Position numbers and translations under genes: made by a program
Notes under the pieces: generated by a model
What the model was told of the DNA's origin: nothing
What the model saw: the letters and a program-made list of their open reading frames with translations, nothing else
The model's database searches: none
In this document: one piece after another, positions 1-64,000 of the stretch
Numbering within the stretch: the first letter of the stretch is position 1
Layout: each line of letters begins with the position of its first letter
Source of the DNA: an uncultured Alphaproteobacteria bacterium
GTDB lineage: Bacteria; Pseudomonadota; Alphaproteobacteria; UBA8366; JADFVY01
Length of the DNA: 64,000 bases
Assembly (NCBI GenBank): GCA_947259105.1
Contig: CAMYKU010000001.1
Location: forward strand, 1-64,000
Direction of reading: 5' to 3'

Positions 1-25
1 GAATCTGATCGACCACGACACGCTC

Positions 26-147
26 TAGCGCACTATCCGTTAAGTTGGCACCGGCCCGCACCCCCACCCGGCCACCCAACGGTATCGTACACTGTGGGTA
101 GCCGGGTGGGGGTGCGGGCCGGTGCGAGCTTAACGGATAAAGCGCTA
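26..147. repeat. Long inverted repeat (copy 1 of a dispersed hairpin family); core arms 34-78 and 95-139 around 16-nt loop 79-94
   Basis: Left arm tatccgttaagttggcaccggcccgcacccccacccggccaccca pairs with tgggtagccgggtgggggtgcgggccggtgcgagcttaacggata; outer tagcgc/gcgcta also pairs; second copy at ~22021. Confidence 0.9.
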
Positions 148-222
148 TCGTATGCACGCGCTTGACGATCTAACCAATTGGCAGTACGCTTGAACTCTGT
201 AATCCGAGAGGGAGTAGAGCCA

Positions 223-390
223 ATGCACAAGGTTTTTGCGGTTCTCATTGCCATTGCCGGGATTGTCGGATTCGCCACCGTCGCGCAGGCGGCGTGCGGG
301 CATGATCTGGACGTCGTGGATACCGGCGGCACAACCGTCGCGACCGATACCACGACCACACCGATCGTGCCGGACCAGAGCGGCGGCTGA
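223..390 (+). CDS. Small secreted peptide, ~55 aa with signal peptide
   Basis: MHKVFAVLIAIAGIVGFATVAQA then ACGHDLDVVDTGGTTVATDTTTTPIVPDQSGG; followed by a rho-independent terminator. Confidence 0.6.
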   Translation: MHKVFAVLIAIAGIVGFATVAQAACGHDLDVVDTGGTTVATDTTTTPIVPDQSGG

Positions 391-416
391 GAACTGGTAA
401 TAAAGTTCATTACACG

Positions 417-451
417 GCCGGGCCGCTCGATCGAGCGGCCCGGTTTTTTTG
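417..451 (+). terminator. Rho-independent terminator
   Basis: cggccgggccgctcgatcgagcggcccggttttttt hairpin plus T-tract. Confidence 0.85.
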
Positions 452-530
452 CCTGAAACGTTTGTCGCACTTGCAGTTCGGGTGATTTGGCGCTACATCG
501 GCGCCGGATTCGAAATCGGGGATTGAACAG

Positions 531-1559
531 ATGGGTTTCAAGGTTGCAGTCGTCGGCGCGACGGGGAATGTCGGACGCGAATTGCTCCAGATCCTGGCGG
601 AACGCGAGTTCCCCGCGGACGAGGTCGTGGCGCTGGCGAGTTCGCGTTCGGTGGGTGTCGACGTATCATTCGGCGAGGACAATGTGCTGAAGGTGCAGGA
701 TCTCGCCACCTACGACTTCAAGGGCGTGGATATCGTGCTGTCCTCGCCCGGCGCCAAGGTCTCGGCCGAACACAGCCCGCGTGCGGCAAAGGCCGGCGCG
801 GTCGTGATCGACAACACCTCGCATTTCCGCATGGATCCGGACGTGCCGCTGGTGGTGCCGGAGGTCAATCCCGAAGCCATCGCCGGTTTCACCAGGAAGG
901 GCATCATCGCCAATCCCAACTGCTCGACGATCCAGATGGTGGTGGCGCTCAAGCCGTTGCACGATCTCGCGACGATCCGGCGCATCGTCGTCGCCACCTA
1001 CCAGTCGGTTTCGGGCGCCGGCAAGGAGGCCATGGATGAGCTGTTCAACCAGACCCGGGGCATCTATGTCAACGAGCCGGTGGCGAAGGAGCGCTTCACC
1101 AAGCAGATCGCCTTCAACGTCATTCCCCATATCGACGTCTTCATGGACGACGGCTCGACCCGGGAGGAATGGAAGATGGTCGCCGAGACCAAGAAGATCC
1201 TCGACCCCGGGATCAAGGTGACGGCGACCTGTGTTCGCGTGCCGGTGTTCATCGGCCATGCCGAGGCGGTGAACCTGGAGTTCGCGAAGCCGATCACGGC
1301 GGGGCAGGCGCGCGCCGCACTGAAGAAGGCGCCCGGCATCACGGTGATCGACCACCGGAAAGACGAGGGTTACGTCACGCCGCAGGAATGTGCCGGCGAG
1401 GACCCGGTCTATGTCAGCCGCATCCGCGAGGATCCGACGGTCGAGAATGGCCTGAACATCTGGGTGGTCGCCGACAATCTGCGCAAGGGCGCGGCGCTGA
1501 ACACCGTGCAGATCGCCGAGGTGCTGGCCGACCGCTACCTGAAGCAGAAGGCCGCCTGA
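531..1559 (+). CDS. asd: Aspartate-semialdehyde dehydrogenase
   Basis: VAVVGATGNVGRELLQIL N-terminus, NPNCSTIQMV active-site motif, full length 342 aa. Confidence 0.97.
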   Translation: MGFKVAVVGATGNVGRELLQILAEREFPADEVVALASSRSVGVDVSFGEDNVLKVQDLATYDFKGVDIVLSSPGAKVSAEHSPRAAKAGAVVIDNTSHFRMDPDVPLVVPEVNPEAIAGFTRKGIIANPNCSTIQMVVALKPLHDLATIRRIVVATYQSVSGAGKEAMDELFNQTRGIYVNEPVAKERFTKQIAFNVIPHIDVFMDDGSTREEWKMVAETKKILDPGIKVTATCVRVPVFIGHAEAVNLEFAKPITAGQARAALKKAPGITVIDHRKDEGYVTPQECAGEDPVYVSRIREDPTVENGLNIWVVADNLRKGAALNTVQIAEVLADRYLKQKAA

Positions 1560-1572
1560 CGACACCCGGCGC

Positions 1573-4239
1573 CTATACCTCCCGGCGGACCTCGATGATG
1601 CTCGGGTCGTCGGGATCGGGGCGCGATGAGAAGCCGAGGTCCCGGGCCATGTTCAGCATGTTCTCGTTTTCCCGCAGCACCTCGCCGTAGATCGTCGCGA
1701 TGCCCCGCTCGGCGGCGAAGTTCAGGAGCCGGTTCATCAGCGCATAGCCCAGCCCCCGGCCCTTCCAGTCGGTGCGCACGATGATCGCGTATTCGGCCGT
1801 GTGCACGTCCGGATCCGCCATCAGCCGGGCGACGCCGGTGATCGCCTCAGGTTCCTCCGGGTCGAACGAGATGAACGCCATCTCGCGGTCGTAGTCGATC
1901 TGGGTGAGGCGCGCCGCCAGTTGCTCCGGCAGCCGGCGGATCGGCTGGAAGAAGCGCAGGCGCAGGTCCTCGGGCGAAGCCCGCGACACCATCTCCTGCA
2001 GCGCCGGCGCGTCTTCGGGGCGGATCGGGCGGACCATGATCTCGCTGCCGTCGCGCAGGTATACGCCGCCTTCCAGCTCCTTGGGGTAGGGCCGGATCGC
2101 CAGCCGGGCCTGGGCCGGGCCCTCGGCGCGGGCGACGCGGATGCGCGCGTCCAGGGCCAGCACGCCTCTGGCGTCGGCCAGCAGCGGGTTGATGTCGAGT
2201 TCGATGATCTCGGCGAAATCGGCGGCGAGCTGGGCTACTTGCATCAGCGTCAGCTCGATCGCGGCCAGATCGGCCGGCGGCTGTTCGCGATAGCCGCGCA
2301 GCAGGCGGTAGATGCGTGTGCGTTCGATCAGCGAGCGGGCCAGAAGCGTGTTCAGCGGCGGCAGCGCCATCGCCGTGTCGCCGATCTCCTCGACCGCGAT
2401 GCCGCCCTGGCCGAACAGGACGACGGGGCCGAACTGGGCATCCTCGCTGATTCCGACAATCAGTTCGTGCGAGCCGGGCCGGCGCACCATCTGCTCGACG
2501 ATCACCCCGTCGATGGCGGCCTCCGGCGCCGCCTCGCGCGCCCGGTCGAGGATCGCCTGGGCCGCCGCGCCCACCGCGTCGGGCGTGTTGAGGTCGAGCA
2601 TCACGCCGCCGACGTCGCTCTTGTGGATGATGTCGGGCGAGACGATCTTGACCACGAACGGACCGGTTATCCCGCCCGCGGCCGCGGTCGCGGCATCGGC
2701 GTCCTGCGCCGTGGCGAATTCGCCGACCGGCACGCCGTAGGCCTTCAGCACCGCCTTCGCCACCGGCTCGGTCAGCCAGTTGCGCCCGGCATCGAGCGCC
2801 GCGTCAAGCAGGGCGCGGACCGCCGCGGTGTCCGGCTCGAACTCCTGCGGCACCGACGGCGGCACCTGCATCAGCAGTTTCTGGTTCAGATCGTAGCGCA
2901 CCATGTGCATGAAGGCGCGCACCGCCTCATCGGGCGTATTGTAGCTGGGAATGCCGCGGTCGAAAAACGTCTTGCGCGCCGGCGACGACGAGCTGGTGCC
3001 GAGCCAGCAGGTCAGCACCGGCGGGTGATTGTTCGTCAGCTGCTCGGCCACCACCTGCGCCGCCGCCGTGCTGTCGGCCACCGCGGTCGGCGTGTTCAGC
3101 ACCAGCACCGCATCGGCGCCGGGATCGGCCAGCAGCAGCCGCAGCGATTCGGCATACCGCGCTGGCGGCGCGTCGCCGATGATGTCCACCGGATTGCCGC
3201 GACTCCAGGTTTTCGGCAACAGCGCGTCGAGCTGCGCGATGGTGTCGGGCGACAACTCGGCGAGCTGGCCGCCCTCGTCGATCAGCGCGTCGGTCGCCAT
3301 CACGCCCATGCCGCCGCCATTGGTCAGGATCGCCATGCGCGAGCCGCGGAACCGGGGGGCGCGGGACAGCGTCTCGACCGCATCGAACAGCTCGGACATG
3401 TCGATCACGCGCAGCATGCCGGCGCGCCGGAACGCGGCATCGTATACGGCGTCCGAGCCGGCCAGCGCGCCGGTGTGCGAACTTGCCGCCTGGGCGCCCT
3501 CGGGCCGCCGGCCGCCCTTGACCACGACCACCGGCTTCATGCGGGCGGCGGCGCGGGCTGCCGACATGAACTCGCGCGCGTCCTTGATCGCCTCGATATA
3601 GAGCAGGATCGCCCGCACCTCCGGCGCCCGCCCGAGATAATCGAGCATGTCGCCGAAATCGACGTCGAGCATGTCGCCGAGCGCGACCATGTGCGAGAAG
3701 CCGATGTCACGCGTCGAGGCCCAGTCGAGGACCGAGGCCAGCACGGCGCCGGACTGGGCGACGAAGGCGAGATCGCCGCGCAGCGGCGCCTTATGGGCAA
3801 AGCCGGCATTGAGGCCGACCCCGGGCACCATGAGGCCGAGGACGTTGGGGCCGAGAATGCGCATGTCGCCGGCGGCCCGGCGCAGCGCCTCGGCACGCTC
3901 TGCGCCGGCGCGGTCGCCGCCCTCGCCGAACCCGGCGGTGATCACAACCGCGGCCTTGCAGCCCTTGTCGCGAAGCTCGGCGATCACCCCGGGCACCACA
4001 TCGGGCGGCGTGCAGATCACGGCGAGGTCAGGTACGACCGGCAGCGCCGCGACGTTGGGCCAGGCCAGGGCGCCGCCGATCGCACGGTGCTTCGGGTTGA
4101 CCGGCATGATCGGCCCGTCGAAGCCGCCGCTCATCAGATTGCGCGCCAGCACCCAGCCGATCGAGCCGGGCGTCTTGCTGGCCCCGACGAGGGCGATGGC
4201 CGACGGGTTGAACAGCGATTCCAGACTGCGAATGGTCAT
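1573..4239 (-). CDS. Acyl-CoA synthetase (NDP-forming)-like protein fused to C-terminal GNAT (Pat/Pka-type protein acetyltransferase)
   Basis: N-terminal CoA-binding [23 protein letters not shown]-grasp region, C-terminal GNAT ([19 protein letters not shown]); 888 aa. Confidence 0.92.
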
Positions 4240-4757
4240 CGGCCGGCGTCCTTGAGGGCCTGGCGAAAGGCGTCGGTGGCTTCGCTTACGTAGGTGGCGA
4301 AGACGACCCGCTCTATGCCGCCGCGGTCACGGTCCAGTTCGGCGGCGACGGTCGCAACTGCGATCCGCGCCGCGCGCTCCAGCGGAAACCGGTAGACCCC
4401 GGTCGAAATCGCGGGAAACGCGATGCTGCGCGCGCCGGCCTCGCGCGCCAGCGCCAGACTGTTCCGGTAGCAGTTTTCAAGCAGCCCGTCCTCACCGCGG
4501 TCGCCGCCGTTCCAGACGGGACCGACGGCGTGGATTACATGCTTGGCGGGCAGCTTATAGCCCTTGGTGATGCGGGCCTCGCCGGTCGGGCAGCGGCCGA
4601 TCATGCTGCATTCCTCCTTCAGACCCGGCCCTGCGGCGCGATGGATGGCCCCGTCCACCCCGCCACCGCCCTGCAGCCATGTATTGGCCGCATTGACGAT
4701 GGCGTCGACATCCAGCCCGGTGATGTCGCCCTCGACAACTTCGATATCGTCGCGCAT
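4236..4757 (-). CDS. Macro domain protein (O-acetyl-ADP-ribose deacetylase-like)
   Basis: [27 protein letters not shown] and [15 protein letters not shown] motifs; stop overlaps the downstream start by 4 nt. Confidence 0.95.
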
Positions 4758-4875
4758 TTTCACGGTCTCCCAGACATCAGCGTGGCTGTAGACGGGTATA
4801 TAGCGGACCTTGCTGCACCGCACAATAACCAGCGGCAAAAGGCCCCATTTGCCCAATTCCAAATGCTGCGGTGGC

Positions 4876-6426
4876 TCAGTCCCGGGTGTTGCCTTGAACC
4901 GGCGCCAGACGCCCGGCGAAGAGCACGAGCAACAGTACCGGCAGGCCGAGAATCGCGGTGCCGATGAAGAAGGTTGGATAACCCACGGCATCCACCGCGA
5001 CGCCGGAATACCCGGCGATCAGCTTCGGCAGCAACAGCATCAACGAAGTGAACAGCGCGTATTGCGTGGCGGTAAAGCGGGCGCTGGTCAGGCTGGACAG
5101 GTAAGCGACGAAGGCCGCCGCCGCCATCCCGCCACTGAGATTGTCCGCGGCGATGATGAGCATCAGCATCCACAAGACCTTGCCGGTCACCGCAAGCAGC
5201 GCAAACAGCACGTTCGTTGCGGCCGCCAGCACTGCGCCGACGAACAACATGCGGATGATACCGTAACGCATGATCAGCAGTCCGCCGGCAAAGCCGCCGA
5301 AGATCGTCATCACCAACCCGAACCCGCCGGAAATTAGACCGATCTCCTGCTTTTCGAACCCGAGATCGACATAGAAAACGCCGGCCATCACTCCCATCAC
5401 CACGTCGGCGATGCGATAGGTCGCGACCAGCGCCAGAACCAGCAGCGCGGCGCGCCCGAACCGGCCGAAGAAATCGGCGAACGGCGCCACATAGGTCTCG
5501 CGCGCCATTTCGCGCGGGACGACACCCGCCCGCACCAGCACGACGCCGGTCAGAACCGCCGCGCCGATGGCCGAGAGCAGCCTCGCGGCTTCTATGAGGA
5601 AGCCGGTCATCAGCCCCACGTTCTGCTCTCCGTACAGTACCGCCTTGAGGCCGACGAAAACCGTTAGCGACCCTCCCAGGAACGAGAAGATCAGCGCGAA
5701 AACAACCGCGGCCGCCACGAACGTTCCCAGGAACCGTGCATATTCGGCGACCGACCATTCAGTGTGTTTGGCCGCCGCGCTGCTGCGTTCCGGTTCGCTG
5801 ATCACCAGGGTCGTCACCACGCCGACCAGCATCACCCCGGCCATGATCAGCCAGGTCGTGAACCAGGGCTCGTACTGATAGCTATCTTTGTCAGGGTCCA
5901 GAAATCCGGCAATTCCCAGCGCGCCGGCGCTGGCAGTGATCATTCCCAGCCGGTAGCCCGCGATATAGGTCGCCGACATCAGCCCTTGCATTTCGCGCGG
6001 CGCCGCCTCGATGCGATAGGCGTCGATAACGATGTCCTGGGTGGCCGAGGAAAAGGCCAACATCACCGCAAAGACCGCAGCCATCGTCAGATCGGTAGCA
6101 GGGTCGTTGAAGGCCTTTAGAATCAGCGCCGCGATGATGCCGGCCTGCGCCAGCAGCATCCAGGACCGACGCCGGCCGAGCCACCCCTCCAGCAACGGCA
6201 GTGGCAGCCGGTCCACCACGGGCGCCCACACCACCTTGAAGCCATAGGCCAGGGCGGCCCAGCTCAAGAATCCGATGGTCGCCCGTTCCACGCCGGCCTC
6301 GCGCAGCCAGATCGACAGTGTGCTGAATACCAGCAGGAGGGGAACGCCCGCCGAGAAGCCAAGAAACAGCATGGCAATAACGCGCGGCGAGAGGAACGCC
6401 CGGAGGGATTCGCCCCAGCTTTTCAT
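4876..6426 (-). CDS. ampG: AmpG-family muropeptide MFS transporter
   Basis: [26 protein letters not shown] and [14 protein letters not shown] motifs; multiple TM segments. Confidence 0.88.
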
Positions 6427-6567
6427 GCCGCCGCCTCCGGAAAGGGCGACCCGGGCCGTTCAGCGAAATAGGGCAGCCGCGCGCGAATCATGGTGGCGAG
6501 CATAGCAGCGCCGTTCGCGGGTTGCGGTTTTTTTGTCGAGCGCTTCGCGGGTGCCCTGGACCCGGCC

Positions 6568-8397
6568 TCAGCCCGCTTCGGCTTCCCGCCGGCGCTGGTC
6601 GCGCTTGCGCTCGTGGGGGTCGAGGAGCGCCTTGCGCAGGCGGACGTTGTTCGGCGTCACCTCGACGCGCTCGTCGTCGGCGATGTAGGCGATGGCGTCC
6701 TCCAGCCCCAACCGGGTCGCCGGCGTCAGGCGCACGGCCTCGTCCTTGCCGGAGGCGCGCATATTGGTGAGCTGCTTGCCCTTGAGCGCATTGACTTCGA
6801 GGTCTCTGCCCTTGGCGTGCTCGCCGATGATCATGCCCTCGTAGACCTCGGCGCCGGGCTCGATGAACAGCCGGCCGCGCTCCTCCAGGTTCCACAGCGC
6901 ATAGGCCACCGCCTTGCCTTGCCCGTTGGCGATCATCGAGCCTTCGCGGCGGCCCGGAATCGGCCCCTTGTAGGGCGCATAACCGTGGAACAGCCGGGTC
7001 ATCACGCCGGTACCGCGGGTATCGGTCAGGAACTCGCCGTGATAGCCGATCAGGCCGCGCGAGGGCACGTGGAAGGTCACCCGCGTCTTGCCGCCGCCCG
7101 ACGGGCGCATGTCCGTCATTTCGCCGCGCCGCATGCCGATCTTCTCGACCACGACGCCGGCGAACTCCTCGTCGACATCGACCACGGCCTCCTCGATCGG
7201 CTCCAGTCGCTGGCCGGTCTCCGGATCGGTCCGGTAGATCACGCGCGGCCGGCTGACCGACAGCTCGAAACCCTCGCGCCGCATGGTTTCGATCAGGACG
7301 CCGATCTGCAGCTCGCCGCGGCCGGCGACCTCGTAGGCGTCCTTTTCCGCCGTCTCGCTGATGCGGATGGCGACGTTCCCCTCGGCCTCGCGAGACAGCC
7401 GGTCGCCGATCATGCGGCCGGTCACCTTGTCGCCGTCGCGCCCCGACAGGGGCGAATCGTTGACCGCGAAGGTCACCGCCATGGTCGGTGGGCTGACCTC
7501 GCGCGCGGGCAGGGGCTCGGTCACGCCGGTCGCGGCCAGCGTATCGGCGACGGTGGCCTTTTCCAGCCCGGCGACCGCGACGATATCGCCGGCTAACGCT
7601 TCATCGACCGGCTCGCGCTTCAGCCCGCGGAAGGCCAGCAGCTTGGTCAGCCGGCCGCTTTCCAGCACCGTACCGTCGCGCGACAGGGCGCGTACCGGCA
7701 TGTTGAGCTTCGCGCGGCCCGAATGGATGCGGCCGGTCAGCACGCGGCCGAGATAGGGATCGGATTCCAGGGTCGTCGCCAGCATGCGGAACGGCCCGTC
7801 GGCGTCGCCTTCCGGTGCCGCCACATGCGCGACGATCAGATCGAACAGCGGCCGCATCGACTCGCGCGGATCGCCCAGCTCACGCGTTGCCCAGCCTTCC
7901 TTGGCCGAGGCGAATACGACCGGGAAGTCGAGCTGTTCCTCGCTGGCGTCGAGCGCCACGAACAGGTCGAACACCGCGTCCACCACATGGTCCGGCCGCG
8001 CGTCCGGCTTGTCCACCTTGTTGACCACGACGATGGGGCGCAACCCCAGGGCCAGCGCCTTGGTCAGCACGAACTTGGTCTGCGCCATCGGGCCCTCGGC
8101 CGCATCGACCAGCAGCAGCGCGCCGTCGACCATCGAGAGGATGCGCTCGACCTCGCCGCCGAAATCGGCATGACCCGGCGTATCGACGATGTTGAGCCGC
8201 ACGTCGCCCCAGGTCACGGCGGTGCATTTGGCGAGGATCGTGATGCCGCGCTCGCGCTCCAGGTCGCCGGAATCCATGGCGCGTTCTTCCATCGCCTGAT
8301 GCGCCTTGACGGCACCGGACTGGCGCAGCATCTGGTCGACCAGCGTGGTCTTGCCATGGTCCACATGGGCGATAATGGCGAGGTTCCTGAGTGTCAT
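6568..8397 (-). CDS. typA: Ribosome-associated GTPase TypA/BipA
   Basis: [34 protein letters not shown]; 609 aa. Confidence 0.97.
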
Positions 8398-8509
8398 CCG
8401 TTCCGCTCACAGAAAAAAGCTTCCGGCCCGTCCACCGGGACGGGCCGCGCCGGGTATATAGGGACTGCCGGGCCCCGGGGCCAGTTGAATCTTTGCGCGC
8501 GCCCGGACG

Positions 8510-9526
8510 TCAGTCTTCGGGCTGCTTCGGCAGTTCCCCGATCTTCTCGGCCACCAGCTCCGCCAGGTTCGCCTCCGGGCGGGCGCCGTTGTGCGAGATG
8601 ATCTCGGCCGAGCAGATCGCTGCGATGCGGCCGCACAGGCCGAGATCGAAGCCCTGTGTAAAGCCGTACAGGAAGCCGGCGGCATAGAGATCTCCGGCCC
8701 CGGTGGTATCGACGACCTGGGCGACGGGCTCAGCGTCGATCACGTGCACCTCTCCGTCATGGACGATCACCGAGCCCTTTTCGCTGCGTGTAAGGCAGGC
8801 GATTTCGACATGACCGAGATTGTGCAGCGCCTGCAGCGCGTCGTCGAAACGCTCGACCTGGTACAGCGAGAGGATTTCATCCTCGTTGGCGAACAGGATG
8901 TCGACATGTTTGGCGACGAGATCGCGAAAGGCGTCGCGGTGCCGGTCGACGCAGAACGGGTCGGACAGGGTGATCGAGACCTTGTGTCCCGAATCATGGG
9001 CGAATTCGGCGGCACGAACGAAGGCGCGCTGGGCATCGGGCCGGTCGAACAGATAGCCTTCCATATAGGTCACCTTGCTGGACTGGATGACCTCGCCATT
9101 GAGATCCGAGACGCCCAGCAGGCTGGCCGCGCCGAGATCGGTGCACATGGTACGGTGCGCATCGGCCGTCACCAGCACCAGGCAGCGCCCGGTCGGCGGT
9201 CCGTCGGTGGCGGGTTCGTTCGAGAACTGCACGCCGATGGCGTCGAGATCGTGCCGGAACACGCGGCCGAAATAGTCGTCCTTGACGCGGCCGATATAGG
9301 CGCCCGCGCCGCCCAGCATGGCGAAGCCGGCCATGGTATTGCCGCAGGACCCGCCGGACACCTCGACCGCGGGCGGCAGCTTGCCGTACAGGAAATCCGC
9401 GCGCTGCGAGTCGACCAGCGTCATCGTACCCTTGGCCAGCTGCTGCTCGGTGATGAAACCGTCGTCGACATGGACCACCACGTCCACCAGCGCATTTCCG
9501 ATTCCCACCACGTCGAATGTGGTCAT
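8510..9526 (-). CDS. PfkB-family sugar/adenosine kinase
   Basis: VVGIGNALVDVVVHV, GGSCGNTMAGFAMLGG, DTTGAGDLYAAGFLYG. Confidence 0.93.
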   Translation of the reverse strand: MTTFDVVGIGNALVDVVVHVDDGFITEQQLAKGTMTLVDSQRADFLYGKLPPAVEVSGGSCGNTMAGFAMLGGAGAYIGRVKDDYFGRVFRHDLDAIGVQFSNEPATDGPPTGRCLVLVTADAHRTMCTDLGAASLLGVSDLNGEVIQSSKVTYMEGYLFDRPDAQRAFVRAAEFAHDSGHKVSITLSDPFCVDRHRDAFRDLVAKHVDILFANEDEILSLYQVERFDDALQALHNLGHVEIACLTRSEKGSVIVHDGEVHVIDAEPVAQVVDTTGAGDLYAAGFLYGFTQGFDLGLCGRIAAICSAEIISHNGARPEANLAELVAEKIGELPKQPED

Positions 9527-9628
9527 GCTTTTCCCTCTTGCTGCGCGCGTGACTATAATTCGCCGCGACGCCCTGGCAAACGGTAAAGACTTGCTCATCC
9601 GGGCCGGCATGCGATACACCCGTCGACC

Positions 9629-10372
9629 ATGATGAGGTATTTCACGATGGCGGTGGGGCAGCTCACCGACCCGCGGATGCGCGGCGTTCTGTGGATGGGC
9701 ATCCTGGGCGCGCTGGCAGTCTTCGTCCTGCTCTGGGCCGCGGTGTGGTGGCTTATGCTGGCGATCGACCCGTCCACGGTCTGGGGCCTGTCGACGCTGA
9801 TCGAGTGGTCCGGCGACTATTTCGACTGGGTGGCGGGCGCCGCTATCGTGGGCGCCATGCTGGTCGCCACCTTCCTGATGTTCCCTGCGGTCGTCACCAT
9901 TGTCGTCGGGATCTTCCTGGACAGGGTCGCGGATGCGGTCGAGGCCCGGTACTATCCGGACCTGGGACCGCCGCGCAGCCAGCCATTGGCGGAAACCCTG
10001 CTGTCGACGGTCAGATTCGCGGTGGTCGTCGTTCTGCTCAACATCCTGATCCTGCCGCTCTACCTGGTCCTGTTGCTGCTGCCGCCGGCGAATCTGGTTC
10101 TGTACTACCTGCTGAACGGCTATCTGGTGGGCCGGGAGTTTTTCGAGCTCGCCGCTTTCCGCCGCCTGGCGCCGGCCGAGGCGACGCGCCTGCGCCGCGC
10201 CTTCCGGTCGCGGGTGCTGATGGCCGGGGTCATCCTGACCTTCCTGATGACGATCCCGGTCGTGAACTTGCTGATGCCGGTGCTGGGCGCGGCGTTCATG
10301 GTGCATGTTGCGCACGATCTGATGCGCCGGCAGGCCATCGTGCCGGCCACCATCGGGCCCATTCAGGGATAG
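9629..10372 (+). CDS. EI24/CysZ-like membrane protein
   Basis: Polytopic protein with EI24-like PANLVLYYLLNGYLVGREFFE motif. Confidence 0.82.
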   Translation: MMRYFTMAVGQLTDPRMRGVLWMGILGALAVFVLLWAAVWWLMLAIDPSTVWGLSTLIEWSGDYFDWVAGAAIVGAMLVATFLMFPAVVTIVVGIFLDRVADAVEARYYPDLGPPRSQPLAETLLSTVRFAVVVVLLNILILPLYLVLLLLPPANLVLYYLLNGYLVGREFFELAAFRRLAPAEATRLRRAFRSRVLMAGVILTFLMTIPVVNLLMPVLGAAFMVHVAHDLMRRQAIVPATIGPIQG

Positions 10373-10532
10373 ATTCACAGCTCTGCCTTGATTCCGTCAT
10401 GATTTATGGCGAATATTCCTCAAATTGATGGCGTAGCGCGTATCGTTTCAGTTACAAACCGATTCGGCATGGGGCCTCCGGCAAACGTCTGCCGCGGTCG
10501 CCTGCCGCCCGGTCCCCGAAGGAGAGACTGCC

Positions 10533-11009
10533 ATGGGCACGGTCAAGGAGATCACGCAACCAAATCAGCCACGCCCTGCAGCGTCGGCCCGGCCCGGAGC
10601 GGGCCTGCCGCGCAAGACGGGACCGCTTTCGGTTCAGAGCGACTCGAAGCGACTCACGGTCGGTCGGGAGATCAGCCTGTCGGGCGAGATAGACTCATGC
10701 GAAATGCTGGTTGTCGAAGGTGCGGTGAAGGCGACTCTTGACGGCTGCAAGACGCTGGAAATAGCGCGGTCCGGCAAATTCAACGGCACGGCCCACGTGG
10801 CGGTGGCGGATATCGCCGGCACGTTCGACGGCACCCTCATGGTCACCGACCGGTTGATCCTTCGCGCCACGGGGCGCATCGTCGGGACGATTCGCTATGG
10901 CGAGATCGAGATCGAGCGTGGCGGCCGGATCGAGGGAACCTCGGAGCATATGTCCGGCCGCGATAGCAGCAATGACGGCGGCACCGAGCGACACCCCCTG
11001 CAGCGCTGA
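10533..11009 (+). CDS. Bactofilin (polymer-forming cytoskeletal protein)
   Basis: Beta-helical repeats: LTVGREISLSGEIDSCEMLVVEGAVKATLDGCKTLEIARSGKFNGTAHVAVADIAGTFDGTL. Confidence 0.92.
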   Translation: MGTVKEITQPNQPRPAASARPGAGLPRKTGPLSVQSDSKRLTVGREISLSGEIDSCEMLVVEGAVKATLDGCKTLEIARSGKFNGTAHVAVADIAGTFDGTLMVTDRLILRATGRIVGTIRYGEIEIERGGRIEGTSEHMSGRDSSNDGGTERHPLQR

Positions 11010-11418
11010 GCCTGCCGCGACGCGGCGACCCGGGCTTGCGGTCATGCTGGCCGCGGCCCTGAGTCTTGCCGCGTGCGCCGAGGCGGGCGGTCCGCAGAGT
11101 GACGCGGAGGAGCAGGCGGCGGTGCTGGCGCCCTATAGCGGGATGGCCGTGGTGCCGCCATCGGCCGACCCCGATCAGTTGCTCGGACTCAGCGGCGACG
11201 ATATTGCCGCGAAGCTCGGCAAGCCGACGCTGATCCGGCGCGACGGTGATGCCGAGGTGTGGCAGTACCGGCGGGTGCGCTGCGTCCTCGACCTGTTCCT
11301 GTACGGCAGCCGCAAGCAGGTCGAGCACGTCGACCTGCGCGACCGCGGCGACGCCACCGACGAGGCGGTGCAGGCATGCTTCCAGCAGATGCTGGAGACT
11401 CCCCCGGATTCGACCTGA
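10972..11418 (+). CDS. Putative lipoprotein of unknown function
   Basis: Lipobox LSLAACAEAG; overlaps the bactofilin 3' end. Confidence 0.65.
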   Translation: MTAAPSDTPCSAEPAATRRPGLAVMLAAALSLAACAEAGGPQSDAEEQAAVLAPYSGMAVVPPSADPDQLLGLSGDDIAAKLGKPTLIRRDGDAEVWQYRRVRCVLDLFLYGSRKQVEHVDLRDRGDATDEAVQACFQQMLETPPDST

Positions 11419-11430
11419 ATTGTCGCGCGA

Positions 11431-12063
11431 TCACAGCGCCTTCGCCTTGTAGCCGCAGAGGTCGTTGACCACGCAGGAAGGGCAATCCGGCTTGCGCGCC
11501 TTGCACACATAGCGCCCGTGCAGGATGAGCCAGTGGTGGGCGTGCAGCTTGTACTTCTGCGGCACCGCCTTCTCCAGCTTCTGTTCGACCGCCAGCGGCG
11601 TCTTGCCGGGGGCGAGGCCGGTGCGGTTGCCGACCCGGAAGATATGGGTGTCGACGGCGATGGTCGGCTCGGCGAAGGCAATGTTGAGGACGACATTGGC
11701 GGTCTTGCGGCCAACTCCGGGCAGCGTCTCCAGCGCCGCGCGGTCCCGCGGGACGGCGCCGCCATGCGCGTCGATCAGCATCCGGCTGAGCGCGATCACG
11801 TTCTTCGCCTTGGTGTTGAACAGCCCGATGGTCCGGATGTAGTCGCGCAGCCTGGCTTCGCCCAGCGCCACCATCTTCTGCGGCGTGTCCGCCACCTTGA
11901 ACAGCGGGCCGGTCGCCTTGTTCACCCCGACGTCGGTCGCCTGCGCCGACAGCACCACGGCGACCAGCAGCGTATACGGGTTGATGTATTCCAGCTCGCC
12001 GCGCGGGTCGGGATTGCGTTCCTCGAGCCGCCGGAAGAATTCCTCGATATCCGCCTTCTTCAT
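11431..12063 (-). CDS. nth: Endonuclease III
   Basis: LETLPGVGRKTANVVLNIAF HhH motif, C-terminal 4Cys Fe-S cluster CKARKPDCPSCVVNDLC. Confidence 0.97.
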   Translation of the reverse strand: MKKADIEEFFRRLEERNPDPRGELEYINPYTLLVAVVLSAQATDVGVNKATGPLFKVADTPQKMVALGEARLRDYIRTIGLFNTKAKNVIALSRMLIDAHGGAVPRDRAALETLPGVGRKTANVVLNIAFAEPTIAVDTHIFRVGNRTGLAPGKTPLAVEQKLEKAVPQKYKLHAHHWLILHGRYVCKARKPDCPSCVVNDLCGYKAKAL

Positions 12064-12125
12064 GGCCGCGAGATTAGCCGCAGGCCGGTGCATCGCCAAG
12101 GCCCGTGACCCTTGTCCGCGCGAAA

Positions 12126-12160
12126 CAACCCCATGCACCGGCGTTTTCTGCGGGTTTCAG
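12126..12160 (-). repeat. 35-bp dispersed motif, copy 1 (upstream of nth)
   Basis: Reverse complement ctgaaacccgcagaaaacgccggtgcatggggttg; 32/35 match to 43992-44026. Confidence 0.8.
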
Positions 12161-12226
12161 GCCCCCGTCGCACGGCCATCGGAGAGGACTCTGGACAGCG
12201 GGCACTGGGCGGAATAGCCTCGATCC

Positions 12227-12757
12227 ATGGCGGGTAGAGAGGATCGGGACCGCGCGTCCCGGGAGAGCGGCGGCCGCGTGTTTTTCGACGCGGTGCTGCA
12301 TCCCCATCGCAGCCTGACACGGCGCGGATTCGCCGTGGTCATGGCGATCGCCGCGGCCGGGCTGTTCGCGGTGGGGCTGCTGTTCCTGCTGCTGGGGGCC
12401 TGGCCGGTGATCGGATTCTGCGGCTTGGAAGTGCTGCTTCTGTATATCGCGTTACGCGTCAGTTTCCGCGATGCCCGGGCCTCGGAGCGGATCCGGCTCA
12501 GCGATTCCGGGCTGGAGATCAGCCGCCTGACGCCGGACGGCGCGGTGGCGGGGACCTGGCGCTTCCCGCCGAACTGGCTGCGCGTGACCATGGAGGAACC
12601 ACCGCGGCACGACAGCAAGCTGATACTGTCGAGCCACGGGCGGAACCTCGTCATCGGCCGCTTCCTTACCCCCGACGAGCGCGCCGAACTGGCGGCTGCG
12701 TTGCGCGCGGCGCTGGACCGCTGGCGCTGCAAACCGAACCCCTGCGCCGCGGCCTGA
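12227..12757 (+). CDS. DUF2244 family membrane protein
   Basis: VFFDAVLHPHRSLTRRGF, two TM helices, SHGRNLVIGRFLTPDER. Confidence 0.82.
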   Translation: MAGREDRDRASRESGGRVFFDAVLHPHRSLTRRGFAVVMAIAAAGLFAVGLLFLLLGAWPVIGFCGLEVLLLYIALRVSFRDARASERIRLSDSGLEISRLTPDGAVAGTWRFPPNWLRVTMEEPPRHDSKLILSSHGRNLVIGRFLTPDERAELAAALRAALDRWRCKPNPCAAA

Positions 12758-12809
12758 GAGCCCGGACCGGAGTATGTTGTTGTTTTCACGGGCCAGGCTC
12801 TGATCCGCC

Positions 12810-13718
12810 GTGCCGACCCAACCGTCCCGGCCGGGCGCCGTCGAGATCGCCCTCCTGCTCTCGCTCGCCACGATCTGGAGCTCGTCCTTCGCCTTCATCA
12901 AGGTCGCGGTCGAGACGGTGCCGCCGCTCTCGGTGGCGGCCGGGCGCCTCCTGCTGGCCGCGGTGCTGATCGTCGCCGTGACCCGGCTGCGCGGCCTGAA
13001 ATTCCCGCGCGAGAAAGGCCTGTGGCCGAAATTCTTCGCCATCGGCCTGTTCGGCAACGCGCTGCCCTTCTTCCTGATCAGCTGGGGCGAGGTGACGATC
13101 GACAGCGGGCTGGCGGCGATCCTGATGGCGGCGATGCCGCTGGCGACGCTGGTGCTGGCGCATTTCTTCACCAGCGACGAGCGCATGAACCCGGCGCGCG
13201 TGCTTGGCGTGTTCCTTGGCTTCGGCGGGGTCCTGGTGCTGATCGGCCCGGCCGCGCTGGCCGGGCTCGGCGACGAGGCGATCCGCCAGACCGCCGTGGC
13301 CGGCGGCGCCGTCTGCTACGCCATCGCCACGGTCACGGCGCGGCGGCTGCCGAGGATGCCGCTGTTCGTCAGCAGCGCCGGTGCGCTGATCGCCTCGGTC
13401 GTGCTGTCGCTGCCGCTGGCGTTGCTGATCGACCGGCCCTGGGCGCTGTCGCCCTCGCCGGAATCGCTCGGCGCGGTGGTGGTGCTCGGGCTGTTCCCGA
13501 CGGCGCTCGCCATGCTGATGTATTTCGCCCTCTTGCAGCGCACCGGCGCCACCTTCATCGCGCTCAACAACTACCTGATCCCCAGCCTCGGCGTGATCTG
13601 GGGCATCCTGTTCCTCGGCGAAGCGCTGTCGCCGCGCGCCATCCTCGCCCTCGCCATCATCCTCGCCGGCATCGCGGTGACCCGCATCGGCATGCGGCAG
13701 GGCGCGCCGAAGGCGTAG
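12810..13718 (+). CDS. EamA/DMT superfamily transporter
   Basis: ATIWSSSFAFIKVAVETVPP, ten predicted TM helices. Confidence 0.92.
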   Translation: MPTQPSRPGAVEIALLLSLATIWSSSFAFIKVAVETVPPLSVAAGRLLLAAVLIVAVTRLRGLKFPREKGLWPKFFAIGLFGNALPFFLISWGEVTIDSGLAAILMAAMPLATLVLAHFFTSDERMNPARVLGVFLGFGGVLVLIGPAALAGLGDEAIRQTAVAGGAVCYAIATVTARRLPRMPLFVSSAGALIASVVLSLPLALLIDRPWALSPSPESLGAVVVLGLFPTALAMLMYFALLQRTGATFIALNNYLIPSLGVIWGILFLGEALSPRAILALAIILAGIAVTRIGMRQGAPKA

Positions 13719-13719
13719 T

Positions 13720-13809
13720 TTGATTAACCACAGAGACACAGAGACACAGAGAGGGCGGTGAATCCGAAATCCCCTCTGTGTCTCTGTGTCTCTGTGGTTA
13801 TCTAATCAA
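13720..13809. repeat. Inverted repeat of CACAGAGA type (copy 1)
   Basis: ttgattaaccacagagacacagagacacagagaggg ... cccctctgtgtctctgtgtctctgtggttatctaatcaa. Confidence 0.95.
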
Positions 13810-13829
13810 TTCAAACAGGTCGGCGGATT

Positions 13830-14645
13830 TCAGGTCTCGAGTCCCAGCACATCGCGCATCGAGTACAGCCCCGGCTTGCGCCCCTTCGTCCACAGCGCGG
13901 CGCGCACCGCGCCGGCGGCGAAGAGCTGGCGGCTGGAGGCCCTGTGGGTGAGCTCGATGCGCTCGCCGGCGCCGGCGAAGACCACCGTGTGGTCGCCGAC
14001 CACGTCGCCGCCGCGCAGCGTCGCGAAGCCGATCTCGCCGCGCGGCCGGGCCCCGGTGTGGCCCTCCCGCGCCAGCCGCGCCGCGGTGTCGAGGTCGACA
14101 TTGCGGCCGGACGCCGCCGCCCGGCCGAGCCCCAGCGCCGTGCCGGACGGCGCATCGACCTTGTGGCGGTGATGCATCTCGAGGATCTCGATGTCATAGG
14201 ATTCGTCCAGCGTGCGGGCGACCTGCTCGACCAGCGCCATCAGCAGGGTCACGCCGGCGCTCATGTTCGGGGCGACGACGACCGGCACGTGGCGCGCGGC
14301 GCCGCGCAGCGCCTCCCTGTGGCTGTCGGTGAGGCCCGTGGTGCCGATCACCATGGCGGCGCCGGCCTGGGCCGCGAGCTCCGCATGCATCACCGTCGCA
14401 TCGGGCGCGGTGAAGTCGATCACCGCGTCGACGTGGGCAATCATCGCCGCCGCATCGTCGCCGACCGTAACGCCAACCTCGCCGATCCCGGCCAGCATCC
14501 CGGCATCCTGGCCGATCGCCTCGCTGCCCGGCCGTTCGGTCGCGCCGGCCAGCGCGCAGTCCACGCTCTCACCGGCCTGGCGCACCAGCATCCGGCCCAT
14601 GCGCCCGGCGGCGCCGACGACGCCGATTTTCATCTTTCTGGCCAT
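13830..14645 (-). CDS. dapB: 4-hydroxy-tetrahydrodipicolinate reductase
   Basis: KIGVVGAAGRMGRMLVRQ, EMHHRHKVDAPSGTAL. Confidence 0.97.
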   Translation of the reverse strand: MARKMKIGVVGAAGRMGRMLVRQAGESVDCALAGATERPGSEAIGQDAGMLAGIGEVGVTVGDDAAAMIAHVDAVIDFTAPDATVMHAELAAQAGAAMVIGTTGLTDSHREALRGAARHVPVVVAPNMSAGVTLLMALVEQVARTLDESYDIEILEMHHRHKVDAPSGTALGLGRAAASGRNVDLDTAARLAREGHTGARPRGEIGFATLRGGDVVGDHTVVFAGAGERIELTHRASSRQLFAAGAVRAALWTKGRKPGLYSMRDVLGLET

Positions 14646-14754
14646 GGCAGCATGCTCCCCGCCCGGTGATCTCCGGCGCTGTTAAAGCATATTCGCGGCG
14701 GCGAGGCGAGGGGGCGCGGATGGGCGGGCGCTGCTGTTCCGGCCGCGATCGGTG

Positions 14755-14910
14755 ATGCAGGTGGTCGTGCAGTGCGGCGACGCGGTCGGCGCCTGCACCC
14801 AGGCGATCGAGCGCGCCGTGCGAAACATCCGGTTCCGGCGCAAGGCGCAGGACGACATCGTCGTGGGCACGGGCGCATCGCCGCCCGAAGACAGGCGGGA
14901 CGACACATAG
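14755..14910 (+). CDS. Short hypothetical protein (51 aa), not in the supplied ORF track
   Basis: MQVVVQCGDAVGACTQAIERAVRNIRFRRKAQDDIVVGTGASPPEDRRDDT; strongly G/C-biased third positions. Confidence 0.35.
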   Translation: MQVVVQCGDAVGACTQAIERAVRNIRFRRKAQDDIVVGTGASPPEDRRDDT

Positions 14911-14951
14911 GGCGTTTCAAGATTGTCTGGATCCGAACTTGCGGCAGTTGT

Positions 14952-15060
14952 GCGACCTCATACTTCGAGACGCCCCTGCGGGGCTCCTCAGCATGAGGCT
15001 CAAACGTTTATGCCCTCATGCTGAGGAGGGCCGAAGGCCCGTCTCGAAGTATGAGGTCGC
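14952..15060. repeat. Long inverted repeat, alphaproteobacterial CTCATGCTGAGGAG...TCTCGAAG type
   Basis: gcgacctcatacttcgagacg / cgtctcgaagtatgaggtcgc outer arms; cctcagcatgagg / cctcatgctgagg inner arms. Confidence 0.93.
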
Positions 15061-15110
15061 GAGGCGCCGGTGCCGATCAAACTTGAAAAGCTCCAGTCGT
15101 GCGGGCCGGC

Positions 15111-16247
15111 CTACTCGGTCAGGTCGTCCCAGAATTCCTTCACCTTGGCGAAGAAGCCATGATGTTCGGGCTGGTGCTTGGAATGGCCGCCGCCGGCCTT
15201 GTCGAACTCCTCGAGCAGCTCCCTCTGGCGCTTCGTCAGCTTGACCGGGGTTTCCACCTGCGCCTCGATATACATGTCGCCGCGGCTCTTCGAGCGCAGC
15301 ACCGCCATGCCCTTGTTGCGCAGGCGCAGGCGGTGGCCGGTCTGCGCACCGGCGGGGATGTTGACCTTGGCCCGGCCGCCTTCGATGGTCGGCACCTCGA
15401 TGGCGCCGCCGAGCGTGGCCACCGTCATCGGCAGCGGCACCCGGCAATACAGGTCGGCCCCCTCGCGCCGGAACAGCGGATGCGGCGCCACCGACAGGAA
15501 GATATAGAGGTCGCCCGGCGGGCCGCCGCGCAGCCCGGCCTCGCCCTCGCCGGGGACGCGGATCCGGTTGCCGTCCTCGACGCCCGGCGGGATCTTCACG
15601 GCCAGGGTCTTTTCCTTGCGCTCGCGCCCGGTGCCGCGGCAGGTCGCGCAGGGATGGTCGATCACCCGGCCCTGGCCCTGGCAGCTCGGGCAGGTACGCT
15701 CGATGGTGAAGAAGCCCTGCTGCGCACGCACCCGGCCGGCGCCCTGGCAGGTCGGGCAGGACACCGGCTGCGCCCCGCCTTCCGCGCCGGAGCCGCTGCA
15801 GGCGGTGCAGGCGACCGAGGTCGGCAGGTGGACTTCCGGCTCCCGCCCGCGGAACGCATCCTCCAGCGAGATTTCCATGTTGTAGCGCAGGTCGGCGCCG
15901 CGCGTCGCCGTATTGCCGCGCCGCGCACCGGTAAAGTCGCCGAACATCTCGTCGAAGATGTCGGCGAAGCCGGAGGCGAAATCGAAACCGCCGCGGCCGG
16001 CGCCGGGCCCGGCGCCGCCATTCTCGAACGCGGCGTGCCCATAACGGTCGTAGGCCGCGCGTTTCTGATCGTCCTTGAGGATTTCGTAGGCTTCGTTGAC
16101 TTCCTTGAAGCGCGCTTCGGCGGCCTTGTCGTCGGGATTGCGGTCCGGGTGGCACTCCATCGCAATCTTGCGGTAGGCCGATTTCAGGCTCGCCGCGTCG
16201 GCGTCCCGCGATACGCCCAGGAGATCGTAATAGTCCGCCTTCTCCAT
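15111..16247 (-). CDS. dnaJ: Chaperone DnaJ
   Basis: [34 protein letters not shown], four CxxCxGxG zinc-finger repeats. Confidence 0.98.
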
Positions 16248-16259
16248 CCCAAACCCCTG

Positions 16260-16363
16260 GAGCGGGTCGCGACTGATCGCGCTCACGATCAATCGCGTGA
16301 ATCCGCTCGACATCAATAAACTAGAGCCGATTCACCGGCTTGGCGGATCGCCGAAGGCGATTC
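16260..16363. repeat. Dispersed hairpin repeat (copy 1; second copy 32840-32941)
   Basis: agcgggtcgcgactgatcgcgctcacgatcaatcgcgtgaatccgctc ... gccgattcaccggcttggcggatcgccgaaggcg. Confidence 0.75.
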
Positions 16364-16479
16364 CACGCAACCCGGATCGGGTCTAGTACCCGCCAAAACC
16401 GGCACGGCCCCGGCGGCCTGGGGCCACCGGGGATCTGCCGGAACTCGATCGTGCGCCGTGCCGCGGCACGGCGGGGCCG

Positions 16480-18402
<1,923 letters not shown>

Positions 18403-18525
18403 CTTCTCGTTTCCTTTTCAGCGGGCGCCGGAGACCCGATCCGTCGGCGCCGTCCGGTACCCCCGTGGGGTTTGAAAAAACAGAACTTTCTAATGCGCGC
18501 CCCGTACCGGAGCGCCTCAGAGGGC

Positions 18526-18554
18526 TATATAGGAAAGGGTTCGAGGGCGTACAA
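18526..18554 (-). promoter_or_regulatory. Candidate sigma70-type promoter for dnaK (TTGTAC-N17-TATATA)
   Basis: Reverse complement of tatata(18526-18531)-17 nt-gtacaa(18549-18554), ~120 nt upstream of the dnaK start. Confidence 0.45.
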
Positions 18555-18630
18555 CCTTCGGCATGGCAATTTCGCTTATGCGTGCCGCGCGGGCTGCGCG
18601 GCGGGGCAAACCGGGCTATTTTGCGGGCAC

Positions 18631-19512
18631 ATGATCGTTTCGGCAAGCTACCGCACCGACATCCCCGCGTTCTACGGCGACTGGTTCATGAACCGGATCG
18701 CCGCCGGCGATGCGCGGGTCGCCAGCCCGTATGGCGGGCGGCCCTACCGCGTGTCGTTGCGGCAAGGCGCGGTCGACGGGTTCGTGTTGTGGACCCGCAA
18801 TATCGGGCCGCTGGCCGGCCGCCTGCCGGAGGTCGCGGCGATCGCGCCCTTCGCGGTGCAGTTCACGGTGACCGGTTATCCGCGCGCGCTCGAGCCCGGC
18901 GTCATCGATACGGAGGCCGCGATCGCCCAGATCCGCGATCTGGCCCGGGTCTGGGGCAGGCGCGCGGTGGTCTGGCGGTACGATCCCGTCGTCGATACCG
19001 GCCTCACCGGCCCGGCATGGCATCGCGGCAATTTCGCCGCCCTGGCCGCGGCGCTGGACGGCGCGGTCGACGAGGTCGTGGTGTCGTTCGCGCAGATCTA
19101 CGCCAAGACACGGCGCAACCTCGACGCCGCCGCGCGGCGGCACGGATTTTCCTGGCGCGATCCCGAAGCCGGGGAAAAGCGGGCCCTGATCGGCGGCCTG
19201 GCCGCGATCGCGGCGGCGCACGGCATGCGGCTGACGGTCTGCACCCAGCCGGAGTATGTCGTCGAGGGCGCGGAACCGGCACGCTGCATCGACGCGGCCC
19301 GGCTGTCGGATATCGCCGGCCGGACGATAACGGCGCGGGTCAGGGGCAACCGCCCGGGCTGCCTGTGCCACGAGTCGCGCGACATCGGGGCCTACGATTC
19401 GTGCCCGCAGGGCTGCGCCTACTGCTATGCGGTATCGAGCCGCGCCGCGGCGAAGCGGTTCCTGGCGGCGCATGACGCCGGGGCGGACAGTCTTGACAGG
19501 ATATCGGGCTAG
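18631..19512 (+). CDS. DUF1848 family protein with C-terminal Cys cluster
   Basis: IVSASYRTDIPAFYGDWF N-terminus; CLCHESRDIGAYDSCPQGCAYCYA. Confidence 0.85.
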   Translation: MIVSASYRTDIPAFYGDWFMNRIAAGDARVASPYGGRPYRVSLRQGAVDGFVLWTRNIGPLAGRLPEVAAIAPFAVQFTVTGYPRALEPGVIDTEAAIAQIRDLARVWGRRAVVWRYDPVVDTGLTGPAWHRGNFAALAAALDGAVDEVVVSFAQIYAKTRRNLDAAARRHGFSWRDPEAGEKRALIGGLAAIAAAHGMRLTVCTQPEYVVEGAEPARCIDAARLSDIAGRTITARVRGNRPGCLCHESRDIGAYDSCPQGCAYCYAVSSRAAAKRFLAAHDAGADSLDRISG

Positions 19513-19907
19513 ACGAGGAACCCTTCGCTGCCGCGCCAGTTATGGTGACAGCTGCGGCAGTGGCGCCGCCGGCTCTGGACCAATAGCGGCACGAACAAGG
19601 GCCACACTGTGAGCAGCAATAAAACCCAGGACGCCGGCCGGAAAATATTGTCCGAGCCGCAGGCCGGGCAATGCTCGTCCTCGGGAACATCGATCTTTTC
19701 AGACAGATCGGAAAGCAAGCGACTTGCGGCGTCGAAATCATTCTCCGGCACCATCAGCCGGATGCCGCCGAGCGCCAACAAAGAGAACCAGTTCATGTGG
19801 CAGAGGCGATCATCGAACAGAAACGCGGGAATGCCGTGATGCGTGAGGAAGGCCCGGGCACCGACGGCACCCGCTTCATCGTAATGCGTCGAAACGGTCA
19901 CGAGCAT
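19509..19907 (-). CDS. DUF2007-like protein with C-terminal TM and zinc-ribbon cysteines
   Basis: MLVTVSTHYDEAGAVGARAFLTHHGIPAFLFDD...GGIRLMVPENDFDAA...HCPACGSDN...HCRSCHHNW. Confidence 0.75.
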   Translation of the reverse strand: MLVTVSTHYDEAGAVGARAFLTHHGIPAFLFDDRLCHMNWFSLLALGGIRLMVPENDFDAASRLLSDLSEKIDVPEDEHCPACGSDNIFRPASWVLLLLTVWPLFVPLLVQSRRRHCRSCHHNWRGSEGFLV

Positions 19908-20176
19908 GGGTGCGTCGCCCAGACTATACGCCGGTTGCCGACATAGTTTGGCCAATCCAGCGGCTCGGGTGCCGGTTCGAGCACTCGCACGGCCACTTCG
20001 AGGCAATCCTCCGGAACCATCAGCCTGAAACCCGCGAACGCGGCGCCCGGGACCCAGTTTCCGCCCAGATTCTCATCGAACAGAAAAACGGGAATATCAT
20101 GCGCCTCTAACGCCGACTTCGCGATCTGCGCTTCGGCGAAATCGTTGAATGTCTTGAGCTGAACTAGCCCCGCCAT
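19898..20176 (-). CDS. DUF2007 family protein
   Basis: QLKTFNDFAEAQIAKSALEAHDIPVFLFDENLGGNWVPGAAFAGFRLMVPEDCLEVA. Confidence 0.8.
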   Translation of the reverse strand: MAGLVQLKTFNDFAEAQIAKSALEAHDIPVFLFDENLGGNWVPGAAFAGFRLMVPEDCLEVAVRVLEPAPEPLDWPNYVGNRRIVWATHPCS

Positions 20177-20185
20177 CAAAGCCGC

Positions 20186-20875
20186 CTATTCAGGTTTTTC
20201 CGCGCCGGCCGCAGCGCTGTCATCGGCCGGTTTCTCGGCCTTCGGTCCGCCCTTGGAGACGCCGACCATGGCGGGGCGCAGCAGGCGGTCGCGCAGGCGG
20301 TAGCCGGGCTGCATGAGCTGGACGACGGTCCCGGCGGGCTTTTCCGGATCCTCGAGCTCGAACATGGCCTGGTGGAAGTTGTGGTCGAAGGGCTCGCCGA
20401 CCGGCTCCAGCTTCTCGATGGCCTGGCGGGCGAACGCGTCGAGGAAATCCTTTTCGATCAGCTCGACCCCGGTGATCAGGTCCTTCGCCCAGTCGGCGCC
20501 GTCACGGCGCGCGTCCTCCGGCAGCGCCTCGAGCGCGCGGCGCAGATTGTCGGCCACGCTGAGCAGTTCGCGGGCGAGGCCCACGGCGCCGTATTTCGCC
20601 GCTTCCTGGCGGTCGCGGTCGGCCCGGCGGCGGGTGTTCTCGGCCTCGGCCAACGCGCGCAGGAGTTGATCCTTGAGCGCCGCGGTTTCCGCCCCGAGCT
20701 CGGCGATGCGGTCCTCCGGCGCCGGGCCGGCGCCGTCACCGGTGGCGAACTCGGTGGTCTGGTTGGCGTCGGCCAGGGCCTCTTCCGCGGCCTCGGCCTC
20801 GGCTTGCGCGCGCGCCACCGCTTCGGCTTCACGCTCGGCCTCCGTCTTGTCGGCAGCCTTCTTCTTCTCGGTCAT
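20186..20875 (-). CDS. grpE: Nucleotide exchange factor GrpE
   Basis: RALAEAENTRRRADRDRQEAAKYG, FDHNFHQAMFELEDPEKPAGTVVQLMQPGYRLRDRLLRPAMVGV. Confidence 0.97.
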   Translation of the reverse strand: MTEKKKAADKTEAEREAEAVARAQAEAEAAEEALADANQTTEFATGDGAGPAPEDRIAELGAETAALKDQLLRALAEAENTRRRADRDRQEAAKYGAVGLARELLSVADNLRRALEALPEDARRDGADWAKDLITGVELIEKDFLDAFARQAIEKLEPVGEPFDHNFHQAMFELEDPEKPAGTVVQLMQPGYRLRDRLLRPAMVGVSKGGPKAEKPADDSAAAGAEKPE

Positions 20876-20902
20876 GGGGGTCCTTCTCGTTTCAGCGGAT
20901 TG

Positions 20903-21937
20903 CTAACCGATCACAGAGCTGATCAGCTTGGCGGTGTAGTCGACCATCGGGATGATCCGGCCGTAGTTCATGCGGGTCGGCCCGATCACGCCGATCGCGC
21001 CGACCAGCTTTTCCTCCCGGTTGGTATAGGGGGCGATGATCATCGATGCGCCGGCCAGCGTAAACAGCTCGTTCTCGGCGCCGATGAAGATCTGCACGCC
21101 CTCGGCGATGTCGGCCGCGTCGAGCAGCCTGATCAGCGCCTCCTTGGTTTCCAGCGCCTCGAACAGGGCCCGGATCTGCTCCAGGTCGGCGAGGCCGCCG
21201 ACGTCGTCCAGCAGGTTCGCCTGGCCGCGCACGATGAGGACGCCGGACCCGGAATCCTCGGACCAGGTCGCAAGGCCCGCCTCGACGACCTTGCGGGTCA
21301 ACTCGTCGATCCGGCTGCGCTGGCTCGTGATCTCCGCAAGGATCTCCGCGCGCGCTTCGTGCAGCGTCCGGCCGACCAGCTTGGCGGCCATGAAGTTGCT
21401 GGCCTCGACCAGGCTGGACGCGGGCATGCCGAGCGGCAGGTCGATCACCCGGTTCTCGACGCCGCCGTTCTCGTCGACCATCACCACGAGGGCCCGGCCC
21501 GGACCCAGATTGACGAACTCGATATGCTTGAGCCGCAGGTTGTGCTTCGGCGCCATCACCAGACCGGCGCAGTGCGACAGGCCGGAGAGCAGGGCGGTCG
21601 CCTCCTCCAGCACCTGCGGCACGCTGCGGCCGGCGACCTTGCACTGGCTGTCGATGTTGCCGCGTTCGTCCTTGGTCAGCGCCCCGACCTGCAGGATGCC
21701 GTCGACGAACAGGCGCAGGCCCTGCTCGGTCGGCAGGCGGCCGGCCGAGGTGTGCGGCGCGAACAGCAGTCCGAACTCTTCCAGGTCCGCCATGACGTTG
21801 CGGATCGTCGCCGGCGACAGCGCCATGCCGAGGCGGCGCGACAGCGTGCGCGAGCCGACCGGCTCGCCGGTCTCGACATAGGCTTCGACGACGTGCCGCA
21901 GGATCTCGCGGGACCGCTCGTTGAGTTCGGTTATCAT
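20903..21937 (-). CDS. hrcA: Heat-inducible transcription repressor HrcA
   Basis: VEAYVETGEPVGSRTLSRRLGMALSPATIRNVMADLEEFGLL; C-terminal MNYGRIIPMVDYTAKLIS. Confidence 0.98.
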   Translation of the reverse strand: MITELNERSREILRHVVEAYVETGEPVGSRTLSRRLGMALSPATIRNVMADLEEFGLLFAPHTSAGRLPTEQGLRLFVDGILQVGALTKDERGNIDSQCKVAGRSVPQVLEEATALLSGLSHCAGLVMAPKHNLRLKHIEFVNLGPGRALVVMVDENGGVENRVIDLPLGMPASSLVEASNFMAAKLVGRTLHEARAEILAEITSQRSRIDELTRKVVEAGLATWSEDSGSGVLIVRGQANLLDDVGGLADLEQIRALFEALETKEALIRLLDAADIAEGVQIFIGAENELFTLAGASMIIAPYTNREEKLVGAIGVIGPTRMNYGRIIPMVDYTAKLISSVIG

Positions 21938-22020
21938 GATGCCGCGAATGTAGTGAGCGCCCCGGCGAGCGTCAATGCGTGACGGAAGCTGGACGCGGCC
22001 CGCCGCAGCGGCTAGAACGT

Positions 22021-22135
22021 TATCCGTCAAGTTCGCGCCGGCCCGCTCCCCCACCCGGCCACCCAACGGCATCGTACACTGTGGGTGGCCGGGTGGGGGA
22101 GCGGGCCGGAGCCGATTCCAAGTAAGTGGATATCC
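22021..22135. repeat. Long inverted repeat (copy 2 of the hairpin family at 26-147)
   Basis: tatccgtcaagttcgcgccggcccgctcccccacccggccaccca-acggcatcgtacactg-tgggtggccgggtgggggagcgggccgg. Confidence 0.9.
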
Positions 22136-22174
22136 GCAGCCCGTTACGCCGATGCAACCCCTGGAGACCGCCCG

Positions 22175-22891
22175 ATGCGCCCCTCGAACCGCGCCCCCGA
22201 CCAACTGCGTGCCGTCAGCCTCGAGCCCGGCGTCGCGAAACACGCGGAAGGCTCGTGCCTTGCCCGTTTCGGCGACACGCACGTGCTGTGCACCGCGAGC
22301 GTCATCGAGCGCGTGCCGCCGTTCCTGCGCAATTCGGGAAAGGGCTGGGTGACGGCCGAATACGGCATGCTGCCGCGCGCGACGGGATCGCGCACCGACC
22401 GCGAGGCGGCGCGCGGCAAGCAGACCGGACGCACCCAGGAGATCCAGCGGCTGATCGGACGGTCGTTGCGGGCGGTCACCCGGCTCGACGCGTTCGGCGA
22501 GCGGCAGATCACCGTCGACTGCGACGTGATCCAGGCCGACGGCGGCACCCGCACGGCGGCGATCACCGGCGCCTGGGTCGCACTGCATCAGGCTTTCGCG
22601 CACATGCAGCGGATCGGGGCGGTCAAGGCGATCCCGCTCAGCGACCAAGTGGCGGCGGTATCCTGCGGCCTGTGGCGGTCGACGCCGGTGCTGGATCTCG
22701 ACTACGCCGAGGATTCGACGGCGGAGGCGGACGCGAATTTCGTGTTCACCGGGTCCGGCGGCATCGTCGAGGTGCAGGGCACCGCCGAAGCCGAACCGTT
22801 CACGCGCGAGCAGTTCGACGCGATGATCGAACTCGCGCGCAAGGGCATCGCGGAACTGACCGCGATCCAGCGCAGCGCCTTGGAGCTGTAG
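22175..22891 (+). CDS. rph: Ribonuclease PH
   Basis: [36 protein letters not shown]. Confidence 0.98.
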
Positions 22892-22970
22892 AGCCCGTTT
22901 CGTCGTTGCGCCGGCGTCCGGATCACGGCCGGCGCGAACCCCGGTCGCATATCGCAATAGGCCGGTGTCT

Positions 22971-23939
22971 TCACGCCGGCAGGCGGTGCACGACGGCCTC
23001 GGACAGGCGGCGCTCGATGGCGTCCCAGATTTGCGCCGCCACCGAGACATTGTCGAACCGGTCGATCTCCTGGATGCCGGTCGGCGACGTCACGTTGATT
23101 TCGGTCAGCCAGTCGCCGATCACGTCGATGCCGACGAACAGCAGGCCCCTATCCACCAGGGTCGGCCCGATCGCTTCGCAGATCTCCTTTTCGCGGCTGG
23201 TCAGGGTCGCCCGCACCGGCTTGCCGCCCGCATGCATGTTCGAGCGCGCCTCGCCCGGCGCCGGAATGCGGTTGATCGCGCCGGCGGGCACGCCGTCGAC
23301 CAGGATGATCCGCTTGTCGCCCTTGCGGACCTCCGGCAGGTAGCGCTGTATGATCGCGGGTTCGCGATAGAGCTCGGTAAACAGTTCCAGCAGCGCGTTG
23401 AGGTTCTCGTCCTCCGGCGCAATGTGAAACACCCCCGCGCCGCCGTTGCCGAACAGCGGCTTGACGATGATGTCCCGGTATTCGCGCCGGAAGGCCAGAA
23501 CTTCGTCCCTGTTGCTGGTGATCAGGGTCGGCGGCATCAGCTCGCCGAACTGGGTGCCGAAGAGTTTCTCGGGCGCGTTGCGCACCGACACCGGATCGTT
23601 GACCACCAGCGTTTCCGGATGGATGTGCTCAAGCAGATGTGTCGCCGTGATATACGCCATGTCGAACGGCGGGTCCTGGCGCATGAGCACCACGTCCATG
23701 GTCGCAAGATCGACCCGTTCCGGCCCGTTCAGCGTGAAGTGATTGCCCTTTTCGCGGCGCACCTCGAGCGCGCTGGAATGCGCGTAGACCCGCCCGTCGT
23801 CGAAGGTCAGCGCGTGCGGCAGGTAATAGAATATGGCGTGACCGCGCCGTTGCGCCTCAAGCGCAAGGGCGAAGGTGCTGTCGGCATCGATGTCGATCGA
23901 CTCGATGGCGTCCATCTGGATGGCAACGGCCAGGCTCAT
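22971..23939 (-). CDS. gshB: Glutathione synthetase
   Basis: [51 protein letters not shown]. Confidence 0.97.
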
Positions 23940-23988
23940 TTCGGTGTCTCCGCAAATTCGGTTGTCGGGGCCGGTCTTGCCCGGGAAA

Positions 23989-24819
23989 TCAGCCGGACTG
24001 CCCACGCAGTTTCTGCAACAGAAGGGCTGCATCGTGCCGCGGCCCGTCCAGCGTCTCGCGAGAGATATATTCCTCAAGCGCGGCGACGGCATTGTCAATG
24101 CGTCCGAGCTGTGCATCGAGCAGCGCCTTTTCGCGCCACAGCGTCTTGTCGTCGGGCGCGATCCACAGCATCCGCTCCAGCGTGTGCGCCGCGGCCTGCT
24201 TGTCGCCGCTGCGCGACTGGCGCAGCCGTATATTGTTCTGGAGCCGGACGAGGACCTCCCGGTCCGGGACGGCAATATAGTGCTCGGGCCGCAGCTCGGC
24301 CTCTTCGTCCCCCTGCGCTTTCAGGAGCGCCCGCAAGCCGCTTGCCGTCTGCGGCGCACACCTCTCGTACGGATCGAGGATGGCGCGCTGGCCGAGATGG
24401 TCCATCCGCAACAGGAAGTGGCCCGGAAAATTGAGCCCCGCGATTTCCCATCCCTGCGCGCGTGCGGCATGGATGCACAGAATTCCAAGCGCCACGGGCA
24501 GACCGCGGCGGCGGTCGATCACCCGCATCAGATTGGCGTTCTGCAGGTCGTCGTAAGTCCGCCGGTCGCCCTGGTATCCGTATGCGGTGAATACGACCTC
24601 CCGTACCGCCGCGATCCGTGTATCAAGCGAATCGGCGGCGGCGGCGGACTTGCGCAGGTCGTCGGCCAGCAGGGCGAGGTGGTCCCGGTAGCGGGCCAAC
24701 GGCACGCCCGGCCGGTCAAGCCCGGCGAGCACCAGCGCCACACCGGCTATATCGATATGGTCGGCAGGGTTCCTGCCGACCCTGCGCAATACGGTTTCGG
24801 CCTCGTCGCCTGAACCCAA
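23989..24819 (-). CDS. SirB1 family (transglutaminase-like/TPR) protein
   Basis: [56 protein letters not shown]. Confidence 0.88.
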
Positions 24820-24822
24820 CAG

Positions 24823-25437
24823 TCACCCTCCCTCGCCAGGGGAACTGACCCGCACATAGGGCACGACCCGCCGGACATAGTCAATCCGCCGTGCGTAACC
24901 GACGACCCGGTCGAGCTCCTTCTGGTTTTGCGCAATGCCCATCAGGTACACCGTCTTGTTCACGGTATCGATGGTGTAGTTGATGCTCTGTATCTCGCCG
25001 TCGAACAGGATGGCGGTGCGCAGCTTCGTGGTGATCCACGAATCCCGCGCGGCGTCCGACAGGGTGCTGGTGTTGTTCACCTCGATCTCGTTGATCACTT
25101 CGGCGACACCGTCGACCTGCCACGCGATCCGCGCCGCGTCGATCCGGTTCTGGGGATTCGGCACGATCCCGGTCAGCAGCACTTTCCCTTCGACGACCTC
25201 GATATCGACCCGCTGGTAAACCTTCAGGTCGAAATCGACCAGCTTCGCGTTGATGTTGGCCTGGATGCCGCTGTCGGAAATTGCGGTCTTCACCGGCCGG
25301 TCCTGCGCGGCCACCGTCATGCCCACGGCGGCCCCGCCGACGACCAGCGCGCCACACCCGCCCAGCGGCAGCGCCGCCGCCAGCAACAGCATGGCGGCGC
25401 TTCGAGCGGGGGCTCGGTCACGGCGTTTCAACGGCAT
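24823..25437 (-). CDS. BON-domain lipoprotein (OsmY/DolP-like)
   Basis: Lipobox LPLGGCGALV; two BON repeats. Confidence 0.9.
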   Translation of the reverse strand: MPLKRRDRAPARSAAMLLLAAALPLGGCGALVVGGAAVGMTVAAQDRPVKTAISDSGIQANINAKLVDFDLKVYQRVDIEVVEGKVLLTGIVPNPQNRIDAARIAWQVDGVAEVINEIEVNNTSTLSDAARDSWITTKLRTAILFDGEIQSINYTIDTVNKTVYLMGIAQNQKELDRVVGYARRIDYVRRVVPYVRVSSPGEGG

Positions 25438-25456
25438 CGAATACCTCTCATATTGC

Positions 25457-25858
25457 CTACCAGGAAACCTTGCCTGGGGAATTTAGCCATTGCGGGTCGG
25501 CGCGCCAAGCATCAACCACATGTTGCGGCCAGCGCCAGGGTGTCACCAGCATGACATCGAAGCGGACCTGCATCGCGGCGAGGTCCGGCCGGCCCGCCAC
25601 GACCCAGCCCGCGGCGCGTATGAGCCGCTCCCGCTGCCGCGGCGTCACCGCCTCCGCCGCCGCGGCGGAGTCCGGCCGCGCCTTGACCTCGATGATCGCC
25701 AGCACCGCACCGCGCCGGGCGACGATGTCGATTTCACCGACCGGGCTGCGCACCCGCCGCCCTAGAATCCGGTAGCCGCGCAGGACCAGGGCGGCGGCGC
25801 AGGCCGCCTCGGCCCAGCGGCCGCGGCGCCACGCGCGATGGCGCGCAGCGCGGCTCAT
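25457..25858 (-). CDS. YraN/UPF0102 family endonuclease-like protein
   Basis: AEAACAAALVLRGYRILGRRVRSPVGEIDIVARRGAVLAIIEVKAR. Confidence 0.95.
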   Translation of the reverse strand: MSRAARHRAWRRGRWAEAACAAALVLRGYRILGRRVRSPVGEIDIVARRGAVLAIIEVKARPDSAAAAEAVTPRQRERLIRAAGWVVAGRPDLAAMQVRFDVMLVTPWRWPQHVVDAWRADPQWLNSPGKVSW

Positions 25859-26721
25859 GCGGGGTCGTCCGGATCACGCGCGCCGGCCAGCGCCAGGGCC
25901 CGGGCATAGACTTCGCGCCGCGGCGTTCCTGTCGCTTCGCTGACGGCGGCCGCCGCGTCACGCAGGCTCATCCGGGCCAGCGCGTCGCGCAGCAGCGAAT
26001 CGATGTCGGCGGGGATGACGTCGGAGAGGGGAGGCGCGACCACGACAACGACCTCGCCCCTCGGCGGCCCGGCTTCGCCGTAGTGCCGCGCCAGACCCTC
26101 GAGCGTATCGCGCCGGACCTCCTCGTGGAGCTTGGTGAGCTCCCGCGCGACGGCCGCCTGCCGCGGCCCGAACACGCTGGCCATATCGGCCAGCGACGCG
26201 GCGAGCCGGCGCGCAGATTCGAAAAACACCAGGCTGGCGGGAACGCGCGACAGGTCCTTGAAGACGCCGATGCGGGCGGCCTGGCGCGGCGGCGGGAATC
26301 CCGCGAACAGGAACCGGTCGGTCGGCAGGCCGGCCGAGACCAGCGCCGCGATGCCCGCGGAAGGTCCCGGAATGGCGTACACGGCGATGCCGGCGGCCAC
26401 CGCCTCACGCACCAGCTTGTATCCCGGATCCGAGACCAGCGGCGTACCGGCATCGCTGACCAGCGCGACCGAAGCGCCCGCGCGCAGGCGCGCCAGCAGT
26501 TTCGGCCGTATCTTTTCCGCATTATGTTCATGATATGGAAAGGTTTGTGCCGCAGTAATGCCATACAAGCGAAGTAGCTTTGCCGTAACCCTTGTATCTT
26601 CGCAGGCGAGAATATCCACAGACGCGAGGACATCGAGGGCACGCAGAGTTACATCGCGAATATTGCCTATCGGTGTGGCGACCAAGTATAGCCCCGGCGA
26701 GAGTTTACTTTGGTCCGACAT
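25855..26721 (-). CDS. rsmI: 16S rRNA (cytidine(1402)-2'-O)-methyltransferase
   Basis: LYLVATPIGNIRDVTLRALDVL, ACEDTRVTAKLL, SDAGTPLVSDPG. Confidence 0.97.
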   Translation of the reverse strand: MSDQSKLSPGLYLVATPIGNIRDVTLRALDVLASVDILACEDTRVTAKLLRLYGITAAQTFPYHEHNAEKIRPKLLARLRAGASVALVSDAGTPLVSDPGYKLVREAVAAGIAVYAIPGPSAGIAALVSAGLPTDRFLFAGFPPPRQAARIGVFKDLSRVPASLVFFESARRLAASLADMASVFGPRQAAVARELTKLHEEVRRDTLEGLARHYGEAGPPRGEVVVVVAPPLSDVIPADIDSLLRDALARMSLRDAAAAVSEATGTPRREVYARALALAGARDPDDPA

Positions 26722-26780
26722 ACGGTTAGGCTGCCACCGCGATCGATCACTGGCAATTATCCGGCCGGAGCCGTCCGTAG

Positions 26781-28181
26781 ATGCTGTCCTGTTTCCGCCG
26801 TTTTTCTTCGATACCATTGTTTCTTGCCGCCGTCACCGGCCTTGCGTTGGCGTTGTCGGGCTGCGCCGACCCGTCGGGAGGAACTGTAGGGTCCCCGAGG
26901 GACCTGAGGCAAGGCTCCGCTGGGCAACAGGCGAGCCCGCCCTGGCCGGCCGCCCCGTCGCTGCCGCCGCTCGCGGGTCTGGAGCGCGAGATCACGCCGC
27001 GCGGCAGGGCGCAGTTCCCGCCGGATCAGCTGGCCGCGACGGCGGGCGTGCCGGTCGCGATCCTGCTGCCACTCAGCGGTCCGCGCGGCGAGCTCGGCAA
27101 GGCGATGCTGGACGCGGCGCAGCTGGCGGTGTTCGAGGTCGCCGGCCAGAACTTCGTGCTGCTGCCGTACGATACCAAGGGCACGCCGGAAGGCGCCGAG
27201 GAAGCCGCCGCCCGGGCCATGGGCCGCGGCGCGAAACTCGTGCTCGGCCCGTTGCTTGCCGATTCGGTCGAGGCGGTGGCGGCGCAGACCCGGATTTCCG
27301 ATATCAGCGTGGTCGCGTTCTCGAACTCCAGGCGGGTCGCCGGGAACGGCGTCTACATCCTGGGCTTCGCGCCCGACCAGCAGGCCGACGCGATCGTCGA
27401 CTACGCCACCGCACAGGGGTTCACCAGCTTCGGCGTGCTGGCCCCGTCCAACGACTACGGCGAAGTCGTGGTCGATGCGCTCTACAAGGCGACCGAGCGC
27501 CGCGGCGCGGTGGTGACCAAGACCGGGTATTACGATCCGTCCGCCGCCGATTTCTCGGAGTCGGCCCGGGCGCTGACCGACTACGATCTGCGGCGCGAGG
27601 AGCTGCTGCAGCAGATGGCGGCGCTCGAAGGCAAGACCGACGAGATCTCGAAGCGGGCGCTGGCCAAGCTGGAGGTGCTCGATACCGTCGGCGACCCGCC
27701 GTTCGACGCGGTGCTGTTGCCGGACGCCGGGCAGAATCTCCGGACCCTGGCCGCATTGATGAATTTCTACGACGTCGAGCAGCCGACCGTGCGGTTCCTC
27801 GGGCTGCGCGCCTGGGACGGCACGCCGGAGGTGGCCGCCGAGCGGGCACTGCAGGGCGCCTGGTTCGCCGCGCCGCCGGTCGAGGAGCGCAAGAAGTTCG
27901 AGGTTCGTTTCCGCGCTGCATTCGACTACACGCCGCCGCGCCTGGCCTCGCTGGCCTATGACGCGACGGCCCTCGCCGCGCTGCTTGCGCAGTCGCCGCG
28001 GGCCACCGACTTCTCGACCAACGCGCTGATCGACCCGAACGGATTCCGCGGCGTCGACGGAATTTTCCGGCTGGCCGCCGACGGCTCGGTCGAACGCGCC
28101 TACGCGATCCACGAAGTCACCATCGACGGGTTCCGCACCATCCAGCCGGCCGCGGACAGCTTCCAGACGCCGATCAACTGA
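26781..28181 (+). CDS. Penicillin-binding protein activator (LpoA-like, periplasmic-binding fold)
   Basis: Lipobox LALSGCADPS; VAILLPLSGPRGELGKAMLDAAQLAVFE. Confidence 0.85.
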   Translation: MLSCFRRFSSIPLFLAAVTGLALALSGCADPSGGTVGSPRDLRQGSAGQQASPPWPAAPSLPPLAGLEREITPRGRAQFPPDQLAATAGVPVAILLPLSGPRGELGKAMLDAAQLAVFEVAGQNFVLLPYDTKGTPEGAEEAAARAMGRGAKLVLGPLLADSVEAVAAQTRISDISVVAFSNSRRVAGNGVYILGFAPDQQADAIVDYATAQGFTSFGVLAPSNDYGEVVVDALYKATERRGAVVTKTGYYDPSAADFSESARALTDYDLRREELLQQMAALEGKTDEISKRALAKLEVLDTVGDPPFDAVLLPDAGQNLRTLAALMNFYDVEQPTVRFLGLRAWDGTPEVAAERALQGAWFAAPPVEERKKFEVRFRAAFDYTPPRLASLAYDATALAALLAQSPRATDFSTNALIDPNGFRGVDGIFRLAADGSVERAYAIHEVTIDGFRTIQPAADSFQTPIN

Positions 28182-28195
28182 TCTAAGCGAGTGAT

Positions 28196-29365
28196 CTAAG
28201 CGAGCAGATGGGCGAGCAGCGCGTTCAGGCGTTGCCGGCCGCTTGCCGTCGCCCTGAGGCCGGCCCGGTCGCATTCGAGCAATCCTTCCCCGGTCAGGTC
28301 ACTCAGCCGCGTCGGGTCCAGCGCATCTTCGAGGCGGCGCCCGGCCAGCGCCCGGAACCTGTCTCTCGACACCCCATCGACAAGGCGCAGCCCCATCATC
28401 AGGATTTCCGCGACCCGCTGGTCGCTGTCGACCGGCGCCGCCTCCGCGGTCCCGGCGCCGCGATCCTCGACACGCTCGAGCCAGCGCTCCGGGGCGCGAT
28501 GCCGGCGGTACGCCACGGTGCCCGCGTTCCCGGTGATCCGGCCATGGGCGCCGGGCCCGACGCCGGCGTAATTGCCGTAACGCCAGTAGGTCAAATTGTG
28601 CCGCGACGCGGCGCCGGGCGCTGCATGGTTGGAAATCTCGTAGGCCGGAAGCCCGGCTTCATCCATTATTGTTTGTGTTATTTCATAAAGCGTTGCAGCA
28701 TTTTCCTCATCTGGAACGGCAAGTTCGCCGCGATTGAACAGGGTGTGGAACGCCGTGCCCGGCTCGATCGTCAGCTGATAGAGCGACAGGTGGTCGCCCG
28801 CCTCGGCCAGGGCGCGCCGCAGCTCCGCCGTCCAGCCCGGCGCAGTCTGGCCGGGGCGCGCATAGATCAGGTCGAACGAGGTGCGGTCGAACAGCCGCGC
28901 CGCGATCCGTACCGCGTCGAGCGCCTCGTCTGCGCCGTGGGTGCGGCCGAGCGCCTTCAGGGAGTCGTCGTCCAGCGCCTGCACGCCGAGCGACACCCGG
29001 TTCACCCCCGCGGCCCGGAAATCCGCCAGCCGCCCCGCCTCGACCGAGGTCGGGTTGGCCTCCAGCGTGATCTCTGCATCCGGTGCGAGGCCCCAGTGTT
29101 CCGCGGCCCGCGCGATCACCGCGGACGCGGTCCCGGGCGCCATCAGCGACGGCGTGCCGCCGCCGAAGAAGATGCTGGTCAGCGGGCCCAAACCCGGCGC
29201 CTCGTGCGCCGCGGCATGGTCGATCTCGCGCAGCAGGGCGGCCCGCCAGCGCCCCTGGTCGATGCTGTCCCGGACATGGCTGTTGAAATCGCAGTAGGGG
29301 CATTTCGACAGGCAGAACGGCCAGTGGACGTAAAGCGCGAATCCGCCCGCCGCCGGGGCGCTCAC
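28196..29365 (-). CDS. hemW: HemW-family radical SAM protein (coproporphyrinogen III oxidase-like)
   Basis: [26 protein letters not shown] start overlapping rdgB stop by 4 nt. Confidence 0.95.
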
Positions 29366-29976
29366 CGCGGGCCGTCCCCGAAACAGGCGGCGACCAGCCT
29401 GGCGAAGGCGACGGCCCGGTGGGTGATCTCGAGCTTGGCCGCCGGCGCCATTTCGCCAAAGGTGATGTCGTACCCGTCCGGCCGGAAGACCGGATCGTAG
29501 CCGAAGCCGTGCCCGCCGCGCGGCGGCCAGACCAGCGTGCCGTCGACCCGGCCCTCGAAAGTTTCGATGTGCCCGTCGGGCCAGGCCAGCGCCAGGACGC
29601 AGACGAAATGGGCGCTGCGGTCGGTCTTGCCCCGCAGTGCCGTCTCCACCTTTTCCATGGCGACACGGAAATCGCGGCCATTCCCGGTTTCGGCCCAGCG
29701 CGCCGAATGGATGCCGGGCTCGCCGCCCAGCGCATGCACCGCCAGGCCGGAATCGTCGGCCAGCGCCGGCAGGCCGGATCCGTCCGCCGCTTCGCGCGCC
29801 TTCAGCGCGGCATTCTCGGCGAAGGTGGCGCCGGTTTCCTCCGGCTCCGGCAGGCCGCACTCCGCCGCCGGGACCACCGCGACTCCGAACGGCGCCATCA
29901 GATCGGCGATCTCGCGAACCTTGCCCGCGTTGTGGCTGGCGATGACCAGCTTCGCTTCGGTGAATTTCCGTGCCAT
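29362..29976 (-). CDS. rdgB: XTP/dITP pyrophosphatase
   Basis: [51 protein letters not shown]. Confidence 0.97.
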
Positions 29977-30314
29977 GGCCGCATATATGGCGCGGCGCGG
30001 CCGGGGTGGGAAGCCGATTCTGCACATCGCACCCGCGGCAGGGCATAAATTTGCCCCACATGTTGTGGATAAGTTGGTGGATAATACCGCATGTGGCGTT
30101 AAAGCCGCTCCAATGTCCGCTGGTGCGTCCTGCCGGAATCCGGCCTTGGGGTGCAGCGGGATCGCCGGAGGGGAATCAGCGAGTCCCGCACGGACTCGAA
30201 TTTCCCGGCGTCGGCACACGCAAAAAGAGTCATTGCGCGCGATTCGTGCTGGCGTTCTGCTTTCGTTCCGGTTTATGCTGGCGCGACGCAGGAACAGGGA
30301 AGGGGCCGAACCCC

Positions 30315-31835
30315 ATGGTCGCGCGCGTCGGCACGGTGGCGTTTCAGGGCATCGATACGCTGGGCATCGACGTCCAGGTGCAGATGGCCGGCGGGCTGCC
30401 CGCCTTCACCGTGGTCGGCCTGCCCGACAAGGCGGTGGGCGAAAGCCGCGAGCGGGTGCGCTCCGCCCTCGGCGCGATGGGCCTCGCCCTGCCGCCCAAG
30501 CGGATCACCGTCAACCTCTCGCCCGCCGACGTGCTCAAGGAGGGCAGCCATTTCGACCTGCCGATCGCGCTCGGCCTGCTGGTCGCGATGGGGGTGCTGC
30601 CGGCCGACGAGCTGGCGCGCTATACGGTGCTGGGGGAGCTTGCGCTCGACGGCGCGATCGCCCCGGTGGCCGGCGTGCTGCCCGCGGCGATCGCGGCCGC
30701 CGCCGAATCCCGCGGCATCATCTGCCCGGCGGCGACCGGCGGCGAGGCGGCCTGGGCCGACGGCATCGAGGTGCTGGCGCCGGCGACGCTGCTGGCGCTG
30801 ATCAACCACTTCAAGGGCAGCCAGGTGCTCACGCCGCCGGAGCCGCAGCTCGCCGAGGACGGCATGGCGACGCCCGATCTCGCCGACATCAAGGGGCAGG
30901 AGACCGCCAAGCGGGCGCTCGAGCTCTGCGCCGCCGGCGCCCACAACCTCCTGATGCTGGGCCCGCCGGGGGCCGGCAAGTCGATGCTGGCGCAGCGCCT
31001 GCCCGGCATCCTCCCCTCCCTCGACCCGCGCGAGGCGCTGGAGGTCAGCATGATCCATTCGGTCGCCGGCATGCTGGACGGCGGCCGGCTGTCGCGCCGG
31101 CGGCCGTTCCGCGACCCGCACCATTCGGCGTCGCTCGCCGCCATGGTCGGCGGCGGCACGCGCGCACGGCCCGGCGAGGTCAGCCTCGCGCATAATGGCG
31201 TGCTGTTCCTCGACGAGTTGCCCGAGTTCCAGCGCCCGACGCTGGAGGCGCTGCGCCAGCCGGTGGAGACCGGCCGGGCCGTGGTCGCCCGCGCCAACGC
31301 CCATGTCACCTATCCGGCCAGGTTCCAGCTCGTCGCGGCGATGAACCCGTGCCGCTGCGGCCATCTCGACGACCCGGCGATCGCCTGCGCGCGGGCGCCG
31401 CGCTGCGCCCAGGACTACCAGGCGAAGATCTCCGGCCCGCTGTTCGACCGCATCGACCTGCATGTCGAGGTGCCGGCGGTCAGCCCCGCCGACCTCTCGC
31501 TGCCGCCGCCGGCCGAGGGTTCGGACCAGGTGCGCGCGCGGGTGGCCGCCGCCCGCGATGTGCAGGCGGCGCGCTACGCCGGCCTGCCGGAGGGCAGCCG
31601 CATCCGCACCAACGCCGAGGCCGACGGCAGGCTGCTGGAAGAGGTCGCGGCCCCCGACGCGCCGGGCCGCAAGCTGCTGGCCGAGGCGACCGACGCCCTG
31701 CGCCTGACCGCCCGCGGCTACCACCGGGTGCTGCGCGTGGCGCGGACGCTGGCGGATCTCGACGGGGCGGCGGACGTGCGCCGCATCCACATCGCCGAGG
31801 CGCTGAGCTACCGCCGCGTGGCGCCGGGACGGTGA
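30315..31835 (+). CDS. comM: YifB/ComM family Mg chelatase-like AAA ATPase
   Basis: [54 protein letters not shown]. Confidence 0.97.
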
Positions 31836-32300
31836 GGGGACTTGCTTCTTTTGCCGGCCCTCCGTTTAAGAAAAATTTTGCCTCCGCTCTTTCCGGGGCG
31901 CTGCGACCGTCGGAACCGCATGCGCGTGGCTGTGTGTGATGAAATATGGTTTCCAGCAGCGCCGGCGAACCGGCAGGCGGCTTCACGCGCAAGGACGCGG
32001 GTGAATAGCCTTCTGGATCGGGCCTGGACCCCGCGCATCCCGATACAAATTGCCGGAAATTCAGCCCCATCGCGGCTCCGGCGCACGTTGCCGAATGGGC
32101 GCTCCCTGCCGATTTTATTTGCAATTCGCCCCCGCATGCGGCATTTACGAACCACCGGTACCATGACGTCCTGGCGTATCCTTCTAGACGCCCACCGCGC
32201 TTAGCCGCGTTACCCCTCGACATTGTGAGACCATGAAGACCGATGACGCGGGGCGATTTCGCATGGCGTCGACATGTTTAGCTGATAAGAGGAAATTACG

Positions 32301-32507
32301 ATGGCTACAGGAACCGTGAAGTGGTTCAACGCAGTAAAAGGCTTTGGCTTTATCGAGCCGAGCGATGGCTCGAAGGACGTGTTCGTCCACATTTCGGCCG
32401 TTGAGCGCGCCGGCTTGCCGGGGCTCAATGAAGGCCAGAAGATCACCTATGAAGTGGTCCCAGGCCGCGACGGCAAAAGCTCGGCCGAGAATCTGGTCGC
32501 CGAGTAA
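32301..32507 (+). CDS. cspA: CspA-family cold shock protein
   Basis: MATGTVKWFNAVKGFGFIEPSDGSKDVFVHISAVERAGL. Confidence 0.98.
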   Translation: MATGTVKWFNAVKGFGFIEPSDGSKDVFVHISAVERAGLPGLNEGQKITYEVVPGRDGKSSAENLVAE

Positions 32508-32552
32508 CGAAATCGGCCGGATACGCCCGCGCCTGGCCGGAGTCCGCATGTG

Positions 32553-32588
32553 TAGCCGGACCCGACCGGGGCGGGCTTTTTATTTTTC
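32553..32588 (+). terminator. Probable terminator downstream of cspA
   Basis: agccggacccgaccggggcgggctttttattttt GC-rich hairpin plus T-rich tail. Confidence 0.5.
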
Positions 32589-32632
32589 GGGAGCGGCACG
32601 ACGCCGCCACACACGCATACGAAAGGAGCCCC

Positions 32633-32803
32633 ATGCCCCGCAAGCCAAACTACCAGTTCGAGCGCCGGGAGCGGGAGCGCGCCAAGGCCGCCAAGAAGGC
32701 GGCGAAGGCGGAGCTGAAGAAGCGCAAGACGGAAGAAGCGGCCGTCGAGGCCGGCGAACCCGGGGCGGTCCTGGACGACGGACCGGAGCCGGAAAGCGAC
32801 TGA
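32633..32803 (+). CDS. Small highly charged hypothetical protein (56 aa), missed by the ORF track
   Basis: MPRKPNYQFERRERERAKAAKKAAKAELKKRKTEEAAVEAGEPGAVLDDGPEPESD; preceded by gaaaggag RBS. Confidence 0.7.
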   Translation: MPRKPNYQFERRERERAKAAKKAAKAELKKRKTEEAAVEAGEPGAVLDDGPEPESD

Positions 32804-32839
32804 CCGCCGGCGGCGGGCGCCGATCCGCCGGGCCGGCAA

Positions 32840-32941
32840 AAGCGGATCGCGATTGATCGTCGTCACGATCGTTCGCGTGACTCCGCTCCAAATCACACGG
32901 ACAGATCTGATTGGCCGGAGCGGCGGGTCGCCGAAGGCGGG
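32840..32941. repeat. Dispersed hairpin repeat (copy 2 of 16260-16363)
   Basis: agcggatcgcgattgatcgtcgtcacgatcgttcgcgtgactccgctc ... ggcgggtcgccgaaggcg. Confidence 0.75.
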
Positions 32942-32954
32942 GCCGGCCGCACCG

Positions 32955-33902
32955 CTATTGCGCCGGCGGAAGGTTCCACAATCGCTCCGCATTTCCGTGC
33001 GCAACGGCGTGGGCGACGTCGTCGGGCAGGTCCGCCAGCGCATCTCGCCACACCGCGACCTGGGGCAGGTAGAACTTCTCCCAGTGATTGGCCCAGACAT
33101 TGTCGAAACCGAGCACGAAACGCTCCGGATAACGCACGATCAGCGCCCGCCACGGCGGCGACAGTTTGCGGCCCGCGAACATCTCGGGCCATGGCTCGCG
33201 CGATCGCGCGGTCATGACCGGGTTGGTATGGGCCGGGATGAAATAAAGGTTGGGATGCGCCGCGATCAGGCGCGCCGCCTCGTCCGGGCCGAGCTGGGCC
33301 ATGTGGATCAACACGAAGGGCTGGCCGGGACTGGCGCGGAGCATGGCCTCCAGTTGCCGCATGTACAGGCCGCGATCGGCGCCGATGCCGGCGAACTCGA
33401 TATGGGCGATGAACGGCCAGCCGCGCTTCCGCGCCGCATCGAGCGCGACAGCCACCTTCTCGTGGCCGGGCGGGAACGCCACTTCCGGCGCGATGCTCTT
33501 GCCCTTCCTGTTGTGTTTTTCCGCGTGGTAGATCAGCACTTCGGCCATGGCCGCGAACTCGGGGAATTTCAGCTGTTTGTCGAGAAACGCCTGGAACGCC
33601 CGGGTCGATTTGTCCTGGTAGGCGCCGCCCTTTGTGCGCACCGCCGCGGTGATGCGGTCGGGATGGCGCCGCGCGAACGCCACCATGTCCCTGACCGTGG
33701 TCTTGCGGCGGGCGGCGAGGATCGTGCGCGACACGCCGGCGGCGTCCATGAGTTCGACGATGCGCTCCAGCGCGATGCCGTCCTCGGCCTGGCTGTGCGC
33801 ATCGATGATCGGCAGCCGCTCGGCCGCACCGGCCGCGGCGCTTGCGGCAAGCAGGGCCGCCGCACAGGCCCCGATCGCAAGGCGGATGAACCGCGTATTC
33901 AT
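32955..33902 (-). CDS. Secreted amidohydrolase-family (TIM-barrel) protein
   Basis: Signal peptide MNTRFIRLAIGACAAALLAASAAAGA; LPIIDAHSQ, RFVLGFDNVW. Confidence 0.8.
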   Translation of the reverse strand: MNTRFIRLAIGACAAALLAASAAAGAAERLPIIDAHSQAEDGIALERIVELMDAAGVSRTILAARRKTTVRDMVAFARRHPDRITAAVRTKGGAYQDKSTRAFQAFLDKQLKFPEFAAMAEVLIYHAEKHNRKGKSIAPEVAFPPGHEKVAVALDAARKRGWPFIAHIEFAGIGADRGLYMRQLEAMLRASPGQPFVLIHMAQLGPDEAARLIAAHPNLYFIPAHTNPVMTARSREPWPEMFAGRKLSPPWRALIVRYPERFVLGFDNVWANHWEKFYLPQVAVWRDALADLPDDVAHAVAHGNAERLWNLPPAQ

Positions 33903-33910
33903 TGCATGGG

Positions 33911-33950
33911 CTCGCGCGCCGGAATGGGGGCTCGCGCGCCGGAATGGGGG
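33911..33950. repeat. Perfect 20-bp tandem duplication (ctcgcgcgccggaatggggg x2)
   Basis: Direct inspection; immediately upstream of the amidohydrolase start. Confidence 0.95.
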
Positions 33951-33973
33951 GGGCGCCAACGGGTGGCCCGGAG

Positions 33974-34018
33974 CTATTTGTCGACCGGCTTGATCATGCG
34001 GCCGAGGTCCTTGCCGGC
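33974..34018 (-). repeat. Exact 45-bp copy of the HIT gene 3' end (direct repeat of 36737-36781)
   Basis: ctatttgtcgaccggcttgatcatgcggccgaggtccttgccggc identical at both sites. Confidence 0.98.
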
Positions 34019-34027
34019 AAATTGGCC

Positions 34028-36529
34028 TCATTCCCCGGGCGCCGGATCGCGTAAAGTACGAGGCGGAGACGCCGGCTGCGTGACGCCGGCGCGGACTTTC
34101 GCCGACCGCGGCCTCGACAGCAGCAAAGCGGCCGGCAGCAGCAAAGCATAACACAACGCGCCGAGCATCATTGTCTTGTCGAGGCCGAGGCTTATGCTCG
34201 TCGCAATCGCGACAGCGCTACCCAGCACGCCCGCCGCGCCGTTAACGCCCCAGAGCCATGGGGTTATGCGGTTGTTCCGCCGCTCGCAAAGGCTCATCCC
34301 GGTTGGGAATCCGAAGCCCAGCAGAATGCCGCCCGGTATCGTGAGCGCCAGACAGGCGAGCGCGCGCAGGGCCAGCGTCAACTCCGTCAACTCAAGGAAG
34401 ATCCTGTGGATCACAAGGCCCGCTATCAGGAAGTAGCCCGCCGTCAGCGCCACCCAGACGATGATCCGGCTTCGGCTGTTCAACGGCAGCCGGCCGGAAG
34501 CCAGACTACCGATGCCCGTCGACAGGATCAGGCTGAACAACACGACCGCCAGGCCCAGGCTTGGATGGCCGAGAAAGAGCCCCATCGTCTGCAGCAGGCT
34601 GATCTCCAGGAACATGAACCCAAGGCCGATCAGAAAGAAATATGCGGTGCCGCCGATAAACGTCGCCCCGTCGATCGCCTCGACGGAGCGGCGGAGCGGG
34701 TAAAGTATGACCAGCGCGACCATGAGCGCCGAAAACAGGATGACGAAGAACAGGTTCAGCGACGCCCGGACATGCCCCGGAACGAACGGAGCGGTCCCGT
34801 CCCGGGCCAATCTGAAGAGTTCCAACGGTCGGCCCAGCGGCGCCTGGTTGAAGAAGAAGGGCTGGGCGTCGGTTGGCGGAAAGAGCTTCAGGAAGCCGTG
34901 CGCCGTCGCCGACTCGAGTTCATCCTCGTTGCCGGCCTCGACGATTGCCTTAAGCATGGGAGCGGCTGTGCTCCGGCGTGGCGAAACGATCACCTCGAAC
35001 GCCATCTCCCCGGCGGCCTCGTCCAGCACGTCCAGTTGCGTCTGCGTAAGCGGGTCACGCGCCAGGATCAGTGTCGAAAGGTTCTTTGTCGGCAGCGTTG
35101 TGCCCGCAAGATAGATATGCGCCCGCGGGTTCCGGGCGCCGCGATCCAACAGCGCTGCGACGGCCAGGCTGAGAATGCGCCCTGTTTCGGGCATGTCGGG
35201 CCTGTTCAGCCAGCGGCTGACCGTGAACACGCCGCCTTCGGCGAGATCGTCCATGAAAACGCGCCAGGCTTCGACCGTGTAGAGGCCGTTTTCCGATAGC
35301 GCGAACGCGCCGGCGCTGGTCGAGGCCCAGGTGTCGACCATGCTCATTTGAATTATGTCGAAGGATTCCCTGTTGCGACTGAACCAGCTGCGGGCCTCGC
35401 TGCGAACCAGCTCAACATTCTCAAGCTTGTCGAAACCCGTATAGCTCCGGTAATGGGGATCGTTCCGCAACAGATTGATCTGGGTCGAATTGACATCCAG
35501 CGCGACCACCGAATCCACGCCGAAATACTTCGCCGTCAGAACATCCCTGCCGCCGCCGACACCGATGACGGCCGCGCTTTCCAGGCCGGAAAGGCGATAG
35601 GCCAGTGACGTGATATCGTAGGCAAGGAAGTCCAGGTCCCCGAAACTTGTTCCATCGAAGCGCGTCAGCGGCGTTCCCGCTTCGCCGTCGATAATCAGAT
35701 TGCGATAGGTCGCGCGAGCCGAGTCCGGCAGTCTGGTCGAGGGACCCCAGAGGAACGGCCTTTTGCCTTCCCATTCCGTATGCACCGTAACACGAGAGAT
35801 GCTATTCCAGCGATCGAGGTCGATCGTCGATTGCGGTACCGCAACGCCCTTGGCGAACAGCGGGTAAACCAAGGGCTTGTCCAATGTCGCGTTGACCGTC
35901 CCGAAGATCAGCAACAGCGCGACACCGGTGACGAGAGGTTTCTCGTCGAATAACGGCTGGTCTGCCGCGCTACCCATCGCAGCGCGGCGGAAACACAGGC
36001 CCGACGCCATGGGAATCGCCGCCGCCATAAGCAGGGCCGACGGGGTATCCAGAACCTCCATGAGCAAAAGCGCCGCAAGGCAGCCGGCGGCGGCGCCGAG
36101 CAGGTCATATCCGTATACCGCGCTAACTTTGAAGGGCGAGCGCGTCAGACAGAGCGAGATGACCATGCCCGCGAAATAGAACGGCAGGCCGGTCAGGAGC
36201 GCAACCGTCGGCAGAAAAATTGCCGTTAACGCGAAACGGCTGTCGATGATCGGCACCGTCATCGACAACAATACGGCTACGGGCAGCGATACACCGAAAT
36301 AAAGCGAGCCTTTCGCCGCCACATAAAGAAGGGTCTTCCGCTGCGTTTCCGCATCGCCCCGGTAGACCCGGACCGCACCCAGCGTCATTCCGAACATGGC
36401 GATGCTGATAACGAGAAAAGATACGTGATACCAGGTGGTTACGGAGAAAATCCGGGACAGCATGAGCTGCACCATCAATACGCTTGCACTGACCAGAAAA
36501 ACCCCAAACAGGAACCAGCCGCGATGCAT
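34028..36529 (-). CDS. Polytopic membrane protein with spermidine-synthase-like SAM-dependent domain
   Basis: N-terminal TM block, AAVIGVGGGRDVLTAKYFGVDSVVALDVNSTQINLL, C-terminal TM block; 833 aa. Confidence 0.85.
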   Translation of the reverse strand: MHRGWFLFGVFLVSASVLMVQLMLSRIFSVTTWYHVSFLVISIAMFGMTLGAVRVYRGDAETQRKTLLYVAAKGSLYFGVSLPVAVLLSMTVPIIDSRFALTAIFLPTVALLTGLPFYFAGMVISLCLTRSPFKVSAVYGYDLLGAAAGCLAALLLMEVLDTPSALLMAAAIPMASGLCFRRAAMGSAADQPLFDEKPLVTGVALLLIFGTVNATLDKPLVYPLFAKGVAVPQSTIDLDRWNSISRVTVHTEWEGKRPFLWGPSTRLPDSARATYRNLIIDGEAGTPLTRFDGTSFGDLDFLAYDITSLAYRLSGLESAAVIGVGGGRDVLTAKYFGVDSVVALDVNSTQINLLRNDPHYRSYTGFDKLENVELVRSEARSWFSRNRESFDIIQMSMVDTWASTSAGAFALSENGLYTVEAWRVFMDDLAEGGVFTVSRWLNRPDMPETGRILSLAVAALLDRGARNPRAHIYLAGTTLPTKNLSTLILARDPLTQTQLDVLDEAAGEMAFEVIVSPRRSTAAPMLKAIVEAGNEDELESATAHGFLKLFPPTDAQPFFFNQAPLGRPLELFRLARDGTAPFVPGHVRASLNLFFVILFSALMVALVILYPLRRSVEAIDGATFIGGTAYFFLIGLGFMFLEISLLQTMGLFLGHPSLGLAVVLFSLILSTGIGSLASGRLPLNSRSRIIVWVALTAGYFLIAGLVIHRIFLELTELTLALRALACLALTIPGGILLGFGFPTGMSLCERRNNRITPWLWGVNGAAGVLGSAVAIATSISLGLDKTMMLGALCYALLLPAALLLSRPRSAKVRAGVTQPASPPRTLRDPAPGE

Positions 36530-36736
36530 CGTTGCGCCCCTGTACCTTATGATGCCGATATCGGCCGTGCTCGATGGTGGACGGGAGCTCGAACGGCGGC
36601 CTGACCGCTATTTCCGCCCGAAAGCAGCACACACTTTCCCGCAACGCCGGGACTCTATTACCCTTCCGGTGATTAAGAATTTGTGAACCTCGCATGGGGT
36701 CCGGTTGCCAGCACGCTGCCCTGGCGGCAGGCAGGC

Positions 36737-37111
36737 CTATTTGTCGACCGGCTTGATCATGCGGCCGAGGTCCTTGCCGGCGAAGATGTGCACGTGGAAA
36801 TGCATGACCTCCTGATGCGCATCGGGCCCGCAATTGGAAAGAATGCGATAGCCGGACCCGACGACGCCCAGGTCGCGCGCCACCCTGCCGACGGCGCGGA
36901 AGAAGCCGATGATCTCCTCGCCCGTGGCGCGGGCCGCGAAATCGTCGGACGACGCATATGGCCCCTTGGGGATCACCAGCACATGGACCGGCGCCTGCGG
37001 CTCGATATCGCGGAAGGCCAGCGCCCAGTCGTCCTCGTACACCCTGTCGCAGGGAATTTCGCCGCGCAGGATCTTCGCAAAGATGTTGCTCTTGTCGTAA
37101 CTCATTTTCAT
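36737..37111 (-). CDS. HIT family protein
   Basis: NIFAKILRGEIPCDRVYEDDWALAFRDIEPQAPVHVLVIPK; MHFHVHIFAGKDLG. Confidence 0.97.
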   Translation of the reverse strand: MKMSYDKSNIFAKILRGEIPCDRVYEDDWALAFRDIEPQAPVHVLVIPKGPYASSDDFAARATGEEIIGFFRAVGRVARDLGVVGSGYRILSNCGPDAHQEVMHFHVHIFAGKDLGRMIKPVDK

Positions 37112-37264
37112 GCTCCCTCAGTTGCCGGGCGGCCGCATCCGCGATTCCTTCCGATTGCGCCGGCCGCCCTGGGCCAACCCCTGCGCGGGGCTTTCGCCGC
37201 ACCGGCGGCGGCCCGCGGTCGCGGGCTCACCCAGCCCGTAATCCGGGCCGGGTCCCGTATTTCG

Positions 37265-37594
37265 TCATGTCTTCCGTGAAGCCTTTTCCGCGATGCCGGA
37301 CGTTCCTTCGCGGGCCTGCAGCGCCCGCCAGACGTCTTCCGGTGCGACTCCCTTCGCCGCCCACAGCACCAGCAGGTGATAGAGCAGATCGGCGCTTTCG
37401 GCGGCCAGCGCGGCCTTGTCCTGCGTCAGCGCGGCAATAATCGTCTCGGCCGATTCCTCGCCCACCTTCTTCGCCACCGCCTCGGGCCCGCCGGCCAGCA
37501 GCTTCGCCGTCCAGGAGGTAGCAGGGTCGGCCCGCTTGCGCGATTCGACGACCGCGAACAGCCGGTCGAGGATGGTTGCGTCGATCTCGTTCAT
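37265..37594 (-). CDS. hisE: Phosphoribosyl-ATP pyrophosphatase
   Basis: SWTAKLLAGGPEAVAKKVGEESAETIIAA...ADLLYHLLVLW. Confidence 0.96.
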   Translation of the reverse strand: MNEIDATILDRLFAVVESRKRADPATSWTAKLLAGGPEAVAKKVGEESAETIIAALTQDKAALAAESADLLYHLLVLWAAKGVAPEDVWRALQAREGTSGIAEKASRKT

Positions 37595-37630
37595 GCCGCC
37601 TGCCTAGCAGAAAACCTGCGCCCTGTGAAA

Positions 37631-37812
37631 GATTAACCACAGAGACACAGAGACACAGAGAGGATGGAGAAAATCAGATCTTCCGCGGTTTCTGTCCAGC
37701 AACCTGCGCGATTTGGGGTCAATTGATACCCGGCCAAAGCGGCCCCCGAGGAGCGCGGTGACTCCCCGATGATTCCCGAAATCTCTGTGTCTCTGTGGCT
37801 CTGTGGTAAACC
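37631..37812. repeat. CACAGAGA-type inverted repeat (copy 2, longer spacer)
   Basis: gattaaccacagagacacagagacacagagagg ... tctctgtgtctctgtggctctgtggtaaacc. Confidence 0.92.
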
Positions 37813-37814
37813 CT

Positions 37815-38579
37815 TTAAGCCTCAAGCCGCACGGGGACACCGGCCTTGGCCATGTGTTCCTTGGCCTCGCGGATCGAGTAGGTGCCGAAATGGAAGATCG
37901 ACGCCGCCAGCACCGCCGCGGCGTGGCCTTCGCGCACCCCTTCGACCAGGTGATCGAGGGTGCCGACGCCGCCCGAGGCGATCACCGGCACCGGCACCGG
38001 ATCGGCGATTGCGCGGGTCAGCGCGCAGTCGAAACCTTCCTTGGTGCCGTCCCGGTCCATCGAGGTCAGCAGGATCTCGCCGGCGCCCGAAGCGGCCATG
38101 CGCTGTGCCCATTCGACCGCATCGATGCCCGTCGGCTCGCGCCCGCCATGGGTGAAGACCTCCCACGTGCCGGGGCCCGAGCGCCGCGCGTCTATGGCAA
38201 CGACGATGCATTGCGCGCCGAAGCGTTCCGCCGCCTCGGCCACGAATTCCGGGCGTTCGACGGCGGCGGTGTTGATCGAAACCTTGTCGGCGCCGGCCAG
38301 CAGCAGGCGCCGGATGTCGCCGGTGTTGCGCACGCCGCCGCCGATGGTCAGCGGCATGAAGCACTGCTCGGCGGTGCTGGCCGCGATGTCGAGGATGATG
38401 TCGCGGTTGTCGGACGAGGCGGTGATGTCGAGGAACGTCAACTCGTCGGCGCCGGCCTCGTCATAGACGCGCGCCTGTTCGACCGGGTCGCCGGCATCGA
38501 CGAGATTGACGAAATTCACGCCCTTGACGACGCGCCCGTCCTTCACGTCGAGACACGGTATGATACGGATCTTCAGCAC
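37815..38579 (-). CDS. hisF: Imidazole glycerol phosphate synthase subunit HisF
   Basis: [34 protein letters not shown] start. Confidence 0.98.
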
Positions 38580-39286
38580 AGCTTCAGCGCATCCTCGAGC
38601 TTGATGCGGCCGTCGTAGAGTGCCCGGCCGACGATCGCGCCGGCGATGCTCTTTTCCACGGCGAGCGCACGGATATCGCTGAGCGACGAGACCCCGCCCG
38701 AGGCGATCACCGGCACCGGAACGGCCCGCGCGAGCGCCGCCGTCGCCTGGACGTTCGCGCCTTCCAGCACGCCGTCGCGGTCGATGTCGGTGTGGATGAT
38801 CGCGGCGACGCCGGCATCTGCGAACTTCCGGGCCAGCGCGATCGCCTCGATGTCGGTGTCCTCGGCCCAGCCCTCGACGGCGACCCGGCCGCCGCGCGCA
38901 TCGATGCCGACGGCGACGCATCCGGGCCATTTGCGGCTGGCCGCGACGACCAGATCCGGGTCCTTGACCGCGGCGGTGCCGAGGATCAGCCGCGCGACTC
39001 CGCAATCGAGCCAGCTTTCGATGGTCGCAAGGGTGCGGATGCCGCCGCCGAGCTGCACCGGGATGTCGACGGCGTTGACGATCGCCTCCACCGCCCCGGC
39101 GTTCACCGGCTTGCCGGCGAAGGCGCCGTCCAGGTCGACGATATGCAGCCACGACGCGCCGGCCTCGCGGAACGACGCGGCCTGCCCGGCCGGATCGTCG
39201 CTGAACACCGTCGCCCGGTCCATATCGCCGCGGACCAGCCGCACGCAACGCCCGTCCTTGAGGTCGATCGCCGGATACAGGATCAT
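38573..39286 (-). CDS. hisA: Phosphoribosylformimino-5-aminoimidazole carboxamide ribotide isomerase
   Basis: [32 protein letters not shown]. Confidence 0.98.
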
Positions 39287-39852
39287 GCGCCGGGCCCTCC
39301 CGTTGCTCCCTCGGGGGCTACACCGACCAGGATCTTGTAGTAGTAGCGGCCCGGAACCCAGCTCCCATCGGCAAGCCGGGCATAGAGCGGGTGGGTGCCC
39401 CAGAGCAGGTAGCCGAGCGATTCGTACATCGCGATCGCCGCCTCCTGGGTCTCGCGAACATCCAGGTTGATCATGCCGAAACCCTCGGCCAGGGCCGTCG
39501 CCTCCACCGCCTCGGTGAGCATCCGGGCAATACCGTGGCTCCGCGCCCAGGGCGCGACGAAGGCGCTTTTCAGGGTGCAGGCCGCCGCCTGCGCCTCATT
39601 GTTGCGGGTCGGCCGGAAGATCTGCGCCGACCCCGCGATGACGCCGTCGAGCCGGCCGACGAACAGCGTCCGGCCGGGCACCAGCACCACGCCCCTCCAG
39701 TAGGATTCCTGGATTTGCCGGGGCGGCGGGGTCAGCCAGCCGAAGCCGCCGCCCGCGGTGATCGCCGCCTCGGCGGCATCGCACAGCTCTTCGAGATCGC
39801 GGCCGGACAGCTCGCCGACGATCGCAACGCTGGTTTCCACCAGGCCGGTCAC
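39283..39852 (-). CDS. GNAT family N-acetyltransferase
   Basis: [56 protein letters not shown] start, overlaps hisH and hisA. Confidence 0.9.
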
Positions 39853-40475
39853 GGCCGCCACTCCAGGAACGCTTCGATGAAGGCGAGGCCGGCCTTCTGG
39901 CTTTTCTCCGGGTGGAACTGGCTGCCGACCATGTTGTCGCGTCCGACCACCGCGGCCAGCGCGCCGCCGTATTCGGCGGTCGCCAGCACATGGTCCGGAT
40001 CGGCGCATTGGAACTGGAAGCTGTGCACGAAGTACATGTGGGTCGCGGCCGGCTGGCTGTCCAGAACCGGATGCGGTTTCAGGTTTTCCAGCTCGTTCCA
40101 GCCCATATGCGGCACCTTCAGCGCCGGGTCGGACGGCTTCATCCCTGCGACCTCGCCGGCGATCCAGCCGAGGCCGGGATGGCTGCCGTGTTCCAGCCCG
40201 CGCGTCGCCATCAGCTGCATGCCGACGCAGATGCCAAGGAACGGCCGGCCGCCGCGCAGCACCGCCTCTTCGAGCGCCTCGACCATGCCGGCGAGCGCGT
40301 TGAGCCCGCTCCAGCAATCCCCGAACGCGCCGACCCCGGGCAGAACGATGCGGTCGGCGGCGGCCACCGTTTCCGGGTCAGAGGTGACGGCGACCGGCGC
40401 GCCGGCCATGCGCTCGAACGCCTTGGCGGCCGAATGCAGGTTGCCGGAGCCGTAATCGACGATGGCGACATTCAT
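39849..40475 (-). CDS. hisH: Imidazole glycerol phosphate synthase subunit HisH
   Basis: [41 protein letters not shown]. Confidence 0.98.
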
Positions 40476-41074
40476 GCCGAGCCGCCGCCGAGCACGCCCT
40501 TGGTCGACGGCACCGCGTCCGCCTCGCGCGGGTCGACCGCCACCGCCTGGCGCAGCGCGCGGGCCAGCCCCTTGAAGCACGATTCCGCGATATGGTGGTT
40601 GTTCTCGCCGTAGAGGTTCTCGACATGCAGGGTCAGCCCGGCGTTCTGGGCGAAGGCGCCGAACCACTCGCGGAACAGCTCGGTGTCGAAATCGCCCAGC
40701 TTGGGCCGGGTGAATGCGACCTTCCAGACCAGCCAGGGCCGGTTCGAGCAGTCCAGCGCCACCCTTGTGAGCGTCTCGTCCATTGGGATGAGCGCGCTGC
40801 CGTAGCGGGTGATCCCCTTGCGGTCGCCCAGCGCCTTGGCCACCGCCTGGCCGATCGCAATCCCGGTATCCTCGGTGGTGTGGTGGAAATCGATATGCAA
40901 ATCGCCCTTGGCCCGCACCGTCAGGTCGATCAGGCCGTGGCGCGCCAGCTGCTCCAGCATGTGGTCGAGGAACCCGATCCCCGTGGCCACGTCGCAGCGT
41001 CCGGTGCCGTCGAGATCGACGGTGACCGAGATCTGCGTCTCGCGGGTGTTGCGCTCTATGCTTGCCTGCCGCAT
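40472..41074 (-). CDS. hisB: Imidazoleglycerol-phosphate dehydratase
   Basis: [34 protein letters not shown]. Confidence 0.98.
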
Positions 41075-41237
41075 CGATTTCTCCAGTTCCGGAAAACGGC
41101 GCCGTTTTAGCAGCACAGCGCGGCAAAGGCCAGCACCGCGGGGCGGCCCTTGACTGCTGGCGCGAAATCGCCACATGGGGTAGGTTCGCGCCGCCCGCAA
41201 TGGCCGGCGGATTGCACGAATCAAACGGATTTCGCCC

Positions 41238-41780
41238 ATGTCCGATCAGACAGTTTGGCACGGCACCACAATTCTCTCGGTCCGCAGGGGCGACTCGGTG
41301 GTGGTCGCCGGCGACGGGCAGGTCAGCCTCGGCGACACCGTCATCAAGTCGAACGCCCGCAAGGTGCGGCGGCTGGGCGATGGCGGCGTGATCGTCGGCT
41401 TCGCCGGCGCGACGGCCGACGCCTTCACCCTGTTCGAGCGGCTGGAAGCCAAGCTGGAGCAGCATCCGGGGCAGCTCACGCGGGCCTGCGTCGAGCTGGC
41501 CAAGGATTGGCGCACGGACCGCTATCTGCGCCGCCTGGAGGCGATGATGGCGGTGGCCGACAAGGACGTCTCGCTGATCGTTTCCGGCACCGGCGACGTA
41601 CTGGAGCCCGAGGAGGGGCTGATCGGCATCGGCTCCGGCGGCTCCTATGCGCTGGCCGCGGCGCGGGCGCTCGCCGCCGTCGACGGCCTCGACGCCGAGG
41701 AGATCGCACGCCGCGCAATGGCGATCGCCGCCGGCATCTGCGTCTATACCAACGATTCCATAACCGTCGAGACACTATGA
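41238..41780 (+). CDS. hslV: ATP-dependent protease subunit HslV
   Basis: [40 protein letters not shown]. Confidence 0.98.
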
Positions 41781-43087
41781 CATCCTTCAGCCCCCGCGAA
41801 ATCGTCTCTGAACTCGACCGCTATATCGTCGGCCAGAACGACGCCAAGCGCGCCGTCGCCATTGCACTGCGCAACCGCTGGCGGCGCCTGCAGCTGCCCG
41901 ACGAGATGCGCGAGGAGGTGCTGCCCAAGAACATCCTGATGATCGGTCCGACCGGCGTCGGCAAGACCGAGATCGCCCGGCGCCTCGCGCGGCTGGCACA
42001 GGCCCCGTTCATCAAGGTCGAGGCGACCAAGTTCACCGAGGTCGGCTATGTCGGCCGCGACGTCGAGCAGATCGTCCGCGACCTCGCCGAGGTATCGATT
42101 CACATCACCCGCGAGCAGCAGCGCAAGCAGGTGCTGGCCAAGGCCGAACTGGCGGCCGAGGAGCGGGTGCTGGACGCGCTGGTCGGCGACAGCGCCAGCG
42201 AGGGCACGCGGCAGTCGTTCCGCGTCAAGCTGCGCCAGGGCGAGATCGACGACAAGGAAGTCGAGATCCAGGTCCAGGACATGGGCACGGCCGGCATGCC
42301 GACCTTCGAGATCCCGGGCATGCCCGGCGCCCAGATGGGCATGATCAACCTCAACGAGATCATGGGCAAGATGATGGGCGGCCGCACCAAGCCGCGGCGC
42401 ATGAGCGTCGCCGAGTCCTACGCGGTGCTGATCGACGAGGAGAGCGACAAGCTGCTGGACGACGAGGCGGTGGTGAAGACGGCGCTGGAGACGGTCGAGG
42501 AGAACGGCATCGTGTTCCTCGACGAGATCGACAAGATCACCGCGCGTTCCGAGCGCACCGGCGCGGACGTCAGCCGCGAGGGCGTGCAGCGCGACCTGCT
42601 GCCGCTGATCGAGGGCACCACGGTGGCGACCAAGCACGGGCCGGTCAAGACCGACCATATCCTGTTCATCGCGTCGGGCGCGTTCCATCTCGCCAAGCCG
42701 GCGGACCTGCTGCCGGAGCTGCAGGGCCGCTTGCCGATTCGCGTTGAATTACGGGCACTTACCCGGGATGACTTCGTGCGGATTCTCAAGGAGCCCGAGA
42801 ACAGCCTGATCCGCCAGTACGTGGCGCTGCTGGGTGCTGAAGAGGTGACGCTGGAGTTCACCGAAGATGCCATCGAGGAGATCGCCAGCCTCTCCGCCGA
42901 AGTCAATTCGCGGGTCGAGAACATCGGCGCCCGCCGCCTGCACACGGTGCTGGAGCGGCTGCTCGAGGAAATCTCCTTCACCGCCACAGACCGCGGCGGC
43001 GAGACGATCACCATCGACGCCGAGTACGTCCGCGACCAGGTCGCGGACCTCGCCAACGAATCGGATTTGAGCAAGTTTATCCTGTAG
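41777..43087 (+). CDS. hslU: ATP-dependent protease ATPase subunit HslU
   Basis: [50 protein letters not shown]. Confidence 0.98.
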
Positions 43088-43312
43088 GGCGGGCCCGCGA
43101 CTGCGGGGGCACCTTTGCCAACACATCAGTTGAACGGTCGGCCGCCGGCGCCCGGGTGGTTTGGAGATGCGTCCCATCACGACGCGATTGCGACGCCATT
43201 CGGGCAGGAGTACCCTGCTGATGCAGGAAACGGACTCAAATTTCACTGTCGTTTTGCGAGCACACTGATAAAAGATAACCCCCCAACGGGGATCCTTGTA
43301 ATGGAGGCGATA

Positions 43313-43855
43313 ATGAGGATCCGGTCAATTGCCGTGATTTGCGCGTTCTTGGTGGCGGGTTCTGCATGGTCAGTCGGGGCAGGCGAGCACCCGTTGACGC
43401 CCCGCTTGGTGCTGGACGACAAGGTCGTGATCCTGGTGCCGCGGGATTTCGAGCTGATGAGCGAGGAGATGGCGCGGCTCAAATATCCCTCGGAGCGGCG
43501 CCCGCCGATCGTGTTCACGAATTACGACGGCACTGTCAACGTCACGGTCAAACCGACCGAGCACCGAATGACGGAGGCGGGCGTAGAAGCCGCGCGGATT
43601 TCGATCGCTCGCAGTTTAAAGAGTATTTACCCGTCTGGAACAGTGCGCAGCGGCAACGTCGTGGTGGATGGCAGGGCTGCGTTCCTGATCGATATGCGGA
43701 CCCCGGCCCTCGATACGGAAATCCACAACCTGATTGCCGGCGCCCCGGTCGCGAACCGCCTCGTCATGTTTTCGTTCAACGTGCCACGTGAGCTTGAGTC
43801 CGAATGGCTCGACACCGGCAAGCACATCCTGACGTCGATCGAGTTCAGGGACTGA
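43313..43855 (+). CDS. Hypothetical secreted protein
   Basis: Signal peptide MRIRSIAVICAFLVAGSAWSVGAG; RBS ggag; no family recognised. Confidence 0.7.
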   Translation: MRIRSIAVICAFLVAGSAWSVGAGEHPLTPRLVLDDKVVILVPRDFELMSEEMARLKYPSERRPPIVFTNYDGTVNVTVKPTEHRMTEAGVEAARISIARSLKSIYPSGTVRSGNVVVDGRAAFLIDMRTPALDTEIHNLIAGAPVANRLVMFSFNVPRELESEWLDTGKHILTSIEFRD

Positions 43856-43991
43856 TTCCTGGCCGGTCTGTCGCTTGGAGTCTGATGCACCGTCCCTATC
43901 CTTGGGCGCGGCGGGTTTCGAATTTGCGTCGCCGGTTCGTTCGCGCAGTCGTATTACGGACATCTTCTTCTATTTGCCCTTTGCAATGCTT

Positions 43992-44026
43992 CTGAAACCC
44001 GCAGAAAACACTGGCGCATGGGGTTG
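43992..44026 (+). repeat. 35-bp dispersed motif, copy 2 (upstream of MFS gene)
   Basis: ctgaaacccgcagaaaacactggcgcatggggttg; 32/35 to reverse complement of 12126-12160. Confidence 0.8.
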
Positions 44027-44188
44027 AATGCCTCGCCGGTCGCGAACCGGTGCGGCGGCGGGCGATTTCGGTCGAAGGCAGACCCTGCAATCGGTATCAT
44101 CGCCCGCACGACGGAGACACAGGGTGGACAATCCGGACATGCCGGGATTCGGAAAAAGAAACACGTCGGCGGTAAAGGGCAGGGCGGG

Positions 44189-45352
44189 ATGAGCGCGACG
44201 GCCGCCGGCCATCGCGGGCTTCTGGTCTGGTTCTCGCTGGGCCATATGGCGAACGACTGGGCGCCGAGCACGCTGTGGATCGTCGCCCCGGCGGTCGCCG
44301 TCGCGATGGACCTGTCGCCGGCCGAGGTCGGCCTGCTGATCACCATCGCCCATGTCGGCGCGGCGCTGGGCTACCTGCCCGCCGGCGTGCTGGCGGACCG
44401 GGTGGCGAATCGCGGGCGGTTGCTGTTTGGCACCTTCTGGTGGGTGGCCATCGGTTACCTCGCCGCCTCTTTCGCGCCGGGGTTCTGGACCCTGGCCCTG
44501 ATGCTGGCGATTGCCGGAATCGGCGACGCCGCCTGGCATCCGATCGCCACCGGCGTGCTGGCGCAGAGCATGCCGGGGCGGCGCGCCCATGCGCTGGGCA
44601 TCCATGCCATGACCGGCACCTTCGCCGAGGTGCTGGCGCCGCTCGGCATCGGCTTTCTGCTGGCCTGGTTCGACTGGCGGGTGGCCCTGCAGATCTCCAC
44701 CATTCCCGCGATCGTCATGGGCATCGCCTTCTTCCGCATCGCCGGCGCCGTCCCGCCATCCCCGCAACACGCGATTTCGCTGGCGGATTTGCGGGCGCTC
44801 TGGGGTATCTGGCGGGCGCCGCGCGGGCTGGGCGTGATCGGCCTGGTCAGCGTCTACAACATGTCGCTGCTGGCGGTCCTCGCCATGGCGCCGCTGTTCC
44901 TGCGGCAGGTGCACGGCCTGTCGCTGGCCGAGACCGGGGTCGTGTTTTCCGCGATGGTGCTGGCCGGCGCGATTTTCCAGCCGCTGGTCGGCCGCCTGTC
45001 CGACGCCATCGGCCGCAAACCGGTGTTTATCGCCGGCGCCGCGGCGGGGGCGCTGGCCTGTCTCGCGGCCGCCTGGAGCGCGACGCTGGCCGTGGCCGTG
45101 CTGGCCCTGATCGCCGCGGTGGCGGCGTTTTACGGCATCCGCTCCTCGGTGCTGGCCTCGGTGGTCGAGTTCGGCGAGCAACGCGAGGCGACGACGCTCG
45201 GCCTTGCCTTCATGCTGCTGGACGGGGTCGGCGCGCTGGGCGCCGCGCTGGCCGGCGCGGCGGGGAGCCTCGACCTGCACTACGCCTTCCTGCTGGCCGC
45301 CGGCCTCGCCGCCGTCGCGGCGATTGCCGCGGTGCCGATCATGCGGACATGA
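44189..45352 (+). CDS. MFS transporter
   Basis: SLGHMANDWAPSTLWIVAPAVAVAMDLSPAEVGLLITIAHVGAALGYLPAGVLADR; 12 TM. Confidence 0.9.
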   Translation: MSATAAGHRGLLVWFSLGHMANDWAPSTLWIVAPAVAVAMDLSPAEVGLLITIAHVGAALGYLPAGVLADRVANRGRLLFGTFWWVAIGYLAASFAPGFWTLALMLAIAGIGDAAWHPIATGVLAQSMPGRRAHALGIHAMTGTFAEVLAPLGIGFLLAWFDWRVALQISTIPAIVMGIAFFRIAGAVPPSPQHAISLADLRALWGIWRAPRGLGVIGLVSVYNMSLLAVLAMAPLFLRQVHGLSLAETGVVFSAMVLAGAIFQPLVGRLSDAIGRKPVFIAGAAAGALACLAAAWSATLAVAVLALIAAVAAFYGIRSSVLASVVEFGEQREATTLGLAFMLLDGVGALGAALAGAAGSLDLHYAFLLAAGLAAVAAIAAVPIMRT

Positions 45353-45394
45353 CGGTCCGGGTCACCCCTCCTTCATCGTCTGCGGCAGGGCGGT

Positions 45395-45529
45395 TAGCCC
45401 CTCTCCCTTGCTCGGCCAACCGGAGTAGCGCGTGACCGTCCATGGGGGGAGGGGTTGGGGAGGGGGCCGCTGAATTTTTTGTTATCCCACCCCCTCCCAA
45501 CCCTCCCCCGCCCAGGCGGGAGAGGGCTC
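45395..45529. repeat. Polypurine/polypyrimidine inverted repeat (CCCTCTCCC...GGGAGAGGG type)
   Basis: agcccctctccc ... gggagagggct outer; ggggaggggttggggaggggg / caccccctcccaaccctccccc inner. Confidence 0.88.
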
Positions 45530-45547
45530 AATAGGTGCAGGCTCTGC

Positions 45548-45901
45548 TCAATTGTCCTTCAGTTCCTCCAGCAGCGCCTTCACCTTGTCGCGCGACAGCT
45601 TGCGGATCCGCTGGGCGAGTTCGTTGGCGAATTCGGTGGCCTCGGGGCTGAGGCCCGAGGTGTCGACGGTGACGCGCGGATGCGACATCCGCGCGAGGCG
45701 CTGGAGTTCGTCGGCCTCGTCCCAGACGACGTTGAAGAACTGGCAGACCTGGTGCACCCGGGTGCGGCTGGGGCGGCCGCGGCGGCCGTGTTCGAGGGCC
45801 GAGAGATAGGCCGGCGAGACGTCGAGCGCCGCGGCCATCTGCTGCAGCGTCACGCCCCTCGCCGCGCGCAGCTCGCGCATCCGGCGGCCGAACGGGGTCA
45901 T
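45548..45901 (-). CDS. XRE-family helix-turn-helix regulator
   Basis: MRELRAARGVTLQQMAAALDVSPAYLSALEHGRRGRPS. Confidence 0.93.
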   Translation of the reverse strand: MTPFGRRMRELRAARGVTLQQMAAALDVSPAYLSALEHGRRGRPSRTRVHQVCQFFNVVWDEADELQRLARMSHPRVTVDTSGLSPEATEFANELAQRIRKLSRDKVKALLEELKDN

Positions 45902-46491
45902 CCCGCCGGCCCGGGTTTCGGCCGCCTGCGGCGCAGCAGCACGTAGAGCGCGCCTTCGCCGCCATCGTCGCGGCGGGCATGGCTGAAGGCCAGCACCTGT
46001 TCGCGCAGGGGCGATTCGTTGAGCCAGCGCGGCACCGCGGACTTCAGGACCCCGCCGCCCTCGCGGAACGAACCCTTGCCGGTGACCACGCGCACGCAGC
46101 GCCGCCCGGCGCCGGCCTGCCCGGAAACGAAGGCCTGCAGCGCACGGTGGGCCTCTTCCTGGGTGTGGCCGTGCAGGTCGATCTCGGCCTCGATGGCGAT
46201 CTGGCCGCGGCGCAGCCGGTCGACCGTGCGCTTGTCGACACCGGCGGCGCGGCCATGGGTCAGTTCGGGCGAGGGAGGAGGGGTTGGCGCCATGGCGCCA
46301 GCCGCGCGTATCGTTCCGGCCCCCGTTTTACGTGGGGTGGCCCTGGTTTTCCCTGGTTTCTTGCCGCTTTCTGCCGCCGAGTCGGGCTCGCCGCCCGGCG
46401 ATGGCGGTTTCCGCTTGGCGCGCTTCACGTCCTTGGTGACGGTCTTCCACAGCTCCGCCTCGTCGCGGCTCGGCCGGCGGCGTTCAGCCAT
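45898..46491 (-). CDS. Smr/MutS2-domain protein
   Basis: IDLHGHTQEEAHRALQAFV, RVVTGKGSFREGGGVLKSAVPRWLNE. Confidence 0.95.
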   Translation of the reverse strand: MAERRRPSRDEAELWKTVTKDVKRAKRKPPSPGGEPDSAAESGKKPGKTRATPRKTGAGTIRAAGAMAPTPPPSPELTHGRAAGVDKRTVDRLRRGQIAIEAEIDLHGHTQEEAHRALQAFVSGQAGAGRRCVRVVTGKGSFREGGGVLKSAVPRWLNESPLREQVLAFSHARRDDGGEGALYVLLRRRRPKPGPAG

Positions 46492-47185
46492 CGCTACCCT
46501 CCACCTCGCCGGGACCGTCCCCGACCAGCACGATATGCAGCCAGCGCGGCCCGTGCGCGCCGAGCTGCAGCGTCTGCTCGATATCGGCGCTGCGCGACGG
46601 GCCGGTGATGAAATTGACCGTCCGCGGCATGCGCCCGGTCGCCCGCAGGCGGTCCCAGCCGTCCTCATAGCACGCGACCATGTCCGCGGCGCGCACCACC
46701 ACGATATGGGCGTCGGGCAGGAAATTCAGGGTGGTCGGGGTTTCCGGGCCCGACACCAGCATCAGCGTGCCGGTCTCGGCGATCGCCGCAAAGGCGCCGG
46801 TCACCGCCACCGTGTCGCTGGCCTCGCCCTTGCCGTGCTCGATGTCCAGCAGCGGCGCTTCGTCCCAGGGATACGCGTCCAGCTTCGGGTCCGGCGCCAT
46901 GCGCAGCCGGGTTGGCAGGTTCTCGCCGCGCAGATAGTCGGCGACGGCGCCCGGCACGTCGGCCGCGCCGGACACAAGCGCGACGGTCGCATCGACGGCC
47001 TCGGCCTGTTCCACGAACAGGTCGAGCCGTCCGCGGCGGTCGCGCTGGCCGCGGGCGGGAATGGTGTTCCGGGCATGGCGGGCCAGCCGGTCCCCGACGG
47101 AAGCGGCCGCCGCGGCGGCGTTCGAGTCGCGTCCTGTCGCACGGCGCAGCGCGCCGAGCACCGCGTCGCGGGACTCCCTGGTCAT
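46484..47185 (-). CDS. lutC: LutC/YkgG family LUD protein
   Basis: AIAETGTLMLVSGPETPTTLNFLPDAHIVVV. Confidence 0.92.
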   Translation of the reverse strand: MTRESRDAVLGALRRATGRDSNAAAAAASVGDRLARHARNTIPARGQRDRRGRLDLFVEQAEAVDATVALVSGAADVPGAVADYLRGENLPTRLRMAPDPKLDAYPWDEAPLLDIEHGKGEASDTVAVTGAFAAIAETGTLMLVSGPETPTTLNFLPDAHIVVVRAADMVACYEDGWDRLRATGRMPRTVNFITGPSRSADIEQTLQLGAHGPRWLHIVLVGDGPGEVEGSDG

Positions 47186-48624
47186 ACCGGCTTCTCCCGG
47201 CGGCCGCCGGCGCGGTCCCAGAGGGACTGGAAGCTCGGCCCCTGGGGCGCCGGCAGGTCGCGCTGCGAGGTCCAGCCGCCGGCCATCGGCAGGCTGCGGA
47301 AGCGGCCGGAGCGGCGCCCGAGCCGGCCGAGCAGGCGCAACGGAACGGCGGTGGCGAGCCGGTAGAGGCGGGGCCTTTTGGCGAGGAACGCCCAGATGCG
47401 CAAGCCCCAGCGCTGCGTTGCCGGCGGAATCTTCTTCTCGAACTCCCGTTCGCGCAGATGCCGCATCAGCGCCGGCAGCGGGATCCGCATCGGGCAGACC
47501 GATTCGCAACGGCCGCAGAAGGTCGACGCGCTCGGCAGGTGATGCGCCTCCTCGACGCCGATCAGCGAGGGGCTGAGCACCGCGCCGATCGGCCCGGGAT
47601 AGACCCAGCCATAGGCATGTCCGCCGATCACCCCGAACACCGGGCAATGGTTCATGCAGGCGCCGCAGCGGATGCAGCGCAGGACGTCCTGCAACTCGGT
47701 GCCGACGAGATCGCTGCGCCCGTTGTCGAGCAGCACGACATGGAATTCGTGCGGCCCGTCGAGGTCCTCGCCGCGGCGCGGGCCGGTGGAAAAGGTCGTG
47801 TACGAGGTGAATTCCTGGCCCGTGGCCGAGCGCGCCAGCACCCGCAGGATGGTCGACGCGTCCTCCAGCGTCGGCACCACCTTCTCGAGACTCGCGACCA
47901 CGATATGGACCCGCGGCAGGGTCTGCGTGAGGTCGCCGTTTCCCTCATTGGTGACGATGACGGTGGCGCCGGTCTCGGCAATCAGGAAGTTGGCTCCGGT
48001 GATGCCGACATCGGCGGCGAGGAACCTGTCGCGCAACACCCCGCGCGCCTCTTCGAGAAGCTGGCGCGGCTGTTCCAGCAGACGGGCGGGATCGAGCGCG
48101 GTGTGATGTTTCCGGAAGGTCGCTGCGACCTCCGCCTTCGGCACGTGGAACGCCGGGGCGATGATGTGGCTCGGCGCCTCGTGGCGCAGCTGGATAATGT
48201 ATTCGCCAAGGTCGGTCTCGACCGGCTCGATGCCGTTCTCCTCGAGGAAGGCGTTGAGGCCGATTTCCTCGGAGATCATCGACTTGCCCTTGGTGACGGT
48301 CCGGGCCCCGGCGGCGCGGCAGATGGCAAGCACGGCCCCGCGCGCCTCGGCTGCGTCGCGCGCCCAGTGGACATGGCCGCCGCGTTCGGTCACGCGGGTC
48401 TCGAAGGCCTCGAGATAGAGGTCGAGATGGGCCAGCACGTGGTTCTTGATGTCGCGGGCCTCGTCGCGCAGGATCTCGAACTCCGGCAGCCTCGCGGCGG
48501 CCTCGCTGCGGCGGACGCGGAATCCGACTTTGGCCGAGGCGAGGCTGCGTTGCAGCGTCTCGTCGGCCAGCGCCGCCCGGGCATTTTCCGGGAAGCGGTG
48601 GCTGGTGGGGGCATCGGCGCTCAC
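47182..48624 (-). CDS. lutB: LutB/YkgF iron-sulfur protein (lactate utilisation)
   Basis: CIRCGACMNHCPVF and CGRCESVCPMRIPLP Fe-S motifs; GTG start. Confidence 0.95.
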   Translation of the reverse strand: MSADAPTSHRFPENARAALADETLQRSLASAKVGFRVRRSEAAARLPEFEILRDEARDIKNHVLAHLDLYLEAFETRVTERGGHVHWARDAAEARGAVLAICRAAGARTVTKGKSMISEEIGLNAFLEENGIEPVETDLGEYIIQLRHEAPSHIIAPAFHVPKAEVAATFRKHHTALDPARLLEQPRQLLEEARGVLRDRFLAADVGITGANFLIAETGATVIVTNEGNGDLTQTLPRVHIVVASLEKVVPTLEDASTILRVLARSATGQEFTSYTTFSTGPRRGEDLDGPHEFHVVLLDNGRSDLVGTELQDVLRCIRCGACMNHCPVFGVIGGHAYGWVYPGPIGAVLSPSLIGVEEAHHLPSASTFCGRCESVCPMRIPLPALMRHLREREFEKKIPPATQRWGLRIWAFLAKRPRLYRLATAVPLRLLGRLGRRSGRFRSLPMAGGWTSQRDLPAPQGPSFQSLWDRAGGRREKPV

Positions 48625-49391
48625 GATTCGCCCTCGCCGATCGGTGGCGCGGCGCCGGTTGCGCCGGCCAGGACTTCCGCGACATGCCGGACCCGGATCG
48701 CCGAGCCGCGGCGCTTCAGCCTGCCGGCCATGTTCATCAGGCAGCCGAGGTCGCCGGCCAGCAGCGTGTCGGCGCCCGAGGCCTCGATGTCGTCGGCCTT
48801 GTCGGACACCATGCGGCCCGAGATGTCCGGATACTTCACCGCGAACAGGCCGCCGAACCCGCAGCATTCCTCGGGCGCGCCGAGATCCTTCACCGTCAGC
48901 CCGGCGATGCCCCGCAGCAGCCTGCGCGGCTGCTCGCGCACGCCGAGCTCACGCAGGCCGGAGCAGGAATCGTGGTAAGCGGCAACGCCGTCATAGGCCG
49001 CGTCTACCGAATCAAGACCGCAAACGTCGGTGAGGAACGCGGTCAGCTCCCAGGTCCTGGCGGCGACCGCGGCGGCACGGTCCGCGTAATCAGGCTCATC
49101 GGCGACCAGCGCCGGCCAGTGCAGCCGGAGCATCGCGGCGCAGGAGCCGGAGGGGGCGACCACGTGGTCGAACGGCTCCAGCGCCGGCAGGGTGCGCCGC
49201 ACGATTGCCGCGGCATCCGCGCGATCGCCCGAATTGTAGGCCGGCTGGCCGCAACAGGTCTGGGACCGCGGTACGGTCACCGTGCAGCCGGCATCTTCGA
49301 GGAGCTTGGCCGCGGCGAACCCGACCGCCGGCCGGAACAGGTCCACGAGGCAGGTTACGAAAAGCGCCACGTTCGGGCGGGCATCGGTCAT
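48621..49391 (-). CDS. lutA: LutA/YkgE (Fe-S)-binding CCG-domain protein
   Basis: VALFVTCLVDLFRPAVGFAAAKLLEDAGCTVTVPRSQTCCGQPAYNSGD; LGAPEECCGFGG. Confidence 0.95.
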   Translation of the reverse strand: MTDARPNVALFVTCLVDLFRPAVGFAAAKLLEDAGCTVTVPRSQTCCGQPAYNSGDRADAAAIVRRTLPALEPFDHVVAPSGSCAAMLRLHWPALVADEPDYADRAAAVAARTWELTAFLTDVCGLDSVDAAYDGVAAYHDSCSGLRELGVREQPRRLLRGIAGLTVKDLGAPEECCGFGGLFAVKYPDISGRMVSDKADDIEASGADTLLAGDLGCLMNMAGRLKRRGSAIRVRHVAEVLAGATGAAPPIGEGES

Positions 49392-49459
49392 GCGGGTTCA
49401 TCCCAGACGGTTCCGCGCCCAAGATGGCGGCTGCCGGGGCGAAAGGCAACAGGGCGATG

Positions 49460-50713
49460 TCAGCTGGCAGCCAGGCGGTTGGCGAGTCGCCGCGGCAGCA
49501 GCAGATAGTATCGGCCGCGGTGCTTCATGCGCCCGGCGTATTCGAGGGCCGTATCCCCGGTGCCCCAGAAGAAATCGCCCCGCACCGGGCCCTTGATCGC
49601 GGCCCCGGTGTCCTGCGCGACAACGAGCCGCTGCAGCGGCGACTTGCCGGGACCGGGCTGCAGCGTGTCCAGCCACATCGGCAGGCCGAGCGGGACGTAC
49701 CGCGTATCGACGGCGAGGCTGCGCCCGGCGGTCAGGGCCACGCCCTGGGCCCCGACCGGCCCGTCGCCGGTTATCTCGTCGAAGAATATATAGCGCCGGT
49801 TCACCGCGAGCAGGTCGGCGGCCTCTGCGGGATTGCTCTCGATCCATCGCCGGATCCCCTGCCAGGAGGCCTCATGCGCTTCCAGTGCGCCGCGCCGGAT
49901 GAGTTCCCGGCCGATCGACCGGTACGCGTGGCCGTTGTTTCCGGCATACCCGATGCGCGTTGTCCGCCCGTCGCGCAGGCGCACGCGCCCGGAACCCTGG
50001 ACGTGCAGCATGAAGGCGTCGAGCGGGTCGTCGAGCCAGACCAGTTCCAGCCCGCGCCCGTCCAGCGCGCCCTGCTGTATCGCGCGCCGCGCATGATAGG
50101 GCTTCAGCCGACCCCCCTCGACGCGCCCGACCAGCGAGCGCCCCGCTAACTCGGGATCGAAATCACCGAGGTCCACCGCGATCTGGTCACGTGGCGTCCG
50201 GTAGACCGGCACGTTGTAATTGGCGTCGGCCTCGAGCGCGCCGCGCAGTTCGATTTCGTAGTAGCCGGTGAACAGCCCTTCGGACCTGTCGTTGTTGGCC
50301 ACCAGATAGGGACGGAACCAGCTTTCGAAGAATTGACGCGCCGCGCCGTTGTCGCCGGCGGGAAGCGCCAGCGCAACGGAACAGGCGGGCAGGACATCCG
50401 CTATGGTGCCACCCGGCATGTCCGGGCCGAGCGGGCGGTCTACCGGGACCGTCCGGAATCGTCCGCAGGAGCGCAGGAATGCAGGCAACGCCTCGGCATG
50501 CCGGTCGCCCGGCCATCCGGGAAGATTATCGAACGACGCCGGCGTCAGGACCGCCTGGTCGGGCGGGGGTGCGGTTGGGGGTTCTTCCGGTTCCGGCTCG
50601 CAAGCCACCGCCGCGAGGACACTGGCAAGGGCGAGAATTCGGCCTGCCCGACGGTGAAACGACCGCCCGGTCGCGGGCTTTACGGGTCCAGCTATCGCAG
50701 CGCGGCGGACCAT
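49460..50713 (-). CDS. mltA: Membrane-bound lytic murein transglycosylase A
   Basis: LFTGYYEIELRGAL, LVWLDDPLDAFMLHVQGSGRVRL, YAGNNGHAYRSIGRELI. Confidence 0.96.
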   Translation of the reverse strand: MVRRAAIAGPVKPATGRSFHRRAGRILALASVLAAVACEPEPEEPPTAPPPDQAVLTPASFDNLPGWPGDRHAEALPAFLRSCGRFRTVPVDRPLGPDMPGGTIADVLPACSVALALPAGDNGAARQFFESWFRPYLVANNDRSEGLFTGYYEIELRGALEADANYNVPVYRTPRDQIAVDLGDFDPELAGRSLVGRVEGGRLKPYHARRAIQQGALDGRGLELVWLDDPLDAFMLHVQGSGRVRLRDGRTTRIGYAGNNGHAYRSIGRELIRRGALEAHEASWQGIRRWIESNPAEAADLLAVNRRYIFFDEITGDGPVGAQGVALTAGRSLAVDTRYVPLGLPMWLDTLQPGPGKSPLQRLVVAQDTGAAIKGPVRGDFFWGTGDTALEYAGRMKHRGRYYLLLPRRLANRLAAS

Positions 50714-50720
50714 GCCGCCG

Positions 50721-51392
50721 TCAGTTGGAGCTGCCGGTGGCGATCAGCACCCAGTTGGGGTCTGACGAGCGCGTGTCGCGGCCGAATGTCCAGATATCGG
50801 TGACCTGCACGACATTGTTGGGGTCCCCGTCCACGATCTCGCCGTTCGCGTCCCGCGTGGCGTTGACCTGACCGGTCACGAACTTCACGGTGACGATGGC
50901 GTTGCGGTCCTGCAGTTCGGCGCTGATGATTTCTGCCTCGTCGATACCGACCAGGGTGGTTTCGAGCGTATGCCCCGCCTTTTCCCGCTCGCGGATCGCC
51001 GCCGCGAAATTCTCGTAGACCGGTCCGTCCAGCAGGGATTTCAGCACCTTGCCGTCACCCTTCGCGAAGGCCTCGACGACCATCTCGAAGGCACTGCGCG
51101 CGCCCTTGACGAACTCGCGCTCCCGGAACGACGGCTCCACCGACTTGATTTGCGCCAGGCCGGCCTCGAGCGGATCCATCGACTCGACGGTCTCGCCGGG
51201 CGAATCGGCGCGGTCGGGCATGGCGACGACATTGTCGCCCTTCGGCTCCTGTTTCTCCGAAATGCCGAACGGGTCCGTGCGGTGTTTCTGGTCGTCCTGC
51301 CGGCGGCCGAGCGCCGACCCAAGCCGATAGATCAGAAACAGCGCCAGAATGGCGAACAATATGATGTCAAAGAACTGAAAGCCGCCGCCCAT
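50721..51392 (-). CDS. Tim44-like domain protein
   Basis: FFDIILFAILALFLIYRLGSALGRR, ARSAFEMVVEAFAKGD, DIWTFGRDTRSSDPNWVL. Confidence 0.95.
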   Translation of the reverse strand: MGGGFQFFDIILFAILALFLIYRLGSALGRRQDDQKHRTDPFGISEKQEPKGDNVVAMPDRADSPGETVESMDPLEAGLAQIKSVEPSFREREFVKGARSAFEMVVEAFAKGDGKVLKSLLDGPVYENFAAAIREREKAGHTLETTLVGIDEAEIISAELQDRNAIVTVKFVTGQVNATRDANGEIVDGDPNNVVQVTDIWTFGRDTRSSDPNWVLIATGSSN

Positions 51393-51603
51393 AAACGAAT
51401 ACTCTCTCAAGAATTTTCGGTCGATGCCCTCGCATGCATGCGGTGCCGGACCGGTGCGGGTTGATCGAGGGCAATTTCGATCCTACATGCTGAACCTAAC
51501 ACATCTTGCGACCGACAGGTCCAGATCCGTGCGTCGGGGCAGGCCGAAGCCGGGCCGTGCCCGCTGATATCCTAGATAGGCTCTGGTTAAGAAAAGAACA
51601 AGC

Positions 51604-52110
51604 ATGCCTCTGTTGCTCATTCTTATTTTCGTCGGCGTGCCGATCCTGGAGATCGCCGTGTTTATCCAGGCCGGGGATATCTTCGGCCTGTGGCCGACGC
51701 TGGCCGCCGTTGTCGTGACGGCGGTGGTCGGCGCGGCGCTGTTGCGCGCCCAGGGCCTCGCGGCGCTCGGCCGCGCCCGCCGGCAACTGGACCGGGGCCA
51801 GATCCCGATCGCGGAGGTGATCACCGGTGTCTGCCTGCTCGTCGGGGGCGCATTGCTGCTGACGCCGGGATTTGTCACCGATACGGTGGGTTTTCTGCTG
51901 CTGATACCGCCGGTGCGCCAGTTCATTGGCCGGTGGGCCATGGGCGCGCTGGTCCGCAGTCCGAACAGCCGGGTCTGGGTCGATGGCGAGGAAATCGTGA
52001 CTCCACGCCACGATCCGGCGACGGCGCCAGACAACGTGATCGACGTCGAGTATACCGAGATTTCCGATCCGGACGACCCGGCAACACCCGGCGGACGGCC
52101 GCCCGAGTGA
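51604..52110 (+). CDS. fxsA: FxsA family membrane protein
   Basis: LILIFVGVPILEIAVFIQAGDIFGLWPTLAAVVVTAVVGAALLRAQG. Confidence 0.94.
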   Translation: MPLLLILIFVGVPILEIAVFIQAGDIFGLWPTLAAVVVTAVVGAALLRAQGLAALGRARRQLDRGQIPIAEVITGVCLLVGGALLLTPGFVTDTVGFLLLIPPVRQFIGRWAMGALVRSPNSRVWVDGEEIVTPRHDPATAPDNVIDVEYTEISDPDDPATPGGRPPE

Positions 52111-52184
52111 TCCCGCCGTGAAGGTTGTTTCGGGCGGCCAACCGTGCTAGCCACGCCCGGACCAAGCACTTCACGGAGCTTTCC

Positions 52185-52670
52185 ATGACCGACGAGACTG
52201 CGGCCGGCGCCGGCGCCGAGGCGCCACGCTTCAACATTGTCCACCAGTATATCAAGGACCTGTCATTCGAGGTGCCGGGCGCGCCGGAGGTCTTTGAGGG
52301 AAGTTCGGTCCCCGATGTCGCGGTCAATGTCGACGTGGCGGTAAATCCGGCCGGCGAGTCGAGATACGAGGTCGCGTTGCGGGTCGACGCGCGCGGTACC
52401 GTGGCCGACACGCCGCTGTTCATCGTCGAGCTGGTCTATGCCGGGTTGATCGAGATTTCGGGGCTGCCCCAGGACCAGCTGCAGCCGGCGCTTCTGATCG
52501 AAGGGCCGCGGCTGCTGTTCCCCTTCGCACGGAATATCGTCGCCGGCGTGACCCGCGACGGCGGGCTGCCGCCATTGATGGTCAGCCCGATCGATTTCGT
52601 CGCCCTGTTCCGCAGCCGGGTCGCCAAGCAAAAGGAAAAGGCCGGGGACGGGGGCGGGGACGCCGCATAG
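52185..52670 (+). CDS. secB: Protein-export chaperone SecB
   Basis: NIVHQYIKDLSFEVPGAPEVF, GLPPLMVSPIDFVALF. Confidence 0.97.
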   Translation: MTDETAAGAGAEAPRFNIVHQYIKDLSFEVPGAPEVFEGSSVPDVAVNVDVAVNPAGESRYEVALRVDARGTVADTPLFIVELVYAGLIEISGLPQDQLQPALLIEGPRLLFPFARNIVAGVTRDGGLPPLMVSPIDFVALFRSRVAKQKEKAGDGGGDAA

Positions 52671-52711
52671 AGCCCGTCCGGGTTGAGCGGTCTCGGTTTC
52701 GGCGATCCGCC

Positions 52712-53386
52712 CTAAACTTTCCAGATCGGGTCGGTCAGCCCCTCGATGAAGGCGGCGTGTGCGGTGCGCTCGGCTTCGCTGGCCGCGTGCGGGCGGGCGG
52801 TACGAACCGGTCGCTCCGCCGTGACGGACTCCCGCTGAACGCTCGCGGCCCCGGAAACGAGCCCGAAATCGTGTTGTCGGCCGCCGATCAGCTCGAGATA
52901 GACTTCCGCCAGCAATTCCGCGTCGAGCAGCGCACCGTGTTTCGTGCGCGCCGAATTGTCGATGCCGAAGCGCCGGCACAACGCGTCGAGGCTGGCCTGG
53001 GCGCCCGGAAACCTGGCCCGCGCCATCTGCACCGTATCGACCGTCCGGTCCATCGGGATCGGCGCCAGACCCAGTGTCTCGAGCTCCGAATTGATGAATC
53101 CCATGTCGAACGCGGCGTTGTGAATGACCAGCTTGGCATCGCCAAGGAACTCCTGGAAGTCGCCGGCGATCTCCGCGAAAACCGGGTGGTCCGCGAGAAA
53201 CGCCTCGCTCAGCCCGTGCACCTGGAAGGCGCCGTCCGGCATGTCGCGTTCGGGGTTGACATAACTGCGCCAGACCGTCCCGGTGGGAACGTGATTGTGG
53301 AGTTCGACACAGCCGATTTCGACGATGCGGTGCCCGTCGGCCGGATTGAAGCCCGTCGTCTCCGTATCGAGAGCAATTTCACGCAT
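52712..53386 (-). CDS. dnaQ: DNA polymerase III epsilon subunit
   Basis: REIALDTETTGFNPADGHRIVEIGCVEL, HNAAFDMGFIN. Confidence 0.97.
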   Translation of the reverse strand: MREIALDTETTGFNPADGHRIVEIGCVELHNHVPTGTVWRSYVNPERDMPDGAFQVHGLSEAFLADHPVFAEIAGDFQEFLGDAKLVIHNAAFDMGFINSELETLGLAPIPMDRTVDTVQMARARFPGAQASLDALCRRFGIDNSARTKHGALLDAELLAEVYLELIGGRQHDFGLVSGAASVQRESVTAERPVRTARPHAASEAERTAHAAFIEGLTDPIWKV

Positions 53387-54023
53387 AAGGGTTCCGTCTT
53401 TTTGCGAGTGCGGCGCCACGCCGCCGCCGGGGCGATTCGCTTCGCAGCAGTTTGACGATGCCGGCGAGCTGACGCAAGGTCTCGCGGCGCGACAGACCGG
53501 TCCACACGACGAAATCGGCGCGCCGGCGTTTTTCCCGGTCCGGCATTTGCCGCGCGCGGATCTCGGCAAGCCGCTGTTCGGTCATGCCGGGCCGCCTCAG
53601 GACGCGTTGCGCCTGCAGGAAGGCGGGCGCGCTAACCAGTATCGTGGCATCGCAGTCGCGCTCGCGTCCGGTCTCGAACAACAGCGGGATGTCCAGCACC
53701 GCCATCGGCGCCCGGCGCCGGGCACAGCGTCGGAGAAATTCATCCGAGTCCGCCCGGACCATGGGATGGACGATGACTTCAAGCCGCCGCAGGGCCTCCG
53801 GATCCCGGAACACCTGTCGGCCGAGCGCATCCCTGTCGACAGTGCCGTCTCGGACCGTGCCGGGGAAGGCCCGCCCGACCGCTGCGACGGCAGCCCCACC
53901 GTTGCCGAACAGCCGGTGCACCGCCGCATCGGCGTCATGCACGGGCAGTCCCATGCGGCTCAGGATACCCGCCGCCGTGGTCTTGCCCATCGCGATGGAG
54001 CCGGTCAGCCCGATGACGATCAT
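53379..54023 (-). CDS. coaE: Dephospho-CoA kinase
   Basis: VIGLTGSIAMGKTTAAGIL, PLLFETGRE. Confidence 0.96.
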   Translation of the reverse strand: MIVIGLTGSIAMGKTTAAGILSRMGLPVHDADAAVHRLFGNGGAAVAAVGRAFPGTVRDGTVDRDALGRQVFRDPEALRRLEVIVHPMVRADSDEFLRRCARRRAPMAVLDIPLLFETGRERDCDATILVSAPAFLQAQRVLRRPGMTEQRLAEIRARQMPDREKRRRADFVVWTGLSRRETLRQLAGIVKLLRSESPRRRRGAALAKRRNPYA

Positions 54024-54032
54024 CGCGGCCGC

Positions 54033-54878
54033 TCAGCCCTGCAGGTCGCTGACGATGAACCGGCGGAGGTCCTCGTCGACATCCGGCCTGACGCCGAACC
54101 ATGCCTCGAAACCGGGCTGTGCCTGGTGGAGCAGCATGCCGAGCCCGTCGACCACCGGATTTCCGCGGGCACGCGCCGCGGCCAGCAATGGCGTTTCCAG
54201 CGGCGCATAAACGATATCGCAGACGACCGCCGCTTTCGGAAGCACCGACAGGTCGATTTCGAGAGGCGGCTGCCCGGCCATGCCGAGAGTCGTCGTGTTG
54301 ACCAGCAGGGCGGCACCGTCCAGCGCATCACCGCGGTTTTCCCAGTCGACCGCCTCGACACCTGCGCCCAGCTCTTCGGCCAGGATCTCCGCGCGTAGCA
54401 GGGTTCGGTTGGCGATCCGGAGCGATCCTGCACCCGCATCGAGCAGCGCGACACAGGTGGCACGCGCCGCGCCCCCGGCCCCGAGCACCACGATCGGATC
54501 GTTGCCCGATCGCCAGGGGCTGTTGCGGCGCAGGTTTTCGACCAGCCCGTAGGCGTCCGTATTGCTGCCGATCAGCCGCCCGTCCTCGCCGACGACGATC
54601 GTATTGACCGCGCCGATGCGGCGCGCCAGCGGATCCAGCTGATCGCAGATTGCCAGCGCGCTCTCCTTGTGCGGCACCGTAAGGTTGACGCCGCGAAACC
54701 CGATGACGGGCAGGGCCCGCAGGGCCGTCTCGATACGGCCGGGCGGAACCGGCAGCGGCACGTATACGCCGTCGATGGCGTGGCGTTCGATCCAGAACCC
54801 GTGCAGCCGCGGCGATCGCGAGTGCGACACCGGCCAGCCCATCACCCCTGCAACCCTGGCCTTTCCCGACAGGATCAT
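54033..54878 (-). CDS. aroE: Shikimate dehydrogenase
   Basis: VMGWPVSHSRSPRLHGFWI, GVNLTVPHKESAL, VLGAGGAARA. Confidence 0.97.
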   Translation of the reverse strand: MILSGKARVAGVMGWPVSHSRSPRLHGFWIERHAIDGVYVPLPVPPGRIETALRALPVIGFRGVNLTVPHKESALAICDQLDPLARRIGAVNTIVVGEDGRLIGSNTDAYGLVENLRRNSPWRSGNDPIVVLGAGGAARATCVALLDAGAGSLRIANRTLLRAEILAEELGAGVEAVDWENRGDALDGAALLVNTTTLGMAGQPPLEIDLSVLPKAAVVCDIVYAPLETPLLAAARARGNPVVDGLGMLLHQAQPGFEAWFGVRPDVDEDLRRFIVSDLQG

Positions 54879-55489
54879 TCTTCGATCACCCCGTGTCCGC
54901 GAAGAAAGTCGAGCAACGGCAACAGCGGCAGCCCGACGATGGTGAAATGGTCCCCCTCGATATGGCTGAACAGTTGTGCGCCAGGACCTTCCAGCTGGTA
55001 GGCGCCCACCGAATCGCAGGCGGCGGCGCCGATCCTGTTCAAATAGGAGTCAAGAAACGTGTCGCTAAACGCCCGCATGTTTAAGCGTGCGCGTGCGATG
55101 TGGTGCCACAGGATCAGGCCGTCGCGTACGACACAGACCGCGGTGACGAGGTCGTGGGTTCGACCGCGCAACGCCAACAACGTTTGGCGCGCCTGCACCA
55201 GATCCGCCGGCTTGTCGAACCACGCCGCACCGCATTCAAGCATCTGGTCGGCACCGATGACCAGCGCACCCGGATGGCGGCCGCCGGCCTGCTGCGCCTT
55301 CATGGCGGCAAGCGCTTCCGCCGTCTCGGCGGCGCCGGCGCCTTGTGCACGCATCGCAGTCTTTACCGCGTCCTCGTCGACCGCCGGCGGGTCCACGGTG
55401 ACCGGTACGCCGGCGGCTTCAAGCATCGCGGCGCGGAACCGGCTGCCGGAGGCGAGCACGACGGCCGGCGGTGGCGTGTCAGTGTTCAC
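54875..55489 (-). CDS. maf: Maf-family nucleotide pyrophosphatase
   Basis: VVLASGSRFRAAMLEAAGVPV, GADQMLE; GTG start. Confidence 0.93.
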   Translation of the reverse strand: MNTDTPPPAVVLASGSRFRAAMLEAAGVPVTVDPPAVDEDAVKTAMRAQGAGAAETAEALAAMKAQQAGGRHPGALVIGADQMLECGAAWFDKPADLVQARQTLLALRGRTHDLVTAVCVVRDGLILWHHIARARLNMRAFSDTFLDSYLNRIGAAACDSVGAYQLEGPGAQLFSHIEGDHFTIVGLPLLPLLDFLRGHGVIEE

Positions 55490-56312
55490 TGGCCTCCGCT
55501 CCCCGGCGTTCGTAGAGCTGCAGAATCGCCGCCGCGGATTCCTCGATGGACCGTCGCGTGACGTCGATCACCGGCCAGTTGTGCCTGCTGAACAGCTTGC
55601 GTGCCGCCGCGACCTCTTCGCGTACCGCCTCGGGGTCAACATAGTCGGTATCCGGGTCCTGGGCGAGCATCTGCAACCGGTTCCGGCGCACCTGCACGAG
55701 CCGGGCCGGATCCTTGGTCAGGCCGATCACGAACGGCTCTCCCGGGCGGTTCTGGAACAGCTTGAGTTCCGCCGGCACGGGGACGCCTGGTACGATCGGG
55801 ATATTGGCGGCCTTGATGCCTCGGTTCGCAAGATAGATGCAGGTCGGGGTTTTCGACGTTCGCGACACGCCGACCAGGATGATCTCGGCCTCCTTGAGTG
55901 ACTGCACCAGCTGGCCGTCATCGTGGTGCAGGGCGAAGGTCATGGCATCGATGCGGCCGAAATATTCCGCGTCCATGATGTGCTGACGGCCCGGCAGCCC
56001 GCGTGCCTTGACGCCAAGGAAATTTCCGAGGGATGCGATCACCGGGTCCAGTACGGCTATGCAGGGGACCTGCAGGCGCCGGCATCCCTCCAGGAGGGCC
56101 GTTCTGAGATCGGCGTTTACGATCGTGAACATGACCACGCCGGGATCCTTCTCGAGTCGGGCCAGCAGTTTTTCGATCTGGCCGTGCGTGCGGACCAGCG
56201 ACCAGTTGTGTTCGATCGGTTCCACCCCCTCGAACTGCACGAGGCAGGCGCGCGCAACACTATGGATGGTTTCTCCTGTTGCATCAGATACGAGATGTAA
56301 GTGGAATTTCAT
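55479..56312 (-). CDS. ppsR: Pyruvate, phosphate dikinase/PEP synthase regulatory protein (DUF299)
   Basis: HLHLVSDATGETIHSVARA, LVGVSRTSKTPTCIYLANRG. Confidence 0.97.
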   Translation of the reverse strand: MKFHLHLVSDATGETIHSVARACLVQFEGVEPIEHNWSLVRTHGQIEKLLARLEKDPGVVMFTIVNADLRTALLEGCRRLQVPCIAVLDPVIASLGNFLGVKARGLPGRQHIMDAEYFGRIDAMTFALHHDDGQLVQSLKEAEIILVGVSRTSKTPTCIYLANRGIKAANIPIVPGVPVPAELKLFQNRPGEPFVIGLTKDPARLVQVRRNRLQMLAQDPDTDYVDPEAVREEVAAARKLFSRHNWPVIDVTRRSIEESAAAILQLYERRGAEASEH

Positions 56313-56735
56313 AACGATAGCCTGTCCTGTAACTCAATTTTGTAAGGTACTGGATTAAATGTGGATAAGCAGGGGCATCGCCGGCGGGACGTGATTCGGT
56401 TCAGCCTCGCGCAGCATTCGTACTTCGGTTCTCCACCTGTCGACGGTTTTATTCACATTGCGCGAATCCCACGGTCAAGTACATCATGACCTTCGTTATC
56501 CCCGGTATCCCATCATGGGGTATGGCAACGCCCATAGGCAAAAAGGGCAGTTATCCATAGCCCGGTCCACAAGCGCCTGGTTGCCTTGCAGGTCTCTGGA
56601 TATCTCGCTGGATTTTATTAATCCCCGTTACCCCCGCCACCACTACCACCACAACCCTTTTCTTTTTATATTAAAGAATAGTATTGAAGGCACATACGCA
56701 CTGAAGTCCTCCAAAAAAACGAGTAAGCCGAAACC
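56313..56735. other. oriC: Putative chromosomal replication origin (oriC), ppsR/hemE intergenic region
   Basis: 423 bp gap with tgtggataa (56360-56368), ttattcaca (56449-56457), ttatccata (56551-56559); AT-rich ttttattaa and ctttttatattaaagaatagtatt tracts; genes diverge on either side; hemE/DUF299 synteny. Confidence 0.82.
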
Positions 56736-57782
56736 GTGCCAAAATCCGGTCAGAAATCCCTGCTTCGCGCTCTGAGAGGCGAAGCGATCACGCCGCCGCC
56801 GGTCTGGCTGATGCGACAGGCCGGACGTTACCTGCCCGAGTACCGCGATGTGCGGCGCAAGGCGGGCGGATTCCTCGAGCTCTGCTATACCCCCGAAATG
56901 GCCGTCGAAGTGACCTTACAGCCGATCCGGCGATACGGGTTCGATGCGGCGATCCTGTTCTCGGATATTCTGGTCATCCCGGATGGGCTTGGCCAGCCGG
57001 TGCGCTTCGAAGAGGGGGAGGGTCCCAAACTCGATCCAATTCGCGATACCGCGGGTTTGGCGCAACTGAGCGACGAGCGGATGCACGATCGCCTTGCACC
57101 GGTGTACGAAACCGTGCGGCGCCTTTCGCAGGCCTTGCCGCAGGAGGTGACGCTGATCGGCTTTGCCGGGGCGCCGTGGACCGTCGCGACCTACATGGTG
57201 GAAGGCGGCAGCAGCCGGGATTTCGCCGTGACCCGCGCTTGGAGCCTCAGCGATCCGGAGGGGTTCGGAAGGCTGATCGATATTGTGACGGCTGCGACGG
57301 CAGACTACCTGTGCCGGCAGATCGAGGCGGGTGCGGAAGCCATACAGCTGTTCGACAGCTGGGCCGGCGTGTTGCCGGACGATGCGTTTCAGCGCTGGGT
57401 TATCGAGCCGAATGCACGTATCGTGTCGGCACTGAAAGAACGCTTCCCGGATATTCCGGTGATCGGCTTTCCCCGTGGTGCCGGGGTGCTTTACGAGCGC
57501 TATATCGAACAGACGGCGGTCGACGCGGTCAGTCTCGATACGACGGTGCCGTTGTCCTGGGCGGCGGAGCGGCTGCAGCCGAAGGTGACGGTGCAGGGCA
57601 ACCTCGACCCGCAGGTATTGCTTGCCGGCGGCGCGGCGCTGGAACACCGCGCACGGGAGATCGTGGCGACGCTTGGGCATGGGCCGTTCATATTCAATCT
57701 CGGGCACGGGATCATCAAGGAAACGCCGCCGGAGAACGTTGCACAACTCCTTGATATCATTCGTGGTAGCGAAAAGAATTGA
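56736..57782 (+). CDS. hemE: Uroporphyrinogen decarboxylase
   Basis: [23 protein letters not shown] start. Confidence 0.98.
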
Positions 57783-57791
57783 CATTGCGAA

Positions 57792-58865
57792 ATGGCTGAT
57801 GAAAAGCGCAGAATAGCGGTTGTACTGTTCAACCTGGGTGGCCCGGACAGTCCACAGGCCGTGCGGCCGTTCCTGTTCAACCTTTTCAACGACAAGGCGA
57901 TTATCGATGCGCCGGGCCCGGTGCGGTGGATGCTGGCGCAATACATCTCGCGCCGCCGGGAAACCCTTGCACGCGGCAACTATGCCAATCTTGGGGGCGC
58001 GTCGCCCCTCCTGCCGAACACGAAACGACAGGCGAAGGCGCTTGAGGCGGCTCTGGGCGGCATCGGCGACGTCCGTTGTTTTATCGCGATGCGCTACTGG
58101 CACCCGTTCGCTGACGAGACGGCACGGGATGTCATGGCCTTCGGGCCCGACCAGGTCGTTCTGCTTCCGCTCTATCCGCAATATTCGGCGACGACGAGCG
58201 GATCGTCCATCACCGACTGGGCGCGGGCGGCGCGCGAGGCCGGCCTCGACGCGCCGACCCGGACCATCTGCTGCTATCCGGATCTGCCCGGGTTCGTCGA
58301 GACCATGGCCGACCTGACCGCCGAGGCATGGACCCGGGCGGCGCAGGCGGGCACACCGCGAATCCTGTTTTCGGCCCACGGGCTTCCGGAACGAAACATT
58401 GCCGCGGGAGACCCCTACCAGTGGCAGGTCGAGCGCTCGGCCGTCGCTATCGCGGCCGGGGTCGAGGAGCGCCTCGGGCACGAACCGGACTGGCGGATCA
58501 CCTACCAGAGCCGGGTCGGCCGCCTGGTCTGGATCAGCCCCTACACGGAAACCGAAGTGGAGCGGGCGGCCGAAAAAGCGCGACCACTGGTCGTGGTGCC
58601 TCTGGTGTTCGTATCGGAACATGTCGAAACGCTGGTCGAACTCGATATCGAGTATCGGGATCTGGCGATCCGGCACGGCGCGCCGGCCTACGAGCGGGTG
58701 CGCACGGTGAACGAGGATGTGCCGTTCATCGACGGGCTGGCCGGTCTGGTGCGCGGTGCGGCGGGCCCGGGCCCGCAGGTCGAATGCAGCACCGGCGGGC
58801 GTCTGTGCCCGGTCGAGTGGAGGCGCTGCCCCTGTCCGGTCGAGAGCGTGACGGGAGATCGGTGA
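57792..58865 (+). CDS. hemH: Ferrochelatase
   Basis: AVVLFNLGGPDSPQAVRPFLFNLFND, LFSAHGLPER; Cys-rich C-terminal tail. Confidence 0.97.
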   Translation: MADEKRRIAVVLFNLGGPDSPQAVRPFLFNLFNDKAIIDAPGPVRWMLAQYISRRRETLARGNYANLGGASPLLPNTKRQAKALEAALGGIGDVRCFIAMRYWHPFADETARDVMAFGPDQVVLLPLYPQYSATTSGSSITDWARAAREAGLDAPTRTICCYPDLPGFVETMADLTAEAWTRAAQAGTPRILFSAHGLPERNIAAGDPYQWQVERSAVAIAAGVEERLGHEPDWRITYQSRVGRLVWISPYTETEVERAAEKARPLVVVPLVFVSEHVETLVELDIEYRDLAIRHGAPAYERVRTVNEDVPFIDGLAGLVRGAAGPGPQVECSTGGRLCPVEWRRCPCPVESVTGDR

Positions 58866-59130
58866 TCCGGACGTTCATCGCCATATGTTTTTGCGGCGTT
58901 GCCGGGGGGATGCCGTCGACTTGCAGATCGACGCTGGAATTATAGTGCGCATGGGCCTTGTTGCGAACGGAACCGGCTCCCATATCATGATGGCGTCATG
59001 GCGCCACAAATCGACGGACAGCCGGATCGTGCGACTGTTGAATTCGGGGCGTCGGGAAACGATTTTCCTCCATCAGGAAACCGCTATGGCGACCTAAGGA
59101 ATTGTTAAGGCTTTTTGACGTAGGGTAACG

Positions 59131-59178
59131 CCAACCGACCGGTTGGTCATTGACACCAATTCCGCTTTTGTGTAGGGC
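59131..59178 (+). promoter_or_regulatory. Candidate rho promoter with upstream inverted repeat
   Basis: ccaaccgaccggttgg palindrome (59131-59146) abutting TTGACA (59150-59155)-N17-TAGGGC. Confidence 0.35.
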
Positions 59179-59325
59179 ATGGGCGCTGTCGGCACAGAGC
59201 CGCATGCTCCAGCCGTCCCCTCCCTGCCTCCCGGACTTATCGATCGCCGACACGCACTTCGACGTGGCCGAATCAGGCCGGAGCATACGGCGTACGCTGC
59301 CGGCGATCCCCACCCAGAGCAAGAC

Positions 59326-60582
59326 ATGAACCTCCAGGAACTCAAGCAGAAATCACCCGCAGAACTCCTCGCCTATGCCGAGGAACTCGAAATCGAGAAC
59401 GCCAGCACCCTGCGCAAGCAGGACATGATGTTCGCGATCCTAAAACAGCTTGCGACGAACGACGTGGCAATCTACGGCGACGGCGTGCTCGAGGTGCTGC
59501 AGGACGGCTTCGGGTTCCTCAGGGCGCCGGAGGCGAATTATCTGCCGGGCCCCGACGATATCTACGTCAGCCCCAGTCAGGTCCGCCGCTTCGGCCTGCG
59601 CACCGGCGATACCGTCGAGGGCCAGATCCGGGCGCCCAAGGACGGCGAGCGCTATTTCGCGTTGCTGAAGATCAACAAGATCAATTTCGACGAGCCGGAT
59701 GCGGTGCGTCACCGCATCAATTTCGACAATTTGACGCCGCTGTACCCGGACGAGAAGCTGACCCTGGAAGTTCAGGAGGAAAAGACCAAGGATTATTCGG
59801 CCCGGGTGATCGATCTCGTGGCGCCCCAGGGCAAGGGTCAGCGCGCGCTGATCGTATCGCCGCCGCGGACCGGAAAGACCATGATGATGCAGTCGATCGC
59901 CCATTCGATCACCGCGAATCATCCGGAGGTCTACCTGATCGTCCTGCTGATCGACGAGAGGCCGGAGGAGGTGACCGATATGGACCGTTCCGTGGATGGC
60001 GAGGTCGTGAGTTCGACGTTCGACGAGCCCGCGGCGCGGCATGTGCAGGTCGCCGAGATGGTGATCGAGAAGGCGAAACGCCTGGTCGAGCACAAGCGCG
60101 ACGTGGTGATCCTGCTGGATTCGATCACCCGGCTTGCGCGCGCCTACAACACCGTGGTGCCGAGCTCCGGCAAGGTGCTGACCGGCGGCGTCGACGCCAA
60201 CGCGCTGCAGCGCCCGAAGCGCTTTTTCGGTGCCGCGCGCAATATCGAGGAGGGCGGTTCGCTGACCATCGTGGCGACGGCGCTGATCGACACCGGCAGC
60301 CGCATGGACGAGGTCATCTTCGAGGAATTCAAGGGTACCGGCAACTCCGAGATCATCCTCGACCGCAAGCTGTCCGACAAGCGGACCTTCCCGGCGATCG
60401 ACATCACCAAGTCGGGCACCCGCAAGGAGGAGCTTCTGGTCGACAAGGGCACGCTCAGCAAGATGTGGGTGCTGCGGCGCATCCTGATGCCGATGGGCGT
60501 GACCGATGCGATGGAGTTCCTGCTGGGAAAACTGAAGGATGCGAAGAGCAACCAGGACTTCTTCGACAGCATGAACCAGTAG
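59326..60582 (+). CDS. rho: Transcription termination factor Rho
   Basis: [46 protein letters not shown]. Confidence 0.99.
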
Positions 60583-60606
60583 GCGTCACGCCTGTTTCAG
60601 AAATAA

Positions 60607-60642
60607 AAACCGCCCGGATGTGTTTTCCGGGCGGTTTCCTGT
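60607..60642 (+). terminator. Rho-independent terminator downstream of rho
   Basis: aaaccgcccggatgtgttttccgggcggtttcctgttt. Confidence 0.85.
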
Positions 60643-60665
60643 TTGTGCCGGCGTGGCCGTGCCGG

Positions 60666-61640
60666 TCAGGGCAGCAGGACCGTGGATCCCGTCGTCTTGC
60701 GCGCCTCGAGCGCACGATGGGCCTCGGCCGTGTCCTTGAGCGGGAAGGTCTGGTTGATTTCCACCTTCAACCCCTTGCCGACCTCGGCGAACAGGGCGTT
60801 CGCGCTTTCCAGGAGGTCGGCGCGGCTGGCAATGTAGTGCAGCAGCGTCGGCCGTGTGGCGTAGAGCGAGCCCTTGAACTGCAGCAGATTGATGGAGAAA
60901 TCCGCAGGGGTGCCCGACGACGCGCCGAAGCTGACCAGCACGCCGCGCGGCTGCAGGCAGTCCAGCGAGCCCTCCCAGGTATCCCTGCCCACGGAATCGT
61001 AGACCACCGGGACACCGGCACCATCGGTGATCTCCTTGACGCGCTCGGCGAAATTCTCGCGGCTGTAGACGATCACGTGATCGCAACCATGGGCGCGGGC
61101 GAGCTCCGCCTTGGCATCGGTCCCGGCGGTGCCGATGACGGTGGCGCCGATCTGTTTCAGCCACTGGCAGGCGATCAACCCGACACCGCCGGCGATGGCG
61201 TGGAACAACACGGTCTGGCCGGGCTGCACTGCGAATGTGCGGCGGACCAGATACTCCGCCGTCATGCCCTGCAGCATCATGGCCGCGGCATGCTGGTCGT
61301 CGATCGAGTCCGGAAGCGGCACCAGCCGCTCGGCCGGCATGATGCGTTCCTCGGCGTAGGCGCCGGGCTTGTACCCGGCGTAAGCCACCCGGGTCCCGGG
61401 TTTTAGGTCGTCGACGCCGTCGCCGACCGCCTCGACGACCCCGGCGGCTTCCATGCCGAGCGCCGTCGGCAGTTCGGGCAGTTTGTAGGCGCCATTGCGG
61501 TGGTAGACGTCCAGGAAATTGAGCCCGACCGCGGTCTGGCGAAGACGGACCTCGCCGGGGCCCGGCGCGCCGACCGCGACGTCCTCCCAGCGGAGCACCT
61601 CGGGGCCGCCCTGTTCGTGGATGCGGATTGCGTGCGTCAT
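60666..61640 (-). CDS. qor: NADPH:quinone oxidoreductase (zinc-type ADH family)
   Basis: IRIHEQGGPEVLRWEDVAVGAPGPGEVRLR, FHAIAGGVGLIACQWLK. Confidence 0.93.
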   Translation of the reverse strand: MTHAIRIHEQGGPEVLRWEDVAVGAPGPGEVRLRQTAVGLNFLDVYHRNGAYKLPELPTALGMEAAGVVEAVGDGVDDLKPGTRVAYAGYKPGAYAEERIMPAERLVPLPDSIDDQHAAAMMLQGMTAEYLVRRTFAVQPGQTVLFHAIAGGVGLIACQWLKQIGATVIGTAGTDAKAELARAHGCDHVIVYSRENFAERVKEITDGAGVPVVYDSVGRDTWEGSLDCLQPRGVLVSFGASSGTPADFSINLLQFKGSLYATRPTLLHYIASRADLLESANALFAEVGKGLKVEINQTFPLKDTAEAHRALEARKTTGSTVLLP

Positions 61641-61650
61641 TTGGAACTCC

Positions 61651-62343
61651 CTAGCCGAGATTCTGTTTCAGGAAATCGTAGGTGCGGCTGTTGGCGACAC
61701 GGGCCTCTTCAGCATGGTAGTGGATGCCGTCGACGCGGGCGAAGGCGTGCGGCATGCCGGGATAGCTGTGGACCGTCACCAGCGCGCTGTCTGCGAAGGC
61801 TGCGCCGATCTTCTGTTGGGTCTCTTTCGGGCAATACTCGTCCTCCTCCGCGACGTGCAGCATCGTCGGATGGGCGATGCTGCCGGCCTCTCCGAGCAGC
61901 TCGTCGAGACCGACGCCGTAATAGCCCACATTGCATTCGGCATCGGACCGCGTGGCCATCAGGAAGGCAAGCTTGCCGCCGAGGCAATATCCGACGCTGC
62001 CGGCCTTGCCACTGCAGGCGTCCAGCCCGCGCAGCGTCTCGAGTGCGTCCTTCAGGTCCTCGACGCCCTGGTCGACGTCGAAGCCCTGGAACAGCTGGAA
62101 GGCCTTCTGCCACTCCTCGTCTGTCTTGTCGGTGATCTGGATCCCGGGTTCCTGGCGCCAGAAGATGTCGGGGCATAGCGCGACCATGCCCTGCGCCGCG
62201 AAATCGTCGCACATTTGCCGCATCGACCGGTTGACGCCGAAAATCTCCTGGATTACCAGAAGGCCGGGGCCGGACCCGCCGGCCGGCAGTGAAAGATAGG
62301 CGGAGAAATCGCCGTCGCGGCCATGGATCGTGATATCGGGCAT
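61651..62343 (-). CDS. Dienelactone hydrolase family protein
   Basis: LLVIQEIFGVNRSMRQMCDDFAAQG, VGYCLGGKLAF, HAFAR. Confidence 0.94.
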   Translation of the reverse strand: MPDITIHGRDGDFSAYLSLPAGGSGPGLLVIQEIFGVNRSMRQMCDDFAAQGMVALCPDIFWRQEPGIQITDKTDEEWQKAFQLFQGFDVDQGVEDLKDALETLRGLDACSGKAGSVGYCLGGKLAFLMATRSDAECNVGYYGVGLDELLGEAGSIAHPTMLHVAEEDEYCPKETQQKIGAAFADSALVTVHSYPGMPHAFARVDGIHYHAEEARVANSRTYDFLKQNLG

Positions 62344-62432
62344 GGTCCGTACTCCCCTGTCGTGTGGTGCTGCCGTCATGAAGTGCGCGGCATGTGAGGC
62401 GGGGGCGAGATTATCGCCCGCCGCGCCGGTTG

Positions 62433-62906
62433 TCATCCGGCAATGGCATTGCCCTCGAGCGCCAGCAGCTGGCGTTTGGTGGCAAGCCCCTTGCCCCCGG
62501 AATAGCCCCCGAGCCCGCCCGACGCCACCACCCGGTGGCACGGTACGACGAGGGGCAGCGAGTTGGCGCCGCACGCCTGGCCGATGGCGCGCGGCGCGCC
62601 ACCGGCACTGTGCGCAAGCTCGCCATAACTGCGGGTCTGGCCGTAGGGGATGTCCTGCATGGCGCTGCGCACGCGCACCTGGAATGCGGTCGGGGCCGGC
62701 GCAAGCGGCAGGTCGAATTGCCGCCGGCGGCCAGCGAAATATTGCGCGATCTGCGTTCCCGCCCGGCGCAGGAGGGGCGTATCGTCGCTGTCCGTCTCGG
62801 CGCCGGACGCAAACCGGATTTCCGCGATCCGGCCGCCGGACTCGACGATGAGGATCGGCCCCACAGGCGTGTCGATCAGCCGGGCGGGCACCGGGTCATG
62901 CTCCAC
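62433..62906 (-). CDS. ogt: Methylated-DNA--protein-cysteine methyltransferase
   Basis: VVPCHRVVASGGLGGYSGG; putative GTG start overlaps upstream gene. Confidence 0.93.
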   Translation of the reverse strand: MEHDPVPARLIDTPVGPILIVESGGRIAEIRFASGAETDSDDTPLLRRAGTQIAQYFAGRRRQFDLPLAPAPTAFQVRVRSAMQDIPYGQTRSYGELAHSAGGAPRAIGQACGANSLPLVVPCHRVVASGGLGGYSGGKGLATKRQLLALEGNAIAG

Positions 62907-64000
62907 CAAGCGCCGCTGTGAGGGCGCCCGGTTCGGTGATCGGCAGGGAGCAGGTCTGGCCGTGGCAGACATAGACCGTCGCGGTGCCGTCCTTCTGGGA
63001 CTTGCCGCGGGCGGGATGCCCGTCCGGCAGGGCGTCGCCCGGCGCCACCGTCTGGATTACCCGGTTGGGGACGGAAATGCGTGTCAGCGCCTGTAGCATC
63101 GCCGCGGCCCGCGGTTCGCTGCGATCGCCGACGAGCACGATCTGGACCGGCGCAAACAGGAACTCGCTGGCGTTGAGCAATGTCGACAGCGGGAAGAAAT
63201 TGCGGGCGAGTTCACCCGAAAACGCCGTTACGACAGTGTCGGCGGCCTGGCGGTAGGCATCGTTTCCGGTCAGCAGCCACAGCCGGGCCAGGACCTCGAC
63301 CATGACGCCGTTGCCGGACGGCGTCGGATTGTCGCTGGCCGTCTTGTTCCGTACGATCAGGCCCGGTGTGTCACTGGCGGCAAAGAAGTAGCCGGGTTTT
63401 CCGGGCTCGCTGTAATACTGCTCGACGAGGCCGGCCCAGCGTTCCGCCTGCGCGAGATAGGCGGCGTCCCCGGTGGCCTCAAGCAGCAGCAGCGCCGCGC
63501 GGGACATGTTGGCGTAATCGTCCAGCGTCGCCGGATGCTGCAGCCGCCCGGCACGCCAGGAATGCCGCAACCGCCCGTCCTCGGTCATGCGGTCCCGCAC
63601 GAACGCGAAGGCGCGCGCCGCGGCATCGATCCATTCGGGGCGCCCCAGAGCCTGTCCTGCGGCCGCCAGGGCGCCACTCATCAGGCCGTTCCAGTCGGCC
63701 AGCACCTTGTCGTCCTTGGCGGGCGGGATGCGCGCAGAGCGGGCTTCCAGCAGGATGGCCCGGGACCGGGCCAGCGCCGATTCCGTTTCGGCGTCGGCAA
63801 GCCCCCGTTCCGCGAGGCGGTTCAGGATGGTCCTGCCTTCCCAGTTACCGGCGTCCGTGACCTCGTAATGTTGTGCGAACAGCGGCGCCGCGGCGCCAAG
63901 CAGGGACTCCACCTCGTCCCGGGTCCAGACATAGAATTTTCCTTCCTCTCCCTCGCTGTCGGCATCCAGCGAGCTGGAAATGCCGCCCTCCGGCTGGACC
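62896..64000 (-). CDS. YyaL/DUF255 thioredoxin-domain protein, partial (5' end beyond window)
   Basis: EGKFYVWTRDEVESLLGAAAPLFAQHYEV, LADWNGLMSGALAAAG; frame open to the window edge. Confidence 0.92.
   Translation of the reverse strand, partial: VQPEGGISSSLDADSEGEEGKFYVWTRDEVESLLGAAAPLFAQHYEVTDAGNWEGRTILNRLAERGLADAETESALARSRAILLEARSARIPPAKDDKVLADWNGLMSGALAAAGQALGRPEWIDAAARAFAFVRDRMTEDGRLRHSWRAGRLQHPATLDDYANMSRAALLLLEATGDAAYLAQAERWAGLVEQYYSEPGKPGYFFAASDTPGLIVRNKTASDNPTPSGNGVMVEVLARLWLLTGNDAYRQAADTVVTAFSGELARNFFPLSTLLNASEFLFAPVQIVLVGDRSEPRAAAMLQALTRISVPNRVIQTVAPGDALPDGHPARGKSQKDGTATVYVCHGQTCSLPITEPGALTAALGGA

Follow-up and report, generated by a model that had tools for sequence, protein, structure and literature searches.

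The ppsR-hemE intergenic region

The DNA analysed here, a 64,000-nucleotide stretch that we call the window, opens the 130-kb contig C1 of a draft assembly (4.2 Mb, 121 contigs, 88.8% complete). It carries ppsR and hemE as a divergent pair, and the original prediction had placed a putative replication origin in the 423-bp gap between them. Both boundary genes and the gap were confirmed (PpsR, E=1.9e-96; HemE, E=2.2e-129), and so was the gene order claimed around them, with maf-aroE-coaE-dnaQ on the left and hemE-hemH-rho on the right. The left side also holds secB, fxsA, a Tim44-like gene and mltA; past the right edge of the window lie mnmE, mnmG, rsmG, a parA-like gene and parB. The gap has a GC content of 49%, compared with ~67% in its surroundings, and its length and raised AT content agree with the AT-rich intergenic region of 200-1000 bp listed among the features of alphaproteobacterial origins (PMC1914354). 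A search of Rfam gave zero matches across 50-64 kb of the window. The features of the locus are:

55479-56312, minus strand: ppsR (DUF299/COG1806), boundary gene
56313-56735, no strand: proposed oriC, the divergent ppsR-hemE intergenic region of 423 bp (gene pair, DnaA boxes, relatives)
56360-56368, minus strand: exact DnaA box TTATCCACA, read as TGTGGATAA on the forward strand (sequence scan and relatives)
56449-56457, plus strand: DnaA box TTATTCACA (sequence scan)
56551-56559, plus strand: weak DnaA box TTATCCATA, 1 mismatch (sequence scan)
56619-56627, plus strand: weak DnaA box TAATCCCCG, 3 mismatches, ATCCCC core
56628-56636, plus strand: second weak box TTACCCCCG, in tandem with TAATCCCCG, with counterparts in relatives
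56637-56654, plus strand: DnaA-trio-like repeat CCA CCA CTA CCA CCA CAA, six in-phase CNA triplets
56655-56689, plus strand: putative unwinding element, the AT-rich tract CCCTTTTCTTTTTATATTAAAGAATAGTATTGAAG, with strong conservation in the three closest relatives (L009-L011)
56736-57782, plus strand: hemE, boundary gene

For comparison we used a set of related loci and genomes. The closest named relative, which is also the closest complete one, is a Rhodospirillales MAG assembled as a single-contig chromosome (CP070634.1, here G001); its PpsR is 89% identical to that of the window. A second assembly, G002, is listed as belonging to the same genus and matches at the coordinates of G001, and we took the two to be the same genome. 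For the bin96 relative, a literature search found no paper.

DnaA boxes are concentrated in the gap

All three DnaA boxes that had been claimed (TGTGGATAA, TTATTCACA and TTATCCATA) were found in place. Strict matches to TTATNCACA occur 21 times assembly-wide and three times in the window (0.19 expected); two of these three fall inside the gap, where 0.01 would be expected from first-order Markov sequences. In the whole assembly, at least two strict boxes within 100 bp are found nowhere else but in this gap and at one site on contig C32. Counted against an origin, good boxes in the gap number just two or three. The same enrichment was seen across 67 ppsR-hemE gaps, which contain 39 strict boxes (0.8 expected) and 195 when one mismatch is allowed (21 expected), although kinship among many of these loci means that the counts are not independent events. 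Expressed as density, the strict boxes reach 1.33/kb in the gaps and 0.013/kb in GC-matched windows of the same loci, a difference of ~100-fold. Position is partly conserved too: 19 of the 67 gaps have a minus-strand box at a distance of 36-66 nt from the start of ppsR, where uniform placement predicts 7.7, and of the three closest relatives two keep the box at 56360 in strict form and one in degenerate form.

Elsewhere in the window, at 30064-30084, there is a close pair of minus-strand boxes (TTATCCACA and TTATCCACC, 12 bp apart), in the gap before an ORF that starts near 30316 and reads like a putative YifB/ComM-type ATPase.

Weak boxes, triplets and an AT-rich tract beside hemE

On the hemE side of the gap, the two weak tandem boxes run directly into the triplet repeat and the AT-rich tract. 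The AT-rich tract proposed at ~56657-56685 was borne out: the 30-mer at 56658-56687 (87% AT) is the most AT-rich of the 64-kb window, as is the 50-mer there. In the window and in each of its three closest relatives, a block running from CCTTTTCTTTTTATAT to AAAGAATAGTATTGAA deviates from consensus at 1-4 positions and lies 45-47 nt before hemE; the tract at 56655-56689 may additionally hold the hemE promoter.

This layout of tandem weak boxes, triplets and AT tract beside hemE is common to many relatives. The ATCCCC core of the first weak box recurs 5' of the triplets in many of them, and the second weak box has its counterpart in TTATCCACG in L027, followed directly by CTACTACAACAACAA, and in TTATCCACA in L036, where it precedes CTACCACTA. 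L025 carries five CTA triplets, pure CTACTACTACTACTA. Ahead of the repeat, the best-matching box shows 3 mismatches in the window and 0-1 in the relatives L027, L036 and L038. Of the 67 gaps, 14 contain runs of at least four CNA triplets, compared with 1 among 1746 GC-matched control windows, an enrichment that is descriptive and no blind test, since the pattern was picked after viewing these sequences. No such runs were found in the rhizobial and several other gaps among the 67, so that the feature is confined to some members of the class.

The element can be compared with the bacterial origin unwinding system (BUS), which consists of tandem DnaA boxes, a spacer and DnaA-trios with the consensus 3'-GAT-5' (PMC8287927). 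The order from weak tandem boxes through triplet repeat to AT-rich tract is the same, and so is the orientation of the repeat (complement 3'-GNT-5'), but the consensus middle adenine is missing from five of the six triplets. Published search rules for the BUS demand a DnaA box no more than 16 bp from the trios and with no more than 2 mismatches, together with at least three 3'-NAN-5' triplets (PMC8287927), whereas at the window repeat the nearest box has 3 mismatches and a single triplet is of the NAN type. The hemE-side element thus resembles a BUS module in sequence layout, short of proven membership. One tentative reading, to which we give somewhat worse than even odds, is that the DnaA-trio of this family has drifted to CNA triplets mostly lacking the middle adenine while position, phase and weak tandem boxes were kept, and that DnaA could open the origin on this deviant trio; the existence of deviant trio motifs has been suspected before (PMC8287927).

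Comparison with known hemE-type origins

The experimentally mapped Cori of Caulobacter crescentus lies between hemE (CC3763) and CC0001, and CC0001 belongs to COG1806/DUF299 (PMC1914354); the original prediction had named this DUF299/ppsR identity correctly. Cori and the window gap share their boundary genes, DnaA boxes and an AT-rich region (PMC1914354). They differ in that the window gap contains neither a CtrA site (no TTAA-N7-TTAA, allowing at most 1 mismatch) nor an exact match to the IHF consensus WATCAANNNNTTR, the two checks that had been suggested, the latter made for the exact consensus only. CtrA sites are missing in some alphaproteobacterial origins (PMC1914354), and since they are variable in the group and not required, their absence is no bar to the Cori-type class. 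The predicted origins of Rickettsia, Wolbachia, Ehrlichia and Anaplasma have a hemE boundary, a length of 383-620 bp and a few DnaA boxes (PMC1914354). The window gap is like them in its hemE boundary, in its 423 bp, which fall within this range, and in its few boxes, and some of them likewise have no CtrA sites; it is unlike them in that IHF sites have been reported there (PMC1914354) and none was found here, and unlike Wolbachia in its second boundary gene, which in that genus is COG1253 instead of COG1806 (PMC1914354). Among 80 alphaproteobacterial loci, 66 hold the divergent ppsR-hemE pair with a gap of 318-639 bp.

Origin markers around the gap

Chromosomal origins usually have parS and parAB nearby. 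Exact matches to the parS motif, GTTTCACGTGAAAC, occur only twice in the assembly (C1:66419-66432 and C1:68407-68420), 10-12 kb to the right of the gap: one lies between mnmE and mnmG and the other inside the start of rsmG, with parA-parB nearby. G001 has a single exact parS, 7 kb from its own ppsR-hemE gap.

Cumulative GC skew, which had been suggested as a check, does turn locally near 56 kb, but the window has a lower minimum near 41 kb, so its skew decides nothing. Chromosome 1 of Agrobacterium vitis, a distant complete genome, served as a positive control: there the gap coincides with the negative-to-positive switch of GC skew, ties for the best score among 160 tested positions (permutation p<0.001) and beats dnaA. 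In G001, stretches of 20 kb, at first 40 and then 80 (40% of the chromosome), were tested for GC skew, TA skew, polar oligomers, gene strand and GC3 skew. With 80 stretches no skew domain appeared at the gap, its raw-skew rank was 59 of 160, and no position was significant on raw skew; the gap had come out as the best raw-skew position with 40 stretches, a result lost with 80 and discarded as noise. On gene-strand bias the gap ranked first (p=0.056), while one gene-level measure favours 3.45 Mb (p=0.013, a value that ignores correlation between neighbouring genes).

A dif-like site, CATAATGTATATTATGGAAA, lies at G001:C1:2406460-2406483, and an identical copy is found in the source genome (G000:C2:28016-28039). 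In G001 it is 1.1 Mb from the gap, giving unequal arms of ~1.1 and 2.8 Mb (~29:71). The dnaA gene of G001 (C1:3155797-3157119) is 1.85 Mb from the gap, 48% of the chromosome; two Parvibaculum-like genomes show a distance of roughly 120 kb. A rearrangement or a misassembly of this MAG might explain the odd placement of both dif and dnaA. The weak skew of G001 and its unexpected dif and dnaA positions are the main restraint on our confidence in the origin.

Alternative interpretations

These same G001 data would suit a gap that is a mere double promoter for ppsR and hemE, with DnaA acting as a transcription regulator and replication starting elsewhere. The gap is indeed divergent, and its AT-rich block ends ~47 nt ahead of hemE, where a promoter might be placed. 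We nevertheless regard this as improbable: no sigma-70-like promoter was found in 56250-56800 (alphaproteobacterial promoters can deviate from the sigma-70 consensus), the box density, the CNA triplets by the AT tract, the proximity of parS and the Cori precedent exceed what promoters need, and in A. vitis it is the ppsR-hemE gap that lies at the skew switch.

Least probable of all is that the true origin is the C32 array (about 14258-14331), even though it has more boxes, at 21-23 bp spacing, and with three strict boxes within 53 bp is the densest cluster of the assembly: an exact-motif scan of the assembly found no parS near it, the orthologous array in G001 is degenerate and lies some 105 kb away from the dif-like site, and the array adjoins a conserved ~165-bp segment, of which G001 has two copies (2.51 Mb and 71 kb) and which in G005 has other gene surroundings. 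Because it is part of a repeated element that changes its gene surroundings, the array is a poor oriC candidate and was rejected as such. The segment is found in four of seven genomes of the family; outside it, one of 37 others gave only a 26-bp match. Copies of this family-restricted repeated element lie at:

L003 9008-9335 (G000:C32 about 14007-14334)
L089 2187-2515
L137 745-1065
L134 1-260
G006:C92 7801-7961

The arms at the ends of the segment are GGAGGCG/CGCCTCC, and in the 71-kb copy of G001 they are GAAGGCG/CGCCTTC, a paired change. Of the five copies, the four whose downstream DNA was examined (C32, both of G001, and G005) are followed ~100-150 bp after the segment by a DnaA-like box array. 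As RNA, the C32 segment matched no Rfam family, and its folding was hardly better than that of shuffled sequences (z -0.8 to -1.4); a short ORF equipped with an AAAGGAGG ribosome-binding site is another possible reading. A role of the array in DnaA titration or regulation is possible.

A probable hemE/COG1806-type chromosomal origin

Altogether, we interpret the gap at 56313-56735 as the chromosomal oriC of a Rhodospirillales-related alphaproteobacterium, of the Caulobacter hemE/COG1806 type, with a probability of about 0.87. The originally predicted origin is supported by the Cori precedent, the conserved gene pair and gap, the enrichment of DnaA boxes, the nearby parS sites and the skew of A. 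vitis. From the sequence elements, their conservation and the location of parS, all directly observed, we infer DnaA binding, melting and initiation at the gap. DnaA would occupy the three stronger boxes (56360, 56449 and 56551) and load onto the CNA triplets (56637-56654) by way of the weak tandem pair at 56619-56636, and would then open the AT-rich tract (56655-56689) beside hemE; ParB would then segregate the two sister origins at the parS sites 10-12 kb away.

The locus adds one more case to a known type of origin, and its unwinding element, with triplets that depart from the textbook sequence, may be a new variant. It places oriC for a little-known, apparently uncultured alphaproteobacterial family, and a hemE/ppsR origin can be recognised here without CtrA sites or usable GC skew. 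The conserved triplet element by the AT tract may offer a natural series of DnaA-trio variants for probing how strict the unwinding code is: if the deviant trio is real, relatives ranging from pure CTACTACTACTACTA to CCACCACTACCACCACAA, taken as a series, would let one test which base is read by DnaA.
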